Source: an uncultured Alphaproteobacteria bacterium
Lineage (GTDB): Bacteria > Pseudomonadota > Alphaproteobacteria > HIMB59 > GCA-002718135
DNA: 39,994 nucleotides
Reading direction: 5' to 3'
Assembly (NCBI GenBank): GCA_902601455.1
Contig: CACKNC010000011.1
Coordinates: 1 to 39,994 of the forward strand
Within the stretch, counting starts at the first letter, position 1. Each line of letters begins with the position of its first letter. The notes below the pieces were generated by a model. It was not told the DNA's origin. It was given only the letters and a program-made list of their open reading frames with translations, and ran no database searches. Of this stretch, positions 1-39,994 are shown piece after piece. Position numbers and translations under genes: made by a program.

Positions 1-2
1 AG

Positions 3-1286
3 ATTAATTTTGAAGGCCCAGATAGTGATAATCCTTTGAGTTTTAAGTATTATGATGAAGATAAACAAGTTTTAGGAAAAACGATGAAAGAACAGCTTCG
101 TTTCGCAACCTGTTATTGGCACACTTTTACTTGGCCAGGATTAGATCCGTTTGGAGGAGCAACATTTGATAGACCTTGGATGTCTGTTTCTGATCCTCTA
201 AAAATGGCAGAAATGAAACTTGATGAGGCTTTTGATTTTTTTAATAAAATCAACACTTCTTTCTTCTGTTTTCATGATAGAGATATTGCACCTGAAGGAT
301 CAAACTATAAAGAAACACAAAAAAATTTCCTACACATTGTTGATTTAATGGAATCAAAAATGAGTTCATCCAATGTTAAACTTTTATGGGGAACGGCAAA
401 TGCATTCTCACATAAAAGATATATGAGCGGGGCATCAACAAATCCTGATCCAGAAGTTTTTGCTTATAAAGCAGCTCAAGTAAAAGACTGTATGGATGCA
501 ACAAAAAGATTAGGTGGAAGTAATTATGTTTTATGGGGTGGAAGAGAAGGGTATGAAACTATTCTTAACACCAATATGGGATTAGAGATTGATAACCTAA
601 AACGATTTCTTGAACTTGTAGTAGATCATAAACACAAGATTGGTTTTGATGGCCAAATTTTACTTGAGCCAAAACCACATGAACCCACAAAGCATCAATA
701 TGATTTTGATGCAGCATCTTGTTTGGCTTTTTTAAGAAAAGCTGGTTTGGAGAATGAAATAAAATTAAATATTGAAGCAAATCATGCAACATTATCTGGT
801 CATAGCTTTGAACATGAAATTGCATATGCAATTGCTAATAATGCTCTTGGAAGTTTAGATATTAATAGAGGCGATACTTTATTAGGATGGGATACTGACC
901 AATTTCCCAATAGTGTATCAGAATTAATTCTTCCTTTTTATCATATTTTTTCAAATGGTGGCATTGGTCAAGGGGGGCTAAACTTTGATGCCAAAATTCG
1001 AAGACAATCTATTGATCCTGAGGATTTGTTTTACGCTCACATAGGTGGCATGGATGTATGTGCTAAAACACTTTTAGCAGTTGAAAAAATGATAAATGAT
1101 AAAAAGCTTTCTGATTATGTTTCAAAAAGATATCAGGATTGGCAGAAGGATCTTGGTAATTTTATTCATACCGAAGGGACTTCTTTAGACTCAATTCATC
1201 AAAAAGTCCTTAATGAAAATATTGAACCTGAACCACGATCAGGTAATCAAGAGTATTTAGAAAATATTTTGAACAAGTACCTGTAG
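3..1286 (+). CDS. xylA: Xylose isomerase, 5'-truncated by the window edge
   Basis: Interconverts D-xylose and D-xylulose (and glucose/fructose) in the cytoplasm. The reading frame is open to the left edge: bases 3-35 encode INFEGPDSDNP, matching the family region just before the conserved LxFxxYxxxxxVLGK segment, so the true start lies outside. The TTG at 36 is internal. Visible family signatures are CYWHTF, the active-site histidine in FCFHDRDIAPEG, the metal and lysine region LLEPKPHEPTKHQYDFD, the metal ligands in NIEANHATLSGH, and DINRGDTLLGWDTDQFP with the paired aspartates. The C-terminus looks complete. Only the first few dozen residues are missing. A sugar ABC transporter lies at the other end of the window, and whether it carries xylose cannot be told. 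Assignment is very secure. Confidence 0.96.
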   Translation: MNFEGPDSDNPLSFKYYDEDKQVLGKTMKEQLRFATCYWHTFTWPGLDPFGGATFDRPWMSVSDPLKMAEMKLDEAFDFFNKINTSFFCFHDRDIAPEGSNYKETQKNFLHIVDLMESKMSSSNVKLLWGTANAFSHKRYMSGASTNPDPEVFAYKAAQVKDCMDATKRLGGSNYVLWGGREGYETILNTNMGLEIDNLKRFLELVVDHKHKIGFDGQILLEPKPHEPTKHQYDFDAASCLAFLRKAGLENEIKLNIEANHATLSGHSFEHEIAYAIANNALGSLDINRGDTLLGWDTDQFPNSVSELILPFYHIFSNGGIGQGGLNFDAKIRRQSIDPEDLFYAHIGGMDVCAKTLLAVEKMINDKKLSDYVSKRYQDWQKDLGNFIHTEGTSLDSIHQKVLNENIEPEPRSGNQEYLENILNKYL

Positions 1287-1337
1287 TTCAAATTTTAAAT
1301 CTAGTTTATAGGTATAATTAAATACTTATAAACTAAA

Positions 1338-2267
1338 GTGAAACTACACAATTTAAATACAAAACAATATTTCAAATCACGGAACCTGTGTTTGTGCATT
1401 GGTAATTTTGATGGTATTCATCTTGGTCATCAGCATGTAATAAAAAAAATAATAAATAATTCTCAATCAGATAATCTTAAATCAGCAATAATGACATTTG
1501 TTCCTCACCCAAAAATCTATTTCAAAAAAATTGATAGTAATTTTAATATTATTACAAATAACTATAAAAAATATTTTCTTAATTCTTTAGGCGTAGAAAA
1601 TTATATTGAATATAAATTTAATAAAACTTTATCGAATTTAGATGCTGTTGATTTTATTGAAAAAATTTTGGTAAAACAATTGAGTGTTAAAAAAATAGTA
1701 GTTGGTAAAGATTTTCGTTTTGGTAAGGATAGAAAAGGAGATACTGCGTTATTAAAAAAACTATCTATCAAATTTAATTATAAATTATCCATTATTGGTC
1801 ATGTAAAAAATAAAAAAACCAATCATAAATTTTCTTCATCAACTATTAGAAAGAATATTAATGAAGGATCATTTGAAAAGGTTTCTCAGGCGCTTGGGCG
1901 TCATTGGTTTATGCAGGGTAAAATTATTAAAGGCAATCAAAAGGCTAGATTGATTGACTTTCCAACAGCAAACATGAAACCAGGAAATCATATTTTGCCT
2001 AAAAAAGGGGTGTACTGTGTGAATGTTGTTTGTAAAGGTAAGCCTTATAAAGGAATTGCTAATTTTGGAGAAAGACCAACAGTTAAAGGAGTAAATTTAC
2101 TTTTGGAGACACATATCTTTGAATTTAATAGAGATATTTATGGGAAAGAATTGACTGTTGAATTTCTAACATTTATTAGAACTGAAAAAAAGTTTAAGGA
2201 CTTTAAATCTTTAACAACCCAAATAAAAAAAGACGTTATAACAGCAAAAAAATATCACAAAATTTAA
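1338..2267 (+). CDS. ribF: Bifunctional riboflavin kinase / FAD synthetase
   Basis: Phosphorylates riboflavin to FMN and adenylates FMN to FAD. The 309 residues match the usual length. The N-terminal nucleotidyltransferase domain shows GNFDGIHLGH (22-31), the family form of the HxGH motif, plus KDFRFGK and SSSTIR (about 167-171). The C-terminal flavokinase domain begins near residue 188 with GRHWFMQGKI and includes FPTAN (208-212), GVYCV and the conserved NFGERPTV. The start is GTG at 1338; no better ATG is present. The stop overlaps the ileS ATG by one base (TAATG), suggesting translational coupling. RibF followed by IleRS and LspA is a classic proteobacterial order. Confidence 0.95.
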   Translation: MKLHNLNTKQYFKSRNLCLCIGNFDGIHLGHQHVIKKIINNSQSDNLKSAIMTFVPHPKIYFKKIDSNFNIITNNYKKYFLNSLGVENYIEYKFNKTLSNLDAVDFIEKILVKQLSVKKIVVGKDFRFGKDRKGDTALLKKLSIKFNYKLSIIGHVKNKKTNHKFSSSTIRKNINEGSFEKVSQALGRHWFMQGKIIKGNQKARLIDFPTANMKPGNHILPKKGVYCVNVVCKGKPYKGIANFGERPTVKGVNLLLETHIFEFNRDIYGKELTVEFLTFIRTEKKFKDFKSLTTQIKKDVITAKKYHKI

Positions 2268-5041
2268 TGGAATATAAAGATACTATTTTCTTACCTAAAT
2301 CCTCATTTGAAATGAGGGCTAATTTGCCAATTAAAGAACCTAAGATTCTTGAAGATTGGGATAAAGAAAAAATATTTTATAAATTAAGAGAAAAATCTAA
2401 AGGTAGAGAAAAGTTTGTACTTCATGATGGGCCTCCATATGCAAATGGACATATTCATATGGGAACTGCACTTAATAAAATTTTAAAAGATGTAATTGTC
2501 AGAACGCAACAAATGGCAGGTAAAGATTCTATTTATGTACCAGGATGGGATTGTCATGGCTTACCTATTGAATGGAAAATTGAAGAAGGGTACAGAAAAA
2601 AAGGTAAAAATAAAGATGATGTACCTGTAGTTCAGTTTCGTCAAGAATGTAGAGAATTTGCAAAAAAATGGATAGATATTCAAAAGAAAGAATTTAGAAG
2701 ATTAGGCGTAGAAGGCGATTGGGCTGATCCTTACCTCACAATGTCAAATAAGGCTGAGGCTCAGATTGTAAGAGAACTTGGTAAGTTTTTAATAGATGAA
2801 AGTTTATATAAAGGTGCGAAACCAGTTTTATGGTCTGTGGTTGAAAAAACTGCATTGGCGGATGCAGAAGTAGAATACGAGGATCATACCTCCAATACAA
2901 TTTATGTGAAATTTTTAATTCATAAAGCCTCCGATAAAGATCTCGAAGGTGCAAACATTGTAATTTGGACAACAACTCCTTGGACTATTCCCGGAAATAG
3001 AGCGCTAGCCTTTGGGAGTGATCTAAAATATTCTTTAGTAGAAGTTGAAAATGTTTCAGAAGATTCATTAGTGAATATTGGCGACAAGCTTATTTTTGCA
3101 GAAGAGTTAGTTAGTACAGTTTCTAAAGAAATTGGAATAACTTCTTCTAAAAATCTTAAAATTTTTAATGGTAATAATTTAGAAGATTGCCTTTGTGAAC
3201 ATCCTTTTAAGAAACTTGGTTATGATTTTGATGTCAAACCTTTTCATGGTGATTTTGTTAACTTAGAGCAAGGAACTGGTGTTGTTCATATAGCACCAGG
3301 ACATGGTGATGATGATTATAATTTAGGAATAAAAAATGGTGTTGATATTGTTCAGACAGTTCAGGATGATGGCAGATATAATCATCATGCTAAAGGATTT
3401 GAGAATGAACATATTTATAAGGTTGATGACAAGATAGCAGAAAAATTAAAAGAACATTCAAAACTTTTATTTAAAGGTACATTGCGTCATAGCTATCCTC
3501 ATTCATGGAGATCTAAAGCTCCCTTAATTTACAGAAATACTCCTCAATGGTTTATTTCGATGGAAAAAAATAAACTTAGAGACATTGCTCTAAAATCAAT
3601 TGATGAAACTGTTTTCTATCCCTCTCAAGGACAAACACGTTTACGATCAATGATTGAAACAAGGCCTGATTGGTGTATTTCGAGACAAAGAGTTTGGGGT
3701 GTTCCCCTCCCTCTTTTTGTTAGTAAAGAAACAGGTCAACCTCTCAGAGACTCAGAAGTTGTTGATAGAATAGCTGACATTTATGAGGAAGAAGGAAGTG
3801 ACACATGGTTTACTGAGGACCCTCAGAGGTTTTTAGGAGATAAATATAGTATAGAAGATTATGATCAGGTAAAAGATGTTGTAGAAGTATGGTTTGATAG
3901 CGGTTCAACCCACGCATTTTGCTTAGAAAAAAGAGAAGATCTTAAATGGCCAGCATCAATGTATTTAGAAGGTAGCGATCAACATCGTGGATGGTTTCAT
4001 TCTTCATTATTAGAATCATCAGGAACAAGAGGGAGAGCCCCATATGAAAGTGTTCTGACACATGGATTTGTAGTCGATGGAAAAGGGAGAAAAATGTCAA
4101 AATCTCTAGGAAATGTTATTTCGCCAGATGATATTTTAAAAAAATATGGTGTAGATATTTTACGTTTATGGGTTGTCGCTTCAGACTATTATGATGATCT
4201 GAAATTAGATAATAATATTTTACAATCACAAACAGACTCTTATCGAAGAATTAGAAATACTTTCCGTTATTTAATTGGAAATCTGGATGGTTTCTCAAAT
4301 GAAGAAAAAATAGATGAAAATGATTTTCCTGATTTAGAAAAATTTATCTTACATAGATTATGGGAAGTAGATAAAACGATTCAAGAATGTGTAAAAACCT
4401 TTAATTTTCATTTAATGTTTACTACTTTATTAAATTTTTGTTCTAATGATTTGTCAGCATTTTATTTTGATATTAGAAAAGATGTTATTTATTGTGATGG
4501 AAAAAAATCTATTGAAAGAAGATCTGCTAGAACATTATTAGATATTATTTTTAATTATCTTGTAAGATGGTTTGCCCCTTCCTTATCTTTTACAACTGAA
4601 GAAGCTTGGAAATCAAGAAATAATGATTCAAGTATTCATTTAGAAGATTTTTTAATAGCTCCTAAAAATTATAAAAATTTCTCAGTTAACGATATATGGA
4701 TAACTCTAAAACAAATTCGTAAAGTAATAACTGGTGCTCTAGAGAAAAAGAGGGCAGACAAAATAATTGGATCAAGTTTGGAAGCGCATATTGATATTTA
4801 TTTAGAAAAATCAATTTTAGAAAAAATAAAAAAATATCAACTTGATGAAATAAGTATTACATCATCTTTTGAACTTCATGAAATAAAAAGTAATTCTAAG
4901 GGTTTCAGTTTAGAAGAAGTCTCTGATGTTAAAGTAGAAGTATCAAAAACTTCTGGACAAAAGTGTCAAAGATGTTGGAAATATAAAAAACAATTAATAC
5001 GCGATGAAATATGTAGTCGTTGTGATAGTGCAATTTCTTAG
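2267..5041 (+). CDS. ileS: Isoleucyl-tRNA synthetase
   Basis: Charges tRNA-Ile with isoleucine and edits misactivated valine. It is 924 residues, normal for the bacterial type. The class I signature region reads PPYANGHIHMGTALNKIL with the HIGH-equivalent H64-M-G-T67; the alphaproteobacterial form with T at the last position is common. KMSKS is at 609-613. The CP1 editing domain contains IWTTTPWTIPGNRAL and GTGVVHIAPGHGDDDY. The C-terminus carries a four-cysteine zinc site (CQRCWKY then CSRCD). It overlaps ribF by one base and is followed 10 bases later by lspA. Confidence 0.97.
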   Translation: MEYKDTIFLPKSSFEMRANLPIKEPKILEDWDKEKIFYKLREKSKGREKFVLHDGPPYANGHIHMGTALNKILKDVIVRTQQMAGKDSIYVPGWDCHGLPIEWKIEEGYRKKGKNKDDVPVVQFRQECREFAKKWIDIQKKEFRRLGVEGDWADPYLTMSNKAEAQIVRELGKFLIDESLYKGAKPVLWSVVEKTALADAEVEYEDHTSNTIYVKFLIHKASDKDLEGANIVIWTTTPWTIPGNRALAFGSDLKYSLVEVENVSEDSLVNIGDKLIFAEELVSTVSKEIGITSSKNLKIFNGNNLEDCLCEHPFKKLGYDFDVKPFHGDFVNLEQGTGVVHIAPGHGDDDYNLGIKNGVDIVQTVQDDGRYNHHAKGFENEHIYKVDDKIAEKLKEHSKLLFKGTLRHSYPHSWRSKAPLIYRNTPQWFISMEKNKLRDIALKSIDETVFYPSQGQTRLRSMIETRPDWCISRQRVWGVPLPLFVSKETGQPLRDSEVVDRIADIYEEEGSDTWFTEDPQRFLGDKYSIEDYDQVKDVVEVWFDSGSTHAFCLEKREDLKWPASMYLEGSDQHRGWFHSSLLESSGTRGRAPYESVLTHGFVVDGKGRKMSKSLGNVISPDDILKKYGVDILRLWVVASDYYDDLKLDNNILQSQTDSYRRIRNTFRYLIGNLDGFSNEEKIDENDFPDLEKFILHRLWEVDKTIQECVKTFNFHLMFTTLLNFCSNDLSAFYFDIRKDVIYCDGKKSIERRSARTLLDIIFNYLVRWFAPSLSFTTEEAWKSRNNDSSIHLEDFLIAPKNYKNFSVNDIWITLKQIRKVITGALEKKRADKIIGSSLEAHIDIYLEKSILEKIKKYQLDEISITSSFELHEIKSNSKGFSLEEVSDVKVEVSKTSGQKCQRCWKYKKQLIRDEICSRCDSAIS

Positions 5042-5051
5042 GTAATTAAAC

Positions 5052-5501
5052 TTGCAAAAAATACTAATTTTTTTAGCATTAGTCTTATCTGACATATTAT
5101 CTAAATATTTTGTTTTTTATTATATTGATTTATATCAGTTTATTAAGATAACTTATTTCTTTGATATAACTCACATTCATAATTTTGGAGTCTCATTTGG
5201 ATTATTCTCTGGAACAATCCCCTCTTTAGTTTTAATACTTATTGGTTTACTTGTGACAGCATTTGTTATGTATCTTTACATAAACTCTAATGATACCTTA
5301 GAGCGATGGGGCTTATTTATTATTATTTGCGGTGCAATCGCAAATATAGTTGATAGATCTATTAATGGTTATGTAATAGATTTTTTATATTTTCATATTA
5401 ATCAATTTTATTGGCCAGCATTTAATTTTGCTGATATTTATATCTCTCTTGGTATAATAATGATAATAGTAAATATGGTGAAAAAAATTAATAAGAGCTA
5501 A
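5052..5501 (+). CDS. lspA: Lipoprotein signal peptidase (signal peptidase II)
   Basis: Inner-membrane aspartyl protease that removes the signal peptide from prolipoproteins after lipidation. The 149 residues contain four hydrophobic segments. The catalytic aspartates appear in GYVIDF (D110) and FNFAD (D128). The conserved asparagine loop HNFGVSFG starts near residue 43, and NIVDRSINGYVIDF matches the family. The start is TTG at 5052, 10 bases after the ileS stop; no ATG is available nearby. The next gene downstream encodes a lipoprotein, a likely substrate. Confidence 0.93.
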   Translation: MQKILIFLALVLSDILSKYFVFYYIDLYQFIKITYFFDITHIHNFGVSFGLFSGTIPSLVLILIGLLVTAFVMYLYINSNDTLERWGLFIIICGAIANIVDRSINGYVIDFLYFHINQFYWPAFNFADIYISLGIIMIIVNMVKKINKS

Positions 5502-5503
5502 TT

Positions 5504-6025
5504 ATGAGAATTTTTCTATCACTATTTATTTTTTCATCACTCTTTTTAGCATCTTGCTCTCAAATAAGAGATAGCGCAGGTGTGAATAGAAAAAATATAG
5601 ATGAATTTAAAGTTGTTGAAAACCCCCCTTTGGTTATTCCACCAGATTTTAATTTACTACCTCCAGAACAGTTGTCTGAAAAAAATATAAATGACGTTGA
5701 AGGCGAGTTAGCGAAAGAAATTCTTTTTGGACTTGATCAAGAAGGCAGTGATGACACATCACAACTTTCAACAATGGAAAATATTATAAAACAAACAAAT
5801 GCAAATGAAGTAGATAGTAGTATTAGACAGGAAATTAATGAACAATTTGCATCTGAGAAAAATACAGTCTCTAAAGTTTGGAAAAATGAAACAGAAATTT
5901 TAGACTCTATTGCCGAGTCAGAGAGATTAAGAAATGACCGTTTGGGTATTGTTGTTGAAGAAACACAAGATGTTCCAACAACAAAAATTAAAAATAAAAA
6001 GAAAAAAAGATTTTTCTTTTTTTAA
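5504..6025 (+). CDS. DUF3035-family lipoprotein
   Basis: A 173-residue exported lipoprotein of unknown function. The N-terminus is a signal peptide ending in the lipobox LASC with the lipidated cysteine at residue 18. It is followed by the DEFKVVENPPLVIPPDF segment, the hallmark of the alphaproteobacterial DUF3035 family (DEFxVVxxxPLxxPPDFxLxPP). The rest is polar and charged and ends in a lysine run plus four phenylalanines. It begins 2 bases after the lspA stop, the usual neighbourhood of this family. I know of no defined biochemical role. Confidence 0.8.
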   Translation: MRIFLSLFIFSSLFLASCSQIRDSAGVNRKNIDEFKVVENPPLVIPPDFNLLPPEQLSEKNINDVEGELAKEILFGLDQEGSDDTSQLSTMENIIKQTNANEVDSSIRQEINEQFASEKNTVSKVWKNETEILDSIAESERLRNDRLGIVVEETQDVPTTKIKNKKKKRFFFF

Positions 6026-6030
6026 ACTTA

Positions 6031-7242
6031 ATGAAAATAAATTTCACAAACGTAAATTTTGATAAAGATATTAATCTTCCAAAAAATATTCAAAACTTAA
6101 ATAATGATATAAAAAAAATATGCAATGAACTTCCAGCACTTAATATTGTAAAGGATGTTAGTTTATTAGATTATACGATAGAGCAAACTGAAAAATTTAA
6201 GATACATAAAAAAAATTTTGTTGTTTTTGGTACAGGAGGATCAAATCTAGGTGCACGTGCTTTAATTAATACTCTAATTAAACAACCTAAAAATATTTTA
6301 TTTTTTGATAATATTGATCCTTTATTTTTTCAAAACAAAATTTTAAATTTAGATTTAAATACCACTGGATTTATTATAATTTCAAAATCAGGCACTACTC
6401 CAGAAACTTTATCTCAATTTGGATGTGTTATTAATATTGCAAGAGAAAAAAATAACTTAGATATATTATTTAAAAATTCTTTAGTAATAACTGAGTTTAA
6501 AGACTCTCCTTTATTCAATATTGCTAAAAAAAATAACTGCACTCTTCTTGAGCATAAAAAAGATATTGGTGGCCGCTACTCAATTTTTTCAAATGTTGGA
6601 ATGATACCAGCAATTTTGGCAGATCTAGATGTAAAAAAAATACATTTAGGAGCATCAAAATTTTTTGAAAAAAATGACTTTTTAGATACTTTTAAATTTG
6701 CACAAATATTTAAGTTTTGTACTTCAAATAATTATCTATCAAATGTAACGATGACTTATTCAGATGGATTAACTTATTTTGGAAAATGGTATCTTCAACT
6801 ATGGGCTGAGAGTATTGGAAAAAAAGATAGAGGTATAACCGCATTGCATTCTATTGGAACAACTGATCAGCATAGTCAACTGCAATTATATTTAGATGGA
6901 CCTAAAGATAAATTTTTTACTTTTATTAAAAGTAATTATCATAATAAAGGCCTAAAGATTGATGCTGAGATAATGAAAGAAGAATCTGTTAATTATTTAA
7001 TTAATAAAACAATGGGTGATTTAATGCATGCTGAACAAAATGCAACAATAGATACGTTTAAGCTAAATAATTTTAAATTTCGAGAAATAATATTAAATGA
7101 AATTAATGAAGAAGCTATGGGCGCTCTAATGGCAGTCAGTATTATTGAAACTATAGCTGCCTGTGTCTATTTTGAAGTAGATCCTTTTGATCAACCAGCT
7201 GTTGAACAAGGTAAAATTTTAACTAAAAAGTATTTAAGTTAG
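6031..7242 (+). CDS. pgi: Glucose-6-phosphate isomerase
   Basis: Interconverts glucose-6-phosphate and fructose-6-phosphate. At 403 residues it is much shorter than the 550-residue E. coli enzyme, but both sugar-isomerase (SIS) halves are recognisable. VFGTGGSNLGARAL (65-78) and SKSGTTPET (118-126) bind the sugar phosphate. Downstream, DIGGRYSIFSNVGMIPA, GKWYLQLWAESIGKK (family catalytic glutamate region) and HSIGTTDQHSQLQLY are typical of PGI. The C-terminal FDQPAVEQGK is the usual end motif with the catalytic lysine. The gene starts 5 bases after the lipoprotein gene and overlaps the convergent rsmD end by 4 bases (TTAG). Confidence 0.93.
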   Translation: MKINFTNVNFDKDINLPKNIQNLNNDIKKICNELPALNIVKDVSLLDYTIEQTEKFKIHKKNFVVFGTGGSNLGARALINTLIKQPKNILFFDNIDPLFFQNKILNLDLNTTGFIIISKSGTTPETLSQFGCVINIAREKNNLDILFKNSLVITEFKDSPLFNIAKKNNCTLLEHKKDIGGRYSIFSNVGMIPAILADLDVKKIHLGASKFFEKNDFLDTFKFAQIFKFCTSNNYLSNVTMTYSDGLTYFGKWYLQLWAESIGKKDRGITALHSIGTTDQHSQLQLYLDGPKDKFFTFIKSNYHNKGLKIDAEIMKEESVNYLINKTMGDLMHAEQNATIDTFKLNNFKFREIILNEINEEAMGALMAVSIIETIAACVYFEVDPFDQPAVEQGKILTKKYLS

Positions 7243-7799
7243 TTTAAAAATAAAATTTTAGTTTTTCCATAAATTTTTTCTTTAAAAAAATTGAAACCCT
7301 CAGGAATAGCAATTTTTTCTTCTTTAGAAGTTTCAATAATTACAAATGTCTTTTTTGATTTTATTTTATTTTTTAATATTTTTAATAGTAATAAATTAAT
7401 GTTTTCTTTTTTGTAAGGCGGGTCAATAAATATTATTGATGGTTCAATTATAAATTTCTCATTTAAACTATCAATGGCGTTTCCAGTTAATATTTCAAAT
7501 TCATTTTTCTTACAAATTTTCTGACAATTTTTTTCTAAAATTTTTATCACGCTATCATTATTTTCTATAAAATATGATTTTTCCATACCTCTTGAAATGG
7601 CTTCTAAGCCAACAGATCCTGACCCTGCAAAAATATCTATAATGGATTTTTTTTTGTATATTTCAATTGAGTGTTTTATCGCATAACTTTCTAAAATAGA
7701 AAATATGGCCTCTCTTTTGAAAGCAGAAGTTGGTCGTACAAGTTTGTTTGGGATATCTAATGTTGTTTTTTTATATTTTCCTCCAATAATATTAGGCAT
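7239..7799 (-). CDS. rsmD: 16S rRNA (guanine966-N2)-methyltransferase
   Basis: SAM-dependent methyltransferase of the RsmD/YhhF family acting on 16S rRNA in 30S subunits. In 186 residues it has the N-terminal IIGGKYKK and RPTSAFKREAIFSIL segments typical of the family, the SAM-binding loop DIFAGSGSVGLEA (55-67) and the catalytic DPPY (126-129). It is downstream of and overlaps the pseudouridine synthase gene by 8 bases (ATGCCTAA), so the two rRNA-modification genes are probably co-translated. Confidence 0.9.
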   Translation of the reverse strand: MPNIIGGKYKKTTLDIPNKLVRPTSAFKREAIFSILESYAIKHSIEIYKKKSIIDIFAGSGSVGLEAISRGMEKSYFIENNDSVIKILEKNCQKICKKNEFEILTGNAIDSLNEKFIIEPSIIFIDPPYKKENINLLLLKILKNKIKSKKTFVIIETSKEEKIAIPEGFNFFKEKIYGKTKILFLN

Positions 7800-8493
7800 A
7801 TTTGATTACTTTAATTTCCTCAATTTTACCCTCTTTTAAATTTCCAAGTTTATATGGCCCATATTGAATTCTTATTAACTTCACAATATTCCAGGAAAAA
7901 TATTTACAGATATTTCTTATTTCACGATTTTTACCCTCTTTTAGTTTAGCAACTATCCATGTGTAGGTCTTGTCTAATTTATCTATTTTAATTTTAATTT
8001 TATTGTAATTAATATTATCTATTTTTATTCCTTTATTAATTTTTTCAATATCTTTTTTTTCTATTTGTCCATTTATACACACTCTATAGACACGTTCATA
8101 TCCTTTGGTAGGTAATTCCAAATTACGCGAATAGTCGCCATTATTTGTAAATAATAGAAGTCCTTCACTCATAAAATCTAATCGACCAATGCTAATCATG
8201 CGCGGAAGGTCTTTTGGAATTAAATCAAATATTTTTTTTCTATTCTGATCATCTTTTGTAGAACAAATATATTTTATAGGTTTATAAATCTTCCATAATC
8301 TAATAGTATTTTGTAATTTTATAGTTTGTTTTCCAATAGTTATTTTGTCATTATCATTTACTGTCTCACTTGGATGTAGGCATAAATTATTGTTAATTTT
8401 CACTATTCTGTCTCCAATGAGTTTTTCAGCTTCTCTACGAGAACAGAAACCTGAATTAGCAATAAATTTTGCAATTCTCATTTTTTTAAGCAT
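7792..8493 (-). CDS. rluB: rRNA pseudouridine synthase, RsuA/RluB family
   Basis: Makes pseudouridine in rRNA, most likely 23S rRNA, since RluB-like genes adjoin rsmD in many alphaproteobacteria. The N-terminal S4 RNA-binding domain (about 5-60) reads MRIAKFIANSGFCSRREAEKL. The catalytic domain has the family motif GRLDFMSEGLLLFTN with the nucleophile D106, and KEGKNREIRNICKYFSW near the C-terminus. At 233 residues it lacks the long C-terminal extension found in many RluB proteins. The start is either ATG 8493 or ATG 8481; 8493 gives the 8-base overlap (ATGCTTAA) seen elsewhere in this window. RluE/RluF-type specificity cannot be excluded. Confidence 0.85.
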   Translation of the reverse strand: MLKKMRIAKFIANSGFCSRREAEKLIGDRIVKINNNLCLHPSETVNDNDKITIGKQTIKLQNTIRLWKIYKPIKYICSTKDDQNRKKIFDLIPKDLPRMISIGRLDFMSEGLLLFTNNGDYSRNLELPTKGYERVYRVCINGQIEKKDIEKINKGIKIDNINYNKIKIKIDKLDKTYTWIVAKLKEGKNREIRNICKYFSWNIVKLIRIQYGPYKLGNLKEGKIEEIKVIKYA

Positions 8494-9190
8494 GCTTTAT
8501 AAAATCTTTAAAGATCGCTATATCAGCATTTGTAATTAAAAATTCAGGATGCCATTGTATTCCTAAACACCATGGATGTTGTGTATGTTCTATTGCTTCT
8601 ATAACCTCATCAGAGGCGAAAGCTGAAGCAGTAAAATTTTCACCAGTTTTTTTAACTGATTGATGATGAGCGCTGTTAACTTTTATTTTATTTTCTCTAA
8701 TTATTTGAAAAAGCTTTGAATTATTTTTTATATCTACTTCATGGCTTACTTCATTTCTAGGATTAGTTTGTTCATGTTCGATGCTAGTATCTATTGAAGC
8801 TTTAATATCTTGAATTAAATCACCCCCAGTTGCTACATTCATTAATTGTTCCCCTCCACATATTCCTAAAATCGGTTTTGAAGTTTTAAGAAATTGTTTA
8901 AATATTTCGATTTCGAAATTAGTTCTTTGTTTTTTAATATTTCGAGAACCGCTTGAGGTATCTGAATACAGGGCAGGGTTAATGTCAAAATTACCACCTG
9001 TAATAACTAAGCCATCTAACGTTTTGAGAAAGTAATCATTTACTGAATTTTGATGAAATAAAGGGAAGGGGATTGCTCCAAATTTATGTAAACAACTTAA
9101 ATAATTTTCTCTAATTGCGTACCATGGAAATTTTGAGTATCCACCGTTATTTTCGTAATCTAGAGTAATACCTATGATTGGATTTTTCAT
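8486..9190 (-). CDS. Class I glutamine amidotransferase-like hydrolase, peptidase C26 (PuuD-like)
   Basis: A 234-residue free-standing C26 hydrolase related to gamma-glutamyl-GABA hydrolase. Visible features are PIIGIT at the N-terminus, GLVITGGNFDINP (60-72), the nucleophile C111 in LGICGGEQLMN, and the partners H214 and E216 in QWHPEF. The family hydrolyses gamma-glutamyl amide bonds in polyamine or other gamma-glutamyl compounds. No puuABC-like partners are nearby, so the substrate is open. It heads the - strand group with rluB and rsmD, sharing 8 bases with rluB. Confidence 0.82.
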   Translation of the reverse strand: MKNPIIGITLDYENNGGYSKFPWYAIRENYLSCLHKFGAIPFPLFHQNSVNDYFLKTLDGLVITGGNFDINPALYSDTSSGSRNIKKQRTNFEIEIFKQFLKTSKPILGICGGEQLMNVATGGDLIQDIKASIDTSIEHEQTNPRNEVSHEVDIKNNSKLFQIIRENKIKVNSAHHQSVKKTGENFTASAFASDEVIEAIEHTQHPWCLGIQWHPEFLITNADIAIFKDFIKHA

Positions 9191-9206
9191 AAAATGATAT
9201 TATAAT
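9178..9206 (+). promoter_or_regulatory. Candidate sigma-70 promoter for tadA-xseA
   Basis: TTGGAT (9178-9183), a 17-base spacer, then a perfect TATAAT (9201-9206), placing the transcript start near 9213, about 14 bases before the tadA ATG. The -35 lies inside the divergent amidotransferase gene. The -10 is nearly symmetric (ATTATAAT), so it could also serve the - strand. Read by eye in AT-rich DNA, so only moderately supported. Confidence 0.42.
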
Positions 9207-9226
9207 TTTATTAAGATATTTACTAT

Positions 9227-9676
9227 ATGAACATCAATTATTTTATGAATGAAGCAATTAAACAAGCTATTTATGCATTTAATAATAATGAAGTTCCTAT
9301 TGGGGGTATTTTAATTGATAGTAAGACAAAGGAAATAATCCATAGAAGTCATAATAAGGTGAACAAAGAAAAAAATGCTATGTATCATTGTGAAATTGAT
9401 TTGATAATGCATTCTTGTAAAGCATTATCACGTAAATATTTACATGATACTATAATGTTTGTTACCCTTGAACCTTGTTTAATGTGTGCGTCAGCCGTAA
9501 GTGAAGTACATATTGATAAATTATATTTTGGTGCTTATGATAATAAAAATGGAGGAATTGAAAACTTTAAGTTTCAATCAAAAAGAGAGCATGCATTTAA
9601 AACTGAAATATATGGCGGTATAATGGAGAATGATTGTAAAACTTTAATAGAGAATTTTTTTAAAAAATTGAGATAA
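9227..9676 (+). CDS. tadA: tRNA-specific adenosine deaminase (TadA-like)
   Basis: Zinc-dependent deaminase converting A34 to inosine in tRNA-Arg(ACG). The 149 residues show the cytidine/deoxycytidylate deaminase fold: EVPIGGILID (22-31), the zinc histidine and catalytic glutamate in H54-C-E56, and the zinc cysteines in EPCLMCASA (C84, C87). KLYFGAYDNKNGG matches the TadA region before helix 5. The usual HAE triad reads HCE here, and CAGA reads CASA, which are mild departures. A guanine or other small deaminase is a less likely alternative. It overlaps xseA by one base (TAATG). Confidence 0.83.
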   Translation: MNINYFMNEAIKQAIYAFNNNEVPIGGILIDSKTKEIIHRSHNKVNKEKNAMYHCEIDLIMHSCKALSRKYLHDTIMFVTLEPCLMCASAVSEVHIDKLYFGAYDNKNGGIENFKFQSKREHAFKTEIYGGIMENDCKTLIENFFKKLR

Positions 9677-11010
9677 TGAATTCAAATATAAATATTCCAG
9701 AGTATGGAGTTTCACAATTTAATAAAGCTATAAAAGATATAATTGAAGATCATTTCAGCTATGTGCGTATCAAAGGCGAGATATCCGAAATTCGTGTCGC
9801 TACTAAAGGTCAAATTTATATTACACTTAAGGATAAAGACTCTATTTTGAGTGCTGTTGTTTGGGAGCAAAAAAAGAGATCTCTTACTTTTGAGCCTGAA
9901 ATAGGTATGGAAGTAGCTTTAACAGGTAGGGTTACTACTTGGTCAAAATTTAAAACAACATACCAAATTGATGTAGATAAAATTGAAATTGCAGGAGAGG
10001 GAGCTCTATTAAAAATAATTGAAGAGAGAAAAAAAAGACTTGAAGAAAAAGGTTATTTTGATCAAGATATTAAGAAAAAAATTCCTTATTTGCCATCAAG
10101 AATTGGTGTTATTACTTCACCTACTGGTTCTGTAATTCACGATATTATTAATAGAGTTTCAGAACGATTCAAAACCTCAATTGATTTATGGCCTGTTGCT
10201 GTTCAAGGAACGGAAGCGCCACGAAATATAATTGATGCAATTCATGGCTTTAACTCAATAGATGATCAAAATAAACCAGATGTAATAATTATTGCTAGAG
10301 GTGGTGGAAGTACAGAAGATTTGATGGCCTTTAATGATGAAAAATTAGCAATCGCTGTAAGTACGTCAGATATTCCCATTATATCTGCAATTGGTCATGA
10401 AACAGATACAACTATAATTGATTACGTGTCTGATTTAAGAGCTTCAACACCTACTGCTGCGGCTGAATTAGTTGTTCCAGTTAAGTTAGAGCTAACTAAT
10501 ATCGTTAGTGGCCTTAACCAGAGAATGAGTTATGGAATGGATAACATATTTAAAGAAAATTTAACCAATCTTAAAAATCTGATTTCATATATTAAAACTC
10601 CACAACAAATAATAGAGTCATTTAAAGAACGGTTAAACTATATGGGCGTTGGGTTAAAAAGAAATTTGCAAAATAATGTACAAATGATCTTCAGAGATTT
10701 CTTAGTTTTAACTAAAAGTTTAAAATTTCCATCTGATTTGATAATTTTTAAAAGATCAAAGCTAAAAGATCTTTCAAAAAGTTTACATTTTTTAATAAGA
10801 AGAGATTTCAGATCTGGTAGTGAAAAATATAATTATTATGTTAAATTAATAGAAACTAATTCAATTCAATCAAATCTAAAAAAAGGTTACTCAATTATAT
10901 CTAAAAATAAAAAAATTATTAATAAATCTATAGATATAAAAGAAAATGACACTTTAAGTGCAACATTAATGGACAGCACAATAGAGATTAAAATAAAAAA
11001 AATTAATTAA
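9676..11010 (+). CDS. xseA: Exodeoxyribonuclease VII large subunit
   Basis: Catalytic subunit of ExoVII, which degrades single-stranded DNA in both directions. Its 444 residues match the family. The N-terminal OB-fold begins IPEYGVSQFNKAIKDII and continues through FSYVRIKGEIS and GQIYITLKDKDSILSAVVW. The catalytic core has GVITSPTGSVIHDIINR, IIARGGGSTEDLMAFND and SAIGHETDTTIIDYVSDLR followed by ASTPTAAAE. The rest is the coiled-coil arm with the C-terminal LKKGYSII motif. Its small subunit XseB is not in the window. It ends inside the palindrome TTAATTAA shared with the convergent gene. Confidence 0.95.
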   Translation: MNSNINIPEYGVSQFNKAIKDIIEDHFSYVRIKGEISEIRVATKGQIYITLKDKDSILSAVVWEQKKRSLTFEPEIGMEVALTGRVTTWSKFKTTYQIDVDKIEIAGEGALLKIIEERKKRLEEKGYFDQDIKKKIPYLPSRIGVITSPTGSVIHDIINRVSERFKTSIDLWPVAVQGTEAPRNIIDAIHGFNSIDDQNKPDVIIIARGGGSTEDLMAFNDEKLAIAVSTSDIPIISAIGHETDTTIIDYVSDLRASTPTAAAELVVPVKLELTNIVSGLNQRMSYGMDNIFKENLTNLKNLISYIKTPQQIIESFKERLNYMGVGLKRNLQNNVQMIFRDFLVLTKSLKFPSDLIIFKRSKLKDLSKSLHFLIRRDFRSGSEKYNYYVKLIETNSIQSNLKKGYSIISKNKKIINKSIDIKENDTLSATLMDSTIEIKIKKIN

Positions 11011-11878
11011 ACCTTTTATGTTGCCAAAACCAATTATCAGGATTCTCCCTTATCCATTTTTCAATAATATTATTAATTTCGAGCATTTTTTTTTCATCAC
11101 TAATTTCATCATTATTATGCGACAAAGGTTTTTCAAATGTAATTTGCAATTTATTGTTAGGTAAGCGTATGTTTTTCATGGGTACTAATCTTAGTTTATA
11201 CTTTCTAGCAATTTTCAAAAAACCTATCTGAGTTTTTACTTTTTTACCAAAAAAATTTACTTCATTTCCTGCAGAGTCTTTTTGATCAACTAATAAAAAA
11301 ATATTTTTACTATTTATTACGCCTTCGAGTATTTCTTTAGCACTTACCTTGCCTTTAGGCGTATAAAAACTATCATTAGATTTTAAAGCATCTGTTCTTT
11401 TTTTATAAATATATCTATTAAAAAAAGTATTATTTATGTGCCTATATATCGCTCCTGTTTTAAAACCATTTTGATCCAAAAAAGGTACACATACCTCCCA
11501 GTTACTAGAGTGAATACTAAAAAATATTACTGGTTTATTTTCTTTTTTAATTTGTTTAAGAACATCTAACCCTTTTATTTCAATTTTATGTTCGTCTTCT
11601 AGTAATTCTTTCAAAAAAGTTAATTCAAAAAGATTATGACCAAGATTTTGCCAGCTATTATTTATAATTTTTGAAATTTCCATCTCATTCAAATTAGGAA
11701 AAACCATTTTACAATTATTTTTAGCAATTTGATTGTATTTTGAAAGTTTACCTAAAAACATAAACGAATTAGTGATAATTTTTGAAGACACTTTTTTTGA
11801 AAAAGGAAATAGAAAAAAAATTATTATTTTAAAAAGAAAAAATTCTAGAAAATATCTGACAGAAATAAAAAAAGTCAT
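11003..11878 (-). CDS. Lipid A late acyltransferase, LpxL/HtrB family
   Basis: Membrane-anchored acyltransferase that adds a secondary acyl chain to Kdo-lipid A (family knowledge). The 291 residues begin with a hydrophobic anchor (about 10-27). The catalytic HxxxxE motif is HSSNWE (H123-E128). Further family features are AIYRHINNTFFNRYI, the LVDQKDSAGNEVNFFG block and the C-terminal NPDNWFWQHKRF, nearly invariant in this family. It is last in the LPS block and overlaps lpxK by one base. Which acyl position it modifies cannot be read from the sequence. Confidence 0.88.
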   Translation of the reverse strand: MTFFISVRYFLEFFLFKIIIFFLFPFSKKVSSKIITNSFMFLGKLSKYNQIAKNNCKMVFPNLNEMEISKIINNSWQNLGHNLFELTFLKELLEDEHKIEIKGLDVLKQIKKENKPVIFFSIHSSNWEVCVPFLDQNGFKTGAIYRHINNTFFNRYIYKKRTDALKSNDSFYTPKGKVSAKEILEGVINSKNIFLLVDQKDSAGNEVNFFGKKVKTQIGFLKIARKYKLRLVPMKNIRLPNNKLQITFEKPLSHNNDEISDEKKMLEINNIIEKWIRENPDNWFWQHKRFN

Positions 11879-12867
11879 TATTGATTTATTTTATTTTCAA
11901 TTATGTTAGATAATATTTCTAATAAAAGTTTTTCGTCGTCTAATTCAATAAAGCCATCAATAGTTTTGACCAAGGATCTAAAGTTCTTTGGTATTCTCAC
12001 CATATCTTTTTTTGTAGTTACAAGAATTGATTTGTTTTTATTTGCAATTTCTGCCAAATATAACAGATCATCCTCACTATAAATATGATGATCTGAATAG
12101 CTTATTGTATCCACAATATTTGCTTTAACTAATTTTAAAGAATTATAAAATTTTTCAGGATAAGCAATGCCTGCAAATGCTGTTACACTCTGACCTTTTA
12201 ACATCATATCATCTTCTTTAATCTTAAAATTTGCAGCAATTAAAGGAATATGTTTAGGTATTTTTTCTTTAACAGAGTCAGAAATTTCTCCAATTGTTAT
12301 AACTAAGTTAGTTCTTGATAATCCTCTGTTAATACTTTCTCTTAAGGGACCTGAAGGCATAACTCTTTTATTTCCAAATCCTTGTTCACCATTTATAACT
12401 ATAATTGAAAAATCTTTTTGGAGTGTAGGATTCTGAAAACCATCATCCATAACAATACAATCTGCTCCATTCTTGCTAGCCAATTGAAAAGATTTATTTC
12501 TATCCAGACCAATCCAAGTTGGAGCAATCTCAGATAATAGTAATGGTTCATCTCCTACACTTTTTGGGGAATGCCAATCATTAACTAGTGTATTATTTTT
12601 TTCTAAACCACCATAACCTTTAGATACAAAATGAGGTTTATATCCGGCCTTTGTTAACATATTACCAATTTTAAGAGCAACTGGAGTTTTACCAGCACCT
12701 CCCACTACAATATTACCAACGCAAATTATTGGTAAATTAGTTTTTCTCTCTCTACTTACTAGATTTCTAATTTTGGTACCAAATCTAAATATTAGAGAAA
12801 ATGGATATAGTGAATTTGATAACAAACTATCTTTTTTAAAGTACCAAAATTTTGGAGCTTTAAGCAT
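11878..12867 (-). CDS. lpxK: Tetraacyldisaccharide 4'-kinase
   Basis: Phosphorylates the 4'-position of the lipid A disaccharide precursor at the inner membrane. Its 329 residues carry the P-loop GNIVVGGAGKTP (51-62) with the usual N-terminal APKFWY start. Other conserved pieces are SKGYGG, DEPLLLSE, CIVMDDGFQNP (metal/catalytic region) and GPLRE. It starts in an 8-base overlap with waaA (ATGCTTAA) and ends in a one-base overlap with the LpxL-like gene. waaA-lpxK adjacency is typical of alphaproteobacteria. Confidence 0.94.
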   Translation of the reverse strand: MLKAPKFWYFKKDSLLSNSLYPFSLIFRFGTKIRNLVSRERKTNLPIICVGNIVVGGAGKTPVALKIGNMLTKAGYKPHFVSKGYGGLEKNNTLVNDWHSPKSVGDEPLLLSEIAPTWIGLDRNKSFQLASKNGADCIVMDDGFQNPTLQKDFSIIVINGEQGFGNKRVMPSGPLRESINRGLSRTNLVITIGEISDSVKEKIPKHIPLIAANFKIKEDDMMLKGQSVTAFAGIAYPEKFYNSLKLVKANIVDTISYSDHHIYSEDDLLYLAEIANKNKSILVTTKKDMVRIPKNFRSLVKTIDGFIELDDEKLLLEILSNIIENKINQ

Positions 12868-14092
12868 TATATTCTAGCTTAGAGTTTATGACACTTAATA
12901 ATTTATCTTCATCAAAAAAAACAGACTCAGAAAAAGCTAAAGCGTTTTGTTTTAGTTTAGAAATCAAATTTTTATCTTCAATTAAATTTATAATATTATT
13001 TTCTAATTCTTTTGAGTTTTTAATCATTAAACAACAATTTTTTTTTATCATATCTTCATATAAATTTTGCCAATTAAAAATATGAGGACCAGTTAAAATT
13101 GCACAATTTGCCACTGCAGCTTCGATTGGATTGTGACCACCATTATTTGTAAAAGAACCACCTAGAATTACTATATCACTTTTGTTATAAAATTCATCCA
13201 TTTTACCAAAGCTATCAATGATTAAGAATTGAAATTTACTATTATTAATTCCACTATGCAAACCTACATTTAATTTTTTAGAGCTAAACAATTCAAATAT
13301 CATTTTTGATCTTTCAGGATGACGAGGAGTTATAAAAAAATTTATTAGAGGATATTTTTTACTAATATTTTCAATATAAGGCATTATTAATTCCTCTTCA
13401 TTATGATGTGTGCTTGCAATCATTATATTTATATTTGTTGAAGATGATGAATTAGGTACAATTCTTAACTTATTTGTAAGTTTAAGATTGCCTAAATATC
13501 CTACCTCATTATTTGTAAGATTCTCAATTCTTTTTAAATCATTTTGACTTTGGGCATAAATTGCAAAAAAAGTTCTTGTAATAAATTTGTAATAAGAAGA
13601 AAAATATTTCCATTTATTAAATGATTTAGGTGATATTCTTGCGTTTAAAAAAACTGATGCTATTTTTCTTTCTCTTAATCTGACAATGGTATTTGGCCAT
13701 AGATCTGATTCTATCCAAATTACTAATTTTGGTTGCCAAAAATCTAAAAATTTATTAATCCAAAATGTGACATCGTAAGGTGCATATTGATGAATAATTT
13801 TATCACCATAGTTTGTTATTGCATAATCTGCAGCAGTCTTAGTTGTAGTGGTAATTAATATGTTATAATTATTAGAAAAATTATTTATTAAAAAATCACT
13901 AGATTTAAATTCCCCAACACTAGAAGCGTGAATCCAAATAAGTTCTTTTCCCATAGGTTTTTGTAAATTGGTAAAACCAAATCTTTCTCTATACCTAATT
14001 TTATCTTCTTTTTTGTTTAGAATTCTTATGAATGTATTAATTTTAATTAGAGGTATTAAGAAGTAAGATATAATTTTATATAATTTATGCAT
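12860..14092 (-). CDS. waaA: Kdo transferase
   Basis: Transfers 3-deoxy-D-manno-octulosonic acid to lipid IVA. It is about 410 residues. The N-terminus holds a membrane anchor (YKIISYFLIPLIKI), the RERFGF segment and the catalytic-glutamate region WIHASSVGEFKS. The GT30 C-terminal domain includes ASTHHNEEELI, TPRHPER, and GGSFTNNGGHNPIEAA for CMP-Kdo binding. I chose ATG 14092 (MHKLYK) over ATG 14101 (MKLMHKLYK) because it aligns with the usual family start and recreates the 8-base overlap (ATGCATAA) with the upstream gene; the longer start is possible. Confidence 0.93.
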   Translation of the reverse strand: MHKLYKIISYFLIPLIKINTFIRILNKKEDKIRYRERFGFTNLQKPMGKELIWIHASSVGEFKSSDFLINNFSNNYNILITTTTKTAADYAITNYGDKIIHQYAPYDVTFWINKFLDFWQPKLVIWIESDLWPNTIVRLRERKIASVFLNARISPKSFNKWKYFSSYYKFITRTFFAIYAQSQNDLKRIENLTNNEVGYLGNLKLTNKLRIVPNSSSSTNINIMIASTHHNEEELIMPYIENISKKYPLINFFITPRHPERSKMIFELFSSKKLNVGLHSGINNSKFQFLIIDSFGKMDEFYNKSDIVILGGSFTNNGGHNPIEAAVANCAILTGPHIFNWQNLYEDMIKKNCCLMIKNSKELENNIINLIEDKNLISKLKQNALAFSESVFFDEDKLLSVINSKLEYNA

Positions 14093-14762
14093 TAGTTTCA
14101 ATTTTAGCTTTTTCTACACAAATATTTAATTCTGTTTCTAGCATGTTTTTATACTCTTCAATTTCATTTTCAGTGCAATTTTTTGGAATTGTGATTGTTT
14201 TTCCCCACACAAAGGCACTTTTGGAAAAAGGCTTAGTAATTAAAAAGGAGTCCCATGATTTTAATGTTCTATATTTGGATGAGGCAAACCCAATAGGAAT
14301 AATTGGAACTTGAGTAGCTTTTGAAATTTTAATTATACCATCTGAGACTTTTTGATTTGGCCCTCTTGGCCCATCTGGAGTTATGCCGATATATTGTGAA
14401 TTTTTTAATAATGTAAAAATAGGTTTAAGAGATATTGATTTTTCATTTGATGAGGTAGGAATATTATTAAGTTTAAAATATTTTCCAACTATTGCACCAA
14501 ATCTTCCATCACTATGACCAGATGCTAGTATATTAATTTTAGTTTTAGACTTCCAACAGTAACTTATCATCATTAACTGACTATGCCAGAATGCCAAAAT
14601 AAATGGTCTATTATTTTGCCAGAAAAATTGAGGTGTTTCTATATTTTTAATAATTATAAATGAAGTTAAGGCTACAAACTTAATGTATATGACACTAAGT
14701 AAAGCTAGTAATTGTTGTATAAAGTAATTTTTTATTATTATTTTTTTAATTTTCATTTGCAT
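14085..14762 (-). CDS. DUF374-family lysophospholipid acyltransferase-like protein
   Basis: A 225-residue inner-membrane acyltransferase-like protein found upstream of waaA in many alphaproteobacteria. It has an N-terminal hydrophobic anchor (about 10-38), FILAFWHSQLMMISY, ASGHSDGRFGAIVGKYF and TPDGPRGPNQKVSDGII, all hallmark DUF374 blocks. VPIIPIGFASS and WDSFLITKPFSK follow. Its position between msbA and waaA implies a role in lipid A or outer-membrane lipid synthesis, but the reaction is not established by this sequence. ATG 14762 and ATG 14756 are both possible starts; both overlap msbA. Confidence 0.84.
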   Translation of the reverse strand: MQMKIKKIIIKNYFIQQLLALLSVIYIKFVALTSFIIIKNIETPQFFWQNNRPFILAFWHSQLMMISYCWKSKTKINILASGHSDGRFGAIVGKYFKLNNIPTSSNEKSISLKPIFTLLKNSQYIGITPDGPRGPNQKVSDGIIKISKATQVPIIPIGFASSKYRTLKSWDSFLITKPFSKSAFVWGKTITIPKNCTENEIEEYKNMLETELNICVEKAKIETNA

Positions 14763-16497
14763 TTTCTTGCAATTGTAATTTTTTGTAAACTGCAGAATGT
14801 TCTATCAAATGTTCATGATTGCCCTTATTTTCAATTTTACCATTTTCAATTGTGAAAATAATATCAGCATCTTTGATTGTACTTAATCTATGAGCAATTA
14901 TGATTGTAGTTTTGTCTTTCATTAATTCATCTAGTGCTTTCTGTATTTCTCTTTCTGTCAAATTATCTAAAGATGATGTGGCCTCGTCCATAACTAAAAT
15001 TGGTGCGTTTTTAATCAACGCTCTTGCAATTGCTATTCTTTGTCTTTGTCCACCTGATAATTTTATTCCACTTTCTCCAACAACTGTATTTAATTTGTCA
15101 GGAAGCTTTTCTGCAAATTTACTAACGCCTGACAACATTGCTATTTCTTCAATCTCTTTATCTCCACAAGACATATTTCCGTATCTAATATTATCTAAAA
15201 TACTTTCATTAAATAGAAGGGTTTCTTGAGTAATTAGTGAAATATTTTCTCTTAAATCAAAAAGAGATAATGATTTGATATTATGATTATCAATTTTAAT
15301 ATCACCAGAATAATTATCATAAAATCTAAGCAATAGATTTATTAATGTTGATTTTCCACTTCCTGACAAACCAACAAAAGCAGTTTTTTTACCTGATTCA
15401 ATTGTTAGATTAATACTTTCTAAAATATTATTTTCTTCAAAGGAAAAATTAATATTATTAAATTCAATATTTCCATTTAAATTTATTTTTTTAGAATCTA
15501 AATGTTTTTCTGACTTATCTTTTGATGTGTCTAGCAACAAAAAAATTCTTTCTGCACCTGCTAATCCCTCTTGAACACTTATATTAAGATTTCCAAGGGC
15601 TTTTACAGGCTGATATGCTAATAGGAGACTTACTAGAAAACTCATAAACTGACCTGTTGTCATAGTTTCATTTAAAACAAATACTCCTCCTGCATAAATT
15701 GATACAGCAACAGCTAAACTGCCAATAAACTCCATTAATGGACTTAATCTATTACTTATAAAAGCTGATCTGATAAAATTTCTTTTTATATATTCTATAT
15801 TATTAAAAGCTCTTTCCTTCTCAAACTCTTCTCTGTTGTAAGCTTTAACCTGACGTATCCCTTTTATGCTTTCAGATAATACATTAGAAAATTTTGCTAT
15901 TTCATTTTGAATTTCATAAGTAATTTTTCTTATACTTTTACCAATTTTTTTTATCGGCCAAATTGCTAAAGGAAAAGCAAAGAATGCAAAAAGTGTTAAA
16001 GACCAGCTTTGATAGAACATATTGCCGAGTAAAAAAACTATTACTAATATATCTTTGATTACGGCAGTGACTGATTTTACAATTGCCATTCTTAAATAAT
16101 ATGTGTCATTTATTAATCTAGATATTAGATTGCCTGATTTAGAGTCATTAAAATAAGTTAAATTTAGATACATTAGTTTTTCAAACATTTGTGATTGCAG
16201 TTTTGCGATAACGGAATGTGCCACTTTACTCATTTGATAGGAGTGTGTGTAAGTTGCTAATCCTTTGCATAGAGTTACTAAAATAATGGCAATAGGAATT
16301 AAAAATAACATATCTTTATTTCCCTTAATTAAAACCTCATCTAGAGCAGGCTGTACTAACCAAGCATGTAAACCTGTAGCACCAGCTGAAATAATCATCA
16401 TTAATAAGGCAATGAAGATTGTAATTTTATGACTTAATAAGTAATTATTAATAAGTCGTGAAATAACAGAATTTTTATTTGCGTTGAAATATCCCAT
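14746..16497 (-). CDS. msbA: Lipid A export ABC transporter MsbA
   Basis: Inner-membrane half-transporter (homodimer) that flips lipid A-core to the periplasmic face. The 583 residues hold a six-helix transmembrane domain (about 20-300), then an ATPase domain with Walker A GLSGSGKST (about 376-384), Q-loop LITQETLLFNESI, signature LSGGQRQR (480-487), Walker B ILVMDE (500-505) and the H-loop IIAHRLSTI. The substrate is inferred from context, since DUF374, waaA, lpxK and an LpxL-like gene follow in an overlapping series. A general multidrug or lipid exporter of the same family is the alternative. Confidence 0.87.
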   Translation of the reverse strand: MGYFNANKNSVISRLINNYLLSHKITIFIALLMMIISAGATGLHAWLVQPALDEVLIKGNKDMLFLIPIAIILVTLCKGLATYTHSYQMSKVAHSVIAKLQSQMFEKLMYLNLTYFNDSKSGNLISRLINDTYYLRMAIVKSVTAVIKDILVIVFLLGNMFYQSWSLTLFAFFAFPLAIWPIKKIGKSIRKITYEIQNEIAKFSNVLSESIKGIRQVKAYNREEFEKERAFNNIEYIKRNFIRSAFISNRLSPLMEFIGSLAVAVSIYAGGVFVLNETMTTGQFMSFLVSLLLAYQPVKALGNLNISVQEGLAGAERIFLLLDTSKDKSEKHLDSKKINLNGNIEFNNINFSFEENNILESINLTIESGKKTAFVGLSGSGKSTLINLLLRFYDNYSGDIKIDNHNIKSLSLFDLRENISLITQETLLFNESILDNIRYGNMSCGDKEIEEIAMLSGVSKFAEKLPDKLNTVVGESGIKLSGGQRQRIAIARALIKNAPILVMDEATSSLDNLTEREIQKALDELMKDKTTIIIAHRLSTIKDADIIFTIENGKIENKGNHEHLIEHSAVYKKLQLQENANEN

Positions 16498-16501
16498 GTT
16501 T

Positions 16502-17362
16502 TTAAAAGCTCAGTAAATATAGAAAAATAATAGCACCAAAAACGTTGTTTTGGCGGAATTTTTTTCCAGAATTTTGTTCAGATTTGTGATCCCACTTTAA
16601 TATATTTGCAATAATATAGATAAAGATACATAAATACACTAACAGTTTAATAATTTCAAAAGTTTGATTTAATGACAAGTAACCAATCATGATTAGCATT
16701 AAGGCATAAGAAGTTACGACTAAATATTTACCTTTATCTTCAAATAAAACTGCTGTTGATTTTATATTATTTTTTTTATCATCTATTAAATCTTGATAAG
16801 CATAAATTGTGTCATATCCAATAGTCCATACAACACATGCGAGATATAGAATTAAATATTCTTTTGTTATAGTTCCATAAAATTCTACTGAACAAATTAT
16901 AACTCCCCAATTAAATATGATACCAAGAAATAATTGAGGCCAAAAAGTTATACGTTTCATTAATGGATATAGTATAATTAAAGGAGTACACAATAAACCT
17001 ACCAAAACAGTTACAGTTTTAAATTGTAGTAAAATTAATAACCCAATAGTTAAAAGCACAAATAAAAAAATAATTGCATTAAAATTAGTTATTTTTTTTG
17101 ATGCGAGAGGTCTTGTTGCTGTTCTTTCAATTTTAGAGTCTATATCTTTATCAATTAAATCATTAATGATGCAACCGGCACTTCTCATGATCACTGATCC
17201 AATAATAAAAATAATATAGTAGCTAAGCAAATATTGTTCAGAAAATTCTAAGTAAGCAAGAGAAAAACAACAGGGCCATAGCAGAAGCATGAACCCAATA
17301 GGCTTATTTAACCTAATTAATTCAAAATAATTATGTATTTTTTCAGGAAATATTTTATCCAT
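16502..17362 (-). CDS. ubiA: 4-hydroxybenzoate polyprenyltransferase
   Basis: Integral membrane prenyltransferase that attaches the polyprenyl tail to 4-hydroxybenzoate in ubiquinone synthesis. The 286 residues are mostly hydrophobic helices. The first Asp-rich motif is NDLIDKDID (67-75), followed by ERTATRPLAS. The second is YDTIYAYQDLIDDKKN. The RLNKPIGFMLLLWPC N-terminus is characteristic of UbiA rather than of heme O synthase or chlorophyll synthase. It is the first gene of the - strand block, 4 bases ahead of msbA, and divergent from rsmE. Confidence 0.92.
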   Translation of the reverse strand: MDKIFPEKIHNYFELIRLNKPIGFMLLLWPCCFSLAYLEFSEQYLLSYYIIFIIGSVIMRSAGCIINDLIDKDIDSKIERTATRPLASKKITNFNAIIFLFVLLTIGLLILLQFKTVTVLVGLLCTPLIILYPLMKRITFWPQLFLGIIFNWGVIICSVEFYGTITKEYLILYLACVVWTIGYDTIYAYQDLIDDKKNNIKSTAVLFEDKGKYLVVTSYALMLIMIGYLSLNQTFEIIKLLVYLCIFIYIIANILKWDHKSEQNSGKKFRQNNVFGAIIFLYLLSF

Positions 17363-17363
17363 C

Positions 17364-17394
17364 TTGATATAAAGATTATAATAAAAAGTATAAT
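17364..17394 (+). promoter_or_regulatory. Candidate promoter for rsmE (near-leaderless)
   Basis: TTGATA (17364-17369) and a perfect TATAAT (17389-17394) with a rather long 19-base spacer. The expected transcript start (about 17400) is only a few bases before the rsmE ATG at 17406, which would make the message almost leaderless. No Shine-Dalgarno sequence is visible there. On the - strand, ATTATA at 17375-17380 reads TATAAT and could serve ubiA. Confidence 0.38.
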
Positions 17395-17405
17395 ACCCTA
17401 ATGTG

Positions 17406-18158
17406 ATGAAAAAGTCTAAAACCCGATTGTTTATAGAAAAAAAAATCTCTCAAAACTTAATGATATATATCAAGGAAAAACAACATCATTTTCTTAAAAA
17501 TGTTCTACGGATTAAATTAAATGATGTAATCAATGTATTTGATGGACTTACAGGAGAGTGGAGATCTCAAGTTATTTCAATTTCAAAAGACAAAACTGCT
17601 CTAAAGATTGAAAAAAAAATTAGAGAACTTGAAATACAACCTGATATTTGGTTAATATTTGCTCCAGTTAAAATATTTCGATTAAATATAATAATACAAA
17701 AAGCAGTAGAGTTAGGTGTTTTAAAGTTTATACCATGTAAAACTGATTTCTCAAATTTTGATAAATTAAATTATAAAAATTTAGAAATGAATGCCATTGA
17801 AGCTGCTCAACAATGTGAAAGATTAGATGTCCCAAAAATAGAAAAAATTATTAATCTAGATAAGATGATAAAAGAATTACCAGATGATCGCGCTTTAATA
17901 TTTTGTGATGAGTCAGATACCAATCTTCCATCAATATATGATGAATTGAAATGTAATTTAAATAATTATTCAAAATGGTCTGTAATTATTGGTCCTGAAG
18001 GTGGTTTTAGTAGTGAAGAGAGAGAATTAATTAAAAAACAAAAAAATGTTCTTCGCGTAACATTAGGTTCGAGAATATTAAGATCTGATACTGCTGCAAT
18101 TTCTTCCCTATTTTGTATACAATCCATGGTTGATAAGCGACAACCTGTCCTAAAATAA
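17406..18158 (+). CDS. rsmE: 16S rRNA (uracil1498-N3)-methyltransferase
   Basis: SPOUT-class methyltransferase modifying U1498 of 16S rRNA. About 250 residues: an N-terminal PUA-like domain (HHFLKNVLRIKLNDVINVFDG) and a C-terminal knotted SAM-binding domain with the family motifs GPEGGFSSEE and LGSRILRSDTAAI. KAVELGV and AAQQCERLDVPKI are also typical. ATG 17406 is chosen; GTG at 17403 would add one residue. It is divergent from ubiA and separated by 61 bases from the oxidase operon. Confidence 0.93.
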   Translation: MKKSKTRLFIEKKISQNLMIYIKEKQHHFLKNVLRIKLNDVINVFDGLTGEWRSQVISISKDKTALKIEKKIRELEIQPDIWLIFAPVKIFRLNIIIQKAVELGVLKFIPCKTDFSNFDKLNYKNLEMNAIEAAQQCERLDVPKIEKIINLDKMIKELPDDRALIFCDESDTNLPSIYDELKCNLNNYSKWSVIIGPEGGFSSEERELIKKQKNVLRVTLGSRILRSDTAAISSLFCIQSMVDKRQPVLK

Positions 18159-18219
18159 ACCCATGTTTAATTGCTTAAAGTACTGATAATTTGAAAATAT
18201 AGTATATATACATTCAAAA

Positions 18220-19020
18220 ATGAAAATTATCTTATTCTTAACCTTGCTTTTTACTAGTTTACCAGTTCTCTCTAATGGCGCTATAGATTGGCAACTGGGG
18301 TTTCAAGAACCTGGCAGTGGTCATATGCAAAACATATTTGATCTTCATAATTTTGTTTTAATCATGATGACAGCAATAACAATTTTTGTATTAATTCTGT
18401 TGATCTATGTAGCAATAAGATTTCGAAAAAAAGCTAACCCAACACCTTCAAAAAGAACACATAATGCTCTTCTAGAAACATTGTGGACGGCTATCCCTGT
18501 AATTATTCTAATATTTATGGCTGTTCCATCATTTAAACTTCTTTATGAGCAAGATGTTATTCCAGAAGCTGATATGACTATAAAAGTTATTGGACATCAA
18601 TGGTACTGGGAATATCAGTATCCTGAACATGATGATTTGTCTTTTGAAAGCTACTTAATTCCTGAAGAAGAATTAAAAGAAGGGGAGCCTAGATTACTCA
18701 CTGTAGATAATAGACTGGTGTTGCCAGTTAACAAAAATATTCACGTTTTAGTCACTGCTGGAGATGTCTTACATAGTTTTGCTATGCCATCTCTTGGTGT
18801 GAAGAAAGATGCTGTACCTGGGAGGCTAAATGAAACATGGATGAGAATTGACAGACCAGGAATTTATAGAGGTCAATGCTCAGAGATTTGTGGAACTGGA
18901 CATGGATATATGCCTGTAGTTATTGAAGCTGTTAGTGAAGATGAATTCGCCACATGGGTAAATGAAGCAAAAAATGAATTTGCAGAATTAAACAATAGAA
19001 CAATTGCATTATCAAAATAG
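18220..19020 (+). CDS. ctaC: Cytochrome c oxidase subunit II
   Basis: Accepts electrons from cytochrome c through the binuclear CuA centre of the aa3-type terminal oxidase. The 266 residues have a signal peptide (1 to about 19), two membrane helices (about 43-68 and 88-110) and a periplasmic cupredoxin domain. CuA ligands are visible: H185 in VLHSFAMP, C220, E222 and C224 in CSEICGTGH, H228 and M231. The aromatic patch GHQWYWEYQYP (electron entry) is present. There is no CxxCH, so no fused cytochrome c. First gene of a seven-gene oxidase operon. Confidence 0.96.
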   Translation: MKIILFLTLLFTSLPVLSNGAIDWQLGFQEPGSGHMQNIFDLHNFVLIMMTAITIFVLILLIYVAIRFRKKANPTPSKRTHNALLETLWTAIPVIILIFMAVPSFKLLYEQDVIPEADMTIKVIGHQWYWEYQYPEHDDLSFESYLIPEEELKEGEPRLLTVDNRLVLPVNKNIHVLVTAGDVLHSFAMPSLGVKKDAVPGRLNETWMRIDRPGIYRGQCSEICGTGHGYMPVVIEAVSEDEFATWVNEAKNEFAELNNRTIALSK

Positions 19021-20631
<1,611 letters not shown>

Positions 20632-20633
20632 TA

Positions 20634-21557
20634 TTGGTGAATAATACACCCTCAGCAGTTACTTATAGCGAAAATATCTTTGTAAAAAAATTACAAGGAT
20701 ATTTTTATTTAATGAAACCAAGGGTAATGATCCTTGTTATTTTTACTGCTTTTGTCGGTATGATGTTAGCTCCTGAAACCATAATGCCTATAAATTACTT
20801 CTATGTTTTACTAGCAGTGACTTTAGGTGCAGGTTCATCAGCTGCAATCAATATGTGGTTTGATGAAGATATTGATAAGAGTATGGAGAGGACAAAAACA
20901 AGACCTATACCTCTTGGAATAATATCTAAAAATGAAGCTTTAATTTTTGGAATTTTAACAGGTATATTATCTCTGTTTGTTATGTATTACGCAAGCAACG
21001 CTCTTGCAACAGGTTTGCTTTTGTTTACGATTTTATTTTATGTAGTTATTTATACTTTTTGGTTAAAACGAAGTACATCATTAAATATAGTAATAGGTGG
21101 TGCTGCAGGAGCAATTCCTCCTATTATCGGTTGGGCTGCTGTTATTCCTGAAATAAGTTATTTACCTATTGTGATGTTTTTGATTATATTTTTTTGGACT
21201 CCACCGCACTTTTGGGCATTGTCAGTTTATAGATTCAATGATTATGAAAAAGTAAAAGTACCGATGTTACCTAATGTCAAAAGTATTGCTGATACAAAAA
21301 ATCAAATTGTTTATTATACAATACTTTTAATAATATTAAGTTACACCCCTTTGTATAGTAATCTTATTGGTTATCTCTATTTGATTATAGTAAGCATCTT
21401 GAATTTTGTTTTAATCAGAAGTGCATTTAAATTAAAAAAATCAGTTGAAGTAAAAGATCAACCAAATGCAGAAGGTTTAAGATTTTTTGCATTAACAATA
21501 TTTTATTTATTTAGTTTGTTTAGTGCCCTTTTAATCGATAATTTAATTTTATTATGA
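20634..21557 (+). CDS. ctaB: Protoheme IX farnesyltransferase (heme O synthase)
   Basis: Membrane prenyltransferase converting heme b to heme o, the first step to heme a for the oxidase. About 307 residues with multiple membrane helices. Family motifs: YFYLMKPRVMILVIFTAFVG, NMWFDEDIDKSMERT followed by KTRPIP, GAAGAIPPIIGWAA, and the FFWTPPHFWALS block distinctive of heme O synthases. Start is TTG 20634 or GTG 20637; the region has no ATG. Its stop overlaps the next small gene as ATGA. Confidence 0.95.
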   Translation: MVNNTPSAVTYSENIFVKKLQGYFYLMKPRVMILVIFTAFVGMMLAPETIMPINYFYVLLAVTLGAGSSAAINMWFDEDIDKSMERTKTRPIPLGIISKNEALIFGILTGILSLFVMYYASNALATGLLLFTILFYVVIYTFWLKRSTSLNIVIGGAAGAIPPIIGWAAVIPEISYLPIVMFLIIFFWTPPHFWALSVYRFNDYEKVKVPMLPNVKSIADTKNQIVYYTILLIILSYTPLYSNLIGYLYLIIVSILNFVLIRSAFKLKKSVEVKDQPNAEGLRFFALTIFYLFSLFSALLIDNLILL

Positions 21558-21661
21558 AAAATCCAAAGAAGAAAAATTTCATTACCTTGTTAATTTTACT
21601 AGCTATAGTTGCTTTTTTTTACTTATGGACGATGTATAAGGCCAACATACTTGGAGTGTAA
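21554..21661 (+). CDS. Small single-helix membrane protein in the oxidase operon (CoxF-like position)
   Basis: A 35-residue reading frame exactly filling the gap between ctaB and ctaG. Its ATG overlaps the ctaB stop (ATGA, 21554-21557) and its TAA ends one base before the ctaG start. The sequence has a Lys-rich N-terminus (MKNPKKKNF), one hydrophobic helix (ITLLILLAIVAFFYLW, about 10-25) and a short tail. Tiny proteins at this position between ctaB and ctaG are known in alphaproteobacterial oxidase operons (often called CoxF or a hypothetical). Seen: perfect packing and coding layout. Inferred: an oxidase subunit or assembly factor. Confidence 0.72.
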   Translation: MKNPKKKNFITLLILLAIVAFFYLWTMYKANILGV

Positions 21662-22180
21662 GTGACATCACAACAGCGTACTGTAATTATTCTATTCACA
21701 ATAGTTTTTTTAATGATTGTACTTGTTGCTTTTTCAGTACCACTATACAATTTATTTTGCCGAGTAACTGGATATGGAGGGACAACTAGTTTTTCTGAGA
21801 ATATTTCAACAATTACCCTTGATCAAGAAATTAAGATTCAATTTAATGCTGATGTAAATGATAGTATAAATTGGTCATTTGAAGCACCTCAAGACATTGA
21901 TTTTAAAATAGGTGAAAACAAATTAGTTGAATATCAAGCTACAAATCTTTCTGGTGAAACTATTTCAGGCACTGCGACATTTAATGTCCTTCCTGAAAAA
22001 GTTGGGCCATATTTTATAAAGACACAATGTTTTTGTTTTGAAAAACAAACACTTGAGCCAAATCAGACAGTACAAATGCCTGTTGTATTTTATATTGATC
22101 CATCAATTACTGAAGATCCTAGTATGACTGATATTGACACGATAACATTGTCATATACATTTTTTAAATATATAGAGTAA
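21662..22180 (+). CDS. ctaG: Cytochrome c oxidase assembly protein CtaG/Cox11
   Basis: Delivers copper to the CuB site of subunit I. The 172 residues have one N-terminal membrane helix (about 8-27) followed by a periplasmic immunoglobulin-like domain. Copper cysteines are in LFCRVTGYGGT (C33) and CFCFEKQTL (C123, C125), with the FYIDP segment near the end, all diagnostic of Cox11. The start is GTG, immediately after the stop of the 35-residue gene. Confidence 0.95.
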   Translation: MTSQQRTVIILFTIVFLMIVLVAFSVPLYNLFCRVTGYGGTTSFSENISTITLDQEIKIQFNADVNDSINWSFEAPQDIDFKIGENKLVEYQATNLSGETISGTATFNVLPEKVGPYFIKTQCFCFEKQTLEPNQTVQMPVVFYIDPSITEDPSMTDIDTITLSYTFFKYIE

Positions 22181-22189
22181 TCAAAATTT

Positions 22190-23035
22190 ATGAGTGAAAA
22201 TTCTTCAGTAGGTCAAAAACATCCTTATCATTTAGTTGATCCTAGCCCACTTCCTTTCCTATCCTCTATTGCAGGTCTAGCTATGGCCGCTGGGTTAGTT
22301 TTTTATATGCATTATGATACTAAGTGGTTATTAATTCTTGGAACCATTGGATTACTAACAGTAATGTTTCTATGGTGGAGAGACGTAATCAAGGAATCAA
22401 CATTTCAACAAGTTCACACCCCTGTAGTTGAGCTTGGGTTACGTTATGGTATGGCTCTTTTTATTGCATCAGAAGTAATGTTTTTTGTTGCATTTTTCTG
22501 GGCTTTTTTTGATGCAAGTTTAACGCCTAAGTTACCTATAGAAGAGTTTGCAGAAACTTATGACTCTAATGGGGCTGTCGGTATTTGGCCTCCTGAGGGT
22601 ATTAAAACATTTGATCCATTAGATATCCCATTCTTAAATACATTGATATTATTAATGTCTGGAACGACATGTACTTGGGCTCACCACGCTGTAAGAGAAG
22701 GGCATAGGGATCAAGCAATTCAAGCTCTTTGGTTAACTGTTGGTCTTGGTGTGTGTTTCACGCTTCTTCAAGCTTTTGAATATTATGAGGCAGTTCATCA
22801 TTATTTTAAATTTACTGATGGAATTTATCCTTCTGTTTTTTATATGGCAACGGGCTTCCACGGTTTCCATGTTATGGTTGGAACAATTTTTTTAGCTGTA
22901 TGTTTATATAGAGTGTACAAACAACACATGACTCCTGAGAGACATTTTGGTTTAGAGGCTGCAGCTTGGTATTGGCACTTTGTTGATGTAGTTTGGTTGT
23001 TCTTATATGTTTGTGTCTACATTTGGGGTGCATAA
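22190..23035 (+). CDS. ctaE: Cytochrome c oxidase subunit III
   Basis: Third core subunit, stabilising the catalytic subunit and lipid-binding. The 281 residues form seven membrane helices. Signatures: KHPYHLVDPSPLPFLSS, RYGMALFIASEVMFFVAFFW with the conserved glutamate, GTTCTWAHHAVREG, GFHGFHVMVGT, and WYWHFVDVVWLFLYV near the C-terminus. It ends in YIWGA, the natural family end. The following SURF1 frame begins directly after the TAA and in the same frame. Confidence 0.97.
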   Translation: MSENSSVGQKHPYHLVDPSPLPFLSSIAGLAMAAGLVFYMHYDTKWLLILGTIGLLTVMFLWWRDVIKESTFQQVHTPVVELGLRYGMALFIASEVMFFVAFFWAFFDASLTPKLPIEEFAETYDSNGAVGIWPPEGIKTFDPLDIPFLNTLILLMSGTTCTWAHHAVREGHRDQAIQALWLTVGLGVCFTLLQAFEYYEAVHHYFKFTDGIYPSVFYMATGFHGFHVMVGTIFLAVCLYRVYKQHMTPERHFGLEAAAWYWHFVDVVWLFLYVCVYIWGA

Positions 23036-23710
23036 ATTTTTAGGTCTCTCTCTTATCCTTTTTTAATATTCTCTATTTTTACTATTGTACTAACAATCAG
23101 CTTAGGCGTTTGGCAACTTAATAGACTTGAATGGAAACAAAGCTTAATAAATACATTTAAGGAAACATCTTCTAATCCACCTGTCGAATTAAATTTTGCA
23201 GAAAAAAATGAATTTTTAAAAATAAAAATTAATGCAAAAATAAATAGAAAATTTAAAATTTTTTTTCCAGCAAAAACATTGAACGGTAAAAGTGGTTTTA
23301 GATTAGCAAGTATTTTACAAACTATTGATAGTGAAAATATTCTTTTTGATGAAGGATGGTATAATCAAGATAATCATGAATATTTTTTAAAAAATGATAA
23401 AATTTTTATTAAAGAGATAATAGGATATATTCGTTTTCCAAGAAAAGCTAAAATGTTTACTCCTGAAAATAATTTTAAAACTAATGAATGGTACACTTAT
23501 AATCTAAGTGAAATTGAAGAATTTTTAGGTATTAAAATTAACCAGAAATATTTTATTAAAAATATGTCTGATTTAGATGAGCCTTTTCTAATTCCTTCAG
23601 AGTTAACTCCCACTTTTAGTAATAATCACCTTCAATATGCAATAACATGGTTTGTGATGAGTTTTGCTTTCTTTGTTTTATTTTTAGTTTATTTGAAAAA
23701 AAATAAATGA
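23036..23710 (+). CDS. SURF1-family oxidase assembly protein, apparent ATT start
   Basis: Assists insertion of heme a into subunit I (family role). The frame from 23036 encodes the full SURF1 layout: first membrane helix (about 7-22), the hallmark GVWQLNRLEWK, a periplasmic domain with GFRLASILQT and EGWYN, and the last membrane helix near the C-terminus (WFVMSFAFFVLFLVYLKK). Length is about 224 residues, near the family's lower end. No ATG, GTG or TTG occurs in frame before TTG 23279, which would delete the helix and core motif. The most plausible initiator is ATT 23036, with GGGG at 23025-23028 as a possible ribosome site. The frame is continuous with ctaE across its TAA. It overlaps the next gene as ATGA. 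Confidence 0.82.
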   Translation: MFRSLSYPFLIFSIFTIVLTISLGVWQLNRLEWKQSLINTFKETSSNPPVELNFAEKNEFLKIKINAKINRKFKIFFPAKTLNGKSGFRLASILQTIDSENILFDEGWYNQDNHEYFLKNDKIFIKEIIGYIRFPRKAKMFTPENNFKTNEWYTYNLSEIEEFLGIKINQKYFIKNMSDLDEPFLIPSELTPTFSNNHLQYAITWFVMSFAFFVLFLVYLKKNK

Positions 23711-25185
23711 CTTCTTACAAAACACTAAAAAAAATATTTCATGATGCAGCTTTAAGTTCTGACATTGCGGGTATTTTACATTGGGATATGTCAACAATGA
23801 TGCCTAAAAATTCTAGGGAAAATAGAGCAGAGCAATTAGCTTATTTGTCAAAAATTCGTCATCAGTTAATCTCATCAAAAAATGTAGGAAAATTAATTGA
23901 TCTAGCTAAAAGTGAACAACTTGATACTGCAAATCAATCTAATTTGAGAGAAATGGAAAGAGAATATATAATTTCTTCATCTTTACCATCTGAACTTGTA
24001 GAAAAACTATCCAGCGCATCTGCTAAGTGTGAGGGTGTTTGGGAAGAGGCAAGAAAAAAATCAGATTTTAAAATTGTTGCACCACATCTTGAGGAGTTAG
24101 TAAAATTATCAAAAGAAGAATCTTTAATATTGGCAGATAGATTACAGTGTTCACCCTATGAAGCTCTAATTAATAAATTTGAACCTCAATCAAAAGAAAA
24201 AGATATTAAAAATATTTTTGAAAAATTAGAATACTTTTTAGTTCCTTTAATTGATCAAATTATTGAAAAACAAAGTAATGAGAAATTAATTTCAATTAGT
24301 AATTTGATGACAACAAAACAGCAGAGAGAGATTGGTTTGTATTTGATGAATGCAATAGGTTTTGATTTTTCAAGAGGTAGACTAGATATAAGTCAGCATC
24401 CATTTTGTGGGGGTGCATACCAAGATATTCGTATCACTACTAGGTATAATGAAAATGACCCTTTTTCCTCTTTGGAAGGAATTATGCATGAAACAGGTCA
24501 TGCAATTTATGAGCTTAATTTACCTGAACAATGGAAATACCAACCAGCTGGTCAATCAAGAGGTATGGCAATGCATGAAAGTCAATCCTTGCTAATAGAG
24601 ATGCAAATTACAAGATCTAAGCCCTTTAAGAAATTCTTATCACATATTTTAAAAAATAAGTTTGATTTAAAAAATGAATGTTGGGATGTTGATAATATTT
24701 ATAAAATAGGTACACGTGTTAATAAATCTTTTATTCGTGTTGAGTCAGACGAAGTAACATATCCTTTACATATAATTTTAAGATTTAATCTTGAACAGAA
24801 AATATTTAATGATGAAATAAAAATTAATGATATTCCAGAATTATGGAATTATGAATATAAAAAATTATTTAATAAAGAAGTTGATATTGATTCTAATGGG
24901 TGTCTCCAAGACGTTCATTGGTATGCCGGACTATTTGGTTACTTTCCAACGTATTCACTTGGGGCATTAACAGCAGCACAACTTGCCTCACAACTTCGTC
25001 TAGATATTGTGAATTTAGATGATCAAGTTGAGAATGGAGATTTTAAAGAATTACTACAATGGTTAAAAAGTAATGTTCATTCTAAAGCGAGTTTGTACTC
25101 TTCAAATGAAATACTTCAACAGGTTACAAACTCCAATTTAAATGCTAAGTATTTTGAAGACTATATAAAAAACAGATATCTTTAA
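23707..25185 (+). CDS. M32-family metallocarboxypeptidase (carboxypeptidase Taq type)
   Basis: Cytoplasmic zinc carboxypeptidase removing C-terminal residues from peptides. The 492 residues fit the family. The zinc motif is HETGH (261-265). Other family markers: GILHWDMSTMMPKNSRENRAEQ at the start, DIRITTRY, GQSRGMAMHESQSLLIE (downstream metal ligand region), RVESDEVTYPLHI and YPLH. FPTYSLGALTAAQL sits near the C-terminus. Its ATG overlaps the SURF1 stop. It lies between the oxidase operon and thrC. Confidence 0.93.
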   Translation: MTSYKTLKKIFHDAALSSDIAGILHWDMSTMMPKNSRENRAEQLAYLSKIRHQLISSKNVGKLIDLAKSEQLDTANQSNLREMEREYIISSSLPSELVEKLSSASAKCEGVWEEARKKSDFKIVAPHLEELVKLSKEESLILADRLQCSPYEALINKFEPQSKEKDIKNIFEKLEYFLVPLIDQIIEKQSNEKLISISNLMTTKQQREIGLYLMNAIGFDFSRGRLDISQHPFCGGAYQDIRITTRYNENDPFSSLEGIMHETGHAIYELNLPEQWKYQPAGQSRGMAMHESQSLLIEMQITRSKPFKKFLSHILKNKFDLKNECWDVDNIYKIGTRVNKSFIRVESDEVTYPLHIILRFNLEQKIFNDEIKINDIPELWNYEYKKLFNKEVDIDSNGCLQDVHWYAGLFGYFPTYSLGALTAAQLASQLRLDIVNLDDQVENGDFKELLQWLKSNVHSKASLYSSNEILQQVTNSNLNAKYFEDYIKNRYL

Positions 25186-26553
25186 ATGAAGTATTTAAGT
25201 ACAAGAAACAGTAACCTTGATTTTTCATTTTTTGAAATATTATTCCAAGGTTTATCCAAAGATGGTGGTTTATTTTTGCCTCATGAATGGCCTTCTATTG
25301 ACGTTAATATATTAAAAAACAAAACTTATCAGGAAGTCGCTCTTGAAGTAATTCACCCTTATGTTTTTAATGAGATCTCTATAAATGACTTAAAAAAAAT
25401 TATTGATGAATCCTATCAAGGTTTTTCTCATTCTAAGATCGCTCCAGTAACAGCAATTGATCAAAATAAATATATTTTAGAGTTATTTTATGGGCCAACT
25501 TTTGCTTTTAAAGACTATGCTCTTCAATTTTTAGGTAATTTATTCAAATATGCTCTTCCTAAAGCTTCAAAAAAATTAACTGTTCTTGGGGCAACCTCTG
25601 GGGATACTGGTTCTGCAGCTATCCATGCGTTTAGAGGCAAGCAAGATATAAATGTATTTATATTGCATCCACATAACCGTGTATCAGATGTTCAACGAAG
25701 ACAAATGACAACAGTACAAGATGATAATATTTTTAATATTGCGATAAATGGAAATTTCGATGATTGTCAAAAAATTGTTAAAGAATTATTTATTGATGAT
25801 GAACTTCAACAACATACTTCCCTCACAGCAATTAACTCAATTAATTGGGCGAGACTTATGGCGCAAGTTGTCTATTATTTTTGGGCCTATTTGCAAATTG
25901 ATGAACAAGAAATAAATTTTATTGTTCCTTCAGGAAATTTTGGAAATGTTTTTTCAGCCAATGTTGCAAAAAAAATGGGGCTTCCTGTTAAGCATTTACA
26001 TATAGCAACAAATGAAAATGATATTCTTCATTCTTCAATTAATAAAGGCATAATGAAAAAAAATATTGTTAAACAAACATATAGTCCCAGTATGGATATT
26101 CAAGTTTCAAGTAATTTTGAAAGACAATTATTTGAAAGTTCAGGTAGAAACAGTGAGGTAATTAAGGATTTATTTAGAGAATTTGCTCTACAAAATTCAT
26201 ATATTTTAGATAGAAATATTTTAGATGACATAAAATTAGTTTACACAAGTAGTGCTGTTAGTGATGAACAAACACTTTTAACAATTAAGAAAGTAAAAGA
26301 AAAATACAATTATTTAGCTGATCCCCATACATCTACTGGTTTAAATACACTATTTGATAAAGATCCAGGTGAGCCATGGGTTAGTCTTGCTTGTGCTCAT
26401 CCCGCAAAGTTTGGAAAAGCTATTGAAAAATCGATAGGGAAGCCTCCTATAATGCCTAAAGATTTATCTAAACTCTTTGATAAAGAAGAAAAGATGACTA
26501 TATTAGATAATAACAAAAAAGATTTAAAATCCCTAATTTTATCAAAAATATAA
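25186..26553 (+). CDS. thrC: Threonine synthase
   Basis: PLP enzyme forming threonine from O-phosphohomoserine. The 455 residues match the longer proteobacterial type. The N-terminus reads MKYLSTRNSN and GLSKDGGLFLP. The PLP lysine is K109 in GPTFAFKDYALQFLG. Also visible are GATSGDTGSAAIHAFRG (phosphate loop), FNIAINGNFDDCQ, NSINWARLMAQ and VPSGNFGNVF. The ATG follows the M32 stop with no gap. A thrC-M16 protease neighbourhood after the oxidase genes is common in alphaproteobacteria. Confidence 0.96.
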   Translation: MKYLSTRNSNLDFSFFEILFQGLSKDGGLFLPHEWPSIDVNILKNKTYQEVALEVIHPYVFNEISINDLKKIIDESYQGFSHSKIAPVTAIDQNKYILELFYGPTFAFKDYALQFLGNLFKYALPKASKKLTVLGATSGDTGSAAIHAFRGKQDINVFILHPHNRVSDVQRRQMTTVQDDNIFNIAINGNFDDCQKIVKELFIDDELQQHTSLTAINSINWARLMAQVVYYFWAYLQIDEQEINFIVPSGNFGNVFSANVAKKMGLPVKHLHIATNENDILHSSINKGIMKKNIVKQTYSPSMDIQVSSNFERQLFESSGRNSEVIKDLFREFALQNSYILDRNILDDIKLVYTSSAVSDEQTLLTIKKVKEKYNYLADPHTSTGLNTLFDKDPGEPWVSLACAHPAKFGKAIEKSIGKPPIMPKDLSKLFDKEEKMTILDNNKKDLKSLILSKI

Positions 26554-26554
26554 T

Positions 26555-27808
26555 ATGTTAAAAATAACAGAACTTGAAAATGGACTAAGAGTTGTAACTC
26601 AGAATATGCCAGGTCTTGAAACTGTTTCAATGGGTATTTGGAATGCTATTGGTGGTAGAGATGAAATAGAACAAAATAATGGTGTAGCCCATCTTTTAGA
26701 ACACATGGCTTTTAAAGGTACTAAAACTAAAAATGCTCTTCAGATAGCTGAAACAATTGAAGATGTCGGTGGTTATATAAATGCGTACACTTCAAAAGAA
26801 ACTACTGCATACTATGTAAGGTTACTTGCTGATGACATACATTACGGGGTAGATATTTTAACAGACATTTTGCAGAATTCTGTTTTTGCAGAAGATGAAC
26901 TTAATAGAGAGCGTGGCGTAATAATTCAGGAAATTGGTATGTATTTAGATTCACCTGATAGTATGATTTTTGATTATTGGGAGGAAAAAGCATTTCCTAA
27001 TCAACCAATGGGGAGGTCTATTTTAGGAAAAACAGATATTATAAAAAATATTTCACGGGATCAGGTTAAGAGTTTCATGATGAACCATTATAATCCAAAA
27101 AAAATGGTCATCAGTGCAGCCGGTAAAATAAATCACGATAAATTTATTGAGATGATAAAAAAAAGTTGTATTAATTTACCAAACGGAAATATTAATAATC
27201 GAGAAAAAGCAGTATATTCTGCTGGTGAATATCGTGAGGAAAAAAAATTAGAACAGATACATCTTGCTATTGGTTTTGAAGGTATTGATTTTCATCATGA
27301 TGACTATTTCTCCCTTGATATATATGCCTCACTTCTTGGTGGTGGTATGTCTTCAAGACTTTTTCAAGAAATAAGAGAAAAAAGAGGACTTGTGTATGGT
27401 ATACAATCTTTTAGTTCTTCGTATTCTGATACTGGAATATTTGCAATTTATTGTGGTACAGGAGAAAGCCAAATTAAGGAATTAATTCCTGTTTTGTGTA
27501 ATGAACTAAATAAAAGTCCAAGTTCAATATCTGAAAAAGAAATTAACAGAGGAAAAAAATCTCTTAAGACAAGTTTAATGATGAGTAGAGAAGGTTCAAA
27601 TTCAAGGTGTAGATCTGCTGCAAATCAATTATTAAATTATAACAGAATTATTGACCCTTCTGAAACATTAAGTAAAATAGATGCAGTTTCGAAAGAGTCT
27701 GTTGAGCGAATAGCTAAAGAAATAATGAAAGGTAAGATTACGATCTCTAGCATTGGACCTATTAAAAATTTAGAAAAACTAGAGCAAATTCAAAGTCGAC
27801 TTAATTAA
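26555..27808 (+). CDS. M16-family zinc peptidase (processing-peptidase-like)
   Basis: Inverzincin related to the mitochondrial processing peptidase beta subunit. The 417 residues show the inverted zinc motif HLLEH (46-50) in VAHLLEHMAFKGT, and the third ligand glutamate region ELNRERGVIIQEI. The second half carries GGGMSSRLFQEIREKRGLVY, typical of the inactive-like C-terminal domain. The substrate in bacteria is not well defined. It begins 1 base after thrC. Confidence 0.93.
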   Translation: MLKITELENGLRVVTQNMPGLETVSMGIWNAIGGRDEIEQNNGVAHLLEHMAFKGTKTKNALQIAETIEDVGGYINAYTSKETTAYYVRLLADDIHYGVDILTDILQNSVFAEDELNRERGVIIQEIGMYLDSPDSMIFDYWEEKAFPNQPMGRSILGKTDIIKNISRDQVKSFMMNHYNPKKMVISAAGKINHDKFIEMIKKSCINLPNGNINNREKAVYSAGEYREEKKLEQIHLAIGFEGIDFHHDDYFSLDIYASLLGGGMSSRLFQEIREKRGLVYGIQSFSSSYSDTGIFAIYCGTGESQIKELIPVLCNELNKSPSSISEKEINRGKKSLKTSLMMSREGSNSRCRSAANQLLNYNRIIDPSETLSKIDAVSKESVERIAKEIMKGKITISSIGPIKNLEKLEQIQSRLN

Positions 27809-27874
27809 CATTCAGTCTAAATTAATTTTATTGAACTTCCATCAATAGTTACTTACTATTAATTTAAGAATATA

Positions 27875-28480
27875 ATGTTTTATCAACCAAAGAAAAACCC
27901 GTTTTCGATTGATCCATATAAATCATTAATATTTCCAAGACCTATTGGGTGGATTTCATCTATTGATAAAAAAGGTATTGTTAATTTAGCCCCATATTCT
28001 TATTTCAATGCTATAGCAGATGATCCCCCACAGATAATGTTTGTTGCAGCAGTATCTGATAGGCCTTCTCAAAAAAAAGACACCTTAGGTAACATAATGG
28101 CAACAAAAGAATTTGTAGTAAATTTTGCAACAACAGCAACACGAAAACAAATGAATCTCTCTTCAAAAGATATTCATAAAGATGATGATGAATTTGTTTT
28201 GACAAAATTAAAAAAACGCAAATCAAGATTAGTTAAAGTTCCCTCTGTTGCTGATAGTCCTGTTAATTTAGAATGTAAGTTACTTAAATCTATAAAATTA
28301 AAATCTAATTCAAGAAAGTTTTCTACGATGGTAATGGGTGAAGTAATTGGTATTTATATTAAAGATAGCTTTATAGAAAAAGGAAGAGTGAATAGTGCAG
28401 CAATGCGTTATGTTGCAAGAATGGGTTATTCTGAATATACAACTGTCAGTTCAAAATTTAAAATGAAAAGGCCTAAATAA
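27875..28480 (+). CDS. Flavin reductase-like FMN-binding protein
   Basis: A 201-residue member of the flavin reductase/DIM6-NTAB split-barrel family. Visible features: RPIGWISSID, NLAPYSYFNAIADDPPQIMF, KDTLGNIMATKEFVVNFAT (FMN-binding region) and VGEVIGIYI-type strand in MVMGEVIGIYI. Members bind FMN and reduce flavins or small quinone-like substrates; specificity cannot be told. It is separated from the M16 gene by 66 bases and may have its own promoter. Confidence 0.85.
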   Translation: MFYQPKKNPFSIDPYKSLIFPRPIGWISSIDKKGIVNLAPYSYFNAIADDPPQIMFVAAVSDRPSQKKDTLGNIMATKEFVVNFATTATRKQMNLSSKDIHKDDDEFVLTKLKKRKSRLVKVPSVADSPVNLECKLLKSIKLKSNSRKFSTMVMGEVIGIYIKDSFIEKGRVNSAAMRYVARMGYSEYTTVSSKFKMKRPK

Positions 28481-28529
28481 CAATCCATGTATTTTCCTGA
28501 AAAAAATAGTGCTAGTTGGAAATTTATAA

Positions 28530-28766
28530 AAAATAACAACTAAATCACAAAAATTAAATGAAAACTATGGATACCAATTTTGGTTAAATACTGATGGCAC
28601 CCATTGGCTAAGTTTACCAAAAAATATGTTTGCTCTTGAGGGATATAACTCAAATAGATGTTATATATTTCCTACAGAAAAAATGATTGTTACACGAATA
28701 GGTGCTGGACCATCTGAGTGGAGCGAGCAAAATTTTATTACAAATATTTATAGGAGTTGTAGATAA
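28530..28766 (+). pseudogene. C-terminal remnant of a serine hydrolase (beta-lactamase-like)
   Basis: An open stretch of 78 codons with no usable start codon near its beginning (upstream in-frame TAA at 28527). The translation contains NYGYQFWLNTDGTHW, then FALEGYNSNRCYIFPTEKM and MIVTRIG. This pattern (G-Y-G-x-x-W-L, then G-x-x-x-Q-x-x-x-I-x-P, then V-x-x-R-x-G) is the C-terminal end of the beta-lactamase/6-aminohexanoate hydrolase-like serine hydrolases. The catalytic SxxK and YxN parts are absent; the sequence just upstream is the end of the flavin reductase gene. I read it as a decayed or truncated gene. Confidence 0.6.
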
Positions 28767-28778
28767 AAATATTTTTTA

Positions 28779-28985
28779 TTATTTAATATTTATAGTTTCT
28801 TTTATTAAATGAGATAATTCATTATTCTCTGACGACAAATTCATTGAAATTTCAATAGATTGACCTTCTTTGATATTGCCATTAGCAAAACTTTTTCTTA
28901 TAAATTTCTCAATTTCACGTTGAGAAGTTATACCTACTTTTTTTAAAAACTTTCTAATTTCAATATTAAGATTATCTTCATCCAT
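28779..28985 (-). CDS. DUF6494-like small protein
   Basis: A 68-residue acidic-basic protein, probably cytoplasmic. It begins MDEDNLNIEIRKFLKKVGIT followed by SQREIEKFIRKSF, then GNIKEGQSIEISMNL, matching the pattern I associate with the DUF6494 family (short proteins with EIRKFLKKVGVTSQREIE). No catalytic motif or membrane segment is present and the function is unknown. It is a lone gene, divergent from the methyltransferase gene at 29090. Confidence 0.72.
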   Translation of the reverse strand: MDEDNLNIEIRKFLKKVGITSQREIEKFIRKSFANGNIKEGQSIEISMNLSSENNELSHLIKETINIK

Positions 28986-29089
28986 AATAAAAAATAGAAT
29001 AATTCAATCTTTAATACATTTCAATCAGTAAAGTAAAATTCTCATAGAATTTATATTGAAATAATCTTTATTTATTGTAGGTTTTTTAT

Positions 29090-29533
29090 ATGAATATACT
29101 AAGTTTCAACAGTTCTATAGGTTGGATAACTATTTCAGAGGACCAGGATCTTGTAACGTCTATCAAGTTTGGGAAAAACAAAAATAAAGGCAAAAATATT
29201 GTTTTAATAAAATTAAAGAAACAAATACTTGAATTTATTGAAGGAAAAAGAAAAAAATTTTCTATAAAAATTAAAATCTCAGGAACATCTTTACAAAAAA
29301 AAATATGGAAACAACTTAGTAGTATTAAATATGGGAATACTAAAACATATGGAGAGATTGCCAGAGTATTACGCACCTCACCTCGTTATGTAGGAAATGT
29401 ATGCGGTCAAAATAATCATTTATTAGTTATACCTTGCCACCGTGTTATACGTACAGATGGTACACTTGGAGGTTTTTCAGGACTGGGAGGTATCAAATTA
29501 AAAAAAAAACTTTTAAAAATTGAGCAAGTATGA
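29090..29533 (+). CDS. ogt: Methylated-DNA-[protein]-cysteine S-methyltransferase
   Basis: Suicide repair protein that moves alkyl groups from O6-alkylguanine to its own cysteine. The 147 residues show the acceptor cysteine C116 in IPCHRVI, the helix-turn-helix stretch TKTYGEIARVL with RTSPRYVGNVCGQN, and the C-terminal GTLGGFSGLGGIKLKKKLL. It lacks an Ada regulatory domain. Its stop overlaps the next gene's ATG as ATGA. Confidence 0.94.
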   Translation: MNILSFNSSIGWITISEDQDLVTSIKFGKNKNKGKNIVLIKLKKQILEFIEGKRKKFSIKIKISGTSLQKKIWKQLSSIKYGNTKTYGEIARVLRTSPRYVGNVCGQNNHLLVIPCHRVIRTDGTLGGFSGLGGIKLKKKLLKIEQV

Positions 29534-30255
29534 GTAAAAATATTATTATTCTCCAACATATTGATATTGAAACACCTGGTTATATTTTAGATTTAATGCA
29601 TGAAGATAACTTTCATCTTACAACGATTGAACTTGATCAGGGACAAAAAATACCTTCCAATCTAAATCAATTTGATGGAATGTTTTGTATGGGGGGGCCT
29701 ATGGATACTTGGATGGAAAAAGAGTATCCTTGGCTAATTGAAGAGAAAAATAAAATAAAAGAGTTTGTTGTTAATTTAGAAAAACCATATCTTGGTTTTT
29801 GTTTAGGTTGTCAATTATTGGGAGAAGTTTTAGGAGGTAATGTAGTGAATTCAACACCTCCTGAAATAGGCATTTTAGATATTTCAATGAATAGTGGCTA
29901 CTCTAATGATCATTTATTTGGTGAATTTAATTCTTCTTTTAAAGCATTGCAGTGGCACAGTTATGAAGTACAAGATCTTGAGAATAATAATGATGTAACA
30001 CTTTTAGGATCATCTTCAACAACCAAATATCAAATCTTTAAATATAAAAATCATGCTTATGGAATTCAATTTCACATTGAAATTAAAGATAATACCGTGT
30101 CTCAGTGGGGATGTGTTCCAGAGTATGAGAAAGCTCTCGAAGACAGCTTAGGAGAGGGCGCATTAGAAAAGTTTGATCAAAAAGCACAAGATAATATGAA
30201 ACTTATGAATTTTAATGCTGAAAATTTGTATAATAATTTTAAAAAAATTTTATAA
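29530..30255 (+). CDS. Class I glutamine amidotransferase-like protein
   Basis: A 241-residue GMP-synthase-like amidotransferase domain without a synthetase partner. The triad is visible: C91 in GFCLGCQLLGE, and the histidine and glutamate in GIQFHIEI. The oxyanion region reads FCMGGPMDTW. The SAM-like N-terminus starts IIILQHIDIETPGYI, common in this group of stand-alone proteins. The substrate is unknown; some relatives are annotated as GMP synthase-like or gamma-glutamyl hydrolases. Co-translated with ogt. Confidence 0.83.
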   Translation: MSKNIIILQHIDIETPGYILDLMHEDNFHLTTIELDQGQKIPSNLNQFDGMFCMGGPMDTWMEKEYPWLIEEKNKIKEFVVNLEKPYLGFCLGCQLLGEVLGGNVVNSTPPEIGILDISMNSGYSNDHLFGEFNSSFKALQWHSYEVQDLENNNDVTLLGSSSTTKYQIFKYKNHAYGIQFHIEIKDNTVSQWGCVPEYEKALEDSLGEGALEKFDQKAQDNMKLMNFNAENLYNNFKKIL

Positions 30256-30280
30256 AGAATAGAATAATTAAGGAGAAAAG

Positions 30281-31333
30281 ATGAAAAAAATAAAAGGACC
30301 AGCAATATTTCTTGCACAATTTGTAGGTGACGCTGAACCATTTAATAATTTAAAAAATATTTCATCTTGGGCATCTAAGCTTGGTTATAAAGGAGTACAA
30401 ATACCAAGTTGGGATAATAGATTAATTGATCTAGATAAAGCTGCTGCAAGTAAAGATTACTGTGATGATTTAAGAGGCATACTTGATGATAACAATATGG
30501 TTGTTTCAGAACTATCTACTCATCTTCAAGGTCAATTAGTTGCCGTTCATCCAACATATGATATTCAGTTTGATGGTTTTGCACCTGATGCAGTTAAAAA
30601 TAATCCTTCAAAAAGACAGGAATGGGCGGTTGATCAAGTAAATAAAGCTGCCTTAGCCTCTAAAAATTTAGGCTTAACTGCTCTTGCTACATTTTCAGGT
30701 GCTTTAGTTTGGCCTTTTTTATATCCATGGCCGCAACGCCCTGCTGGTTTGGTTGAAAAAGGTTTTGATGAACTGGCTAAAAGATGGAAACCTATTTTAG
30801 ATAATTGTGACAAATCTGGTATTGATTTGTGCTATGAAATTCATCCAGGAGAAGATCTCCATGATGGTGTTACATTTGAAATGTTTTTAGAGCGTGTAAA
30901 CAATCATCCAAGATGCAATATGTTATATGATCCAAGTCATTACGTTCTTCAGCATCTAAATTATTTAGATCACATTGATATATATCACGAAAAAATAAAA
31001 ATGTTTCACGTTAAAGACGCAGAATTAAATCCTACAGGTAAGCAAGGTGTTTATGGCGGTTTTCAATCATGGATAAATAGAGCTGGTCGATTTAGGTCTT
31101 TAGGTGATGGACATGTAGATTTTAAATCTATTTTTTCCAAACTTTCTGGATATGGTTTTGATGGTTGGGCTGTATTGGAATGGGAATGTTGTATCAAAAG
31201 TGCTGAACAAGGTGCAGCAGAAGGAGCACCTTTTATTGCTGAGCATATAATCGATGTAACAACAAAGGCCTTTGATGATTTTGCTGATTCAGGCACTGAT
31301 AAGGAGACTAATAAAAAACTATTAGGTTTATAA
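30281..31333 (+). CDS. Sugar phosphate isomerase/epimerase family protein
   Basis: A 350-residue TIM-barrel protein of the xylose isomerase-like (AP endonuclease 2) family. Likely metal ligands lie in CYEIHPGEDLHDG, MLYDPSHYVLQHLN, FHVKDAELN and the final VLEWEC. A strong ribosome site (AAGGAG) precedes the ATG. It is paired 2 bases ahead of a Gfo/Idh/MocA oxidoreductase, a combination typical of oxidation-isomerisation routes for inositols, sugars or glycosides. The actual substrate is not identifiable. Confidence 0.87.
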   Translation: MKKIKGPAIFLAQFVGDAEPFNNLKNISSWASKLGYKGVQIPSWDNRLIDLDKAAASKDYCDDLRGILDDNNMVVSELSTHLQGQLVAVHPTYDIQFDGFAPDAVKNNPSKRQEWAVDQVNKAALASKNLGLTALATFSGALVWPFLYPWPQRPAGLVEKGFDELAKRWKPILDNCDKSGIDLCYEIHPGEDLHDGVTFEMFLERVNNHPRCNMLYDPSHYVLQHLNYLDHIDIYHEKIKMFHVKDAELNPTGKQGVYGGFQSWINRAGRFRSLGDGHVDFKSIFSKLSGYGFDGWAVLEWECCIKSAEQGAAEGAPFIAEHIIDVTTKAFDDFADSGTDKETNKKLLGL

Positions 31334-31335
31334 AA

Positions 31336-32484
31336 ATGAAAAAAAAATTACGTTTAGGAATGATAGGTGGTGGCCAAGGCGCATTTATAGGTGCGGTCCA
31401 TCGTTTATCTGCAAGAATGGATGATAAATATGATTTTGTAGCAGGGTGTTTATCTTCAACGCCAGAGAAAGCTGAATTATCTGCAAAAGAATTAGGTTTA
31501 GACTTAACAAGAAGTTATCCTGATTACAAAACCATGTCAGAAAAAGAATCACAAAGAGAGGACGGTATTGAAGTTGTCTCTATAGTAACCCCAAATCATA
31601 TGCATGCTGGACCAGCTATAGAATTTTTAAATAAAGGTATTAACGTTATTTGTGACAAACCGATGACGGCGACAATAGAAGATGCTTACGAACTAATGAA
31701 AGCTATAAAATCATCTAATGCCCATTTTTTCCTAACTCATAACTATTCTGGTTATCCTGTTATAAGAGAAATGAGATCTTTAGTAAAAAATGGTGAGCTT
31801 GGAAATTTGCGAATTGTTAAAGGATCTTATTTGCAAGGTTGGTTAGGCTCTAGGGAAGAAGGTACCGGTACAAATAAGCAAGCAGAATGGAGAACGGATC
31901 CAAAAAGAAGTGGAGCAGCTGGTGCAGTTGGAGATATTGGAAGTCATACAATGCATTTATTAGAATTTATTACAGGCTTAAAGTGTGAGTCTGTTGCAGC
32001 TGATTTAACAACTTTTGTTGAAGGAAGAAAATTAGATGATGATGCCTCAATAATGATTCGTATGAGTGAAAATGTAAAAGGAAATTTATCAATTTCACAA
32101 ATTGCAACTGGTCAAGAAAACCACTTTAATATTTCAATTTATGGAGAAAAAGGAGCGCTGCATTGGGCACAAGAAAATCCTAATTATGCAAGATTTTCGA
32201 AAATTGGAAGTGCAGATCAAATTATAACCCGTGGTGGAGCAATTCAAAATAACAACTCTTATGCTCCGATTCGTATTCCTCCAGGTCATCCTGAGGGTTA
32301 TTTAGAAGGATTTGCCCAAATTTATTCAGATGCAGCTGATATTATTCAAAATCATAAAAATAAAAATGAATTATTAGAGTTATTACCAGGTGGTGATTCT
32401 GGATTACAAATAATGAAGTTTATAAATGCTTCAGTGAATTCAAGTAATAATAAAAGTATTTGGACAGATTTAAGCTCTATTTAA
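31336..32484 (+). CDS. Gfo/Idh/MocA family NAD(P)-dependent oxidoreductase
   Basis: A 382-residue sugar or polyol dehydrogenase. The N-terminal Rossmann fold starts RLGMIGGGQGAFIGAVHR; SIVTPNHMHAGPAIEFL follows, and CDKPMTAT is the family's EKP-like motif. The C-terminal substrate domain has GAVGDIGSHTMHLLEFITG with the catalytic aspartate and histidine. GHPEGYLEGFAQIYSDAADII is common among inositol or levoglucosan-type members. It is translated together with the isomerase gene just upstream. Confidence 0.9.
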   Translation: MKKKLRLGMIGGGQGAFIGAVHRLSARMDDKYDFVAGCLSSTPEKAELSAKELGLDLTRSYPDYKTMSEKESQREDGIEVVSIVTPNHMHAGPAIEFLNKGINVICDKPMTATIEDAYELMKAIKSSNAHFFLTHNYSGYPVIREMRSLVKNGELGNLRIVKGSYLQGWLGSREEGTGTNKQAEWRTDPKRSGAAGAVGDIGSHTMHLLEFITGLKCESVAADLTTFVEGRKLDDDASIMIRMSENVKGNLSISQIATGQENHFNISIYGEKGALHWAQENPNYARFSKIGSADQIITRGGAIQNNNSYAPIRIPPGHPEGYLEGFAQIYSDAADIIQNHKNKNELLELLPGGDSGLQIMKFINASVNSSNNKSIWTDLSSI

Positions 32485-32500
32485 TAAACGCATAATTACC

Positions 32501-32536
32501 TATGCATTTTTTGCATATCTGTTTTTCTTATTTTTT
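32501..32536 (+). terminator. Weak rho-independent terminator after the oxidoreductase gene
   Basis: TATGCA (32501-32506), a loop of five T, then TGCATA (32512-32517), followed within 4 bases by a T-rich tract (32521-32536). The six-pair stem is AT-rich and weak. It is the only terminator-like element between the oxidoreductase stop and the amt leader. Confidence 0.4.
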
Positions 32537-32573
32537 ACTTTCAATTTTTAATATTAGTTCTAATTAGATAATT

Positions 32574-32624
32574 ACGTTCATCATGTTTTACATGACGGAA
32601 GTAAGCGAAAGCTGAAGGAACGCA
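32574..32624 (+). promoter_or_regulatory. Glutamine riboswitch (glnA RNA motif), first of two tandem copies
   Basis: P1 pairs CGTTC (32575-32579) with GAACG (32618-32622). P2 is TCATG (32581-32585) with CATGA (32591-32595) around a TTTTA loop. P3 is AGC (32604-32606) with GCT (32611-32613) around GAAA. The joining segments CGGAAGTA (32596-32603) and GAAGGAACGC (32614-32623) match what I recall of the glnA motif, which binds L-glutamine in cyanobacteria and marine metagenomic sequences. The target gene here, an ammonium transporter, fits. Family assignment is from memory of the consensus. Confidence 0.83.
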
Positions 32625-32639
32625 TGCAAAGTTATTAAA

Positions 32640-32690
32640 TCGTTCAATCTGCAATAGCAGATCGGAAGTAGGTAAAACCGAAGGAACGCG
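32640..32690 (+). promoter_or_regulatory. Glutamine riboswitch (glnA RNA motif), second of two tandem copies
   Basis: P1 pairs CGTTC (32641-32645) with GAACG (32684-32688). P2 is ATCTGC (32647-32652) with GCAGAT (32657-32662). P3 is GGT (32671-32673) with ACC (32677-32679). The conserved joins CGGAAGTA (32663-32670) and GAAGGAACGC (32680-32689) are identical to the first copy, while P2 and P3 differ in sequence but keep pairing, which supports a real RNA fold. About 17 bases separate the copies. Confidence 0.85.
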
Positions 32691-32700
32691 GAATTTATAT

Positions 32701-32783
32701 ATTAATTTCCATAGCTAAGCATGAATATTAGCACATAACTTATGGTAAGTTATGTCTTGTGCAATTTATAATGGAGGATTAAT
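32701..32783 (+). promoter_or_regulatory. Candidate expression platform hiding the amt ribosome site
   Basis: Bases 32701-32712 (ATTAATTTCCAT) can pair with 32771-32783 (ATGGAGGATTAAT), leaving one bulged A and two G-U pairs. This would bury the GGAGG ribosome site (32773-32777) and part of the amt ATG. Inside it are two adjacent hairpins: GCTAA/TTAGC (32714-32732) and ACATAACTT/AAGTTATGT (32733-32755). A competing hairpin, GGAA (32690-32693) with TTCC (32707-32710), uses the same bases and abuts the second aptamer. Pairings are seen in the sequence; the switching role is inferred. Confidence 0.5.
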
Positions 32784-34068
32784 GTTTAAAAGATCTCTTT
32801 ATTTTTTAAGTTTATTATCAACTTTTTTACTTCTAAGCTCTTACGCCAAAGCCGGTGTTGATGCAGAAGTAGCATATATATTTAATACCTTTTCGTTTTT
32901 GGTGTGTGGTTTTCTAGTTATGTGGATGGCTGCAGGTTTTTTATTTTTAGAGTCAGGCTTGGTTACTACAAGAAGTGTTTCAACTATTGCTGCTAAAAAT
33001 ATTGGTAAGTTTGCAATTGTTTCAATCGTATTCTATTTGTTTGGTTACAATCTAGGGTATGGTATTCCTGAAGGAGGTTATATTGGTTCTTTTAGTATAT
33101 GGACCGATAATTCTTCATTGGAAACTGGATATTCAGATGCTTCAGATTGGTTTTTTCAAGCATTATTTGTTTGTGCAACAGTATCTATAGTTTCAGGAGC
33201 GGTTGCAGAAAGAATAAAAATTTGGCCTTTTTTTGCTTTTGCAGCAATACTTGGTGGATTTATTTACCCTATACAAATGGGCTGGGAATGGGGTGGAGGC
33301 TGGCTTGATTCATTAGGCTTTTCTGATTTTGCTGGATCCACTTTAGTTCATGCTTGTGGCGGATCAGCTGCATTGGCTGGAATAATATTATTAGGACCTA
33401 GATTAGGAAGGTTTACAGAATCTGGAGAACCTGCAAACATGGCGCCCTTTGCACCTTCTTCTATACCGCTAGTAACTCTTGGAACATTCATTTTATGGAT
33501 GGGTTGGTATGGTTTTAATGGAGGATCACAATTAGCACTTGGCTCTTATGAAGATGCTACTGCTATGTCCAAAATATTTATGAATACTCAGTTAGCTGCT
33601 TGTGGTGGGTGCATGGCAGGAGCTATTATTACAAGATTAATCGGTGGTAAAACTGATATTGTGATGATGTTAAATGGTGCTCTTGCAGGATTGGTATCAA
33701 TAACAGCAGAGCCATTGATGCCTTCACCTTTATTGTCAATTTTCATTGGCGCAATTGGGGGTGTTATTATGTTTTATGGTACTCAGTTGTTAAATTCTCT
33801 TAAGCTTGATGATGTTGTAGGAGCAATACCTGTACATATGTTTGCGGGTATATGGGGAACTTTAATTGTACCGTTTACTAATCCAGACGCATCATATGGT
33901 ATTCAATTACTTGGCGTTGTATCAGTTTGTCTTTTTGTTTTCTTTTTTTCTTACATAGTGATTTATCTATTAAAAATCTCAATGGGACTGAGAATTAGTG
34001 AAGAGGCAGAAAAACTTGGAACTGATAAAGCAGAAATTGGTGTAGTTGCTTATTCAATTAGAGATTAA
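32782..34068 (+). CDS. amt: Ammonium transporter (Amt/MEP/Rh family)
   Basis: Inner-membrane trimeric channel for ammonium uptake. About 428 residues with 11 expected membrane helices after a signal peptide (roughly 1-24, ending YAKA). Conserved features: FLVMWMAAGFLFLESGLV, FFQALFVCATVSIVSGAVAERI (Phe gate), DFAGSTLVHACGGSAALAG with the first pore histidine and the preceding aspartate, WMGWYGFNGGS, and HMFAGIWGTL with the second pore histidine. I chose ATG 32782, preceded by GGAGG at 4 bases; ATG 32752 would add ten residues ahead of the signal peptide and lies within a stem. It is controlled, by inference, by the tandem riboswitch upstream. No GlnK/GlnB gene is adjacent. Confidence 0.95.
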   Translation: MFKRSLYFLSLLSTFLLLSSYAKAGVDAEVAYIFNTFSFLVCGFLVMWMAAGFLFLESGLVTTRSVSTIAAKNIGKFAIVSIVFYLFGYNLGYGIPEGGYIGSFSIWTDNSSLETGYSDASDWFFQALFVCATVSIVSGAVAERIKIWPFFAFAAILGGFIYPIQMGWEWGGGWLDSLGFSDFAGSTLVHACGGSAALAGIILLGPRLGRFTESGEPANMAPFAPSSIPLVTLGTFILWMGWYGFNGGSQLALGSYEDATAMSKIFMNTQLAACGGCMAGAIITRLIGGKTDIVMMLNGALAGLVSITAEPLMPSPLLSIFIGAIGGVIMFYGTQLLNSLKLDDVVGAIPVHMFAGIWGTLIVPFTNPDASYGIQLLGVVSVCLFVFFFSYIVIYLLKISMGLRISEEAEKLGTDKAEIGVVAYSIRD

Positions 34069-34106
34069 TCATCGTATTGAATAAATCGTAAACAATAATA
34101 ATTAAT

Positions 34107-34134
34107 AAGTAGAGGAATTATTTCCTCTACTTTA
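34107..34134 (+). terminator. Hairpin terminator after amt
   Basis: AAGTAGAGGAA (34107-34117) pairs perfectly with TTCCTCTACTT (34122-34132) over a TTAT loop: 11 pairs. The following T-run is short (TTT). It ends about 11 bases before the next ATG, so it may attenuate rather than abolish read-through into the two small genes. Confidence 0.6.
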
Positions 34135-34144
34135 GGAAACTGAT

Positions 34145-34513
34145 ATGAATGCTGAAGAAATAATCAATTTTAATAAAAAAGCTCTATATTCCAGTCTTAC
34201 TAGCACAAATACATCTAGCAGGTTTTTTAATAAGTCAATTTTACATTATGCAGCAACAATGGAAATATTTTCTTTTACTAAGATAGGAGGTATTTCTTAT
34301 GAAAAGTTGTGTTTGAATATACCTAAAACACTTGGTTCAAGATCTAGCATACAAAATTTACTTAATGAGGGATTAGATAAAAAACTTCTTTTAAAAATTG
34401 AAAGCACTAATGACAGAAGAATTAAGAATTATTTTCTAAATGATAGTTTCCATCAATTAGTTGTAAATTGGATAAAAGAACAAAAAAATATTTATAATAA
34501 TTTAAAAATTTAA
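34145..34513 (+). CDS. Small winged-helix (MarR-like) protein
   Basis: A 122-residue protein with the shape of a MarR-type winged helix: a helix around 32-46 (ILHYAATMEIFSFTKIG), a second block ISYEKLCLNIPKTLGSRSSI, then a recognition-like helix RSSIQNLLNEGLDKKLLLKI and a wing with ESTNDRRIKNYFL (the usual D-x-R-R wing). There is no other domain. It sits directly after the amt terminator. A DNA-binding role is inferred from this pattern only, and its targets are unknown. Confidence 0.62.
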   Translation: MNAEEIINFNKKALYSSLTSTNTSSRFFNKSILHYAATMEIFSFTKIGGISYEKLCLNIPKTLGSRSSIQNLLNEGLDKKLLLKIESTNDRRIKNYFLNDSFHQLVVNWIKEQKNIYNNLKI

Positions 34514-34536
34514 TTTATATTAAATTAAGGAGACAT

Positions 34537-34728
34537 ATGAAAACAATATTTATAATTGCCAAAAAAAAATATACTTTAAAATATGAAAGAAAGATGCCTG
34601 AAAAAGAAGTCTTAAAAATGAAATCTTTTGTTACAAATAAAGGTGAGAAACTTTCTAAGACTGATAAATTTAAAGTTAAAAAAATTTCTGAGAAAGATAA
34701 AGAAAGAATTTTTGAAATAATTCTTTAG
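34537..34728 (+). CDS. Small basic protein of unknown function
   Basis: A 63-residue Lys-rich protein with no family I recognise. It starts MKTIFIIAKKKYTLKY and is otherwise hydrophilic with alternating charges; no membrane segment or cysteines. It has a strong ribosome site (AAGGAG, 34527-34532) 4 bases before the ATG, and follows the MarR-like gene by 23 bases, supporting real translation. Its stop abuts the convergent AlgH gene with no gap. Confidence 0.55.
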   Translation: MKTIFIIAKKKYTLKYERKMPEKEVLKMKSFVTNKGEKLSKTDKFKVKKISEKDKERIFEIIL

Positions 34729-35280
34729 TTAAGCTCTTCCAGAGTGTTGAGAAAGTTTATTTGGATCAACTCCAAGTAAGCCGTAAGCTTTAATCCATTT
34801 GTTTGTTACTTCTTCATCAAATAAGAAATTTGAGTCCGCTGAAAGAGTCATCCAACTGTTAGCCAAAATCTCTTTTTCTATTTGTCCAGGTCCCCACCCA
34901 GCGTAGCCTAAAGCCAAAATACTATTTTTAGGACCTTTTCCTTTTGAAAGATCTTCAAAAAACTCAGATGTACTTGTAAGAGCGACACCTTTTTCAATTG
35001 TTAAAGTTTCTTTTTGAATTACCTCATCGGAATGAAGTACAAAACCTCTTCCACTTTCAACTGGACCACCATATCTAATGTAGAGTTTTTTACTTCCAAG
35101 AGGTTTATCTATTCCAAGCTGTTCTAGTAAATCGGGATATAGGTCGTAATCAATTTTTTTATTAATAATTATACCCATTGCACCTTCTGATGAATGAGCG
35201 CACATATAAATTACAGTTTTATAAAACCTCTCGTCTTCTAGAGAGGGCATAGAAATTAATAATTTTCCAGTTAAATTCAT
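34729..35280 (-). CDS. YqgE/AlgH family protein (UPF0301)
   Basis: A 183-residue cytoplasmic protein of unconfirmed function. Family blocks are plain: LTGKLLISMPSLEDERFYKT, VIYMCAHSSEGAMGIIINK, YIRYGGPVESGRGFVLHSDE and ALGYAGWGPGQIEKEI followed by NSWM. It is usual in proteobacteria and is a single gene here, divergent from the DsbD-like gene. Confidence 0.92.
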   Translation of the reverse strand: MNLTGKLLISMPSLEDERFYKTVIYMCAHSSEGAMGIIINKKIDYDLYPDLLEQLGIDKPLGSKKLYIRYGGPVESGRGFVLHSDEVIQKETLTIEKGVALTSTSEFFEDLSKGKGPKNSILALGYAGWGPGQIEKEILANSWMTLSADSNFLFDEEVTNKWIKAYGLLGVDPNKLSQHSGRA

Positions 35281-35349
35281 ACTTATATATATTCGTATTA
35301 TTTATAGTATTTCAATAGCGTATTACTATATATTACAATAGTAATTTTC

Positions 35350-37401
35350 ATGAACATACTGCATAAAATATCTAATTTACTTACATATATCATTTTATTA
35401 TGTATAGTAACCACACAAGGTAATACTATCTCAAGTGACTGGTCTGTAAGTGAGACATCAAAATTAAGACTTGTCTCACCATATTCTCAAAATGACTCTA
35501 AAAATATTCTAATTGGTCTTGAGTACCAAATGGAATCAGGTTGGAAAACATATTGGAAGTCACCTGGTGATGGAGGCTTTGCTCAAACAATATCTTGGGA
35601 TAATTCAACAAATGTTAAAAATATTAATATTTTATGGCCTACTCCTATTGAGTTTGAAATATTAGGATTAACTTCTCTTGGATATCAAAATGATGTTATT
35701 TTTCCTTTAGAGATAGAGTTGGATGATAAATCAAAAAATACTATCTTAAATTTACATGTTAATTTTCTAATTTGTAAAGAAGTATGCATTCCAGGTGATG
35801 CAACACTTTTTTTAGAAATACCCTCTGGAGAAAAAAAATTAACTGATAATTATTTTAATTTAGAAAAAGCACTATCATTATTACCTGAAGAAGATTTTAA
35901 TAGCTCTTATATAAAGAAGATAAATCTTAAAACTTTTAGTGATGATAAAAGGTCTACATTTCAATTACAATTTAACTCTGATAGAGTTTTTTATAATCCT
36001 AAAATATTTCTTCATTCCCCATTTGGTTTACCAATTGTAAAAAATTCTATTAGTTATTCTAATGATAACAAAAGAATAACAACAGATTTTAATTTTGATA
36101 AAGATCTTATCTTAGAGAAAAAATTTCCTCTTGAAATTATTATAAAAGATAAAAATCATAATTTTAAGCAAGTACTTGATGTGCAAATGCAGAATCAATC
36201 TATAAATTTAGAAACAAACCGCAATTATTTTTATTATATATTAATATCATTGATAGCTGGTTTAATTCTAAATGTTATGCCTTGTGTATTTCCTGTTCTG
36301 TCAATAAAATTAATGTCAGTTTTTTCATCTGAAAAAAATAATATTAGTATAAGTTTTATAACCACTGCACTTGGAATCATTACCTCTTTTGTTCTTTTAG
36401 GGTTAATATTTTTATTTTTACAATATTTTAATATGTCGATTGCATGGGGTATGCAATTTCAAAATCCTTATTTTTTAATTTTTATTACCTTGGTAATTTT
36501 TTTATTTATGATGAATATGTTTGGACAATTCGAAATTATTCTTCCATCTCAATTAAATAATTTAAGTTTTTTAGATAATAGTAATAACAAATATCTTAAA
36601 GATTTCTTTAATGGCTTCTTTGCAACACTTATGGCAACCCCATGTTCTGCACCTTTTGTAGGTACAGCTATTACAGCGGCTTTTACTCAGTCTTATGCAA
36701 TAGGAATTAGTATTTTTTTATTTATGGGTATTGGAATGAGCCTACCATATTTACTCATTGCATCTTTTCCTAAATTAATTAAATTCTTACCTAAACCAGG
36801 TAAATGGATGGTGCATGTTAAATATATTCTTGGTTTATTATTGTTAGCAACAGTTTTGTGGTTATTAAATATTTTATCAAATTTTTTTAATACTTATTTT
36901 TTAATTTTATTAATTATATTTTTTTTAGTTTTATCTTACCGACAAAAAATATCTTTTCAAAAAAATGCAATCACAATTTTAGTTTTGTTTTCTATCTTTT
37001 CTTTATCTTCATTTAAGGTTTTCCAGCAAAATATAATCATCGATAATGAAAAAGATTGGTTAAATTTTTTTGATGTAGAGGTTGATAAACTTATTAATAA
37101 TAAACAGTTAGTTTTTTTAGATATTACTGCAGATTGGTGCGCCACTTGTCAGTTTAATAAATTAAATGTTCTTAATTCTAATAAAATTATTCAATTGTTT
37201 AAAGATAACAAAGTAACTCTAGTGAGGGCTGATTGGACAAGGCCTAATCGAAAAATAAATATTTTTTTAGAAAAGTATGATCGATTTGGGATTCCTTTTA
37301 ATGCTTTCTTTTCTAGTAATTTTCCTGATGGGATTTTGTTATCTGAGTTGCTTTCTGAAAAAGAAATAGTAAACATAATAAATAAAATAAATAATGAATA
37401 A
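35350..37401 (+). CDS. DsbD/ScsB-type thiol:disulfide reductase
   Basis: Carries electrons from cytoplasmic thioredoxin across the inner membrane to periplasmic partners. Its 683 residues hold a signal anchor (about 10-22), a periplasmic N-terminal domain with paired cysteines C142 and C146 (FLICKEVCIPGD), a central membrane domain (about 290-545) with C312 in NVMPCVFPVLS and C432 in TPCSAPFVG, and a thioredoxin-like C-terminal domain with WCATC (C597, C600). The long N-terminal domain beginning with SETSKLRLVSP is of the ScsB kind rather than E. coli DsbD. It overlaps the peroxiredoxin gene by 8 bases (ATGAATAA). Confidence 0.88.
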   Translation: MNILHKISNLLTYIILLCIVTTQGNTISSDWSVSETSKLRLVSPYSQNDSKNILIGLEYQMESGWKTYWKSPGDGGFAQTISWDNSTNVKNINILWPTPIEFEILGLTSLGYQNDVIFPLEIELDDKSKNTILNLHVNFLICKEVCIPGDATLFLEIPSGEKKLTDNYFNLEKALSLLPEEDFNSSYIKKINLKTFSDDKRSTFQLQFNSDRVFYNPKIFLHSPFGLPIVKNSISYSNDNKRITTDFNFDKDLILEKKFPLEIIIKDKNHNFKQVLDVQMQNQSINLETNRNYFYYILISLIAGLILNVMPCVFPVLSIKLMSVFSSEKNNISISFITTALGIITSFVLLGLIFLFLQYFNMSIAWGMQFQNPYFLIFITLVIFLFMMNMFGQFEIILPSQLNNLSFLDNSNNKYLKDFFNGFFATLMATPCSAPFVGTAITAAFTQSYAIGISIFLFMGIGMSLPYLLIASFPKLIKFLPKPGKWMVHVKYILGLLLLATVLWLLNILSNFFNTYFLILLIIFFLVLSYRQKISFQKNAITILVLFSIFSLSSFKVFQQNIIIDNEKDWLNFFDVEVDKLINNKQLVFLDITADWCATCQFNKLNVLNSNKIIQLFKDNKVTLVRADWTRPNRKINIFLEKYDRFGIPFNAFFSSNFPDGILLSELLSEKEIVNIINKINNE

Positions 37402-37864
37402 AACAATTCCTTCAATCCAAGTCCCAATAATACAAAAAGGTATTGTATCAAAAGTAATTCTTTCTGATGAATTAAAAGGTAAAAAAATTATTATGTTTGG
37501 GGTGCCTGGTGCTTTCACACCAACATGTTCTGAAAAACATATGCCAAGTTACATAAAATTACATAATGAGTTCGTTACTAAAGGTATAGATGATATTTAT
37601 TGTCTATCCGTAAATGATGAATATGTGATGCAAGCATGGCTATTAAGTTACACTGAAGGGGATAAGTTAATAGGAATCGCTGATGGCAATGGAGATATTA
37701 GTAAAAATTTAGATTTATTAGTTGATAAAACTGCAAATTATATGGGTATGCGTTGTACAAGATTTGCAATGATTATAAGAGATAATAACATTTATGAGCT
37801 ACTTGTTGAGGAGCCTGGGGAATATAAAAAAACTTCTGCAGAAAATTTATTAACTAAAATTTAA
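37394..37864 (+). CDS. Prx5-type peroxiredoxin
   Basis: Thiol peroxidase that reduces hydrogen peroxide and alkyl hydroperoxides. The 156 residues show the peroxidatic cysteine C45 in GVPGAFTPTCSEKHMPSY, and later IYCLSVNDEYVMQAWL and GMRCTRFAMII, all typical of the Prx5/AhpE-like group. No fused glutaredoxin domain is present. Translational overlap with the disulfide reductase suggests a shared thiol or oxidative-stress role, but a periplasmic link is doubtful because no signal peptide is seen. Confidence 0.9.
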   Translation: MNKTIPSIQVPIIQKGIVSKVILSDELKGKKIIMFGVPGAFTPTCSEKHMPSYIKLHNEFVTKGIDDIYCLSVNDEYVMQAWLLSYTEGDKLIGIADGNGDISKNLDLLVDKTANYMGMRCTRFAMIIRDNNIYELLVEEPGEYKKTSAENLLTKI

Positions 37865-37871
37865 AAAATAA

Positions 37872-38849
37872 TTATGTTTTTTTACGTTGAATAATTGCAT
37901 AAATTGTAACAGCTGAGGTTATCATTATTCCGTTAATAAACTGAACATAGAATCCTGATAACCCTAAGGCAACAATACCAGACTCAAGAGATCCTATTAT
38001 TAGCACTCCAATGAAAGTGCCAAATATTGTCCCCTTTCCCCCAAACACTGATGTTCCACCAACAAATACAGCTGCAAGAGTTGTAAGCATTAATCCTGAG
38101 CCTTGAGTAGGCCAGAAGTATAACATTTCATACATTGTAAATATGCCTGCTAGAGACGAAAAGAAGCCAAGTTGAACAAAAGCAATAATTTTTATATTAT
38201 CTACATTTATACCCATCATTTGAGAGCTGTCTTTATTATCACCCACAAAGTGAATATGGTTTCCAAATTTATGATAACGATATACCCACTGCATTAAAGC
38301 GGTTAGTACTATAAACCAAATAAATTGTGCTGGAATTAATCCAAAAAGTTTTTCAACAAATAAAGTATGATGCCACGTACTATCTGCAACATCCACTATA
38401 GCAACACCACTACCTTGAGAAATAACATTTACTAAACCTCTCCAAAAATAAAGCGTTCCAATAGTGGCAACAATAGAAGGTATGCCAATCTTAGTTACGA
38501 GAAGGCCATTAATAAGTCCAGCAAACATGCCGAGTGCTGAAGCCAATGCAAAAGCGATGAAAAAATTACCATCCGTAGCTGTTAATATTAAACCAAAAGT
38601 AAGTGATGTTATTCCTACAATTGATGGAAAAGATAAATCAATTTCTCCAAGAGTAACTACGAATGTTGCTGATATAGCAATGATACCAAAAAAAGGCATG
38701 GATTGCATAAAAGCTCTATATATAGGAAATCTAGTAAAAACGTGAGGCGCACCCAAGAAATAAATTAAAAAAAGAACAATTGCTATAATTGTTATACTTA
38801 TTTCCAATCTATGTGTTTTTACAAAATAACTATTTAATAGGATATTCAT
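37872..38849 (-). CDS. Sugar ABC transporter permease (RbsC/FrcC-like)
   Basis: Inner-membrane channel subunit of a sugar importer (CUT2 type). The 325 residues are almost all membrane helices. Family markers: ATFVVTLGEIDLSFPSIVGI, GLINGLLVTKIGIPSIVATIG-like stretch, TLYFWRGLVNVIS, AVFVGGTSVFGGKGTIFGT and FIGVLIIGSLESGIVALGL. It starts exactly after the stop of the ATPase gene. The sugar is not identifiable; the family includes ribose, xylose, fructose and inositol importers. Confidence 0.92.
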   Translation of the reverse strand: MNILLNSYFVKTHRLEISITIIAIVLFLIYFLGAPHVFTRFPIYRAFMQSMPFFGIIAISATFVVTLGEIDLSFPSIVGITSLTFGLILTATDGNFFIAFALASALGMFAGLINGLLVTKIGIPSIVATIGTLYFWRGLVNVISQGSGVAIVDVADSTWHHTLFVEKLFGLIPAQFIWFIVLTALMQWVYRYHKFGNHIHFVGDNKDSSQMMGINVDNIKIIAFVQLGFFSSLAGIFTMYEMLYFWPTQGSGLMLTTLAAVFVGGTSVFGGKGTIFGTFIGVLIIGSLESGIVALGLSGFYVQFINGIMITSAVTIYAIIQRKKT

Positions 38850-39617
38850 TTAAGCCTCTACTTTTATTTTTCCAGATTCATGTAATTGTATCATTTTTTG
38901 AACAAGTTCTTCTCTTGATATTTCATCTTTATTGAACTCTCCAACAACTTCACCTCTATCTAAAATAATAAATCTATCTGCAGCTCCATAAACATGAATT
39001 ATATTATGATCTATAAAGATTGCAGATTTGTTTTCTTTTTTTAACCCTTTAACAAAATTTAATACTTTTTCTGTTTCTTGAATTGAAAGACCCATTGTAG
39101 GTTCATCAAGAACAATTAAATCTGAATCGAAGTATAATGACCTTCCAAAAGCTACTCCTTGCTTCTCACCACCTGACAAGCCCATTATAGTTGAATCTAC
39201 AGTGATAGCCTTGGAAGTAAATCCAATATAGTCTCTTAAAATTTTCTCTGCTTCTTTTCTTTGTTTTTTTATATTTAGAAAACCAAATGCATTGGTTATT
39301 TCTCTACCAGCAAATATATTTCTCCATAACTCTTGTTGATCACAAAGTGCTCTTTCCTGATACACTGCTTCAATTCCCATTTTTCTGGATTGTGCGACAG
39401 ATTTAATTACAACTTCCTCACCTTTAAAACTTACTTGACCGGATGTAGGTCTATGAACACCAGTGATAACTTTAATAAGTGTTGATTTACCGGCTCCATT
39501 ATCACCAATAAGAGCAACAACCTCACCTTTGTTTATTTTAATGTTAACATCTTTTAAAACTTTGACATTTCCAAAGTTTTTATAAATGTTTCTTAATTGT
39601 AAAAGTTCTTCTGTCAT
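38850..39617 (-). CDS. Sugar ABC transporter ATP-binding protein (FrcA-like, single domain)
   Basis: Energy subunit of the sugar importer. The 255 residues contain a single ATPase domain, unlike the duplicated RbsA/XylG type of about 500 residues. Walker A is GDNGAGKST (38-46), the signature LSGGEKQG (147-154), Walker B LIVLDEPT (167-174) and the H-loop IFIDHNIIHVYGAADRF. One-domain ATPases are typical of FrcABC-like systems. The gene follows the binding-protein gene after a stable hairpin. Confidence 0.92.
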   Translation of the reverse strand: MTEELLQLRNIYKNFGNVKVLKDVNIKINKGEVVALIGDNGAGKSTLIKVITGVHRPTSGQVSFKGEEVVIKSVAQSRKMGIEAVYQERALCDQQELWRNIFAGREITNAFGFLNIKKQRKEAEKILRDYIGFTSKAITVDSTIMGLSGGEKQGVAFGRSLYFDSDLIVLDEPTMGLSIQETEKVLNFVKGLKKENKSAIFIDHNIIHVYGAADRFIILDRGEVVGEFNKDEISREELVQKMIQLHESGKIKVEA

Positions 39618-39629
39618 TTTTTAATTAGA

Positions 39630-39657
39630 AACAAACCTGCCTCTAGGCAGGTTTGTT
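39630..39657 (-). terminator. Strong hairpin between binding-protein and ATPase genes
   Basis: AACAAACCTGCCT (39630-39642) pairs with AGGCAGGTTTGTT (39645-39657): 13 perfect pairs in principle, with a 2-4 base loop. It lies in the 52-base gap of the - strand operon, after the binding-protein stop. The T-run following on the - strand is only three bases, so partial termination or protection of the upstream message is as likely as full termination. Confidence 0.6.
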
Positions 39658-39669
39658 ATGAATATATAT

Positions 39670-39993
39670 TTATCTAATTTGTAGCGCAGCCAATGGAGCT
39701 ACAGCATCAATATTATCTTTAGTAACAAATGCTGCCCCAGTATCCATTGCTAGACCAGCCATACCAAACTTAGTAGAAAGGTATAGTTGAACAATTGGCA
39801 TATATCCTTGAATAAATGGTTGTTGATCTATTACAACATCAATGTATCCAGAATTAATTCCATCAACAATTGGTGCAGATAAGTCAAAACCTGCTCCACA
39901 AACAGCTTCAGTACCATGACCTGCAGCTTTCATGTATGTAGGCAAACTTGCAGTTAAACCACCATGATCTGTTATAGCCATTTTTATATCAGG
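39670..39993 (-). CDS. Sugar ABC transporter substrate-binding protein, C-terminal part
   Basis: The last 108 residues of a periplasmic sugar-binding protein (peripl_BP_4/RbsB-like). The frame is open to the right edge (PDIK precedes the first in-window Met, an internal residue). Recognisable pieces are ITDHGGLTASLPTYMK, AVCGAGFDLSAPIVDGI, the typical DVVIDQQPFIQGYMPI hinge region and the C-terminal GAAFVTKDNID. Start, signal peptide and sugar-binding half are outside. It is the first gene of the importer operon seen here. Confidence 0.88.
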   Translation of the reverse strand, partial: PDIKMAITDHGGLTASLPTYMKAAGHGTEAVCGAGFDLSAPIVDGINSGYIDVVIDQQPFIQGYMPIVQLYLSTKFGMAGLAMDTGAAFVTKDNIDAVAPLAALQIR

Positions 39994-39994
39994 A

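Follow-up and report, generated by a model that had tools for sequence, protein, structure and literature searches.

The ammonium transporter gene amt of an uncultured marine alphaproteobacterium is preceded by two closely spaced, similar RNA elements, which raises the questions of what these elements sense, whether they act together, and how they would control the gene behind them. The window analyzed here is the whole stretch of 39,994 bases, an entire contig of a 1.42-Mb genome (39 contigs, 85.75% complete). A preliminary description had assigned both elements to the glutamine riboswitch class (glnA RNA) and proposed an Rfam search, which was run with cmscan. Both elements matched the type 1 glutamine riboswitch model RF01739 over its full length (1–53 of 53) and far above the gathering score of 35: aptamer 1 at 32573–32626 with 64.0 bits (E = 4.8e-12) and aptamer 2 at 32639–32692 with 60.5 bits (E = 4.5e-11), both on the forward strand. 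No other Rfam family reached gathering level in the window, and the Downstream-peptide model (type 2 glutamine riboswitch, RF01704), being without such a match, was rejected. The gene itself starts 89 nt behind aptamer 2 (32782–34068, forward strand) and encodes, as had been described, an ammonium transporter (428 aa; TIGR03644, marine subtype, 535.3 bits, cut-off 514). It is followed by a gene for a 122-aa protein (34145–34513, forward strand) that reads like a winged-helix regulator, lacks a Pfam match up to E = 1, and is 42% identical to a protein encoded between two amt genes of a relative (L012, 1850–2224).

The two elements share the join CGGAAGTA (32596–32603 in aptamer 1 and 32663–32670 in aptamer 2), the join GAAGGAACGC as read from the sequence, and the outer helix P1, CGTTC/GAACG, formed by 32575–32579 with 32618–32622 in aptamer 1 and by 32641–32645 with 32684–32688 in aptamer 2; the positions and sequences given for these features in the preliminary description were correct. 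Helices P2 and P3 had been said to differ in sequence while keeping their pairing, and an alignment of 29 relatives drawn from four gene groups bears this out. Fifteen of the 32 pairs changed on both sides, a number reached by 21 of 500 shuffles. There were 142 cells with two-sided changes, and the covariation score was 0.402 compared with 0.164 in shuffles; each of these values was reached by 0 of 500 shuffles. Across P1, P2, and P3, 99.1% of the cells were paired. P1 is invariant among the relatives and hence uninformative in this test, and because the relatives were selected by a pattern that requires the joins, the constancy of the joins among them partly reflects this choice. The pattern played no part in the Rfam matches in the window, in its own genome, and in the genus. 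The stability of the whole leader is unremarkable (z = −1.82; 13 of 200 shuffles fold equally well).

The paired RF01739 elements before amt are real and go beyond chance. By computed family membership, they would constitute a tandem type 1 glutamine riboswitch in the amt leader, and the explanation of which this forms a part, set out below, is in our judgment fairly probable as a whole. The identity of the ligand is drawn solely from the family, so aptamer-like RNAs of this kind might bind a compound other than L-glutamine. Given full-length matches far over the cut-off with every conserved join kept, and adjoining genes of known role (amt and glnA) that belong to ammonium assimilation, such a ligand is very improbable.

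The class, its tandems, and its association with amt were in print by 2010, so the identification itself is not new: passages of the paper by Weinberg (PMC2864571) note associations with amt, PII, and glutamine synthetase, as well as tandem arrangements. A 2018 review describes the class as restricted to cyanobacteria, these gene associations being environmental (PMC6316151). The elements studied here resemble the published class in their full-length aptamers, with the same joins and helices. Unlike the cyanobacteria-only class of that review, they have an alphaproteobacterial host; further differences are their fixed linker and tail and their link to a gene for a circularly permuted ATP-grasp protein, a link that goes unmentioned in the consulted passages of the published class descriptions.

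That the host is an alphaproteobacterium, as previously suggested, agrees with its nearest named relatives, which are uncultured Alphaproteobacteria. A survey of related amt leaders, also proposed in the preliminary description, found the aptamer pair by pattern before amt in 47 of 78 loci: all 46 "uncultured Alphaproteobacteria" loci with upstream DNA and one Pelagibacteraceae locus (L039). None was found by this pattern in the 27 other amt loci with upstream DNA, mostly with Pelagibacter-type titles; the remaining four loci had too little upstream DNA for the search. With the covariance model, RF01739 was found in 36 of 37 genomes of the host genus, 15 of which have six or more matches. The only genus genome without it (G015, 82% complete) also lacks a PII match and may be missing contigs. 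RF01739 was found in none of 24 genomes of the sister family and in 23 of 32 genomes of one further family of the class. Elsewhere the RNA is rare: under stricter filters, a sample of the class gave RF01739 in 6 of 385 genomes, all from the family of the host genus and the further RNA-bearing family, and a sample of the phylum gave it in the window's own genome only, out of 398. The consulted part of a paper on the HIMB59/AEGEAN-169 clade (PMC10308909) does not mention a riboswitch.

In the window's genome, a second doublet lies between glnB and glnA. Leaders from the genus, collected with the join-requiring pattern rather than the covariance model, were classified by the next gene: 51 precede the amt of the window, 38 a second amt, 20 glnA, and 20 a circularly permuted ATP-grasp gene (PF14403, PF04174), and four leaders with a single aptamer precede a third, divergent amt. 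The set includes 20 further stretches taken from among the RF01739 matches listed; the window's own or duplicate places were dropped: L001, L003, and L005 do not enter the classification, nor does L002, which is absent from the leader set as well. The amt doublet would accordingly be one member of a glutamine-RNA regulon comprising two amt genes, glnA, and the ATP-grasp gene, with a third amt under one aptamer, in a streamlined marine genus, a reading from sequence that belongs to the same fairly probable explanation. In the further RNA-bearing family, 11 of 12 loci read precede the ATP-grasp gene, as judged from the beginnings of the proteins (for the one that was compared, identity was 61%), and the remaining one precedes a Gcw_chp gene followed by an amt-like frame. 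At this last locus (L264), one aptamer stands before the porin-like Gcw_chp gene (839–1474) and the amt-like frame, and a frame reading like glutamate synthase (2–826, reverse strand) diverges from the Gcw_chp gene. In all 20 ATP-grasp leaders (L085–L090, L093–L099, L101, L102, L110, L111, L113, L114, and L133), an open frame of 16–25 aa lies between riboswitch and gene and ends −5 to +8 nt from the start codon; it is possibly a leader peptide with coupled translation.

The preliminary description had suggested that two copies could sharpen the response. Whether the two aptamers act together was addressed through the sequences that flank aptamer 2. The inter-aptamer linker of the window, CAUGCAAAGUUAUUAAAU (18 nt, 32623–32640, forward strand), contains CAUGC (32623–32627) and AGUUAU (32630–32635), which are complementary to GCAUG (32719–32723) and AUAGCU (32711–32716) in a tail behind aptamer 2 (32711–32723, forward strand); across the leaders, the inner tail arm reads AUARCU and the internal loop differs by gene group. 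The linker is 16–18 nt long in the doublet leaders. All five outer pairs of this proposed linker–tail helix are present in 128 of 128 doublet leaders, a count that excludes the four single-aptamer leaders as well as an ATP-grasp leader lying close to the end of its contig. The six inner pairs, with the register taken as the best of six offsets, are complete in 123 leaders, with five of six in two and four of six in three; the window's own leader, outside the 128, has all 11 pairs. These leaders are not independent, as they comprise 24 distinct linker-plus-tail combinations (and L101 and L133 are one place). For 13 representatives, the linker–tail energy was −8.5 to −12.4 kcal/mol, and as a partner for the linker, the tail outdid all other non-overlapping segments in each of the distinct leaders (91 of 91). 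RNAalifold included CAUGC/GCAUG in its consensus unprompted. It also placed a pairing of GGAA in aptamer 2 with UUCC in the tail, which we set aside because hardly any of it forms when amt leaders are folded singly (0.01 expected pairs). Covariation lends the helix no support, since the outer pairs are nearly invariant: of the five, four are constant and the fifth changes on a single side only.

In the folding model, the probability of the linker–tail helix in the amt leaders (n = 47) rose from 0.57 to 0.89 with aptamer 1 formed, 0.94 with aptamer 2 formed, and 0.95 with both. In the leaders of the second amt (n = 38), it was 0.90 to 0.98. For glnA (n = 20), the values with none, aptamer 1, aptamer 2, and both formed were 0.37, 0.72, 0.20, and 0.20, and for the ATP-grasp gene (n = 18), they were 0.20, 0.18, 0.54, and 0.46. 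Because the helix encloses aptamer 2 and borders directly on P1 of aptamer 1, it could be steadied by either aptamer. The 11-pair complementarity is thus suggestive of a coupled pair of aptamers sharing one platform and points to a physical coupling between them. A tandem glycine riboswitch is a close comparison: it likewise sets two similar aptamers at short distance ahead of one downstream region, and the linker pairing outside the aptamers recalls the leader–linker interaction of glycine riboswitches named in a title that PMC9481103 cites. The differences are an unrelated aptamer and a linker whose proposed partner is located downstream, so that the helix would enclose aptamer 2, instead of in a 5' leader.

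Alternatively, the two aptamers may be independent (pseudo-cooperative) switches, with linker and tail alike through recent copying of the cassette or some cause other than pairing. This would agree with the scant covariation of linker and tail and with the 2022 review cited above, which counts 157 glutamine doublets and four triplets, calls them pseudo-cooperative, independent switches, and puts the doublets in the multiple-platform class (PMC9481103). Doublets without such pairing also occur in viruses: there are at least 11 among the 120 loci listed, with short linkers that find only weak complementarity farther downstream (best, −5.4 kcal/mol). Yet linker and tail stayed alike in cassettes whose P2 and P3 helices have drifted apart through compensatory changes, a linker of 16–18 nt is probably too small for a platform between the aptamers, terminator-like sites are absent from 32440–32820, and 0 of 300 linker shuffles reached the observed energy for 12 of 13 representatives (2.7% did so for the last). 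Independent switches are therefore unlikely in our view, though to be taken seriously, and we prefer the coupled arrangement.

Glutamine riboswitches have been reported in marine phages, according to an excerpt of PMC9004378. The viral contigs that carry tandem glutamine-riboswitch-like elements have them directly 5' of short frames (L157, L163, L182, L205, L219, L220, L235, L245, L252, L258, and L261), and at several of these loci a small hairpin surrounds the Shine–Dalgarno site right behind P1. A phage origin of the module was considered and rejected, as the viral linkers are short and weakly complementary and the exact linker pattern gave 0 matches in the viral contig set (viral_contigs).

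How would the aptamers act on amt? In the region 32440–32820, we found no terminator-like sites (shuffle mean, 0.1), and a terminator platform was rejected on this basis; no sigma-70-like promoter sites were found there either (shuffle mean, 2.5). Behind aptamer 2, a tail strand, AUUAAUUUCCAU (32701–32712, forward strand), can pair with the Shine–Dalgarno and start region in a single fold and in the ensemble, making it a possible sequestering strand. A perfect 10-bp hairpin, ACATAACTTA/TAAGTTATGT (32733–32755, forward strand), whose arms vary together in the amt leaders compared, separates the tail from the start site, where a Shine–Dalgarno-like GGAGG stands at 32773–32777 (forward strand). 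Folding indicates that both amt and glnA have a start region with which the tail is able to pair. With no terminator-like site and a tail able to reach the start region, control is probably exerted at translation. In the mechanism we propose, L-glutamine would bind both aptamers and close their P1 helices; with P1 of aptamer 1 abutting the linker–tail helix and P1 of aptamer 2 inside it, binding would be read out jointly through one tail, which would alternate between the linker and the start region and so set ribosome access. Glutamine would in this way directly control ammonium uptake. Coevolution of tail and Shine–Dalgarno region was also considered and rejected, a swap matrix of the 13 representatives being without clear specificity.

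From feedback logic alone, it is quite likely that less Amt is made at high glutamine. With aptamers formed, opening the start region becomes more costly for amt (+0.71 kcal/mol; 33 of 47 leaders up) and glnA (+0.68 kcal/mol; 14 of 20 up), which favors repression; the second amt (+0.06 kcal/mol) and the ATP-grasp gene (−0.34 kcal/mol) show no such tendency. When the linker–tail helix was forced, the start region opened in 94 of 123 leaders and closed in 18. Of 48 amt leaders, 40 lost tail-to-start pairing with both aptamers formed and none gained it, the opposite of repression; in the window, it dropped from 7.95 to 0.44 expected pairs on aptamer formation in the ensemble model. This last result would fit a switch in which glutamine turns amt on: the unliganded tail would lie on the Shine–Dalgarno region, and the ligand would close both P1 helices and free the start through the linker–tail helix, the probability of which increases on binding as described above. 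Cyanobacterial glutamine riboswitches activate expression, according to PMC6316151. However, an end product driving its own uptake would amount to positive feedback and makes little sense, the glnA leaders lean the opposite way (tail-to-start pairing rises in 12 of 20 and falls in two), the opening cost leans to repression for amt itself, and the folding model includes neither tertiary contacts nor transcription kinetics. We consider activation of amt by glutamine improbable. Because the three folding measures disagree between gene groups, and shift with how much of the coding region is folded along, we claim no direction from folding; repression at high glutamine is the reading we retain.

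The preliminary description had placed the RNA in an organism with few protein regulators. GlnD is the classical protein glutamine sensor. A profile search for GlnD (TIGR01693) gave no match in 41 of 41 host-genus genomes, with controls matching in 5 of 14, and 35 of 41 genomes of the sister family matched, including 10 of 10 good-quality ones; all 24 sister-family genomes without RF01739 are among these 35. Incompleteness of the genus genomes can hardly account for the absence. In the further family with the RNA, which there lies mainly before the ATP-grasp gene, 23 of 32 genomes have a GlnD match, 10 of them over the cut-off; the RNA and GlnD can thus occur together. Sigma-54 (PF04552) was found over the cut-off in 0 of 41 genus genomes, with one sub-threshold match (19.6 bits; cut-off, 22.8). 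No genus genome has more than one strong match to the sigma-54 activator domain (such a match reaches E < 1e-16 in 30 of the 41, and one genome has a partial match), a count that leaves aside lower-scoring matches in frames of roughly 760 aa. The sole such protein examined, from genome G029, is NtrX-like (best family NtrX, 404.5 bits, under the cut-off of 600), and its gene adjoins a histidine kinase gene and a frame reading like TrkA. One PII match is present in 33 of 41 genus genomes, never more than one in each, and the window's genome keeps its single PII gene, glnB, beside glnA. The earlier claim thus stands as to GlnD and sigma-54 and is to be qualified as to PII. The T-loop of the genus PII has one extra residue and lacks an RGAEY-like context; its tyrosine is kept in 24 of the 25 sequences read (PII genes L005 and L272–L300) and is phenylalanine in one. 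Loss of the RGAEY context of the uridylylation site fits the absence of GlnD.

This situation resembles streamlined SAR11-type nitrogen control in that marine Alphaproteobacteria lack GlnD and keep an NtrX-like regulator; genomes of SAR11 IIIa and LD12 have glnB and lack glnD, as stated in sections of PMC10030771. Unlike there, the host genus has the aptamer pair, which the pattern did not find in the 27 other, mostly Pelagibacter-type, amt loci, and the same sections name no RNA sensor in place of GlnD. In the open-licence literature, we found no report of RNA/GlnD exclusion or of the linker–tail helix, and the primary aptamer or SAR11 nitrogen literature may hold an earlier mention. Three points go beyond the identification of the class: the scope of the regulon, the way RNA and GlnD complement each other in their distribution, and the linker–tail complementarity.

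Taken together, we tentatively propose that glutamine sensing may have moved from protein to RNA in this genus, a possibility about which we remain somewhat doubtful: with GlnD and sigma-54 gone and NtrC-type control putatively gone as well, a two-aptamer, one-platform riboswitch with a linker–tail helix would have been copied before two amt genes, glnA, and the ATP-grasp gene, so that the mRNAs would sense glutamine themselves, and cooperatively. The environmental glnA RNAs known from amt and glnA leaders gain a kind of host, a little-studied ATP-grasp gene becomes linked to glutamine in two alphaproteobacterial families, and the doublet offers a compact module for measuring the coupling between two glutamine aptamers. 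With GlnD present in the sister family that lacks the RNA, and missing where the RNA spreads over assimilation genes, replacement of a protein sensor by an RNA sensor becomes directly testable.
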